Origin: Oscillatoriales cyanobacterium PMM_0008 | Lineage (GTDB): Bacteria; Cyanobacteriota; Cyanobacteriia; Cyanobacteriales; Aerosakkonemataceae | Direction of reading: 5' to 3' | NCBI GenBank assembly: GCA_949128025.1 | Contig: CASBRD010000239.1 | Location: forward strand, 1 to 38,033 | DNA: 38,033 bases | Shown: positions 1 to 38,033 of the stretch, piece by piece | How positions within the stretch are numbered: position 1 is the first letter of the stretch | Layout: each line of letters begins with the position of its first letter | The notes under the pieces: generated by a model | The model's input: only the letters and a program-made list of their open reading frames with translations | What the model was told of the DNA's origin: nothing | Databases searched by the model: none | Made by a program: the position numbers and the translations under genes

Positions 1-50
1 CTAGTCCCCAGTCCCCATTCCCTAGTCCCCATTCCCTAGTCCCTGGTCAT
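1..50. repeat. STRR-like short tandem repeat
   Basis: The window opens with degenerate tandem copies of a CCCCAGT / CCCCATTCCCTAGT unit. This resembles the CCCCA(A/G)T heptamer class (STRR1) of filamentous cyanobacteria. It runs up to six bases from the ATG of the next gene, so the normal ribosome-binding region there is replaced by repeat. Confidence 0.6.
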
Positions 51-55
51 AATTG

Positions 56-1336
56 ATGAAGTTACTTTGCCTCAGCAACGGTCATGGGGAGGATGCGATC
101 GCTGTCCGGATATTGAAAGAACTACAGCAGCGTCCCAATGCCCCAAAAATAGCAGCCCTACCTATAGTTGGCGAAGGTCAAGCATACACCGAGCTAGGAA
201 TTCCCCTCATCGCACCAACGCGGAAAATGCCCTCCGGTGGCTTTATTTATATGGATGGGCGTCATTTGTGGAGGGATTTACGGAGTGGCTTACTCCAACT
301 GCTCTGGTGGCAATTCAAGGCAGTACAGGGTTGGAAACAACAGGGCGGAACTATCTTAGCCGTGGGGGATATTGTTCCGTTGTTGCTTGCTTGGTTAAGT
401 GGGGCTCCTTATGCCTTCGTCGGCACTGCCAAATCGGAATATTACCTGCGGGATGAAGCAGGCCCGCTGCCGAGAAGAAGCCAGATGCAGCGCTGGGAAG
501 GTTGGTCGGGGTCGGTTTATCTGCCTTGGGAACGTTGGCTGATGAGTCGCAAGCGTTGTAAAGCAGTGTTTCCTAGAGATAGTCTGACTGCGGAAATGTT
601 GCAAAAATGGTCAATTCCGGCTTTTGATTTGGGAAATCCGATGATGGATGACCTTGAGCCTGAGACTCCACGGGCGGTTTTTTATTCCTCAGATGCTGAG
701 AAAGTGGAGCAAGCGCGATCGCTCACCATCACTTTACTCCCCGGTTCCAGAGCCCCGGAAGCCTACGCCAATTGGCAGCAAATCCTCCCGGCTCTAGCTG
801 GGGTGATGGAAGGGTTTCGCGACCGCACAGTGCTGTTTCTGGCCGCGATCGCACCAGTGCTGAGCCTAGATCCTTTGCGAGAAGCCCTGGAAGCAGAAGG
901 CTGGCGTCTGCAATCTCCACAACTTGAGGAATCCCATCTACCAATGGACGACCCTACAGCATCGGTGTTTACTCAGGGCAAATCCACCCTAATCTTGACT
1001 CAGAGAGCGTTTGGCGATTGCTTGCAGCAAGGAGACTTTGCTCTAGCAATGGCTGGAACCGCTACAGAACAGTTTGTGGGATTAGGCAAACCGGCGATCG
1101 CGATCCCAGGCAAAGGCCCACAATTTACCCCTGCTTTCGCAGAAGCTCAAACTCGCCTGTTGGGGCCATCGCTAATTTTAGCGAAACAACCAAGGGAAGT
1201 TGCCGAGATCGTGCGATCGCTCCTGCGCGATCCCGATCGACTCCAACTGATTGCCGATAATGGTCGCCGTCGGATGGGTAAGCCCGGATCTGCCGATCGT
1301 ATTGCCGACTCTCTGATCGAGAAATTACTAGAATAG
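56..1336 (+). CDS. Lipid-A-disaccharide synthase-related protein (LpxB-like)
   Basis: The 426-residue product opens with MKLLCLSNGHGEDAIAVRIL, the characteristic start of a cyanobacterial family related to lipid-A-disaccharide synthase LpxB, a GT-B fold glycosyltransferase. A second conserved-looking block is the C-terminal donor-site-like stretch around residues 330-365, with AMAGTATEQFVGLGKPAIAI. No signal peptide is seen and the protein is probably cytosolic or peripheral. I chose ATG 56 over the in-frame TTG at 53 because the family begins MKLL. No Shine-Dalgarno is visible because a tandem repeat abuts the start. These proteins form their own family beside true LpxB, so the acceptor substrate is unknown and a lipid-A role should not be assumed. 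No lpx genes neighbour it. Confidence 0.85.
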   Translation: MKLLCLSNGHGEDAIAVRILKELQQRPNAPKIAALPIVGEGQAYTELGIPLIAPTRKMPSGGFIYMDGRHLWRDLRSGLLQLLWWQFKAVQGWKQQGGTILAVGDIVPLLLAWLSGAPYAFVGTAKSEYYLRDEAGPLPRRSQMQRWEGWSGSVYLPWERWLMSRKRCKAVFPRDSLTAEMLQKWSIPAFDLGNPMMDDLEPETPRAVFYSSDAEKVEQARSLTITLLPGSRAPEAYANWQQILPALAGVMEGFRDRTVLFLAAIAPVLSLDPLREALEAEGWRLQSPQLEESHLPMDDPTASVFTQGKSTLILTQRAFGDCLQQGDFALAMAGTATEQFVGLGKPAIAIPGKGPQFTPAFAEAQTRLLGPSLILAKQPREVAEIVRSLLRDPDRLQLIADNGRRRMGKPGSADRIADSLIEKLLE

Positions 1337-1665
1337 TTCAGCTTTTTTGCGTCATTAATCATTAGTCATTAATCATTAGTCATTGGTCATTAGTCAAGTG
1401 CTATATCAGTGCATCCGTGTATATCCGTGTTGTGCTGGTTATGAAGCTAAAGCGCATCTAATTTGAATAATCGCAATTTGTGAAACTCTTGTAGGGCGGG
1501 CATCTTGCCTGCCTCATTTATACAACTTAGATATACGCGACAGCTTAATAAAAAAGCCCACACTACGATCCCGGAAGTCAGAGCAACGTAAAATTGAGGC
1601 TATGCGACATTAAGGGTGCTGAATTCTTTTATGGCTCCAACTTTTCACTTATCAAAGGTATTTGC
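1337..1665. other. Intergenic spacer with short repeats
   Basis: This 329-base spacer holds tandem CATTAGT/CATTAAT/CATTGGT heptamers (about 1353-1395). Next comes a degenerate CATCCGTGTATATCCGTG repeat (about 1411-1430), then a small imperfect hairpin, GGGCGGGCA-tct-TGCCTGCC (about 1496-1515). An AAAGG at 1654-1658 serves as the ribosome-binding site of the next gene. I see no convincing gene or promoter. Confidence 0.5.
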
Positions 1666-2544
1666 ATGGATTTCGGTATTTCTATCTTGCCCTTAGCCTT
1701 TCAATTTGTTTCGCCAGGGCCGATATTCTTTCAACTTGGGCCGCTATCCATCCGCTGGTACGGTCTGTTGATTGCTTCAGCAGTGTTAATTGGGGTAAGC
1801 CTTTCCGGGTACTTAGCCCAACGCCGAAACATCAACCCAGACTTACCCGGCGAACTGGCAATCTGGCTTGTGGTGGCAGCAATTCCTTCGGCCCGACTTT
1901 ATTACGTATTGTTTCAGTGGTCGGAATACGCCAAAAACCCGGCTGATATCATCGCGATTTGGAAAGGTGGTATTGCCATTCACGGTGCTATCTTGGGCGG
2001 CATAGTAGCGGCTTTAATCTTTGCACGAGTTCAAAAAGTCTCATTCTGGCAATTAGCAGATCTGGTCGCTCCCTCTCTAATTCTAGGTCAGGCGATCGGA
2101 CGGTGGGGCAATTTCTTCAATTCAGAAGCTTATGGAGCCCCCACCGATTTGCCGTGGAAAGTTTATATTCCCTTTGAAAGCCGTCTACCGGGATATAAGA
2201 ATTTTGAATACTTCCATCCCACCTTCCTCTATGAGTCCCTATGGGATTTAATGGTGTTTGGGATACTGCTCACCCTATTCTTTCGCGCTCTGAAGGGAAA
2301 GCCACGCCTCAAAGTAGGAACCCTGGCATTGGTTTACCTTGTATTTTACAGCATCGGTCGGTTCTGGATTGAAGGATTGCGAACTGATAGCCTCATGCTA
2401 GGGCCTCTGCGTATGGCTCAAATGGTGAGTATAGTGGGTATTGTCCTGGGATTAGCAGGTTTGGCTTGGCTTTACCTTTTGGGCCGATCGCTTCCCGATG
2501 CAGTCACAGCTAATCACAACCAATTGGAGAATGACGAAGGGTAA
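1666..2544 (+). CDS. lgt: Prolipoprotein diacylglyceryl transferase
   Basis: Lgt moves a diacylglyceryl group from phosphatidylglycerol to the lipobox cysteine of prelipoproteins in the plasma membrane. It is the first step of bacterial lipoprotein maturation. The 292-residue product has about seven hydrophobic segments and the Lgt signature [13 protein letters not shown] (residues 145-157), which contains the essential-type arginine. Also present are AIHGAILGG (104-112) and FHPTFLYES (183-191). The open frame extends 24 codons upstream, but ATG 1666 is preceded by AAAGG at the right distance and gives the usual length. The gene stands alone between two repeat-filled spacers. Confidence in family and function is high. 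Confidence 0.97.
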
Positions 2545-2875
2545 GATCGGAAAAGTAGCCAACTATAAAGAGTAATTCTTCTCTCTCGCTCCTCACCACA
2601 TCAATCTCGCACCCTCTGTTGTTTACACTCCTACCTTCATGACCCTTGAAATTATTAGACATCTCCCAAAAAAAATGTAGAGACGTTGCATGCAACGTCT
2701 CTACAATGGTTCTATGTAACGCATCTTTAATTTCTGTAGATGTCTATTGGTTCGGTCGCCAGCCGGATTCATCCGCGATCAATTCAAAATCTAAAATCCT
2801 CTCTTGCGAAGGTGGGCATCGTGACGGGAACCGCCAAGACGCCCACTTCGCGCAAAATCTAAAATCCAAAATCGA
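2545..2875. other. Intergenic spacer with palindromes
   Basis: This 331-base spacer contains a perfect 30-bp palindrome (2676-2705) and a second stem-loop at 2806-2851 (GCGAAGGTGGGC against GCCCACTTCGC, one bulge). The second is flanked by direct repeats of an AAAATCTAAAATC motif. These are typical dispersed cyanobacterial repeats. No gene is apparent. Any promoter for the downstream proteasome-like gene would have to lie within or among them. Confidence 0.5.
2676..2705. repeat. Perfect 30-bp palindrome
   Basis: The left arm TGTAGAGACGTTGCA (2676-2690) is followed immediately by its exact reverse complement (2691-2705), with no loop. It lies about 130 bases after lgt. It looks like a dispersed palindromic repeat rather than a classical terminator, since no T-run follows. 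Confidence 0.8.
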
Positions 2876-3643
2876 ATGACTTATTGCCTTGGCATTATTA
2901 CCCGCTTTGGTCTCGTTATAGCTGCTGACTCTCGCACTAATGCGGGTGTCGATTACATTTCGACCTACCAAAAACTCTTCGATTTTTCCTATCCCGGCGA
3001 GCGGGCCATTCTGATGTGTACTTCCGGAAACCTATCAATCACCCAGGCGGTACTTACCTTGATCCGCAAAGATCTCAAAGCGCAAGAAGAAGCAAATATT
3101 CACTCCCTACCAAATTTGTACGAAATTGCTCGTTATATCGGTAGCAAAATTCGCCAAATTCAGGAACAAGATAGAGCTTGGTTGCAAAAGGACAATATCG
3201 ATTTCAAATGCAGCATTCTTCTGGGTGGACAAATTAGAGGCGAAGAACCCGAACTTTATCTGATTTACAGCCAGGGTAATTTTATTCAAGCCACGCCGGA
3301 AACACCTTTTTTACAGATAGGTGAAACTAAATACGGCAAGCCAATTTTAGACCGCACTCTCAATTATGACACACCCTTGGAAGCCTGCGCTAAATGTGCC
3401 CTGCTTTCGATCGACTCGACGATGAAATCAAATATTTCTGTAGGGCCACCAATTAGCATGGTGATGTACGAAACTGACTCTCTTGCTATTCGGCATAAAC
3501 TGCAACTGCGCTTGGGAGATATCTATCTAGCTAAAGTTCGCAAATGGTGGGAAGAATCTCTCAGAAACGCTTTCGATCGTATGCCCGATATCGAATGGCA
3601 ATCCTATCCAGAATCATCTCAAGAAGATGTTGTGATTGATTGA
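2876..3643 (+). CDS. Anbu-type proteasome-like peptidase (Ntn hydrolase)
   Basis: The 255-residue product begins MTYCLGIITRFGLVIAADSR, which matches the bacterial proteasome homologue Anbu, related to HslV and 20S beta subunits. After removal of Met1 the chain starts with a threonine, the expected N-terminal nucleophile. With that residue as 1, Asp17 (in AADSRTNAG) and Lys32 (in TYQKLF) fall where the family's catalytic pair is expected. No propeptide is present. The gene converges on a minus-strand set encoding transglutaminase-like, alpha-E and circularly permuted ATP-grasp proteins, the partners repeatedly found with Anbu. Its substrates are unknown. The start codon is unambiguous because the nucleophile must be residue 2. 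I am confident in the family but not in a specific proteolytic role. Confidence 0.88.
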   Translation: MTYCLGIITRFGLVIAADSRTNAGVDYISTYQKLFDFSYPGERAILMCTSGNLSITQAVLTLIRKDLKAQEEANIHSLPNLYEIARYIGSKIRQIQEQDRAWLQKDNIDFKCSILLGGQIRGEEPELYLIYSQGNFIQATPETPFLQIGETKYGKPILDRTLNYDTPLEACAKCALLSIDSTMKSNISVGPPISMVMYETDSLAIRHKLQLRLGDIYLAKVRKWWEESLRNAFDRMPDIEWQSYPESSQEDVVID

Positions 3644-3814
3644 TTCAGATAACTTCTTTAGTCAGCAAAATGATTTAGAAATTTGTCAGCAACAAGATCG
3701 GGCTATAGGTAAGATTAATCATTTTACCTTGGGATAACGCAATATTAAATAACAGTCTATTACTCCTGAAAATGTCAGCAGGATTGAATTTTTGGCTTAG
3801 TAGAAGATAGTCAG

Positions 3815-3926
3815 ATCATGTCCGGTTGATAAAACTTTTCAGGTATGTTGTTGCGCTTTAGCGCTCTTTAAGATAGCGCTAAAGCGCAACAACATACCAA
3901 ATATTGGCTAATCGACCGGCTATGAT
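3815..3926. repeat. MITE-like palindromic element, copy a
   Basis: The 24-base arm at 3842-3865 (GGTATGTTGTTGCGCTTTAG and on) pairs perfectly with 3875-3898 around a 9-base loop. An outer imperfect inverted repeat, ATCATGTCCGGTTGAT (3815-3830) against ATCGACCGGCTATGAT (3911-3926), brackets it. It lies between the convergent Anbu and transglutaminase genes and could also stop transcription from either side. Confidence 0.8.
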
Positions 3927-3939
3927 ATCAGGGGGAGTC

Positions 3940-4785
3940 TCAGTGAATGGATATGCTAGCTGTCATATCTAACTGGTTTCCTGGCGCTAAAAAATTTCCA
4001 GAGATGGGTGCAGTATACTTGGGAGATGCGCTGGCAACTAAAGGAATATGCCGATCGCTCACTACTAACCCTACAGTTGGATCGTAGCCTCGCCAGCCCG
4101 CTCCCGGCAAGTATACTTCCGCCCAAGCATGAAGATCTCGTTCCTTTTGCTCTGGATCTCCTTCCTGGTAACCGCTGACAAATCTAGCAGCTAAACCTAC
4201 GGCGCGACAAGCTTCCATAAACAAAACTGCCACGTCGCGACAAGAACCTGATTTTTGGTTCCAAGTGACGCCACCAGGAAGCGGTTCGCCGGTTTCTCTC
4301 CTAATATATTGGCAATTCTCGTAGATACGTTGATTTAGTTGCATTAAGAAAGTGCCGATTTGATTATCAGCAGTAAAGCAAATATCTTGAGCCAATTGTA
4401 TGACTGCGGGGTCTACATTTATTTGATATTGCGGTTGCAAATATGGCTGAAGTTGGGATAACATTGATGCTGGGTAGTCGATCGGCAGACTTAAAGCCCA
4501 AGGTTCTACTAAGTAATCAAAAGGATTTGTGCGATAAGTTTCAACTTCCGATCGGGCCTCGATTTTTAGGTTGTCTGTAGATTCACCAAACCAAGTTTGC
4601 AGTATGGCATTACCGTCTAAATCGGTGATGTGAGAGATACCAATTGGTTCTGGGTCAATTTGTAGGAAAAAAGAAAGCAGTTTCTGAGTGCCATCACAAC
4701 GCGATCGCAATCTGATTATGTGCGGATTCAAAACGACCGATCGATCGTAAGTGTAAGTAGTAGAGTGAATTATTTGGTAGCGCAT
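3940..4785 (-). CDS. Transglutaminase-like cysteine peptidase family protein
   Basis: This 281-residue protein starts MRYQIIHSTTYTYDRSV, the typical N-terminal beta domain of bacterial transglutaminase-like proteins, followed by a transglutaminase core. A papain-like triad is visible: Cys182 in KSGSCRDVAVLF, His219 in DLHAWAEVYLPG and Asp235 in WRGYDPT. No signal peptide is seen, so it is probably cytosolic. It ends a minus-strand series after the alpha-E gene, with a 13-base gap, and is convergent with the Anbu gene. Comparative-genomic work has linked this family with alpha-E, ATP-grasp and Anbu proteins and suggested synthesis and turnover of peptides or protein tags. Whether it hydrolyses, ligates or crosslinks here is unknown. 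Confidence 0.92.
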   Translation of the reverse strand: MRYQIIHSTTYTYDRSVVLNPHIIRLRSRCDGTQKLLSFFLQIDPEPIGISHITDLDGNAILQTWFGESTDNLKIEARSEVETYRTNPFDYLVEPWALSLPIDYPASMLSQLQPYLQPQYQINVDPAVIQLAQDICFTADNQIGTFLMQLNQRIYENCQYIRRETGEPLPGGVTWNQKSGSCRDVAVLFMEACRAVGLAARFVSGYQEGDPEQKERDLHAWAEVYLPGAGWRGYDPTVGLVVSDRHIPLVASASPKYTAPISGNFLAPGNQLDMTASISIH

Positions 4786-4798
4786 TCTGATTGTACAA

Positions 4799-5749
4799 TT
4801 AACTAATCGGCTTTAAGGCAAAGAAAGTTTCAAAAATGTTGTTGCCGACGCCATAAATTTGCTGTTGCAAGTCGTTCAGACATTCATGCAATCCCATTTG
4901 AACGATCTCTTCAATGGACAAATAGTCCAACTCAGAACGCAATCGACCCAAAGAACGTTCTGCGGGACTACTCCAAGTACCGGGAGAAGATCCGGTAATT
5001 TGATGTAAAGATCGCTCCGCCTGCATCAGACAAAATCGAATCGATCGCGGAAACTCTCGATCTAAAATTAGAAACTCCGCCACACCAGTTGGTGTAATGC
5101 GATGTTGGCATTTGCGATACATCTCGTAAGCACTAGCCGATCGCAATAACCCCATCCACTGCAATTCATCCAGCGTAGTGCCTACATCTTTTACCGAAGG
5201 TAGAAGCAGGAAATATTTCACATCTAAAATTCGAGCAGTTTTATCGGCGCGTTCTAGAAACCGCCCCATTTGACCGAAATGCCAACCTTCATTATGAGTC
5301 ATTGTGGCATCCATCACACCAGCAAATAGGTGACTAGCCAGTTTTACTTCTTTAAAAAAATGTTGCGGTTCAAAGGTGGCTTGTCCTTCGGCTGCATCTT
5401 GCACCATGAAATAAAAAGTATTCACCTGTTCCCACATTTCTGAAGAAATGATTTCTCGAATAGAGCGAGCGTTTTCTCTAGCAGAGCGAAGGCAGGAAAT
5501 GATAGAGTTGGCATTATCGCGATCGAAAGTGAGAAACTGAATTACATTTTCGGCTGTAGCTTCCCCGTAACGATCCTGAAATACAGGCAAGTCGCCAGTC
5601 GTCAGCACTAACGGTTCCCACTGCTGCGCCACACCCGTAGGGGAATCCAGAATTAGATTGACATTTGCATTGATAAAACGAGCAATATTTTCTGCCCGTT
5701 CGACATAACGATTGAGCCAATAGATAGAATCTGCAACGCGACTAAGCAT
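4799..5749 (-). CDS. Alpha-E domain protein (DUF403)
   Basis: The 316-residue product begins MLSRVADSIYWLNRYVERAE, the hallmark of the all-helical alpha-E (DUF403, COG2307) family. The ERAENIAR and FLERADKTARILD helices, with recurring Glu-Arg, recur along the protein and the family's expected length is met. No catalytic motif is known; it is thought to act as a partner of the circularly permuted ATP-grasp enzyme. It lies 13 bases upstream of the transglutaminase gene and clearly shares a transcript with it. Upstream, where the ATP-grasp gene would usually be close, there is instead a heptamer array and an S23-type gene. Its start codon is four bases from that array, so no normal Shine-Dalgarno is present. 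Confidence 0.92.
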   Translation of the reverse strand: MLSRVADSIYWLNRYVERAENIARFINANVNLILDSPTGVAQQWEPLVLTTGDLPVFQDRYGEATAENVIQFLTFDRDNANSIISCLRSARENARSIREIISSEMWEQVNTFYFMVQDAAEGQATFEPQHFFKEVKLASHLFAGVMDATMTHNEGWHFGQMGRFLERADKTARILDVKYFLLLPSVKDVGTTLDELQWMGLLRSASAYEMYRKCQHRITPTGVAEFLILDREFPRSIRFCLMQAERSLHQITGSSPGTWSSPAERSLGRLRSELDYLSIEEIVQMGLHECLNDLQQQIYGVGNNIFETFFALKPIS

Positions 5750-5753
5750 TTTT

Positions 5754-5943
5754 GTCAGTGGTCAGTGGTCAGTGGTCAGTGGTCAGTGGTCAGTGGTCAG
5801 TGGTCAGTGGTCAGTGGTCAGTGGTCAGTGGTCAGTTGTCAGTGGTCAGTGGTCAGTTGTCAGTTGTCAGTTGTTAGTGGTCAGTTGTTAGTGGTCAGTT
5901 GTTAGTTGTTAGTGGTCAGTTGTCAGTTGTTAGTTGTTAGTTG
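5754..5943 (+). repeat. Heptamer tandem array (GTCAGTG)n, about 27 units
   Basis: Eleven perfect GTCAGTG units (5754-5830) pass into GTCAGTT, GTTAGTG and GTTAGTT variants, with the 7-base phase kept for about 190 bases. This is an STRR-type array. Its right end forms the last codons and stop of the S23-type gene, and its left end reaches the start of the alpha-E gene. Units of opposite orientation occur on the far side of the S23 gene. Confidence 0.95.
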
Positions 5944-6313
5944 GTTTTTCGGGAATATTGCCGATAGAGTTGAGGTAAGCATTTAGCTTAGGTGACAATT
6001 CCTCAATGATTGGGATAAGCCTGTTTACTTGTTCAACTGTTAAAATATTCCGAGTGTAAGCTCGTCTTAACCAGTGTCTTGTTTCATACAAAGAGGCTCG
6101 TGCTATCCTTACAAAACGTCGATTGTCCTGAAAGTTATAACGACCGCTTCCTTCTGCGATATTAGCACCGATGCTGTCTGCTGCACGAACAATTTGTTTG
6201 CCTATCGTATCCTTAGCAAATTTATCCCATTTGCTGACTATTGTCCAAATCTCATCTGCTAGCTTCTCAGACAGCTTGTAAACGTGCAGGTTCTGAAAAT
6301 TCGGTTTTGCCAT
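5930..6313 (-). CDS. Four-helix bundle protein of the S23 / 23S rRNA intervening-sequence family
   Basis: The 127-residue protein shows the S23 family pattern: FQNLHVYKLSEKLADEIW near the start, then RAADSIGANIAEGSGR and RFVRIARASLYETRHWLRRA. These are the helices of a small pentameric four-helix bundle first named from 23S rRNA intervening sequences. Its biochemical role is not established, and here it is not in an rRNA operon. ATG 6313 (MAKPNFQ) is preferred over the in-frame TTG four codons upstream. The last codons (T-N-N-stop) are read from the heptamer array. The gene sits between the alpha-E and ATP-grasp genes, flanked by heptamer repeats on both sides, which suggests a later insertion into that operon. 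Confidence 0.87.
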   Translation of the reverse strand: MAKPNFQNLHVYKLSEKLADEIWTIVSKWDKFAKDTIGKQIVRAADSIGANIAEGSGRYNFQDNRRFVRIARASLYETRHWLRRAYTRNILTVEQVNRLIPIIEELSPKLNAYLNSIGNIPEKPTNN

Positions 6314-6333
6314 TTCTTTTACCAATATCCAGT

Positions 6334-6360
6334 AACAACTGACTACTGACCACTGACCAT
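6334..6360 (-). repeat. Heptamer repeat, opposite orientation
   Basis: AACAACTGACTACTGACCACTGACCAT is the reverse-strand form of the GTCAGTG/GTCAGTT unit found at 5754-5943. The S23-type gene is therefore flanked by inverted heptamer arrays. The repeat ends three bases before the stop of the ATP-grasp gene. Confidence 0.75.
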
Positions 6361-6363
6361 TAG

Positions 6364-7797
6364 CTAATTAGCGAGTACCCAAGTATCTTTCGAGCCGCCG
6401 CCTTGGGAAGAGTTAACTACCAAAGAACCTTTTTTGAGGGCGACGCGGGTTAAACCACCTGGGTGTACATAGATGTCTTTACCGTAGAGAATGTAGGGAC
6501 GCAAGTCCACATGACAGCCCTCAAAGCGATCGCCTATTATTGTAGGAACTCGCGACAGGCAAAGAGTCGGCTGGGCAATATAGTTACGCGGATTAGCTTT
6601 AATTAATTGGGCAAATTCTTCTCGTTGTGACTGTGTGGCGTGAGGGCCAACTAACATCCCGTAACCGCCAGATTCGTTGGCGCATTTTACCACAAGTTTG
6701 TCTAAATTGGCAAGGACATGATTTAGCTGTTTCTCTTCCCAACAGAGATAAGTGGGGACATTTTGCAGAATCGGGTCTTCCTTCAGGTAGTAACGAATCA
6801 TTTCGGGGACGTAGGCATAGATCACTTTATCATCTGCCACTCCGGTTCCCAGGGCGTTGGCGATCGCAACGCGACGATTGCGGTAAACTTCCGTTAGACC
6901 CGGTATACCTAATGTGGAGTCGGAGCGAAAAACGAGAGGATCGATAAAGTCGTCATCAATGCGGCGATAGATCACATCTACCCGCTGCAATCCCTTGGTA
7001 GTACGCATTTGCAGGTAGCCATCCGCGACGACCAAATCTCTGCCCTCCACCAGTTGCACACCCATTTGCTGAGCGAGAAAAGAATGCTCAAAGTAGGCAG
7101 AATTGTAGATACCTGGGGTGAGAACGACTACAGTGGGGTCTGCTAAATTGGCAGGTGCTAGATTGAGGAGAGTTTCGAGCAAATGACTGGGGTAATCATC
7201 GACGGGTCGAATTGCGATCGTCTCAAACAACTTGGGAAAGGACGACTTCATCACCCGGCGGTTCTCCAAAACGTAGGAGACACCGGAAGGACAGCGGAGA
7301 TTATCTTCTAGAACGTACCACTGACCATCTTTATCCCGCACTAAATCCGTGCCGGTGATATGACACCAAATTCCTCCCGGTGGCTTCAATCCTATACAGG
7401 GTTTGAGAAATCCTTTGGCAGAGGTAATTAATTCTAACGGGATAACGCCGTCGGTAACAATTTTCTGGGCATCGTAAATATCTGCTATAAAGCAATTTAA
7501 GGCGTAGATGCGCTGCTTGAGTCCCTTTTCCATCTCTGTCCATTCTTGAGCCGAGACAACGCGGGGAATGACATCAAAGGGAAAGATGCGCTCAGTGCCA
7601 CGGTTATCGCCATAAACGTTGAAAGTGGCTCCCAACTTGAGGAGGGCTTGCTGTGCGACTTGCTGGCGTCGCTGGAGTTCCTCTGGCGGCAACCCATTAA
7701 TCCTTTCGATTAAAAGAGTTGCATCAGGCCGGGGTTGGCCCTTGGCGACAAACAGTTCATCATAAAAATCTGCTGGATCGTAGGTATAAAATTGCAT
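6364..7797 (-). CDS. Circularly permuted ATP-grasp protein (DUF404/DUF407, COG2308)
   Basis: The 477-residue protein starts [16 protein letters not shown] and carries the conserved blocks of circularly permuted type 2 ATP-grasp proteins. These are [46 protein letters not shown] and the C-terminal [23 protein letters not shown]-grasp enzymes join a carboxylate to an amine or thiol through an acyl phosphate, so a peptide or amide ligase is expected; the substrate is unknown. It heads the minus-strand set with alpha-E and transglutaminase genes and is separated from them by the S23-type gene. The open frame runs 39 codons further upstream, but that stretch is read from an inverted repeat and lacks family similarity, so ATG 7797 is chosen. 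Confidence 0.93.
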
Positions 7798-7859
7798 ATT
7801 GAGTATTGATGATATGTGATGGGCGATCGTTAAAGCGGCTTGCAGACGAATGAGGTATA

Positions 7860-7924
7860 GGGCGAAGCATTGCGGAATGTGGGTTAACTTAAGACCGAAA
7901 CGTTTATTCCGCAATGCTTCGCCC
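7860..7924. repeat. 19-bp perfect inverted repeat
   Basis: GGGCGAAGCATTGCGGAAT (7860-7878) pairs exactly with 7906-7924 across a 27-base spacer. It lies upstream of the ATP-grasp gene, within its probable leader, and produces a false N-terminal extension of that frame. The rest of the 7798-8190 spacer holds no gene I can support. Confidence 0.85.
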
Positions 7925-8126
7925 CTACAATCTGTACTTCACTCAGTTGCAAAGCGCTGTAATTGGCTGTTTCTATCCCGATCGATCTTTATAGCTGACC
8001 GCTAACCAAGTTGCGATCGCCAATAAATGCTCATCTTTCAGACTAAAGTGCGATGCGCCTAGTGTAAATAGGCATTATGCAGAAACTTATAGTGGTTTGC
8101 GCTTGCATGAGGGACACGATTTTTTT

Positions 8127-8182
8127 CCACTCCCCCACTCTCTCACTCCCCCACTCTCCCACTCTCCCACTCTCCCAATCCC
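8127..8182 (+). repeat. C-rich tandem repeat (CCCACTCT)n
   Basis: CCACTCCCCCACTCTCTCAC is followed by regular 8-base CCCACTCT units. The array ends nine bases before the chosen ATG of the fusion gene, so its start has no recognisable Shine-Dalgarno. A short related stretch (CTCCCACTCTCCCC, about 9358-9373) lies in frame inside that gene. Confidence 0.7.
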
Positions 8183-8190
8183 GCGCACTT

Positions 8191-11112
8191 ATGACACTGA
8201 CCCAAGTTTGGGGTGTACTGCTAATTTTCATCCTCTGTCCCCTCTTGGGAGGGTTACCCCTGATTGCGTGGATTGTTTACGCACTCAAAAGGCGTAAACT
8301 GCGAGAAATCGGCACTGGAAATATTGGGGTTCAAGCTGCTTTCTACCACGGCGGAACCCTTGCAGGTATCTTAGCGGTGCTATCGGAGGCGGGAAAAGGC
8401 ATTGCGGCTGTAATGCTGGCGCGTGCTTTTTTTCCAAGTGGTTCGGAGTGGGAAATAATTGCGCTGATTGCTTTGGTGATGGGGCGCTACTGGATGGGGA
8501 AAGGGGCTGGGACAACCAATGTTGTCTGGGGTTTTGTCGTTCACGATGTGTGGGTAGCGGGATTGGTGTTTTTGATTGGGGGAATTGGCTTTACAATTTT
8601 GCGTGAGCGCAATGCGGGACGAATCGCGGTTTTAATTCTGTTACCAACCATATTGGCTTGTCTGCATCCCCAGGATTCTGCGCGTATCTTTGCTGCGATC
8701 GCACTCTCTGTTTTAATTGGATGGATCTATAAAAAAATGCCCGATGATTTAGATCTTGCCCCAGAAGCAGGACAGCGCGATTCTCAAGCTATGTTTCGCT
8801 TTTTTCGAGGCGACAAGGCGATGATTTCTCTCAACCAACAGCTAGATGCTTCTAAAGTAGGACAAAAGGCTGCCACATTATCTCAGCTAAAACGTTGGGG
8901 CTACCCAGTACCAGATGGATGGGTTTTGCCGCCTGGAGATGACCCGACACCTTTGATTGAGTCTTTGCAACCTTCTCCAGCGTCGCCTTTGGTGGTGCGT
9001 TCTTCTGCGATAGGAGAAGATTCGGAATATGCTTCTGCGGCTGGTCAATATGAAACTATTTTAAATGTGACGAGCCGAGATGGTTTGCAACAAGCAATCC
9101 TTCGGTGTCAGGCTTCTTACGATCGATCGAGTGCTGTTGAATATCGACAACAGCGCCATCTCCCAGAGGCGGCAATGGCTGTATTGATTCAAAAACAAGT
9201 GTTTGGGGCATTTTCTGGAGTTGCCTTCAGCCGCGATCCTATGCTCGGATATGGAGATGCAGTTGCGATCGAAGCTTTACCGGGCGCTGCTTCGCGAATA
9301 GTTTCTGGTCAAGTCACACCAGAACAGTATCGCGTTGTTGTTAAAACACAAGAAAATCTCCCACTCTCCCCAACTCAAAACTCAGAACTATCAGTCGAGG
9401 GAAACGGAGATGTACCATTAACGTTAATTCGGCAAGTGGCTATTTTGGCGCGAGATTTGGAAGCGCGATATCATGGCATTCCGCAAGATATTGAGTGGAG
9501 TTATGATGGTGAAACGCTGTGGCTGTTGCAATCGCGCCCAATTACTACTTTATGGCCGATTTGGACAAGGAAGATAGCCGCCGAAGTAATTCCGGGTTTA
9601 ATTCGTCCTCTCACTTGGTCAATTAATCGTCCTCTGACTTGTGGTGTTTGGGGAGAAATCTTTACACTGGTGTTGGGAAAGCGATCGCATGGTTTAGATT
9701 TCAACGAAACTGCTACACTACACTACTCCCGTGCTTATTTCAACGCCTCCCTGTTGGGGCAAATCTTCCTTCGCATGGGACTACCGCCGGAAAGTCTGGA
9801 GTTTTTGACTCTTGGCGCGAAGTTTAGCAAACCACCGATGCGTTCTACTTTGCAAAATGTGCCGGGATTACTCAGATTGTTGCGCCGCGAATTGCGCTTG
9901 GAAAAAGATTTTCAAAGAGATTATCGACGCCACTTTGCCCCAGCTTTAGCTGAATTGAACCCCAGTGCAATATCTCTAAACTCTCCACAAACAATACTAG
10001 AAAGAATTAATTTCATCCTGGGATTACTCAAACGCACTACTTATTACAGCATTTTGGCACCTTTAAGTTTGGCGCTGCGACAGGGAATATTTAAAGTAAA
10101 AGATGAAGAACTTGATGCTGGTAAGACGCCGGAACTTGCGAGTTTGCGAAGTCTCCAGGAACTTGCTGCTGCTGCACGTCATTTGTTACCGCAACCAGAA
10201 AGAATCAATTCTTTAGAAGCACAAAAAGTTGCACCTAATATCTTTGCTACGTTAGCTGAAATTGCAGATGGACAGTCAATTTTACAGCAGTTCGATCGGT
10301 TTTTAGACATTTACGGCTATCTCAGCGATGTGGGAACCGATATTGCTGTTCCTACCTGGAAAGAAGATCCTAGCCCCGTGAGGGAACTGTTTGCACAATT
10401 TCTTCTGAATCTGCCTCCTGAATATGTACCGCCTGGAAAGACTAGCAAGAAGGCTCAGTCGGTACAGCGTCGCCTCGATCTGAAGGGTCGGGTAACTGAA
10501 GTTTATAGTAAGTTGCTGGCCGAGTTGCGTTGGAGTTTTGTGGCGATCGAGCAAATCTGGCTTGATTCGGGGGTGCTTCGCGAACTTGGAGATATCTTTT
10601 TTCTAGAATATTCCGAAATCGAACAAATTATAACACAAAACGATCGAGATTTACTGGAACGGTTGCCGCAGTTGATAGCAGAAAGGCGATCGCAACTGGA
10701 ACAACATCGACAATTAGATACAGTTCCACGAGTAATCTACGGTAATGCAGCATCTCCCACATCGAATATAGACGATCGCTTCCCCAGCCATCTGTGGCAA
10801 GGAATTGGTGCCAGTCCAGGACTTGCGGAGGGTAGAGTGAAGGTGCTGCGGAATTTGCAAGCTGTTGGCGAGATCGATCGCACTACGATATTAGTTGTAC
10901 CTTACACCGACTCTGGCTGGGCTCCCCTGTTGGCCCGTGCGGGTGGGATAATTGCGGAAGTGGGGGGCAGGTTATCTCATGGTGCGATCGTAGCACGCGA
11001 GTATGGTATTCCTGCCGTCATGGATATTCACGATGCGACTCGTTTGTTGCGCGATGGACAAAGAGTGCGAATTGATGGGAGTAGGGGAACCGTGGAGATT
11101 TTATTAAGTTAA
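8191..11112 (+). CDS. PlsY-like membrane domain fused to PPDK/PEP-synthase-like domains
   Basis: This 973-residue protein joins two unrelated parts. Residues 1 to about 185 are a multi-helix membrane domain resembling glycerol-3-phosphate acyltransferase PlsY. It has IGTGNIGVQAAF (compare GSGNIGATN), SEAGKGIAAVMLARA and GRYWMGKGAGTT, though the histidine of PlsY's GHxxP-type motif is not evident. From about residue 210 comes a pyruvate phosphate dikinase/PEP synthase-type ATP-grasp domain (SKVGQKAATLSQLKRWGYPV, LVVRSSAIGEDS, IEWSYDGETLWLLQSRPI). A long middle region follows. The C-terminal swivelling domain has the phosphohistidine motif GGRLSHGAIVAREYGIPAV. The nucleotide-binding and phosphohistidine domains look intact. 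The substrate is unknown. ATG 8191 is chosen because residues upstream are encoded by a C-rich repeat. An in-frame ATG at 8077 is the alternative. Confidence 0.85.
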   Translation: MTLTQVWGVLLIFILCPLLGGLPLIAWIVYALKRRKLREIGTGNIGVQAAFYHGGTLAGILAVLSEAGKGIAAVMLARAFFPSGSEWEIIALIALVMGRYWMGKGAGTTNVVWGFVVHDVWVAGLVFLIGGIGFTILRERNAGRIAVLILLPTILACLHPQDSARIFAAIALSVLIGWIYKKMPDDLDLAPEAGQRDSQAMFRFFRGDKAMISLNQQLDASKVGQKAATLSQLKRWGYPVPDGWVLPPGDDPTPLIESLQPSPASPLVVRSSAIGEDSEYASAAGQYETILNVTSRDGLQQAILRCQASYDRSSAVEYRQQRHLPEAAMAVLIQKQVFGAFSGVAFSRDPMLGYGDAVAIEALPGAASRIVSGQVTPEQYRVVVKTQENLPLSPTQNSELSVEGNGDVPLTLIRQVAILARDLEARYHGIPQDIEWSYDGETLWLLQSRPITTLWPIWTRKIAAEVIPGLIRPLTWSINRPLTCGVWGEIFTLVLGKRSHGLDFNETATLHYSRAYFNASLLGQIFLRMGLPPESLEFLTLGAKFSKPPMRSTLQNVPGLLRLLRRELRLEKDFQRDYRRHFAPALAELNPSAISLNSPQTILERINFILGLLKRTTYYSILAPLSLALRQGIFKVKDEELDAGKTPELASLRSLQELAAAARHLLPQPERINSLEAQKVAPNIFATLAEIADGQSILQQFDRFLDIYGYLSDVGTDIAVPTWKEDPSPVRELFAQFLLNLPPEYVPPGKTSKKAQSVQRRLDLKGRVTEVYSKLLAELRWSFVAIEQIWLDSGVLRELGDIFFLEYSEIEQIITQNDRDLLERLPQLIAERRSQLEQHRQLDTVPRVIYGNAASPTSNIDDRFPSHLWQGIGASPGLAEGRVKVLRNLQAVGEIDRTTILVVPYTDSGWAPLLARAGGIIAEVGGRLSHGAIVAREYGIPAVMDIHDATRLLRDGQRVRIDGSRGTVEILLS

Positions 11113-11143
11113 TTAACGGCCATGAAAATAACCTGTCAAACTC

Positions 11144-11149
11144 TATAAT
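11144..11149 (+). promoter_or_regulatory. Possible -10 box of toxin-antitoxin promoter
   Basis: A consensus TATAAT lies 28 bases before the antitoxin ATG. No good -35 hexamer is seen at the standard distance, so this is a suggestion only. An AGGGA follows and could be the ribosome-binding site. Confidence 0.4.
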
Positions 11150-11176
11150 GATAAAGATAGGGAATAGAAACTAACC

Positions 11177-11407
11177 ATGAATACCACAGAGATTCGAGAT
11201 TTAATAAATGAATATGCTGAACAGCTACCAGATGAACGGTTGCGTGTAGTAGCTGATTTTATGGCATATCTTGTGGACAAAGAAAGTGAAGAAGCGACAG
11301 AGGAATTGTTGGCAATACCTGGATTGTCAGAAAAATTAGAGAAAGCTGAAAAGGATTTTGCTGAGGGTCGGTTTACTCCTGTTGAAAAACTCAAACGGAA
11401 GTATTGA
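11177..11407 (+). CDS. Antitoxin-like protein of a RelE/ParE-type pair
   Basis: A 76-residue acidic, mostly helical protein (MNTTEIRDLINEYAEQLPDE) with a charged C-terminal tail rich in Glu and Lys (EKAEKDFAEGRFTPVEKLKR). Its stop codon is one base before the GTG start of a RelE/ParE-like toxin. That size, order and translational coupling are typical of type II antitoxins, which bind and neutralise the toxin and often repress their own promoter. I do not see a clear ribbon-helix-helix or helix-turn-helix, so the assignment rests mainly on context. The tail probably wraps the toxin. Confidence 0.75.
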   Translation: MNTTEIRDLINEYAEQLPDERLRVVADFMAYLVDKESEEATEELLAIPGLSEKLEKAEKDFAEGRFTPVEKLKRKY

Positions 11408-11408
11408 T

Positions 11409-11672
11409 GTGTACAATGTTATTTTAAGCCCAGACGCGCAGGAGTTTTTTGAAGAAGCCTCGGAATCGCTACAAAGACGGATAGATCGCTGTTTTGAGCA
11501 ACTCAAAGTCAATCCGCGCAGCCATCCAAATATAAAACCCCTCAAGGGCAATTTTGCTGGTTTATACCGATACCGCGTTGGTAATTATCGTGTAATCTAT
11601 TATATTGTTGACGAGCCTGATTTTCAAGTCAGAGTAAGTGCGATCGCGCCTCGCAGTGAAGTCTATGAATAA
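11409..11672 (+). CDS. RelE/ParE-family toxin
   Basis: The 87-residue protein (MYNVILSPDAQEFFEEASES) has the RelE/ParE fold pattern. An initial strand and helix pair are followed by the characteristic LKGNFAGLYRYRVGNYRVIYYI, with basic and aromatic residues typical of the family's mRNA-cleaving or gyrase-inhibiting surface. The start is GTG 11409, one base after the antitoxin stop. An upstream open frame exists but overlaps the antitoxin, and the family begins with this short strand. The frame is intact. Whether it acts on mRNA (RelE-like) or gyrase (ParE-like) cannot be told from sequence alone. Confidence 0.88.
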   Translation: MYNVILSPDAQEFFEEASESLQRRIDRCFEQLKVNPRSHPNIKPLKGNFAGLYRYRVGNYRVIYYIVDEPDFQVRVSAIAPRSEVYE

Positions 11673-11760
11673 TTGGGGAGCGATCGTATTTGCTGTCCGG
11701 GTAACTCCTTATATATCGCTACTGATGTGTCAACATAAATAATGCCAGATGAAGGAAGTG

Positions 11761-12000
11761 TTAGCTGTCCCATGAATCCCGTTCCTCTTGCAGTTGCTTA
11801 TCTATATCTTCAGTACTTCTGAATTGGCGTTTACTGCGGATTTGTTCGATCATTTCTACGACAGAACCCCGTTTTGAGGCTGGTTTTTCTGGCAAAATGA
11901 CAAATACATCGACAGCATCGCCTATAGCAGCTTCGGGAATATCAATTTCGAGCTTATTTCCCGGTAACACATGGGTTTTGATATGTAATGATGGTTGCAC
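11761..12000 (-). CDS. Orphan antitoxin-like small protein
   Basis: A 79-residue protein with an N-terminal beta segment (LHIKTHVLPGNKLEIDIPEA), a middle GDAVDVFVILPE strand, and an acidic tail ending LQEERDSWDS. The pattern resembles VapB/AbrB-like antitoxins common in cyanobacteria. GTG 12000 is the start, supported by GAGGAAA about eight bases upstream. A toxin gene would be expected immediately downstream, but only 88 bases separate its stop from the convergent RelE/ParE gene, so none is present. It is either an orphan antitoxin or the remnant of a VapBC pair. Function is inferred from shape only. Confidence 0.6.
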   Translation of the reverse strand: MQPSLHIKTHVLPGNKLEIDIPEAAIGDAVDVFVILPEKPASKRGSVVEMIEQIRSKRQFRSTEDIDKQLQEERDSWDS

Positions 12001-12060
12001 GATCTTTTCCTCAGTTATGAATCAAATATACCAAAAAAATGGATCGTTGCCTATCTGGTC

Positions 12061-12124
12061 GTAGGGACACGGCATAATTAACCTTTTTCTCAACACCAAT
12101 ATATCACGGCTGCCGTGTCCCTAC
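12061..12124. repeat. 14-bp perfect inverted repeat
   Basis: GTAGGGACACGGCA (12061-12074) is the exact inverse of 12111-12124 across a 36-base spacer. A related half copy, GTAGGGTCACGGCATC, occurs at about 19139 beside hisF, so it is a dispersed element. Confidence 0.8.
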
Positions 12125-12142
12125 TTATACTTTTGCTTTCCG

Positions 12143-12244
12143 GGTATGTTGTTGCGCTTTAGCGCTCTTATACCAACTTGGATAAGAGCGCTAAAGCGCA
12201 ACAACGTACCTAATACCAGCCTCAATTATATAACTAGCAACTTG
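12143..12244. repeat. MITE-like palindromic element, copy b
   Basis: Arms at 12143-12171 and 12182-12210 pair over 29 bases with one mismatch. The right flank (ACCAGCCTCAATTATATAAC then TAGCAACTTG, to 12244) is nearly identical to that of copy h at 35.6 kb read on the other strand. This shows that both belong to a larger mobile unit. The outer left terminal repeat is degraded here. Confidence 0.85.
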
Positions 12245-12252
12245 CGTTATTA

Positions 12253-12274
12253 GCCAGGGAATTGATTCCCTGGC
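12253..12274. repeat. Short perfect hairpin
   Basis: GCCAGGGAAT (12253-12262) and ATTCCCTGGC (12265-12274) form a 10-bp stem with a 2-base centre, downstream of the NACHT-HEAT gene's stop. It may help end transcription, but no T-run follows. Confidence 0.6.
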
Positions 12275-12328
12275 GGGTGATGCAACTGATGCAAGATATC
12301 TAAAAAATCAACAACTAACTATCAACAA

Positions 12329-13915
12329 TCAACTTCTTTTCTGCAATTCTTCCTTAGCAAATTTCCGCAACTCCTCATCGGTGTCATTTTCGTATCTGTC
12401 GCGCAACAACTCCAGCGTCAGGGGATTGTCGCGATGATGTTCTAGAATTGCTTCAAGAGCAGCTTGGCGGGGGTTATCTTGCAAATCAAACTCACGCTCA
12501 AAGGGATCGTTGATGGCGCATTTGTAGACAAACTCAAACATTCCAGGTTCTTTGCTCCAACATAGGAAGATCACACTCACTGTTGCATATCGCACCTGCG
12601 AATTAGCATCAGACTGGGCGCAGGATTGGAGTAGGGGTAGGGTTTGCGGGTCTTCTTTGTAATATTGGGCGATCGCATCCACTGCTGCACGTCGCACATC
12701 CGAATTCGGATCGGACTGAACCCAGGATTGAAGTAGGGGTAGGGTTTGCGGGTCTTCTTGGTAATATTGGGCGATCGCAATCACTGCTGCATTTCGCACA
12801 GTCCAATCCGGATCGGACTGAACCCAGGATTGGAGTAGGGGTAGGATTTGCGCGTCTTCTTTGTAATTTGAGGCGATCGCATTCACTGCTGTACGTCGCA
12901 CAGTCCAATCCGGATCGGACTGAACCCAGGATTGGAGTAGGGGTAGGGTTTGCGGGTCGTTTTTCCAGGTAGTTGCGATCGCCTGAATAACTTTTACAGC
13001 AGTTTCAAAATCATTTTCCCTAACTTTCTGAGTAGCATTTTTCAAAGCATCCAGCAGTAATGCAGCAGTTGATTTAATAGTAGAGATATTTCTCACTTCT
13101 ACCAGACATTCAGCCGCCAAAATTAGATTTCCAAACTTAAATTCATCCTTTTCACTCATCAAATACTCAATCATCTCCCCCGCTACTTTTTCTGCCAACA
13201 TCCCGCAAACTAACCGCAACACCTCATGCCAAGATTCATCCTGCCAATGTTTCCCAAACGCCTCCGTTTTTAACTCCTCCTCCGTCAAAATGCGCTGCTT
13301 TTCAAACTTCTCCACAAATTCCCAAGCACAGAAATATTCCAAAAACGTGCGGTGAACAAAACCGTAATACTCATCACCCAAATAACAGAGAATAAAATTA
13401 CGTTCGCGCAGTTGGTTAATCAGGATTTGCGCTTTCTCGCGAGGTTGGGAAAAATCCCGATCCTTCAGAAACTTGGTAATAATTTCCAGCAACTTGTCCC
13501 GACTGATGATATTTCCCTGAATTCCCTTTTCTCCCGACTGCATTTCGTATGCAATCTGCCGCAACATCGCCTGTTTTTCGGGACTTTCAATTGCATCAGG
13601 CGAAATTTGTAATTTCTTATGATCCACATCCCAAGCGTACAGCAACACCTTTGATGCTTCTTTATACAATTCCGCTCGATTTCTCGGCAATTCTTGGCGA
13701 CGGTTGAGAATTGCCATCATCGTCAGCAGCAGGGGATTTCCGGCGAGTTCGGCAATTGCTTTAGAATTAGCAATCGCATCTTGCAATCGCTTTTGTAAAA
13801 GTTCCTTGTCTGGATCTTTCTCCAGTGCCAAATCATGCCACTTTTGGAGAAATTCTGCAATTTGTTTCGGTTCCAAATCTTGCAGCGTGAAGTGACGAAA
13901 CTCGGCATTTCCCAA
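12329..13915 (-). CDS. NACHT-HEAT protein, C-terminal portion (after in-frame stop)
   Basis: This frame continues the NACHT gene directly. The codons around the break read Arg-Ile-Val-Gly-Tyr-Asn-Pro-TAA-Pro-Leu-Gly-Asn-Ala-Glu, with no frame change. It encodes the rest of the NTPase module (FRHFTLQDLEPKQIAEFLQK, AGNPLLLTMMAILNRRQELP, and the FVHRTFLEYFCAWEFVEKF helix typical of NACHT winged-helix regions). Four nearly identical 34-residue HEAT-like repeats follow, then a C-terminal tail, 528 residues in all. The first codon shown is a TTG just after the stop. No Shine-Dalgarno precedes it, so independent translation is doubtful. Most likely this is the stranded half of a recently disrupted gene, unless the stop is read through or is an assembly error. 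Confidence 0.7.
   Translation of the reverse strand: MGNAEFRHFTLQDLEPKQIAEFLQKWHDLALEKDPDKELLQKRLQDAIANSKAIAELAGNPLLLTMMAILNRRQELPRNRAELYKEASKVLLYAWDVDHKKLQISPDAIESPEKQAMLRQIAYEMQSGEKGIQGNIISRDKLLEIITKFLKDRDFSQPREKAQILINQLRERNFILCYLGDEYYGFVHRTFLEYFCAWEFVEKFEKQRILTEEELKTEAFGKHWQDESWHEVLRLVCGMLAEKVAGEMIEYLMSEKDEFKFGNLILAAECLVEVRNISTIKSTAALLLDALKNATQKVRENDFETAVKVIQAIATTWKNDPQTLPLLQSWVQSDPDWTVRRTAVNAIASNYKEDAQILPLLQSWVQSDPDWTVRNAAVIAIAQYYQEDPQTLPLLQSWVQSDPNSDVRRAAVDAIAQYYKEDPQTLPLLQSCAQSDANSQVRYATVSVIFLCWSKEPGMFEFVYKCAINDPFEREFDLQDNPRQAALEAILEHHRDNPLTLELLRDRYENDTDEELRKFAKEELQKRS
12551..12958 (-). repeat. Four 102-bp tandem repeats encoding HEAT-like units
   Basis: The block CAGGATTGGAGTAGGGG recurs at 12621, 12723, 12825 and 12927 with exact 102-base spacing, which is 34 codons per unit (LPLLQSWVQSDPDWTVR core). 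Most units also carry a HIP1 GCGATCGC. High DNA identity suggests recent unit duplication. Confidence 0.9.
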
Positions 13916-13918
13916 GGG

Positions 13919-15163
13919 TTACGGGTTATAACCGACGATACGGGAAGTCACCACCACTCGCGCTTTTTTGTATTCGTTGGTAAAGCTAATAATTTCGGTG
14001 ATTACCTCTTCTTGGCGATCGCGATTAATCACTTCATCCAACCCATCAAACAGCACCAATGCACCTTTATCTTTCAAATGTTCATCCAACTTTGCCTGAT
14101 TTAGCTTTTGGATGGTGCGAGTTCCCTGGTGGAAAAACTTCAAAAAGCTGGTAGGCGCGGCCCGATCGGGCCCATATCCCCGCAACTCTACTAATAATGG
14201 TAACTGTTCGGTTGGTTGCTCTGCCCACTGCAAAGCGAGATATTGTAATAAAGTGGATTTTCCCGACCCCGGATCGCCTAAAATTACTACATAACGATTA
14301 TTAGGATCTTTGAGAACTTCCAACACCGATCGAATCGCTTGCTGAAGATAACGTTCCCGATAGCGATGTAAATCTTCCTTAGTAAATTCTGCTTCAATTT
14401 TTCCTTCTCCGCATAACCTGCGCTGAATATCTTTCGGCAAATCGTAGCGCGATGGCGGTAATGCTTCCCGCACCATTTGGGGAATAAACATTTTCCACAA
14501 TTGCAGGCGATACTGATCGTTTGTCATATCAACAACGTTCAGTTTCAAGTAGCCGTAAAATTCGCGTAAGCTTTCCCGATATAATTCTAGATCGAGTTTA
14601 GGAATAATTCCTGCGATCGATTCCAATGCTTTCGTAGAAGCAGCAGTATTTTCGTTAATTGCTTCTAAATTTTCGGAATCCAAAATTTTACGCAATTCAT
14701 CCGAGTCTCGTCGAATTTCCACCACCTTTCGGCAATACCGTTTGACAATTAATTCCCAATCAAACCCAGCAGGTAACAAAGTTAAATTTAAGGTTATCCA
14801 AATCTTCTCTAATGCTTTAGCATCAATTATCTGAACATCTTTTTTAAACGCGCTTCCCAAGATTTCTCGCACCGATTTCTCTTTAAGAAACAAACTCAGC
14901 GATTTGCTATATTCTTTTGCTTCCTGTTTCTTCAAACCTTGCGCCTGTAACTCTTCTTGCACCAACTCCAAAAACCCTTTGATCGCTTTCTTGGTAGCTG
15001 TCGGCAGAATAATTCCCCGTCCCTTTTCATAAATTCCACCCGGTAAACTTTTGAAGAAATCTTTTAGCCAATCTTTCGCAGCATCTTTGGCGATTTCATC
15101 TATTTCTTTAAGAACCTGCTGGAAAACAAATCCAGTTAGCCAAGCAATCCCCACTTCTAACAT
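13919..15163 (-). CDS. NACHT-domain NTPase, N-terminal portion (truncated by in-frame TAA)
   Basis: The 414-residue product has a helical N-terminal region of about 270 residues, then a NACHT/STAND P-loop module. Walker A is GDPGSGKS (296-303), Walker B is LVLFDGLDE (369-377) and a sensor-like VVVTSRIVGY lies at the very end. It stops at TAA (13919-13921) in the middle of the NTPase domain; the next codon resumes the same domain in the same frame. STAND/NACHT proteins with C-terminal repeats sense ligands and oligomerise, and bacterial ones include antiphage proteins. Whether this one did is not known. I chose ATG 15163; a TTG frame start at 15259 lies within repeat sequence. It is flanked by MITE-like copies b and c. 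Confidence 0.75.
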   Translation of the reverse strand: MLEVGIAWLTGFVFQQVLKEIDEIAKDAAKDWLKDFFKSLPGGIYEKGRGIILPTATKKAIKGFLELVQEELQAQGLKKQEAKEYSKSLSLFLKEKSVREILGSAFKKDVQIIDAKALEKIWITLNLTLLPAGFDWELIVKRYCRKVVEIRRDSDELRKILDSENLEAINENTAASTKALESIAGIIPKLDLELYRESLREFYGYLKLNVVDMTNDQYRLQLWKMFIPQMVREALPPSRYDLPKDIQRRLCGEGKIEAEFTKEDLHRYRERYLQQAIRSVLEVLKDPNNRYVVILGDPGSGKSTLLQYLALQWAEQPTEQLPLLVELRGYGPDRAAPTSFLKFFHQGTRTIQKLNQAKLDEHLKDKGALVLFDGLDEVINRDRQEEVITEIISFTNEYKKARVVVTSRIVGYNP

Positions 15164-15256
15164 AATTTTGACTGTAATTTCACCAATTTGCTCACCAGTA
15201 TAGCTTTTAAAACTTGAGCCTGCCAGGGAAAAGCTTTTGGAGGATGTTATATAACC

Positions 15257-15329
15257 CAAGTTGCTAGTTAAAAAATCTTATAGCGGTTCTCAAGTAAGTG
15301 AGGTACGTAGTTGGGCTTTAGCCCTCTTA
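15257..15329. repeat. MITE-like element, degenerate copy c
   Basis: CAAGTTGCTAGTTA (15257-15270) matches the terminal repeat of copy h, and the arm GGTACGTAGTTGGGCTTTAG (15302-15321) continues into CCCTCTTA. The opposite arm is eroded (possibly AAGGGCTATAGC at about 15376). With copy b it brackets the NACHT-HEAT gene in inverted orientation. Confidence 0.65.
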
Positions 15330-15391
15330 ATTTAGTGGTTATATAAGCTGTCAGTCATACCTCATCTACCTGAGAAGGGCTATAGCATTGA

Positions 15392-15475
15392 GATCCCCCC
15401 AACCCCCCTTAAAAAGGGGGGCTTTTGTATTTTGTAATACTCTCCCCTTTGGCAAGGGGGGTAAGAGGGGGGATC
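15392..15475. repeat. GATCCCCCC-bounded palindromic repeat
   Basis: GATCCCCCC (15392-15400) and GGGGGGATC (15467-15475) bound an 84-base element. It has internal C-runs and G-runs, such as CCCCCCTTAAAAAGGGGGG and CTCCCCTTTGGCAAGGGGGG. A related copy lies in frame within the kinase-WD40 gene (24106-24140). Confidence 0.75.
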
Positions 15476-15570
15476 GAAGGGACAGAGGAGCTTCAGGGGT
15501 GCGAGAAACCTCCCCTTTCTGAAAATCCCATCTTTTGATAGTATTGTCCGCAACAGTAATTGCAAGCAAA

Positions 15571-16581
15571 ATGCCTGAGTTAAGACAAAACATCATCACT
15601 AGAGATTGGGTAATTATCGCTACCGAGAGGGCAAAAAGACCCCATGAATTTGCCGCTAGCACAAAAAATGCGATCGCAATTCCCTGCTATCGGGAAAATT
15701 GTCCGTTTTGTGTTGGCAATGAGGATTCCACGGACGAAGAAGTACTGCGTCTGAGCGATGAGAGCGGGTGGACGGTAAGGGTGGTGAAAAACAAATATCC
15801 GGCTCTTTCTAGTTTAGGAGACAGAGTCAGAAAAATCCAGGGGATTTATCGCTCTATATCGGGAGTTGGCATTCACGAAGTTGCGATCGAACATCGTCGT
15901 CATGATGCGATTATTGCTCTGCTAAGCGTTGCAGATGTAGCCAATATCTTACAAGTATACCGCCAAAGGTATCGCGAAATCCGCAAAGACCCCCGCATAG
16001 AGTCAATTATTATCTTCAAAAATCACGGACAAGAGGCGGGAACATCCCTGGAACATCCTCACTCCCAGATAACAGCTACGCCAGTGGTACCTTCCCAAGT
16101 TCGCATCCGCGTAGAAGAAGCTATCCGCTTTTTTGATGACACAGGTGATTGCATTTATTGTCGAACTTTGGTGGAGGAACTGGAAGCGGATGAGAGAATT
16201 ATTTTTCAGAGCGAATACTTTGTTGCTTTTATTCCCTACGCTGCACTTTCACCATTTCATATTTGGATTTTTCCGCGCCGACATACCTCGTCTTTTGATG
16301 ATATCACCGATGCAGAGATTTTCGACCTCGCTGACACGCTGAAAAATGTACTGGCTAAACTTTATTACGGATTAAATAATCCCGATTATAATTATTCTAT
16401 CCGTTCTATTCCCACCAGTACTTTCCAGACAGCTTATTTTCACTGGTACATAGCCATTATTCCCAGACTTTCCAAAGCTGCGGGATTTGAGTTGGGAAGT
16501 GGTATGTATATTAATACCGCTTTGCCGGAAGATAGCGCTAAGTATCTGCGGGAGATGCAAGTTTCAGCTATAAATGAGTAA
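15571..16581 (+). CDS. galT: Galactose-1-phosphate uridylyltransferase
   Basis: GalT exchanges UMP between UDP-glucose and galactose-1-phosphate in the Leloir pathway and belongs to the HIT superfamily. The 336-residue protein has CPFC (44-47, zinc-site type) and the active-site motif EHPHSQ (161-166) with nucleophilic His164. The C-terminal half matches the family (AALSPFHIWIFPRRHTSSF and AYFHWYIAIIPRL). ATG 15571 starts MPELRQNIITRDWVIIATER, as expected for this family; the twelve codons upstream lie next to a repeat element and are excluded. No gal operon partners adjoin. Some cyanobacterial members may be ADP- or UDP-glucose phosphorylases, so exact nucleotide use is uncertain. Confidence 0.92.
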   Translation: MPELRQNIITRDWVIIATERAKRPHEFAASTKNAIAIPCYRENCPFCVGNEDSTDEEVLRLSDESGWTVRVVKNKYPALSSLGDRVRKIQGIYRSISGVGIHEVAIEHRRHDAIIALLSVADVANILQVYRQRYREIRKDPRIESIIIFKNHGQEAGTSLEHPHSQITATPVVPSQVRIRVEEAIRFFDDTGDCIYCRTLVEELEADERIIFQSEYFVAFIPYAALSPFHIWIFPRRHTSSFDDITDAEIFDLADTLKNVLAKLYYGLNNPDYNYSIRSIPTSTFQTAYFHWYIAIIPRLSKAAGFELGSGMYINTALPEDSAKYLREMQVSAINE

Positions 16582-16639
16582 GTTTATATGTTACGATCGC
16601 TCTTAGAAAACCTTATTTTTACCACACACTCCGCTACCT

Positions 16640-16989
16640 ATGTCTGAACCTTTAACCCTCGATCCGAGCCAGTTTCCAGATATTAGCGTGAATTTGAAAA
16701 TATCAATGCTACTTGGTTGCGTTGGTGCTATCCTAATGGCACTCCCATCCCCACAGGTGATGAACTGGTGGCGCAAAAAGACGCGCAGTTATCCCAGGAA
16801 CAGACGCGCACCAAACAAGCTCTACTGCTTGGCATTGAGTTAGGCTTAAAGCTAAAATTTGGCGATCGAGGTTTAGCTATTTTGGGCGAAATTTCGGCAA
16901 TTACCGATGTTAGCTTGTTGCAGGCGATCGTATCTGGTTTATCAACAGCCAATAGTTTGGAGGAAATACAGCAAATTTATCGACTTTGA
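16640..16989 (+). pseudogene. Uma2-family gene remnant with internal deletion
   Basis: The first 16 codons (MSEPLTLDPSQFPDIS) look like a Uma2-family start. Reading then makes sense only in another frame: REFENINATWLRWCYPNGTP and IPTGDELVAQ, followed by ALLLGIELGLKLKFGDRGLA and a helical tail to 16989. LRWCxxxGxxIPTGDE is typical of Uma2 C-terminal parts. The central nuclease core of roughly 150 residues is missing and the join is out of frame. This is best read as an internally deleted, dead copy. Two overlapping small frames here should not be called as genes. Confidence 0.6.
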
Positions 16990-17019
16990 TAATACTGTAG
17001 GTTGGGTTTCAATTTTATA

Positions 17020-17080
17020 GGTACGTAGTTGCGCTTTAGCGCCAGATAAGAGCGCTAAAGCGCAACTACGTACCTTTTTT
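17020..17080 (+). repeat. MITE-like palindromic element, copy d, terminator-like
   Basis: Perfect 23-base arms, 17020-17042 and 17052-17074, surround a 9-base loop and are followed at once by TTTTTT. In the plus direction this has the full form of an intrinsic terminator, downstream of the Uma2 remnant. It is the GTAGTT variant of the element. Confidence 0.85.
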
Positions 17081-17175
17081 AATTCTTGTCTATGATATAA
17101 TGCAGTTGAATATGTTCAAATCCATATAAGTCGAATTTTTCTGGCATAACTCTTGATTTGAGAAGAGGGAAAAGA

Positions 17176-17809
17176 ATGCAAGTAGCCCTAAAACAAATTA
17201 TCGTACAACCAGGACAGCAATTACTGCTGAACGACATTAGTTGGCAACAATTTGAAACAATTTTAGATGAGTTGGGAGAAAGTCGTGCTGCTAGACTTTC
17301 TTATAGTAACGGTTGGCTAGAAATTATGGTGCCACTACCAGAACACGAAAAGGATAAAGAAATTCTTGGCGATTTAGTAAAAATTTTGCTAGAGAACCTA
17401 GAAATCGATTTTGAAACATTGGGATCGACAACGTTTAAGAACGATCGCATGATTCAATCTGTGGAACCAGACGCTTGTTTTTATATTCGCAATTACGCGG
17501 CTGCGATCGGTAAAACAAGTTTGGACTTGACTGTCGATCCGCCTCCAGATTTAGCAATTGAAATTGATATTACTTCTTAATAATTATCAGTTGTTGGGAG
17601 TACCGGAACTGTGGCGCTACACAAGGCGAGGATTGCAAATTAATCTGCTGCAAGAAGGAAACTATGTTGAGTCGAATATGAGTCCGAATTTTCCCAATAT
17701 TCCTATTATTGAATTAGTTAATGAATATGTCGATCGCACTCAAAGAGAAGGCAGAAGTCAAGCCGTTAGAGCTTTTAAACTTTGGGTGAAGGAAAATTTG
17801 AGAAGATAA
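17176..17809 (+). pseudogene. Uma2-family endonuclease-like gene, frameshifted
   Basis: The reading frame from ATG 17176 (preceded by GAGGGAAAAG) gives a normal Uma2 protein. It has SRAARLSYSNGWLEIMVPLP, VEPDACFYI and PPPDLAIEIDITS, the acidic residues of a PD-(D/E)XK-like site, and then it stops at 17578-17580. The continuation, NNYQLLGVPELWRYTRRGLQ, follows directly in another frame and runs to 17809 with a normal family C-terminus. The residues expected between DITS and NNYQ (an RTHF-like stretch) are absent, so a small out-of-frame deletion of about 11 bases is the simplest cause. Uma2 proteins are very numerous in cyanobacteria and of unclear function. Confidence 0.8.
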
Positions 17810-17816
17810 TAGCTTT

Positions 17817-17858
17817 GCTACGTAGTTGTGTTTTAGCGCTAAAGCGCAACTACGTACC
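17817..17858. repeat. MITE-like palindromic element, copy e (short form)
   Basis: A 42-base near-perfect palindrome centred on 17837/17838 (TACGTAGTTGTGTTTTAGC with its inverse). It lacks the loop of other copies. It lies between the broken Uma2 gene and the tRNA 3' end and may end both transcripts. Confidence 0.8.
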
Positions 17859-17871
17859 TAATATCCAGGGA

Positions 17872-17944
17872 TGGAGCTAAGCGGACTCGAACCGCTGACA
17901 TCTTCAATGCCATTGAAGCACTCTACCAACTGAGCTATAGCCCC
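17872..17944 (-). tRNA. tRNA-Ala (anticodon GGC)
   Basis: The reverse strand folds as a 73-base cloverleaf. The acceptor stem GGGGCTA pairs with TAGCTCC (one G-T). The D-arm has AGCTCAGTTGGTAGAG, the anticodon stem CTTCA/TGAAG encloses loop ATGGCAT with anticodon GGC, and the T-loop is GGTTCGAGTCC. The discriminator is A and CCA is not encoded. It reads alanine GCC/GCU codons. Confidence 0.97.
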
Positions 17945-17959
17945 TTTCGACGCTTTTCC

Positions 17960-17989
17960 ATTATGCCTTAACTATGGGTGTCTTGTCAA
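17960..17989 (-). promoter_or_regulatory. Promoter of tRNA-Ala
   Basis: On the reverse strand a consensus TTGACA (17984-17989) and CATAAT (17960-17965) are spaced by 18 bases. The -10 ends 15 bases before the tRNA 5' end. This is a good sigma-70-type match in the expected place. Confidence 0.65.
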
Positions 17990-18010
17990 GCACCTTCGCC
18001 AAAAATTTCT

Positions 18011-18217
18011 TTAATAATAGGTGTGCTGACTCATTTGGGCCAAATAGCCCATACAGCCTCCCACGAGGAAATAGACCACCAACATCGCGGCTGCGGACAT
18101 CGCCACGAGAGTACCTGCCAGCATTAAGGAAAATTCCTGTTGATCGAATGCCTGTTGCATGAGGTGCAGCGACCAAGCCACTAAGGCCACGTCAAACATT
18201 AGAATAGCAATCAACAT
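18011..18217 (-). CDS. Small two-helix membrane protein
   Basis: A 68-residue protein made almost entirely of two hydrophobic helices, about 1-20 (MLIAILMFDVALVAWSLHLM) and 31-55 (LMLAGTLVAMSAAAMLVVYF), joined by a short polar QQAFDQQEFS loop. The tail is MGYLAQMSQHTYY. I do not recognise a named family, but the composition and clean frame are those of a genuine small cyanobacterial membrane protein. It is on the same strand as tRNA-Ala and hisF, with gaps of 66 and 104 bases. The start is ATG 18217, and no strong Shine-Dalgarno is seen. Function unknown. Confidence 0.6.
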   Translation of the reverse strand: MLIAILMFDVALVAWSLHLMQQAFDQQEFSLMLAGTLVAMSAAAMLVVYFLVGGCMGYLAQMSQHTYY

Positions 18218-18321
18218 ATTTTTACGAAATGTAACAGTTTTATCTATTCTAATATACGCAAAAGCTGAGTTGAGGCGATGTGGCGATCGCTAAACCCCCC
18301 TAAAGATAGAGTTTGCAGATA

Positions 18322-19092
18322 TTACAGCAATCTTACCGGCACTTGGTGAGATGTTAAGTAATTTTTAATTTCGGCTACGGACAGTTGACCGTAATGCAGC
18401 AGGGATGCTAAAAGCGCTGCTTCCGCTTTTCCTTCCGTAAGGGCGTCATAAATGTGACCGCAGTTACCAGCGCCACCGGAGGCAATAACGGGAATTTGGA
18501 CACGATCGGCAATGGTGCGGGTTAACTCCAGGTCATACCCAGCTTGGGTGCCGTCAGCGTCCATACTCGTGACCAGAAGCTCTCCTGCGCCGCGTTGTTC
18601 GGCTTCTATAGCCCAGGCGATCGCATCCTTACCAGTGTTTTCTCGTCCGCCCCGCACGTAGACATCCCAGCCGGGGTTAGTTGGGTCTTGCCGCCTTCTG
18701 GCATCAATTGCGACAACGATACACTGATTGCCGAAGCGATCGCTCGATCGATTTATCAAATCCGGATCGCGCACAGCCGAGGAATTGATGCTAACCTTAT
18801 CTGCACCTGCCCTTAACAATTGTTTAATCATTTCTAAGGATTGAATGCCGCCGCCAACGGTCAAAGGGATAAAAACCTGCTCAGCCGTGCGATATACCAC
18901 ATCTATGATAATTTCCCGGTCTTCGTGAGTGGCTGTGATATCCAGAAACACCAACTCGTCGGCACCAGCCTCATTGTAAACCTGCGCCAATTCCACCGGG
19001 TCGCCAGCATCCTTGAGATCGACAAAGTTGATACCTTTGACAACCCGCCCAGCTTTTACATCCAAGCAAGGTAAGATTCGTTTAGCTAGCAT
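18322..19092 (-). CDS. hisF: Imidazole glycerol phosphate synthase subunit HisF
   Basis: HisF is the cyclase half of IGP synthase. With HisH it converts PRFAR and ammonia to imidazole glycerol phosphate and AICAR in histidine synthesis. The 256-residue (beta-alpha)8 protein starts [20 protein letters not shown], with catalytic Asp11, and has the second catalytic Asp130 in VVAIDARR. Phosphate-binding loops LTVGGGIQS and VIASGGAGN are intact. ATG 19092 is chosen because the family begins MLAKRIIPCLD; the 13 upstream codons are spurious. It stands apart from other his genes, as is common in cyanobacteria, and is divergent from ruvB. Confidence 0.98.
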
Positions 19093-19251
19093 GGTAATTT
19101 TTGACTCTACTGAGATTCCGAGAATATCCAATTAATTGTAGGGTCACGGCATCATCAATGCGATCGGTCTTGACCACTAGATCGTTGTTAACGAACCGCC
19201 AAGACGCCAAGAAGAGGAAGAAGCGAATCAGTATAAATTAGATTTTTAATT

Positions 19252-20337
19252 ATGGCAATAATTTCCTCCAAACAACAGCCCACTGAACCAGACTCCCAAC
19301 CGAAGCAGCGTCGGGAGTCAACTGGCAAATCTCCTTCTTCGTCGCCAAAATCAGATTTGTTGGCACCCACAGCAGCTGCGGATGAAACCGACAAGTTGGA
19401 AGAGGGAATCAGACCCCAGCGACTCGCCGACTATATCGGCCAAAAAGATCTCAAGACGGTTTTGGAAATTGGCATCGCAGCGGCTAGAGGTAGAGGCGAG
19501 ACACTGGATCACCTGCTGCTGTATGGCCCTCCCGGTTTGGGCAAAACGACAATGGCGCTGATTTTAGCGGCAGAAATGGGCACCAGCTGTAAAATCACAG
19601 GCGCACCGTCCCTAGAACGTCCGCGAGACATTGTGGGGTTACTGGTGAGTCTCAAGCCTGGTGAAATCCTGTTTATTGACGAAATTCATCGCCTCACCCG
19701 GATGGCAGAGGAACTTCTCTACCCGGCGATGGAAGATTTTCGGTTAGATATTACGATCGGAAAAGGTCAAAGCGCAAAGACTCGCAGTTTGCCGCTATCA
19801 CCGTTTACGCTGGTAGGGGCGACGACTCGTGCGGGGGCGCTGACTTCACCGTTGCGCGATCGCTTTGGCCTCATTCAACGGCTACACTTTTATGAGCCGG
19901 AAGAACTGACAGTGATTTTACTGCGGACTGCCGAGATCCTCAAAACTCCGATCGCCCGTGAAGGCGCCCAAGAAATTGCCCGTCGTTCCCGTGGTACGCC
20001 CCGCATTGCTAACCGCCTGCTCAAAAGGGTGCGAGACTACACCCAAGTTAAAGCCAAAGGAGAAATTACTCAAGAGGTAGCAGCAGAAGCGCTGAAAGTG
20101 TTCAATGTTGACCCTCTCGGCTTAGACTGGACAGACAGGCGGGTGCTGAGTGTTATGATCCAAAACTTCAACGGAGGGCCAGTGGGAATCGAAACAATTG
20201 CATCGGCAAGTGGTGAAGATGTCCAAACGATTGAGGAAGTTTACGAACCTTATCTAATGCAGATAGGATTTATGCTCAGGACGCCTCGCGGTCGGATGGT
20301 CACCCCAGCTGCTTGGAAGCATTTGGGATATGATTAG
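19252..20337 (+). CDS. ruvB: Holliday junction branch migration helicase RuvB
   Basis: RuvB is the AAA+ motor that drives branch migration with RuvA during recombination and repair. The 361-residue protein has Walker A GPPGLGKT (92-99), Walker [10 protein letters not shown] (D143-E144), the sensor [20 protein letters not shown] and the C-terminal winged helix ([31 protein letters not shown]). The first 50 residues are a polar, Ser/Pro-rich extension seen in cyanobacterial RuvB and probably disordered. The gene is divergent from hisF; a repeat with GAACCGCCAAGACGCC lies just upstream. The stop is immediately followed by an STRR2 array. Confidence 0.98.
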
Positions 20338-20368
20338 TCATTGGTCATTGGTCATTGGTCATTGGTCA
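20334..20368 (+). repeat. STRR2 heptamer array (TTGGTCA)n
   Basis: One TTAGTCA followed by four perfect TTGGTCA heptamers; the array begins at the ruvB stop codon. TTGGTCA is the classical STRR2 unit of filamentous cyanobacteria. Confidence 0.85.
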
Positions 20369-20461
20369 TTGAAAAGACAAATAACTTTGAACAAATGATC
20401 GTTGACTGTTTGACAGATGATTTGAAATAAATGACAATTACCAATTACTAATTAGCCAATT

Positions 20462-21538
20462 ATGATTCGCTGGATTTGGAATTTACTGTGTGTGCTGCTT
20501 GTTGTTATTTCTATTGGGTTTGTTAATATTTCGCCAGTGATGGCGCAAACGAAAACGCAGCCGATTACTACTGAGACGGAAACGCAGCCGATTATTACTG
20601 CAACCGAGACGGCGGAACCAAGTGTTAGCGAAACGGAAACGCAGCCGATTATTACTGAAACGGAAACGCAGCCGATTATTACTGAAACGGAAACGCAGCC
20701 GATTATTACTGAAACGGAAACGCAGCCGATTACTACTGAAACGGAAACGCAGCCGATTACTACTGCAACCGAGACGGCGCAACCGAGTGTTAGCGAAACG
20801 GAGACGCAACCGAGTGTTACCGAAAAAGAATTAGAAGGAAAAATAAATGAATTGGGTCAGAAGGTGGTTGATGCTACCCAAAATGGGGACTTTGCCACAT
20901 CTGAAACTTATTGGACTCAATTGATCGAGTTATTGCCAAATAATGCAGCTTTATGGAGCAATCGGGGTAATTCTAAGGCTAGTCAGAATAAGTTGGAGGA
21001 GGCGATCGCAGATTACAATAAAGCGATGGAACTGGCCCCCAACGCCCCCGACCCCTATCTGAATCGCGGCTTGGTTTTGGAAGCATTGGGAAAATTCGAT
21101 GATGCGATCGCAGATTACGATCGTGTGCTGGAACTGAACCCCAACGATCCGATGGGTTACAACAACCGGGGGAATGCTGAAGCAGGTTTGGGACAGTGGC
21201 AAGATGCGATCGCAGATTATCAAAAATCAATTGAATTAGCCCCCGATTTTGCCTTTGCCCGTGCCAACTACGCCCTCGCCCTCTATCAAACAGGTCAAAC
21301 AGAAGTTGCCATTCGCACTATGCGGAATATCATCCGCAAATATCCCCAATTTCCCGACATGAGGGCAGCTTTGACAGCCGCCCTTTGGGTACAAGGACAA
21401 CACGGCGAAGCAGAAAGTAACTGGGTTGCAACTGTGGGACTAGATTCCCGTTATAAAGATATCGAGTGGGTAAAAAATATCCGCCGTTGGCCTCCTGCTA
21501 TGGTAGCAGCCTTGCAAAAGTTCCTGAAAATTGAATAG
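20462..21538 (+). CDS. Exported TPR-repeat protein with Thr/Glu-rich repeat linker
   Basis: The 358-residue protein has an N-terminal signal sequence (MIRWIWNLLCVLLVVISIGF, likely cut after PVMA, about residue 28). A low-complexity region (about 30-122) built of nine-residue ETETQPIIT units with TATETAEPSV spacers follows. Then come at least three canonical tetratricopeptide repeats (NNAALWSNRGNSKASQNKLE, DPYLNRGLVLEALGKFDDAI, GYNNRGNAEAGLGQWQDAIA) and a helical C-terminus. TPR units bind protein partners. The export signal and acidic Thr-rich stalk suggest a periplasmic or thylakoid-lumen scaffold. No catalytic motif is seen. The stalk is encoded by near-identical 27-bp repeats and could vary in length between strains. 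Confidence 0.85.
   Translation: MIRWIWNLLCVLLVVISIGFVNISPVMAQTKTQPITTETETQPIITATETAEPSVSETETQPIITETETQPIITETETQPIITETETQPITTETETQPITTATETAQPSVSETETQPSVTEKELEGKINELGQKVVDATQNGDFATSETYWTQLIELLPNNAALWSNRGNSKASQNKLEEAIADYNKAMELAPNAPDPYLNRGLVLEALGKFDDAIADYDRVLELNPNDPMGYNNRGNAEAGLGQWQDAIADYQKSIELAPDFAFARANYALALYQTGQTEVAIRTMRNIIRKYPQFPDMRAALTAALWVQGQHGEAESNWVATVGLDSRYKDIEWVKNIRRWPPAMVAALQKFLKIE
20630..20764 (+). repeat. Five in-frame 27-bp tandem repeats
   Basis: Five consecutive units starting GAAACGGAAACGCAGCCGAT encode ETETQPI(I/T)T each. Imperfect related copies flank them on both sides, up to about 20810. The unit length is a multiple of three, so changes in copy number keep the frame. Confidence 0.9.
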
Positions 21539-21869
21539 AAATGTTGAGCGCTGTCCCTACCTCTAATCTTTGATTTAGGTAGGGAACTGAAACCCTTGAT
21601 TCTAAGACCCTTCTTCCCCTAGCCCTAGCTATATTACGCACCGATATCATGTCCTTACGCATCGGTTACCTAAAAAATTCGTGTGATTATTCTGCATCTG
21701 CGTTTATCTGCGTTCATCTGTCTTCATCTGCGGTAAAAATTTAACCAACGATGACAACAGACAATTGGACGATCGCACTCATGTACTGACGATGCAACCG
21801 GACACGATATGAAATGATATTCTGAATCCGGATAAGAGTGCGTAACTTCTAACAATATTGGAAACTGCC
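21539..21869. other. Intergenic spacer, no gene seen
   Basis: This 331-base spacer between the convergent TPR and HAD genes has a 9-bp hairpin, TCCCTACCT (21554-21562) with AGGTAGGGA (21577-21585). That is a possible terminator without a T-run. It also has a degenerate repeat CATCTGCGTTTATCTGCGTT at about 21695-21730. I see no coding or RNA gene. Confidence 0.5.
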
Positions 21870-22751
21870 TTACTCGATCGCACTTAGCACCAATTCCCCA
21901 ATTTGGGCTGGAGTTAACTCTTGCACGTTGCTGAAAATCACGTTGGCACCAGCTTGTCTTAGTTTATCGGCATAGGCATCGCGACGATCGGGCCAATACT
22001 GAAGATGGGGCGGCAAGATTCCTACGCCAATCCAACGCCGACTGGGTTGGACTAAACGCGCTTTTTCGACAGTATACATATCCGCAACCGTATCGCCCAC
22101 ATAGATAACTGGCGTCCCTATATCTATTGATGACTGCTTCTGCAACTGATGCACAGCTGCGAACAAACCAGTGGGGTCGGGTTTACCGGGGGCATCCTCC
22201 ATCGCCATCAGTACAGGCGACTGTAAACCCAAACGTCCCTCCAAAACGTAGGCAGCTTCAGCGCGGGGTGCGCCGCTGAAAAAACCCCAAGGAATACCAG
22301 CTTCGGTCAGACTTTCCAGATAGCTAGGCTGTAAAAGCAAGGTTTCGGTACAGATATAACCTGTCCAATTTTGGGGATCGGGCCCTTGATACCGGGACTG
22401 GAAAAAGTCGATCAGGGTTTGGTAGTCGATCGCAATTTCGCTTCGTTTCTGCCCTTGAGCCTCAAAATATCGATAAACTAACTCCAGGGAAGCCTCCCAG
22501 TCGTTATTCCAGATGCCTTCCGACTTGATGCTGTCCATATCTGCCTGTGTTGGGCGGGAGGCTTTGCGGGTGAAATGCTCGACGGTATCTGCGATCGCTC
22601 TCCGATAAGATCCTGCCACATCGCGGATCACACCATCAATATCGAAAACGACGATCGCACAGGTTAAGTTGGCTTCCAGACTGGGTTTTGGGGTCAATGT
22701 TCTGCACCTGCTAATCTGATATTCTTGCCAGGGATTTTGGTCAGCGACCAA
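21870..22751 (-). CDS. HAD-superfamily phosphatase (TIGR01548-like)
   Basis: This 293-residue HAD hydrolase has the nucleophile motif FDIDGVIRD (Asp37, Asp39), motif [12 protein letters not shown], the conserved lysine in GKPDP, and motif [15 protein letters not shown]-like acidic residues. All are intact, so phosphatase activity is expected. It resembles the cyanobacterial TIGR01548 group, whose substrate is unsettled; a sugar-phosphate or histidinol-phosphate-like substrate is possible. No ATG lies in a suitable position. The TTG at 22751, directly downstream of stop codons in the frame, is the only plausible start. It is divergent from PSRP-3, whose start lies 65 bases away. Confidence 0.85.
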
Positions 22752-22816
22752 ATCAGCACGTTATTATAGTAAGGTTGTATAGTCTCAAAAAGTCTGAGTT
22801 GAACTCGGAGGTTTCA

Positions 22817-23116
22817 TTGTCGAAGTTCATTTTAAAGGTTCTTTGGCTGGATAAGGATGTAGCCATCGCTGTTGACCAAGTTGTAGGCAAAGGCACCAGT
22901 CCTTTGACTAAATACTTTTTCTGGCCTCGGAACGATGCTTGGGAAGAATTAAAAAACGAGATGGAGGCCAAGCACTGGATCTCCGAACACGATCGCGTAG
23001 AATTGCTTAATAAAGCAACGGAAGTCATTAACTACTGGCAAGAGGAAGGCAGACGCCGCCCGATGTCTGAAGCTCAGGGTAAATTCCCTGAAGTAGCGTT
23101 TACTGGTAGCGCTTAA
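22817..23116 (+). CDS. 30S ribosomal protein PSRP-3 / Ycf65 (cS23)
   Basis: The 99-residue protein ([20 protein letters not shown], then [15 protein letters not shown] and [20 protein letters not shown]) is the cyanobacterial and plastid-specific small-subunit ribosomal protein PSRP-3, Ycf65 in plastid genomes. It is a structural part of the 30S subunit. The start is TTG 22817, fixed by a strong GGAGG at 22807-22811 five bases upstream and by the family N-terminus. The frame's earlier TTG at 22775 would add 14 unrelated residues. The gene ends head-on with the kinase gene: the two TAA stops overlap in one TTAA. Confidence 0.93.
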
Positions 23117-25050
23117 AGTTTATCAACAAGCCGCCACAACTTGATAGTCTTATCCTTGCTACCGCTAGCAAGGTTTTTTCCATTAGGGCTAACAGCAATT
23201 GCAGACACTGAATCAAAATGCTCATCGAGAGTAGCAATTTCTTCACCAGTGCTTACCCTCCACATTTTGATAGTCTTATCCCAACTGCCACTAAATAGGG
23301 TTTCGCCATCTGGACTAAAGGCAACTGCTACAACTGTCCATGAGTGGCCCAAAAGTGTGCGGATTTCTTGCCCAGTTTTCAAGTCCCACAATTTGACGGT
23401 TTTATCATCGCTACCCGTGGCAAGGATATTACCTTGAGGATGGAAAGCTGACGCAAAAACTGGCCATAAGTGACCGATTAGATTATAGCGTAAAGGGAAC
23501 CCCACCCCCAGCCCCTCCCCGCGACGGAGAGGGGGGAAATTCTGGGTTAGGTTTTGGCAATCCCACACGCGCACTCTGCGGTCAAAACTGGCGCTGGCGA
23601 GTAGTACAGGTGTCTCGCCTGTGACATTCGATCGACTAAAAGCAACTGAATTTACTTGTAATTGATGTCCGGTTAATGTACAAACAAGTTCTCTGGTTTG
23701 AATATCCCATAATTTTATAGTTTTATCCCAGCTACCGCTGGCTAAAATTTGGCCGTCAGGGTGAAATGTCACTGATTTAACCGTGTGGTCATGTCCCAAC
23801 AGGGTGCAAATTTCCTCGCCTGTGCTGACGTTCCACAATTTGATTGTGCGATCGTCGCTTCCAGTTGCTAAAATCTCTCCATCTGGACTAAAGGCAACTG
23901 ATTTAATAAAGTGCGAATGTCCGGAGAGTGTATAAATTAATTCCCCAGTTTCTAGTTTCCACAATTTGACCGTTTTGTCATCGCCGCCGCTGGCTATAAT
24001 TTCACCATCCGGACTGATAGCAACTGCATTCACACAAGCAGATGAACCTGAATTCCCAGTCAGGGTGCGTATGCAGCGCCACGGCGAGTTTTGGATTTGG
24101 GATTTTGTCCCCCCCTTTTGAAGGGGGGCTAGGGGGGATCGGATTTTGGATTGACTACCTAGTGCTTCCATTACTTCATCAGCAGATTGAAAGCGGCGGT
24201 TGACGGCGTTTTGCAGCAGTTTGTCTAGGATATCAGAGATGTGATCGCTCACTTCACCAATTATATATTGTCGCCAAACCCAACAATCATTTGCAGTATC
24301 GAATAAATCAAAAGGAGAAATACCCGTCAGCAGGTAAATGCAAGTTACCCCCAAGCTATAAAGGTCGCTGGCAAAAACAGCTTTTCCTTTTGCTTGTTCT
24401 GGTGCCACATATTCTGCACTGCCGATGCTAGTTTCGGTTTTCAGAGAGTCGATGATTGTCACCCTTTTGGCAGCACTAAAATTAATCAAAAATAGGCGCT
24501 GGTCGGAATTACGGCGAATTATATTTTCTGGTTTAATATCTTGATGAATTATTTGATGTTCGTGGATAAATTTCAGCACTGGCAATAAATCATTTAAGAG
24601 TTGCCAAATTTGTGCTTCATTAAAGCTGTTTTCTGATTCCACCACTTTAGCTAAATTAGTGCCATCAATAAACTCTTGAATCAGATAAACATATTCATTT
24701 TCTGTGAAATAATCTAACAGTGCGGGAATTTGGGGATGTTGGCCTAATTCTCCCAGGAATCGTGCTTCTTGTGCTAATTTGGCTTGGGTTAAGTTTTCTG
24801 GGATTTTGTTGTCATTAGATAATTGTTTAATTATACAAGGATAGGTCGGAGATAGACTTTCATCGACGGCGAGGAAAGTTTTGCTAAATCCCTGTTGGGC
24901 GATTAATTCGATGATGCGGTAACGATTGTGAATTAGCAAAGGTTTTGCCGACAAATTTAATTGATTATATATTAACTCAGATTGGGTCCGATCGGCCCGA
25001 TCTAAGCTTAAAAATCCCCCTCCCGCAAGATTGCCTTTGGTCAAACACAT
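23113..25050 (-). CDS. Protein kinase-like domain fused to seven WD40 repeats
   Basis: The 645-residue protein has a Ser/Thr kinase fold (about 42-300) and a C-terminal seven-bladed WD40 propeller (about 330-645). The kinase keeps Lys75 (CIIKQL), the alpha-C-type Glu95, HQD 169-171 with KPEN, and APE 216-218. Two key motifs have changed: the glycine loop reads AQQGFSKTF, and DFG is INFS with Asn190 in place of the metal-binding Asp. It may therefore be a pseudokinase or weak kinase. Three segments are read from dispersed repeats: a [10 protein letters not shown] linker, VTGETPV inside blade 4, and [15 protein letters not shown] after blade 4. Kinase-WD40 fusions are common in cyanobacteria. 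The start is ATG 25050 and no transmembrane segment is evident. Confidence 0.9.
23499..23541. repeat. C/G-rich dispersed repeat inside WD40 coding region
   Basis: ACCCCACCCCCAGCCCCTCC followed by GAGAGGGGGGAAATTC forms an imperfect palindrome. Read on the reverse strand it gives [15 protein letters not shown] between WD40 blades 4 and 5, where the other blades have no such insert. Confidence 0.7.
23606..23627. repeat. Small palindromic repeat inside WD40 blade 4
   Basis: ACAGGTG-tct-CGCCTGT plus GACATT is a short near-palindrome of the CAGGCGAGACxCCTG type. It replaces the usual PDGxxLASGS turn of the blade with [14 protein letters not shown], keeping the frame. Confidence 0.65.
24106..24140. 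repeat. GATCCCCCC-type repeat in kinase-WD40 linker
   Basis: A C-run and G-run palindrome (CCCCCCTTTTGAAGGGGGG then CTAGGGGGGATC), related to the element at 15392-15475. It encodes [11 protein letters not shown] in the linker between the kinase and the propeller. Confidence 0.7.
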
Positions 25051-25113
25051 TTACCTTGGCAATAATCCCGCTCGGAGATGTTATACTAAGATAGAGCCTT
25101 CGCAGATTGTATT

Positions 25114-25716
25114 ATGATGCAGCTTACCGAACAGCAATACTACTCCCCAGAAGAATACCTAGCCCTAGAGGAAGTAGCTGATTATAAAAGCGAATACATT
25201 GACGGTAAAATTTTTCATATCCCAGGGGAATCTACCAATCATAATCAAATTGCTGGCAACTTCAGTAGTGAACTGAACTTTGCCTTCAAAAAGCTCGATT
25301 ACCGAGTGTATATGAGTGACGTGAGGTTGTGGATAGCCAAGCGACGCATCTACACTTATCCTGATGTAATGATAGTAGCAGGAGAACCAGAATATTTTAA
25401 TAACAGAACTGATACAATTACTAATCCGAAAGCGATCATTGAGGTTTTGTCAGATTCAACTAAGGGGTATGACAAAAGTGGAAAGTTTGCAGCTTACCGG
25501 ACGCTCCCTAGTTTGTCAGAGTACATCTTAATCGACCAAACAAAAGTTCATGTCGAACAATTTTATAAGACGGGTAAAAAGCGGTGGTCATTTGGCGAAT
25601 ATGATGCTGAAGATGAAGCGATCGCGCTCAATTCGGTACAATTTCAAATTTCCTTAAATGATATATATAATAAAGTAAAATTTGAAGAACAAGAAGCTTC
25701 AGAGGAAAGTACGTGA
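25114..25716 (+). CDS. Uma2-family endonuclease-like protein (intact)
   Basis: The 200-residue protein is a complete Uma2 (DUF820) member. It starts MMQLTEQQYYSPEEYLALEE and has DYKSEYIDGKI. The PD-(D/E)XK-like core contains Asp84 (YTYPDVMIV) and Glu110 (AIIEVLSDSTKGYD), followed by KFAAYRTLPSLSEYILID. Uma2 proteins have a restriction-endonuclease fold and occur in dozens of copies in filamentous cyanobacteria; their physiological role is not established. Two ATG codons in a row (25114, 25117) make the exact start uncertain by one residue. It is divergent from the kinase-WD40 gene, with 63 bases between them. It is the only undamaged Uma2 of the three in this window. Confidence 0.92.
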   Translation: MMQLTEQQYYSPEEYLALEEVADYKSEYIDGKIFHIPGESTNHNQIAGNFSSELNFAFKKLDYRVYMSDVRLWIAKRRIYTYPDVMIVAGEPEYFNNRTDTITNPKAIIEVLSDSTKGYDKSGKFAAYRTLPSLSEYILIDQTKVHVEQFYKTGKKRWSFGEYDAEDEAIALNSVQFQISLNDIYNKVKFEEQEASEEST

Positions 25717-25764
25717 AAAAGTAACTTTCAAGTTAATTTTATTCATCAAATGCGATCGCTCAGA

Positions 25765-25813
25765 GGTATGTTGTTGCGCTTTAGCGCTAAAGCGCTAAAG
25801 CGCAACAACATAT
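25765..25813. repeat. MITE-like palindromic element, copy f
   Basis: The left arm from 25765 (GGTATGTTGTTGCGCTTTAG), a duplicated AGCGCTAA centre, and a right arm ending CAACAACATAT. The stop codon and last residues of the neighbouring minus-strand gene lie inside it. Confidence 0.85.
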
Positions 25814-26125
25814 AGCAACCGCCAAGGCGGTTAAGCCATAAATCTGTGAATCAATTAATCGAATCGGTTTCGGATAGCGTTTTTGGATTTCCAATGCTAT
25901 TTTTAAACTTGCATCGACCACACCAGAGATACTGATAGTTTCCAAATCATCGCTCAAACGAATTAGGGTAAAATCATTTTCGTAAGCAAACTCACATTCT
26001 AGGATTGAACCTACAAAGTTTCCTTCCTTTAGATTATGAGTTCCTGGTATTACTGGCAAAATCGATGAAATTTGATTGGGAGCGAATTTTTCATTTTCAC
26101 CGATAAACAAAAGCAGTGTTTTCAT
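25787..26125 (-). CDS. Hypothetical protein with repeat-derived C-terminus
   Basis: A 112-residue protein, MKTLLLFIGENEKFAPNQIS, mixed alpha/beta with alternating strands (FTLIRLSDDLETISISGV). I do not recognise the family. The last residues, roughly AICCCALAL, are read straight from palindromic element copy f, whose TAG supplies the stop. The original C-terminus has therefore probably been replaced or extended. ATG 26125 is preferred; the 11 codons upstream (MAKVLLEKPAI) are read from a dispersed CAATACCTTCGCCAAAA repeat that also covers its leader. It follows the PD-(D/E)XK gene on the same strand with a 74-base gap, but no functional link is evident. Confidence 0.6.
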   Translation of the reverse strand: MKTLLLFIGENEKFAPNQISSILPVIPGTHNLKEGNFVGSILECEFAYENDFTLIRLSDDLETISISGVVDASLKIALEIQKRYPKPIRLIDSQIYGLTALAVAICCCALAL

Positions 26126-26199
26126 AATTGCGGGTTTCTCTAACAATACCTTCGCCAAAAGCCCCTACCCATTTGGATCAAGCATTTGCGTAAACCATA

Positions 26200-26835
26200 T
26201 TACTCACTCGCAATTCTTCCAAAACGTTTGAGAATCTGTAACACATCATATAATTGATTACGACGAGGCAGCAAAGAAAATACATTAGATAATTCATATT
26301 GTGGTAAATTTTGATTCATCAACTTAACAAAAATAAAATTTCCGCCATTCGTGACCATACCAAACACAGGTTTTTCTGGATTGGGATTTGCTAGCATATA
26401 AGCTAATGTTTGCGGTAAAGCAAGTTCCAAAGAAAAGCTGGTTTCTTTCGATTCTATCGCCACAACCCAAAGCTTTTCCTGTAGAACGAGTGCATCAATG
26501 CGTCCTCGATAAATTATATCATCGCTTTCTACTGTAATTTGGACGGTTGTTTCGGTTTTAAACCGAAAGGGAGGATCGAAAAATCCCGCTAAATCTAGCA
26601 GTGGAGATAGTACAATTAATTTAATAGGTTCTTCTCCCAGTTGACCGTCTGAGAGTTGGTAAAAGTATTTTTGCTGAATGGAATCGAGTGCTTGTTGTTC
26701 CTTTTCTGTTAGTTCGCTGTCGGTGTTTAACCATTCAGTAAAAAATTGGTCATCTGTGCTGCGTTGGAGGTTGAATTTGGTTTGGAGTTGACTGAAAGTT
26801 TTCAGGGTGCGCTCGATCGGGAAGGTTTGGGTCAT
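26200..26835 (-). CDS. PD-(D/E)XK nuclease-like protein
   Basis: The 211-residue protein carries a classic PD-(D/E)XK signature: Asp114 in YRGRIDALVL, then Glu128 and Lys130 in VVAIESKET, and a helix with Gln142 (ALPQTLAYMLA). It resembles single-domain proteins often labelled 'type I restriction subunit R' in cyanobacteria, but no helicase, methylase or specificity subunit is nearby. A role in restriction is therefore not supported. ATG 26835 (MTQTFPIERTL) is chosen over an upstream in-frame ATG that lies in a hairpin repeat. It is downstream of the SPFH gene on the same strand, with that hairpin between them. Confidence 0.8.
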   Translation of the reverse strand: MTQTFPIERTLKTFSQLQTKFNLQRSTDDQFFTEWLNTDSELTEKEQQALDSIQQKYFYQLSDGQLGEEPIKLIVLSPLLDLAGFFDPPFRFKTETTVQITVESDDIIYRGRIDALVLQEKLWVVAIESKETSFSLELALPQTLAYMLANPNPEKPVFGMVTNGGNFIFVKLMNQNLPQYELSNVFSLLPRRNQLYDVLQILKRFGRIASE

Positions 26836-26850
26836 AATATATTTTTGGAT

Positions 26851-26886
26851 AAATAAGTAGGTGGGCATTGCCCACCCTACTTATTT
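26851..26886 (-). terminator. Hairpin after SPFH gene (GTAGGGTGGGCA family)
   Basis: AAATAAGTAGG-TGGGCA pairs with TGCCCACCCTACTTATTT over about 17 bases with one bulge, overlapping the SPFH stop codon. It is a strong stem that could end transcription. A copy of the same core follows atpC at 35943-35967, so it is also a dispersed repeat. Confidence 0.55.
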
Positions 26887-29032
26887 AACGAACAGTTGGC
26901 GGTTTGCCTTGACTGTTTGTTTTGTCGGGTAAGAACTCAACAGGAATTATGGGAACGTTATCTGATTTGGGCAATGTTGAGTCCCCGTTGGTTTCGAGAG
27001 AAATAGGCGGCGTGCCATTATTAGGTTTACCAGCTTTATCCCACAACATCATTGTTAGCAAACCATCCACCAAACCGTTACCACCGTTGTTACCGCTAAC
27101 TAAGATGTCGGGGATGAGGCGCACTTTGCGATCGCCTATAATCTGCATAAGCTGCATCGCCGTGTAACCTTGCGAACCCAAAGCTTCCACGCCTGTACGG
27201 TAAGTTTCGGCTTTCGCATTACCCGTGGCGCGAATAGCATCAGCTTCCGCGATCGCTTTTAGTCTTGTAGACTCAGCTTCACCAGTCGCTTGTTTAATCT
27301 GCGCGTTCGCTTTCAGTTCAGCAATGCTGACATTCTGCTCGGATTTAACCATTTCTTGCTGAATCTCAGCTAATGCAGTTGACCGCACAAGTTGCTGGCG
27401 TTGCGTTTGCGCCATCTGCTGCACTTCGTAAGTTTTGCGCTGTTCCTCCGCAATCTTACGTTCGGTTTGGGTTTGCATTAGCTGTGCTGGCGGCTGAATA
27501 TCGCCGATCAAAGTATCAATTGCTTGTACATCGTAGGCTCGCAGCGCCATTTTGATATACTCGGAGGCTTCAGCTTGACGTTCGCTTCTAGCACTCAGGA
27601 AGTCTAGCACGGTGTAAGCTTGGGCTGAATTACGGAAGTAATTACCGATCGTCGGCTCTAAAACATGGTCTACCAAATTTTGTATCGCGCCTACGCGAGA
27701 AATCACCTTCGGTGCGTCTAAAGCACCGACGTGGATAATTTGGGCAATTTCCAAATCGAAGGCAAAACCATCTGTAGAACGTACAGTTAGGGATGCCAGT
27801 TTGGAGTCGTAATTGTGTCGCTCTGTGCGTCCTGACCAATTGAGTACAATATTGGTCGTCGGCACCAGTTCCACCTTCATGATGCGGGTGTTGACCGGGT
27901 GTTTGCCGGGGTAAAGCGGTTCTGTCCACACGCCTTTGTGTCCCGGACGCACCAAATCTCCGTGGGTGAAAGATGCACCGCTGACATCTTCGTGCGCTTT
28001 GCCAACATAAGAAATTACCACGCCGACATAGCCGATCGGAATTTCGGTCATCGCTACCTGTTCGACTTGCACTAACCAAGGATTCATGTTCCAAGAACCA
28101 GACAGCAGAATTTGCTCTTGCAAACCGCGTCTTCCACCAGCTTCGACGAATTTCTGACCGTTTTGGAAGTTATCGTGTCCAGGAACAACGGCACCTGCTA
28201 TTTCGCCTTCCGAGATCGGAATGCCGTCTAAGGTGGTGACAATGCCTACTCTGTCGGGTGTGACTGTTTGGACGCGCAACTGATCTGCACTCATGCCCTG
28301 TTGAGTTGCGGTTGCCGCAGTAATCACTTTGAACAAAGCGGTGTTGATGCGATATGTACCGGCGGTGAGAAAACCTAGCTGACGACCTTTTTCTCCACCG
28401 CCGGTGAGGAATTTGCGGGCATCCTGAAAGTTATCGCAGGTTACAACTTTAGCCAACATATGTTGCGGTCGGATCGAGGCACCATCTGCCGCTACAAGTA
28501 AGGCGATTTCGCCTTGGGGGACGACGGTGACGGATTCTTTGCGAACTGAGTATTGCCAAGGCCAATGGCCCCAATGCCACCCAGGGGCAAGGGTATCGGC
28601 TTGATATCCAGCTTCGCCATTTAAGGCAATTAGTCGTCCTGCTGGAAGTCCGCGACCGACAAGGGTAAATTTCTTAACAACAATGCCGACTTCGCGTTCG
28701 CTGATCACGACCAGTCCGCCAAAGAATATGGGGATACAGATGATGACACCGCTCACCACAATGATGGCGATTAGTGGCCCGATGTCCGATCGCTGGATTT
28801 GATACTGAGTGCTATTGGTTTGCAGTTCAGTGACCTGTTGTGCAACAATTTCTTCTGGAGGTGTCTGAGTAGCGTTGAGGCTTATCGGTACTGGGTTTTG
28901 GGCTTGGGAAGTTTCGATCGCAGCAGCACTGGCAGAGTGGATACCGCTGGAAATAGCGATCGAAGCCGCCACCGATGCTGCCAATCCCAAGAGTCTACGA
29001 GGTTTGGTGAAATTTATCATTAAAAAATTCAT
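26885..29032 (-). CDS. Large SPFH/Band 7 (flotillin-like) membrane protein
   Basis: The 715-residue protein has an N-terminal hydrophobic, signal-like stretch (LGLAASVAASIAISSGIHSA). A strong transmembrane segment follows (about 87-110, IAIIVVSGVIICIPIFFGGL). The SPFH/Band 7 domain starts at VISEREVGIVVKKF and is extended by a long insert. A coiled-coil then contains alternating Glu/Ala/Gln (ERKIAEEQRKTYEVQQMAQ; KANAQIKQATGEAESTRLKA), the flotillin hallmark, before a disordered polar tail. SPFH proteins form large membrane cages or microdomains; the specific role here is unknown. Two close ATGs are possible: 29032, directly after GAGGG, and 29020, twelve bases after it. The upstream one is reported, with low certainty about which is used. 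Confidence 0.9.
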   Translation of the reverse strand: MNFLMINFTKPRRLLGLAASVAASIAISSGIHSASAAAIETSQAQNPVPISLNATQTPPEEIVAQQVTELQTNSTQYQIQRSDIGPLIAIIVVSGVIICIPIFFGGLVVISEREVGIVVKKFTLVGRGLPAGRLIALNGEAGYQADTLAPGWHWGHWPWQYSVRKESVTVVPQGEIALLVAADGASIRPQHMLAKVVTCDNFQDARKFLTGGGEKGRQLGFLTAGTYRINTALFKVITAATATQQGMSADQLRVQTVTPDRVGIVTTLDGIPISEGEIAGAVVPGHDNFQNGQKFVEAGGRRGLQEQILLSGSWNMNPWLVQVEQVAMTEIPIGYVGVVISYVGKAHEDVSGASFTHGDLVRPGHKGVWTEPLYPGKHPVNTRIMKVELVPTTNIVLNWSGRTERHNYDSKLASLTVRSTDGFAFDLEIAQIIHVGALDAPKVISRVGAIQNLVDHVLEPTIGNYFRNSAQAYTVLDFLSARSERQAEASEYIKMALRAYDVQAIDTLIGDIQPPAQLMQTQTERKIAEEQRKTYEVQQMAQTQRQQLVRSTALAEIQQEMVKSEQNVSIAELKANAQIKQATGEAESTRLKAIAEADAIRATGNAKAETYRTGVEALGSQGYTAMQLMQIIGDRKVRLIPDILVSGNNGGNGLVDGLLTMMLWDKAGKPNNGTPPISLETNGDSTLPKSDNVPIIPVEFLPDKTNSQGKPPTVR

Positions 29033-29147
29033 CCCTCACAGGGAGTATCTATCCCCACAATAACTATTCCCCAAGACTTCTCCTGAATTCTTAAGCTTCC
29101 TGTAATGGGGACAGGGAAATTGCAAATTTTAGATTTCAGATTGAATT

Positions 29148-29178
29148 TCTCATTCCCAGGTTCAACCTGGGAATGAGA
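29148..29178 (-). terminator. 15-bp perfect hairpin after Gp157-like gene
   Basis: TCTCATTCCCAGGTT (29148-29162) and its exact inverse (29164-29178) leave a one-base centre. It starts 12 bases after the Gp157-like stop on the minus strand. It may act as a terminator, although the sequence is a common dispersed cyanobacterial palindrome and no long T-run follows. Confidence 0.5.
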
Positions 29179-29190
29179 ATACTGAGAAAT

Positions 29191-29742
29191 CTATTTAATG
29201 CGGAGATGGGAACCGCGATCGGCCAAATGTGCAAAATCTAAGTCCTCTCCCGCCTCCAGCGCGGCTCTAATCGCCGTTTTATCGACCTCTACGCTAATTT
29301 TCTGGAACTTTTCGGGCAATTGGGTAGGTGAGAGCGACTCATCCAGAATTAATGGCGCTTTTCCGCCGTTTTTTGCCAAAGATAATTTGTAGCGTGTCGT
29401 CTCAATTGTTTTGAGCTTGTTGACGCTAAAAAACCATTCTAGTCGTTCTTTGAGCATTTGCGCTCTTTTTTCATCAGCAGCGGCTAGTTCGGCTAACCTT
29501 TTCGCTTCTGCTTTGCGAACTGCGGCTTTAGCCTGCAATTCAGAGATTAAGGCGGCGTAGTTGTCGAGTTTGCGATCGCGTTCCTCCCCTAATTGCTCTA
29601 GCCAATTCGTCAGCAGCTGTTTGCTCTCGGTATCGTCGCCATCTAATTCATCCAGCAGAACATTCAACTGACTTATCTCGTCAGAAAGGTTGAACAGGGT
29701 TCGCGGTTGTGCCGATCCATTCTGCGATGCGATGCTTTCCAT
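29191..29742 (-). CDS. Siphovirus Gp157-like protein
   Basis: The 183-residue protein is strongly helical, with a coiled-coil middle (AALISELQAKAAVRKAEAKR, then LAELAAADEKRAQMLKERL). The Gp157 pattern continues with TIETTRYKLSLAKNGGKAPL and ending-region VEVDKTAIRAALEAGEDLDF. Gp157 is a phage protein of streptococcal siphoviruses whose biochemical role is unclear. The start is well supported: GAGGAG lies eight bases before ATG 29742. No integrase, capsid, terminase or recombinase gene is close, so this is an isolated phage-type gene rather than part of a prophage. It is divergent from the unrecognised 486-residue gene. Confidence 0.85.
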   Translation of the reverse strand: MESIASQNGSAQPRTLFNLSDEISQLNVLLDELDGDDTESKQLLTNWLEQLGEERDRKLDNYAALISELQAKAAVRKAEAKRLAELAAADEKRAQMLKERLEWFFSVNKLKTIETTRYKLSLAKNGGKAPLILDESLSPTQLPEKFQKISVEVDKTAIRAALEAGEDLDFAHLADRGSHLRIK

Positions 29743-30041
29743 TAATTCTGCTCCTCAGATAACAATAAGTTTAAAATGCCCACAATCATTAATTTTGAAG
29801 TATAATATATATATGACACTTCATTACCCCTTGGCTAAAACCTTTACCATTACCGACAAGTTTCTTGGCAGTTTTTTAACCGCCGATGAACGCAGATAAG
29901 TATCAAATTCATCGACGTTTATCCAGGTATTTTCTGGGAACCTCTATCCTTTGGCAAATCTAAGTAGGTCGGCGCAAATAAATCATTCTTGGTACGTTGT
30001 TGCGCTTTAGCGCTAAATCTTAACTCAGGAGAAATCCAAAC
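29743..30041. other. Divergent spacer with partial repeats
   Basis: This 299-base region between the Gp157-like gene and the 486-residue gene holds a degenerate CGATGAACGCAGATAAG repeat (about 29883). It also holds a single arm of the MITE-like element (copy g, 29991-30014, GGTACGTTGTTGCGCTTTAG), ending 13 bases before an AGGAG ribosome-binding site (30027-30031). Promoters for both genes should lie here; none stands out. Confidence 0.5.
29991..30014 (+). repeat. MITE-like element, single arm, copy g
   Basis: Only one arm is preserved (GGTACGTTGTTGCGCTTTAG and CGCT). It sits in the probable 5' leader of the following gene. No matching inverse arm is seen within 100 bases. Confidence 0.75.
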
Positions 30042-31502
30042 ATGGCACGGAAAAACTCCCAATTATCACAACCAGAGTCTCGTACTTACACCAGCTTGAA
30101 TATAGTAAAATTCAACGACAAAATTTCCCTGTTGGAGCTAGTCAAGCTGTTGCAAGAAAACAGCGGTAACATCATTATTAATCTCAAGCACTTGCAGGAA
30201 AACTATCAAAGAAAAGGACTGAAGAGAATTAATGGTTACAGAGACGAAAAAGGCAACCTCATCGAGCCTTTGCTGAAAAGTGATTTTTTGAATGGCAGCG
30301 AGTATGTTCGCATTGTTTCCTTTAAACTCAATCGAAATACAGCTACCATCAATCTGCTGATTAACCGACCTATCAAGCTGGTAAACTTTGAGCAACAAAC
30401 GTCGATAGACGAAGTAGCAGGTTTGCTATTTACCAATCTTGAAAGTTTCAATAGCTTCACGATTGTCAGTGACGGTGAAGTAAATGTTAAGTCGCTACCA
30501 GTCAAGATCGGCAGCAAGAAAGTATTTGATTTACTGAAGTCAAAAGCCGTACTGGAAAAGGATGGTAAGCCAGCCGAAAACTATGATTTCAGATCTGAAT
30601 ACACCATCCGCTTAGACAATTTGCCAATAGTGCCTTTCACTGAAAGTTACGGCAGTATTGACGGCGTATTCGAGGAGTTAGCAGAAATTAAAATCCTCTC
30701 TAGTATTCTATCGGCTCACTTAAAAAAAGAGTCGGATATTTACACCCACGAACAACTGGAAGAGTTGAAAAAGCACTATCTGTCAAAGAGCCTTTACATC
30801 AACTTTCCGACGACGACAGAGTATCGCTATTTACAGTCAGCACTTGCTAACGGCACAGTCGATTCTCGCGTCAGCTACAAAGTTGATATTGGCAGCAAAG
30901 ATATCCTCAACTTCGGCAAACTTTACTCTGCCAATAAATTCCTCAACCGGATGTATGAGGTATATAACAAAGACACCGGCGAAAAGTTGGAGAAACCGAC
31001 ATTCGACATCACTTTGGATGAGGATATTATCTTCGGACACAAAACCCTGTCATCGCGAACCAAGATCACCAAGGTTGATGACTTGATGAAGCGGATTTTT
31101 GATGACTTTCTGGGGATTGAAGATAATGGCAGCGTTGCAGCTATCTTATTAAAAGTAGGTGCAGATAGTTTGATGCGGTTGTTGCAGGCTAAATGGAAAG
31201 GAGAAAATGTGAGTCGAGAAGATTTTGTTGCTGCTTTGAAGGCAGCAAATGAGAAACTTGAGGACTATGCAGAAAAAGTGTATCGACAAAAGATTAGTCC
31301 GCTAGTTTTCTACATCGGTTCGACAGGACAGTTACCCGATGAAATGGATAGCGTAGCGCAAACTGCTGACGCAATTGCTGCCAAGTACGGTGACTTGCAA
31401 TTCTCGAAAGATGAGCAAGCGGGAGTGTTTTTTGAGGTAGGCGATACCATCATTAGCGTGTATGCTAAGAATGAGTATTACAGCACCGGAGTGAAGCAGT
31501 AA
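30042..31502 (+). CDS. Unrecognised 486-residue protein
   Basis: I do not recognise this protein. It begins MARKNSQLSQPESRTYTSLN after AGGAG at 30027-30031, so the start is well supported. It looks soluble, with no signal peptide or membrane segment, and alternates beta-rich stretches (EYVRIVSFKLNRNTATINLL) with helices (FEELAEIKILSSILSAHLKK). A charged helical region lies towards the C-terminus (VSREDFVAALKAANEKLEDY), and the end is VGDTIISVYAKNEYYSTG. Codon usage and composition look like ordinary host genes. It is divergent from the Gp157-like gene, and both have strong ribosome-binding sites, unlike most neighbours. A phage-related or accessory role is only a guess from that context. Confidence 0.75.
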   Translation: MARKNSQLSQPESRTYTSLNIVKFNDKISLLELVKLLQENSGNIIINLKHLQENYQRKGLKRINGYRDEKGNLIEPLLKSDFLNGSEYVRIVSFKLNRNTATINLLINRPIKLVNFEQQTSIDEVAGLLFTNLESFNSFTIVSDGEVNVKSLPVKIGSKKVFDLLKSKAVLEKDGKPAENYDFRSEYTIRLDNLPIVPFTESYGSIDGVFEELAEIKILSSILSAHLKKESDIYTHEQLEELKKHYLSKSLYINFPTTTEYRYLQSALANGTVDSRVSYKVDIGSKDILNFGKLYSANKFLNRMYEVYNKDTGEKLEKPTFDITLDEDIIFGHKTLSSRTKITKVDDLMKRIFDDFLGIEDNGSVAAILLKVGADSLMRLLQAKWKGENVSREDFVAALKAANEKLEDYAEKVYRQKISPLVFYIGSTGQLPDEMDSVAQTADAIAAKYGDLQFSKDEQAGVFFEVGDTIISVYAKNEYYSTGVKQ

Positions 31503-31508
31503 TCTTGC

Positions 31509-31635
31509 AGAAACCCGGTTTCTCAAACAATACCTTCGCTATTTCTTTGTAGGTTGGGTTTCGTGCCTCAACCCAACCTACAAATTAGGGATTTTAGGTT
31601 TTTGGCGAAGGTATTGCCAAAGAAACCGGGTTTCT
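31509..31635. repeat. Triple-nested inverted repeat
   Basis: Three concentric perfect inverted repeats are present. AGAAACCCGGTTTCT (31509-31523) pairs with 31621-31635. AATACCTTCGC (31529-31539) pairs with 31605-31615. TTTGTAGGTTGGGTT (31546-31560) pairs with 31570-31584. A partial copy (GGGTTTCT then CAATACCTTCGCCAAAA) lies at about 26133-26159. It separates two convergent genes. Confidence 0.9.
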
Positions 31636-31677
31636 CAAATTTATGCTTGAATCTTTACGAAAAAAGCTATTAGTTTG

Positions 31678-32475
31678 TTAGTTAAATAAGTTTAACTTAT
31701 CACCATTGGTACGGGAGAGCCAACGGCGCAGCTTAGAACCTAAAAAATGCTTCTCTAACAAAAGTCGATCGCGCCAAGCAACTAAAGGACGCTTTTGATA
31801 AGATTTAGGTGGAAGCTGAAAGGAATAATTAAGAGTGCTGCGAAGTCCTGCCGGAATGTTAGCTGAAGTAACTTCGCCAAAGACTCGTTCTAGTTCGGTA
31901 GCTAAACTAGGAAAACCTAATTCTTCTGCCATTTTCACCATTAAATCGCCGCTGCGGTTAACATAGCGCAGTCGTTTCTCGAAATTAGCACAGTAAAGAA
32001 TTCCCAAATCTAAATGATCTTCTAGTTCATTTGCCAAACGTATCAAAAGTACGTGGCGATCGCTAAGATTAAGAGTATTCAGACTTGGTGCGATCGCCGA
32101 TATATTCTGTTCGTTCCACTCGAAAGCATTATATTTAGCAATATACTCCTCTATATCCTTACCAACTGCACGTCTTACTTGTTCCCGCTTGCTATTTGAT
32201 ATACCTTTTTCCCCATCGCCAAAGTCACCCTGTAGATAGGCGGCGTGCAACAAACCCGCAGCTACCACATCAACAGGCACATTAACAGAAGCTAGGATGC
32301 TAGCAGTACCAACTAAATGCGCGATGAAGGTTTTACCGTCCCCTCGAAAGTAACCTGTAAATAGGGATATTGCTAGCTTGTATGCTTTCAAAATACAGCC
32401 TAGTTCTGCTTCCGAATAGCCTTGGCGACACAGTTGATTCAACAGTTGAATGTTCGTTTGTGCAAAAGAATACAT
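31678..32475 (-). CDS. HD-like domain protein (degenerate HD motif)
   Basis: The 265-residue protein has an N-terminal helical region resembling the HD hydrolase domain of RelA/SpoT-type proteins. His53 is in FIAHLVGTASIL, but the HD pair reads His77-Ala78 (LLHAAYLQGDFGD). The later DRHVLLIRLANELEDHLDLG corresponds to the metal-site helix region. Losing the paired Asp suggests altered or absent hydrolase activity. It could belong to a DUF6817-like group; I am not certain. It is the last gene of a four-gene minus-strand operon with three glycosyltransferases, 11 bases after the GT2 gene. That suggests a role in polysaccharide regulation or synthesis, by context only. Confidence 0.75.
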   Translation of the reverse strand: MYSFAQTNIQLLNQLCRQGYSEAELGCILKAYKLAISLFTGYFRGDGKTFIAHLVGTASILASVNVPVDVVAAGLLHAAYLQGDFGDGEKGISNSKREQVRRAVGKDIEEYIAKYNAFEWNEQNISAIAPSLNTLNLSDRHVLLIRLANELEDHLDLGILYCANFEKRLRYVNRSGDLMVKMAEELGFPSLATELERVFGEVTSANIPAGLRSTLNYSFQLPPKSYQKRPLVAWRDRLLLEKHFLGSKLRRWLSRTNGDKLNLFN

Positions 32476-32486
32476 CGCTTTTGCTT

Positions 32487-33506
32487 TTAAGATTTAGAAG
32501 CTTTAACTGTATTGACAGTTTCGCCTTTTTGGTGCTGGGATTTGTTTCCCTGCTTGCCGATCAAAAACTTGTTCAACTGCTTCTCTATTGGCATCAAAAT
32601 ATGTTGATTCAGCCAAGCACCGCGCTTAATGGGTAAATATTGACGAATCGACTCTCTGATTGCTCTTTGTCGATGGCGATTTAACCAGATATAATGACCT
32701 TTCAGGCAAGGGTCTTCTTCTGATAAATTCCATTTTTCCCGGAAGTAATTCAAGCTATCGCGATTCCAAGCTTCACTCCAACGCAGGAAGAAGAAAGGTA
32801 AATCTGACAAAGCGAATGGTGGTGGCGCAACATAACTGACGATCGAATTCGGCTCAAAGTAAATAGTACCGCCGTTTTCTCGAACCTCCAAACACAAATC
32901 CCAGTGTTCTGCGGTACTCAAAAAATTTTCATTCAAACTTAGCTTTTCAAATATTTCAGTACGTGCAAATACACAATGAAACTCGATCAATTCAGTTTCT
33001 TCTCGCCGCAGTTGGGAACGTACTTTATCAACTGATTTTCTTGCCAAGCGATGTTGTTCAAAAAACTGCCGTCTACCCTGCTTGTCTCGGAAATGTGCAA
33101 AACCTCCTGCCATGTGGATGATTTTATCTTCGGGTTTCCCTTCGCAATAAAGTGGCCCAACTAACCAGGCTCCCGTTTCTTCTGCACACTGGATCAATTG
33201 AGCTAACCAACCCTGTGTAAATAGTATATCGTTATCAACAAAAACTACATATTTGGTATCGACTTCTGATAAAACCAAGTTACGTGCTTGATTCGGAGCC
33301 AAAAAATTTTCAGTCCGAATTAAGCGAAATCCTTTTTCTTTAGCTTGTTTTTCTAGATAGCGCTTTGTGCCATGAGGTGATTTGCCATCTACATAGATTA
33401 ACTTAAAGGGAGTCGTTGTATTCTCGTAAAGACTTTCCAGGGAGCGATCGGTATAGGTGAAACGCTCCCGTTGCGTTATAACTAAGGTAACTTGTGGTTC
33501 TCTCAT
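32487..33506 (-). CDS. Glycosyltransferase family 2 protein
   Basis: The 339-residue protein has a GT-A fold typical of GT2. It starts MREPQVTLVITQRERFTYTD, then has FKLIYVDGKSPHG, the donor-site acidic motif VVFVDNDILF (DxD), and an acceptor-side CLEVRENGGTIYFEPNSIV. It probably transfers a sugar to a polysaccharide or surface glycan at the cytosolic membrane face; no transmembrane helix is evident. Its ATG immediately follows the stop of the upstream HpsE-like gene with no gap, and GGAG lies in the upstream coding end. It differs clearly from the two HpsE-like paralogues upstream. Donor and acceptor are unknown. Confidence 0.9.
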   Translation of the reverse strand: MREPQVTLVITQRERFTYTDRSLESLYENTTTPFKLIYVDGKSPHGTKRYLEKQAKEKGFRLIRTENFLAPNQARNLVLSEVDTKYVVFVDNDILFTQGWLAQLIQCAEETGAWLVGPLYCEGKPEDKIIHMAGGFAHFRDKQGRRQFFEQHRLARKSVDKVRSQLRREETELIEFHCVFARTEIFEKLSLNENFLSTAEHWDLCLEVRENGGTIYFEPNSIVSYVAPPPFALSDLPFFFLRWSEAWNRDSLNYFREKWNLSEEDPCLKGHYIWLNRHRQRAIRESIRQYLPIKRGAWLNQHILMPIEKQLNKFLIGKQGNKSQHQKGETVNTVKASKS

Positions 33507-34505
33507 TTATACATCTCCAGCATTTTTAGGATGTTTCTTTTTCCCAGTATATCCGACAAACTGCGAAACTAGGGAAGTTTTAATAAAATAAAAAGGACTT
33601 GCGAAACTACTCAAGTGAAATTCCATCTCGCAAGCAGCGATGAGATCTGTTTTTACTTTCCATCGGTATTTGAGTAGGTGCAATATAGCTCGACGCAGAC
33701 TACCCAGCATAATCCTAGCCATAATAATTGGTTTCTGCCATATTTTAGCATTAATCATCCGCAGATGGCAAATGGTTAAACCACAACCCCGAATCAGAGA
33801 AAGTAAATAATCTTTTTCTAAACGCCTTTGGGGAATTTGATGATAGGTGTGCATGGCTGGATTATACCAAATTTCCCACCCGGCTTTGTGTATATATAAC
33901 AACGGCTCATAGTCGTCGCCTACTAACATTTTTTCCCCTACTCTACCCTGCAAAGTAGGACGAATGGGAACACATTCGCACCACGCTTGTTTGCGTACCA
34001 CCAAGGCTGCTCCGGGAGGTAAATTTAAATTATCTGGCTCGTACAGATGCAGTTTTTCTCCCCGTTCTCTAATTGCTAAAAATGATTTTATTCTCTTAAA
34101 ATTTTCTGGCGGTTCAACTTCAAAATCGCCGTGAATTTGACCGCCATAAGCTCCCGCTTTGGGATGTTCTTTGCCAAAGGTATAAGCTGCCGCTACCCAG
34201 TTAGTATCGGGTAAATTATCATCATCCACAAACCCAATTAATTCGCCTTTTGCTTCCCGAATTGCTCGCTGTCTAGCAAAAGCTGCTCCTTGTTCAGTTT
34301 CCAAACAATATCTTAAAGGATATGGCTCTGGCCAATTTGCTTGATATTGTCGCACAACTTCCGCTGTATTGTCTTTGCTATTATTATCAACAATAATAAT
34401 TTCCCAAACCAAATCTTCGGTATTAACCTGAGTCCGCAGTTGCTCTAAAAGTTTGGGTAAGCGACTGGCTCCATTGTAAGTTGGGATTGCTACGGTAAAG
34501 TGCAT
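33507..34505 (-). CDS. HpsE-like hormogonium polysaccharide glycosyltransferase, paralogue 2
   Basis: The 332-residue GT2 enzyme starts MHFTVAIPTYNGASRLPKLL and has WEIIIVDNNSKDNT, the DxD-type motif IGFVDDDNLPD, GAYGGQIHGDFEVEPPENF and YNPAMHTYHQIPQRRLEKDY. These match HpsE, a glycosyltransferase of the Nostoc hormogonium polysaccharide (hps) locus needed for gliding motility. ATG 34505 is used; an in-frame TTG three codons earlier is less likely. It abuts the downstream GT2 gene. It is a close paralogue of the gene just upstream (PPGAALVVRKQAW against PPGAGLVVRKQVW), so the pair arose by tandem duplication. The activity in this organism is inferred from the family. Confidence 0.9.
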   Translation of the reverse strand: MHFTVAIPTYNGASRLPKLLEQLRTQVNTEDLVWEIIIVDNNSKDNTAEVVRQYQANWPEPYPLRYCLETEQGAAFARQRAIREAKGELIGFVDDDNLPDTNWVAAAYTFGKEHPKAGAYGGQIHGDFEVEPPENFKRIKSFLAIRERGEKLHLYEPDNLNLPPGAALVVRKQAWCECVPIRPTLQGRVGEKMLVGDDYEPLLYIHKAGWEIWYNPAMHTYHQIPQRRLEKDYLLSLIRGCGLTICHLRMINAKIWQKPIIMARIMLGSLRRAILHLLKYRWKVKTDLIAACEMEFHLSSFASPFYFIKTSLVSQFVGYTGKKKHPKNAGDV

Positions 34506-34521
34506 TGACTTCAATTTTTGG

Positions 34522-35550
34522 TTAGCTTGATTTGCCTGATACTGGCTGCTCTTTCATCTGTAAGTCAGCTAGCTTTTTTTGGGTGATTTTCGATGCGGTT
34601 TTAGAGTCTAAATATTGCTTTTGCCAAAGGAAGAAAGGACTAATTACGCTGCACCGCAATAGCTCTAATTCGCAAGCTGCGATCGCATCTTTTTTCGCAA
34701 CACCTCCATATTTAATCCAGTGCATTATCAGGCGGCGCAAATCATTAACAAAGTAGACAGGAATTAAGAACGGTTTTTGCCAATTGTTTAATCTCACCAT
34801 TCGCAACTGATGGCGACTTAAACCAATACAACGAGCCAGAGATATCAGGTAATTTTTTTCCAATCTCCAGCGCGGAATATCGTGGTAAATTCGCATATCT
34901 GGGTTGTACCAAATTTCCCAACCCGCTTTCTGAATATACAACAAAGCTTCCAAATCTTCGCTGACTAAACCTGCTTCTTTACCCTTGTTATTCAACACTA
35001 AACGCAGGGGAACGTTATCGCGCCAAACTTGTTTGCGAACTACCAAACCGGCTCCTGGCGGTAGCATCTTTTTACGCGGTTCGTAGCGATGTGCCGTTTC
35101 GCCTCGCTGGGTTATTGCCAAAAAACTAGCAATTCTGTTAAAATTATGGGGTGGTTCCACTTCAAATAAGCCGTGTATTTGGCTGCCATAAGCTCCCGCC
35201 TGTGGATGCGCTTGTCCAAACTCGTAAGCAGCTGCTACCCAGTCAGGCTCCGGTAAATTGTCATCATCCAAAAAGCCAATCAATGTGCCTCTGGCTTCTT
35301 CTACGGCTCTATTCCTGGCAAATGCAGCTCCGGGCTCGGCTTCAAATACGTATTTTAACGGATAGGCTTGCGGCCAATTTGCTTGATACTCTCGAACAAC
35401 TTTTGCAGTATTATCTTCACTGTTGTTATCAACAACTATGATTTCCCAGGTAAAATGTTCTGTATCGATTTCCGTTAGCAGTCGCTCCAGAACTTTAGGT
35501 AGGCGGGTGGCTCCATTATAGGTGGGAATAGCTACAGTAAAATCTATCAT
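34522..35550 (-). CDS. HpsE-like hormogonium polysaccharide glycosyltransferase, paralogue 1
   Basis: The 342-residue protein starts MIDFTVAIPTYNGATRLPKV and shares with the next gene VDNNSEDNTAKVVREYQANW, LIGFLDDDNLPEPDWVAAAY, GSQIHGLFEVEPP and YNPDMRIYHDIPRWRLEKNY. It is an HpsE-type family 2 glycosyltransferase. It is the first gene of the four-gene operon; the next start lies 16 bases after its stop. Upstream is a long repeat-containing spacer, so the operon promoter should lie in 35551-35970. Both paralogues keep the DxD and acceptor motifs and look active. Differences in the C-terminal third may reflect different acceptors. Confidence 0.9.
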   Translation of the reverse strand: MIDFTVAIPTYNGATRLPKVLERLLTEIDTEHFTWEIIVVDNNSEDNTAKVVREYQANWPQAYPLKYVFEAEPGAAFARNRAVEEARGTLIGFLDDDNLPEPDWVAAAYEFGQAHPQAGAYGSQIHGLFEVEPPHNFNRIASFLAITQRGETAHRYEPRKKMLPPGAGLVVRKQVWRDNVPLRLVLNNKGKEAGLVSEDLEALLYIQKAGWEIWYNPDMRIYHDIPRWRLEKNYLISLARCIGLSRHQLRMVRLNNWQKPFLIPVYFVNDLRRLIMHWIKYGGVAKKDAIAACELELLRCSVISPFFLWQKQYLDSKTASKITQKKLADLQMKEQPVSGKSS

Positions 35551-35611
35551 AACTTATAAGCCTTTGAGTGCAAATCATCCGTACTGGCAGCTACCCTACT
35601 TAGATAACCTA

Positions 35612-35741
35612 ACGTAAGTTCCTAGTTATATAGTTGAGGCTGGTATTAGGTACGTTGTTGCGCTTTAGCGCTCTTATCCCAGTTGTAATAAGAGGGCTAA
35701 AGCGCAACAACATACCTGGAAAGCAAGTAACTAGCAACTTG
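35612..35741. repeat. MITE-like palindromic element, copy h (full length, with direct repeats)
   Basis: Core arms 35649-35677 and 35688-35716 pair over 29 bases with mismatches. Outer terminal repeats AAGTTCCTAGTTA (35616-35628) and TAACTAGCAACTT (35728-35740) bound it. The 10-base sequence AGATAACCTA occurs exactly at 35602-35611 and 35742-35751, as a target-site duplication would. The rest of the 35551-35972 spacer has HIP1-like sequence and no gene. Confidence 0.88.
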
Positions 35742-35942
35742 AGATAACCTAGTTTGGCACTTACACATTGCGATCGCGTAGCGATTCAGAAATGAGAACC
35801 AACAGTTGAACTCGCTGCGTAAGCGATCTAGTTAACTTACCTATTCTGCTAACTTATTACCAAAGATAGATGTAATTTTTCTGACCTTTAGCAAATCTTT
35901 ACTAAAACTTTAAATATATCCGTACTTTCGTATAACTGTAAA

Positions 35943-35967
35943 GTAGGATGGGCGCTGCCCACCCTAC
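35943..35967 (-). terminator. Probable terminator hairpin of the atp beta-epsilon operon
   Basis: GTAGGATGGGC (35943-35953) and GCCCACCCTAC (35957-35967) form an 11-bp stem (one mismatch) with a 3-base loop. It lies five bases beyond the atpC stop on the minus strand and is followed there by CTTTAC, a weak T-tract. It belongs to the same repeat family as 26851-26886. Confidence 0.6.
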
Positions 35968-35972
35968 AAAAT

Positions 35973-36389
35973 TTAAACTGACACCATGCCACCGGCAGCT
36001 TGAAAACGGGCGCGAGCCTTTTTCAGAGCTTTAGTTGCCTGAATTTTTTCCTGACGGTTTTCGCTGTTTTGAACTTGGTTATAGCGCTCTTGGGCTTGGT
36101 TATAAGCGGTGCGAGCGGTTTCCAGATTGATGGTATCGCTCTTTTCGGCCCCGTTAACCAAAATGGTCACCCGGTTGTTTTCCACTTCTGCGAATCCGCC
36201 CATCAGAGCAATAGCTACCCAATTTTTATCTGGGCGAACTCGCATCACACCGATATCCAAAGCGGTCAAAAGTGGTGCGTGTCCGCTCAGAATACCCAAT
36301 TGCCCGGTTGTGCTGGGCAGAATCAATTCCTGGGCGGTAGAATCCCAGACTGTTTTGTCTGGTGCAATTACACGAACAGTTAAAGTCAT
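35973..36389 (-). CDS. atpC: ATP synthase F1 epsilon subunit
   Basis: The epsilon subunit sits on the gamma stalk of F1 and restrains ATP hydrolysis. The 138-residue protein starts [20 protein letters not shown], with the N-terminal beta-sandwich ([39 protein letters not shown]). A C-terminal two-helix region follows ([19 protein letters not shown] and [11 protein letters not shown]). It lies downstream of the beta gene in the usual cyanobacterial order. The intergenic region is filled with heptamer repeats, leaving no Shine-Dalgarno. A five-codon upstream frame (ATG 36403) ends in a TGA that overlaps this ATG as ATGA, so reinitiation is possible. This gene is called atpE in plastid-style naming. 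Confidence 0.97.
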
Positions 36390-36503
36390 AAGTTGTCAGT
36401 CATAAGTTGTCAGTTGTCAGTTGTTAGTTGTCAGTTGTCAGTTGTCAGTTGTCAGTTGTGTTTTTTCTTGACCGCTGACTACTGACTACTGACTACTGAC
36501 AGT
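36390..36503. repeat. Opposed heptamer arrays between beta and epsilon genes
   Basis: AGTTGTC units (about 36391-36459) face ACTGACT units of inverse sense (about 36473-36501) across a short TTTTTTCTTGACC centre. Transcribed, they can fold into an imperfect hairpin inside the beta-epsilon transcript. The array also supplies the sequence directly before the epsilon start. Confidence 0.8.
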
Positions 36504-36507
36504 TCGA

Positions 36508-37977
<1,470 letters not shown>

Positions 37978-38033
37978 TCAGATACGGGAAACGGGTTTTA
38001 ACATTTAGCAATGCCATTTTTCAGATTACCACC

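Follow-up and report, generated by a model that had tools for sequence, protein, structure and literature searches.

The window analysed here is a stretch of 38,033 nucleotides that forms contig 239 of the draft genome of Oscillatoriales cyanobacterium PMM_0008 (5.83 Mb, 469 contigs, 98.75% complete). On its minus strand lie two open reading frames, 13919-15259 and 12329-13915, which share a common frame and are separated by a TAA codon (13921-13919), followed by a single CCC codon and then by TTG. The ATG at 15163 is the start that agrees with relatives, and a stop at 12329 ends the gene, so that the frame read from this ATG comprises 943 sense codons plus two stops, one internal and one final. 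The original prediction, which left the strand unstated, had claimed that the two frames were in fact one interrupted gene, and this is shown by orthologues carrying uninterrupted frames across the site. The features of the locus are as follows.

12329..15163, minus strand: interrupted NNH2-NACHT-HEAT gene, from the open reading frames, Pfam and the orthologue alignment
13919..15163, minus strand: 5' part (414 sense codons, then the stop), covering the N-terminal helical domain and the beginning of the NACHT NTPase
14528..15094, minus strand: NNH2 domain PF22734 (Pfam, 183.9 bits, cut-off 27)
13940..14296, minus strand: NACHT domain PF05729 (Pfam, 41 bits, cut-off 26.7)
13919..13921, minus strand: internal in-frame TAA, where the three nearest orthologues encode glutamate (alignment)
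12329..13918, minus strand: 3' part, with the remaining NTPase, the following region and the HEAT array
13915-13913, minus strand: TTG, the first possible start of the 3' part
12566..12973, minus strand: four HEAT units of 34 residues (102 nt), from repeat analysis

By Pfam, NNH2 and the opening portion of NACHT lie ahead of the stop, and the HEAT repeats come after it. Positions 1-129 of the 167 in the NACHT profile (PF05729) are matched ahead of the stop, and the P-loop GDPGSGKST is visible in the sequence. The stop itself falls inside the NTPase, a few residues past a TSR motif. In the intact orthologue L036, NNH2, NACHT (PF05729, 51.9 bits) and HEAT all occur in one protein.

The closest orthologues occur in two genomes of the same genus (G001 and G002) and one of the same family (G008), where the frame runs from stop to stop without a break over 1064, 1032 and 1028 codons, respectively. 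Their first halves are 92-93% (G001), 92-93% (G002) and 88% (G008) identical to the window gene, and in G001 and G002, the two genomes in which gene order was compared, the gene holds the same position. The original prediction had called for a comparison of the codon in sister strains; all three orthologues encode glutamate there, and a stop occurs in none of the 43 alignment rows, other than that of the window gene, that span the site. These rows represent 41 distinct places, two having been fetched twice, and 44 of the 45 loci given covered the site. Homologues combining the same stop with a conserved second start, which had been named as evidence against the prediction, were sought in the 45 loci and were absent. 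Judged from this alignment, the stop is derived and private to the PMM_0008 genome within the sample, because the other 43 rows carry E, Q, D, H or K. The disabling lesion is thus of the kind by which a pseudogene is recognised, being missing from uninterrupted orthologues.

Neighbouring genes are largely intact. Among the 21 window genes with a match in G001 (identity of 70% or more to an open reading frame 120 codons long or longer, less similar matches having been discarded before the count), 19 are uninterrupted, the exceptions being the NACHT gene and a split Uma2 gene; by equal criteria, 9 of 10 genes matched in G002 are uninterrupted, the exception again being the NACHT gene. The interruption is therefore not general noise of the window. 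Compared with G001, the Uma2 gene (a Pfam label) at 17431-17776 is broken into two frames near 17577.

Substitutions after the stop bear on its age. Between the stop and the HEAT array, the window-specific changes number 4 non-synonymous and 12 synonymous, whereas the two sister orthologues have 10 and 17 (11 and 17 if a codon bearing two changes is taken into the count), so that there is no non-synonymous excess over the sisters (Fisher p 0.51). The region from the stop to the HEAT array looks to be still under constraint in this alignment, which argues for a stop that is either recent or not real. In a simple model, so few changes in this region would be expected with a P of 0.015 had the stop been present for more than a fifth of the branch. 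In the approximately 75 codons past the array, the window has 8 non-synonymous and no synonymous changes of its own, compared with 9 and 3 in the two sisters, and these 8 changes could represent decay. When the post-array stretch is included (12 non-synonymous and 12 synonymous changes), P becomes about 0.20 at a fifth of the branch, 0.10 at 30% and 0.03 at half, and the age bound is loose. An old pseudogene is rejected on the small number of downstream non-synonymous changes, with a bound that is looser once the post-array stretch is counted.

Ahead of the stop, 27 non-synonymous and 21 synonymous changes are found in the window, compared with 6 and 11 for the two sisters; faster change in this part was considered and is not significant, with p 0.17 against the sisters and 0.08 against all three relatives (40 and 61 changes). 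Nine window-specific non-synonymous changes fall in a single block of 50 codons (alignment columns 380-429), which is possibly a recombined patch and which lies around what we take to be the second NTPase motif. A templated mutation was also considered, since the stop and an adjacent synonymous change resemble the preceding six bases. It fails a 7-base requirement, at which 3 of 83 close pairs of changes appear templated, none of them at the stop and with a chance level of about 0.03 per pair.

Constraint downstream of the stop is also what an intact gene would present, and the stop could have come from faulty sequencing or assembly, or be a consensus base from a mixed population, the organism's own gene being whole. 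A single substitution in a draft of 469 contigs is compatible with such an origin. Set against it are the 19 of 21 matched window genes that are uninterrupted relative to G001, as well as the lack of any second contig found with an alternative version, and an error is rather unlikely.

Interruption is not confined to the PMM_0008 copy. Matches at E <= 1e-40 occur in 96 of the 388 genomes of the class, its own genome included. Outside that genome, 84 rows score at least 480 bits, and 82 were fetched and checked, the other two lying on contig ends. A core stop or frameshift is present in seven of the 82 (L113, L135, L137, L147, L151, L155 and L158), and in-frame stops are found in three. Thirteen loci had been flagged, and six (L084, L100, L110, L138, L143 and L157) were set aside because their stop lies ahead of the start: each still has an ATG 289-321 codons upstream of the P-loop, the distance being 297 codons in intact orthologues. 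Five doubtful loci whose N-terminal part is missing in the alignment (L136, L144, L150, L156 and L161) were counted as unbroken; L144 has seven stops in the genome-search match and none in the aligned core. Also doubtful and counted as unbroken was L134, with two aligned blocks 1.2 kb apart. Interruptions are present as well in L162-L168, fetched as suspicious, and in L016 and L020, all of which lie outside the count of seven in 82. At L166 (G050:C126:1-8000), two adjacent copies of the family are both interrupted, and in L158 the stop sits at the edge of a proline-rich stretch inserted within the gene. Break positions are scattered over the family, and in the alignment this speaks against a conserved split.

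As a control, the neighbouring protein of 973 residues (8191-11109) was searched, giving 150 rows among the matches listed, or 149 without its own genome. Eight rows were flagged for stops, all eight beyond the last aligned residue, 971, leaving internal stops in 0 of 149 among the matches listed. This differs from the three in-frame stops in 82 with p 0.04 and from the seven interruptions of any kind with p 0.0006, in a control that is imperfectly matched, since frameshifted copies score lower and may be missing among the matches listed. The control is also more widely kept, in 233 of 388 genomes versus 96 of 388 at different E-value limits. The family thus seems to break often. A literature search on NNH2, broken defence genes and cyanobacterial NACHT pseudogenes, made by titles and abstract openings, found nothing relevant.

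The C-terminal arrays of the family are variable as well. The window gene has four HEAT units of 34 residues, and the orthologues of G001, G002 and G008 have seven, six and six; self-similarity at a lag of 102 bases is found in 42 of 86 loci. Unit-to-unit comparison was tried in 25 loci picked for strong self-similarity (L038, L039, L040, L073 and others), with L074 skipped and the window array excluded. Averaged over the resulting 24 arrays, amino-acid difference between units peaks at positions 22, 23, 24, 27 and 31, where 0.49-0.66 of unit pairs differ and synonymous difference is 0.00-0.04; the next most variable positions are 1, 12, 16 and 21 (0.34-0.41). Mean identity between units is 0.75-0.93 in nucleotides and 0.63-0.91 in amino acids, with 0.66 for the amino acids of the window array, such that the units are similar and not near-identical. 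When the HEAT array was searched as DNA against four genomes, nothing outside the gene was matched.

A structure was predicted for the orthologue of Argonema antarcticum from an alignment of two rows, with a mean pLDDT of 49; the HEAT part, the only confident one (mostly 76-89), was used and the remainder was not. Solved structures gave matches to HEAT-like repeats only. In the confident part, the predicted helices span unit positions 9-19 and 23-36, so that in the model the five variable positions fall where the second helix begins and along one of its sides. We take this side to be the inner, ligand-facing side of the HEAT fold.

Several known systems resemble this architecture. The bacterial NACHT (bNACHT) anti-phage proteins likewise have a NACHT NTPase at their centre, preceded by an N-terminal domain and followed by a putative sensor at the C-terminus (PMC12169576, PMC10907252). 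The window gene differs in having NNH2 at its N-terminus where bNACHT25 has a nuclease, and in being a broken copy. Curated defence models place even the intact L036 far below their cut-offs (NCBIfam EruA 54.5 bits, cut-off 1000; DS8 37.2, cut-off 790), and PADLOC gives weak partial matches only; by curated model score, the gene thus falls outside the characterised anti-phage NACHT systems. In multicellular bacteria, NACHT sensors diversified by DGRs also carry a variable C-terminal sensor; variation there is in a C-terminal lectin-type domain, whereas here it extends across internal HEAT units (PMC10907252).

The HNWD/HET NLR genes of the fungus Podospora anserina offer another parallel. They combine a STAND NTPase with similar C-terminal repeats, repeat numbers that change between alleles or orthologues, focused repeat variation, and loss of function (PMC2873952, PMC4986451). 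Focused variation is described there for WD, ANK and TPR repeats (PMC4986451, PMC2873952), and high internal conservation is defined by units more than 85% identical (PMC4986451). The arrays here share the focusing of inter-unit variation on few positions. They mostly fall below the fungal identity level, since 0.85 is reached by 4 of 26 arrays, and they consist of HEAT rather than WD, ANK or TPR units, in a cyanobacterial host. Moreover, loss here is by a nonsense change, whereas most HNWD mutants had lost repeats. Among the papers listed by the literature searches, no report of focused unit variation in bacterial NACHT-HEAT genes was seen, which is a weak negative.

One could conceive that null and intact alleles coexist in the species through balancing selection, much as in the fungal incompatibility genes, and that the stop is one state of an on/off polymorphism. 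The frequent interruption in the family would suit such a polymorphism, and HEAT variation focused on few positions fits a gene for an arms race or for non-self recognition; the sample, however, is one genome of the species, and the proposal is decidedly unlikely. A broader version holds that this NLR family of filamentous cyanobacteria evolves like the fungal incompatibility genes, its units being exchanged and renumbered, the five-position stripe diversified and null alleles recurrent, with the window stop as a segregating off-allele in a non-self or defence polymorphism. As a whole, this picture is speculative and must be regarded as doubtful.

Another possibility is that the two halves are made separately, through reinitiation at the TTG two codons past the stop, and jointly form a working NTPase. 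The in-frame TTG directly behind the stop and the retained downstream constraint would allow it, but that TTG is a leucine codon common to the three intact orthologues and the breaks of other homologues follow no conserved split, so that such a two-part protein is highly improbable. The frame is likewise unchanged past the TAA, as programmed readthrough or recoding would require, but the stop is shared by none of the other 43 rows, the surrounding RNA has no better fold than shuffled sequence does (z -0.34) and the site has no Rfam match at gathering score, where the whole window yields nothing but one tRNA; this mechanism is scarcely credible. Phase variation is not supported, as the difference is a substitution, with no tandem, direct or inverted repeat at the site (no tandem repeats in 12329-15259 except the HEAT array; no direct or inverted repeats of at least 12 bases in 13700-14150).

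Given the intact orthologues, the stop private to the sampled genome and the little downstream decay, the locus is probably best explained by a recent nonsense mutation, a null allele of an NLR-like gene that is vertically inherited and in other respects well preserved. From the options that the original prediction had listed, recent pseudogene or strain-specific loss therefore stands on these same grounds, and phase variation and readthrough are not supported. In the intact protein, the HEAT solenoid would sense a ligand, upon which the NACHT NTPase would oligomerise and the N-terminal NNH2 helical domain would relay the signal, probably to a defence or cell-death response. The PMM_0008 frame ends after 414 codons, and the product from the ATG lacks the remaining NTPase and all of the HEAT units; such a truncated product would amount to a null allele, in a reading based on one draft genome of 469 contigs. 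The loss may be tolerated or even favoured, as sensors of this kind could be costly or self-harmful when idle, and the gene may already have been weakened by its short HEAT array (four units versus six to seven) when the stop appeared. A search of the PMM_0008 genome turned up no further copy, and four other NACHT genes are listed in it, with open frames of 776-787 codons.

Taken as a single event, the stop is ordinary: most likely an accessory immune-type gene has newly acquired a null allele. The stop is also a pointer to a family with intact, diversified and broken copies in related cyanobacteria, and this family, with its variable HEAT arrays and frequent breakage, is more interesting than the stop itself. 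Comparing natural alleles of such a family could be a way to study what bacterial NLR-like sensors cost and what they are used for.

Elsewhere in the window, short dispersed repeats occur at 5751-5943, 12133-12257 and 15279-15384, with many matches in both same-genus genomes; two of the three flank the NACHT gene, one on each side. A tRNA gene lies at 17872-17944 on the minus strand.
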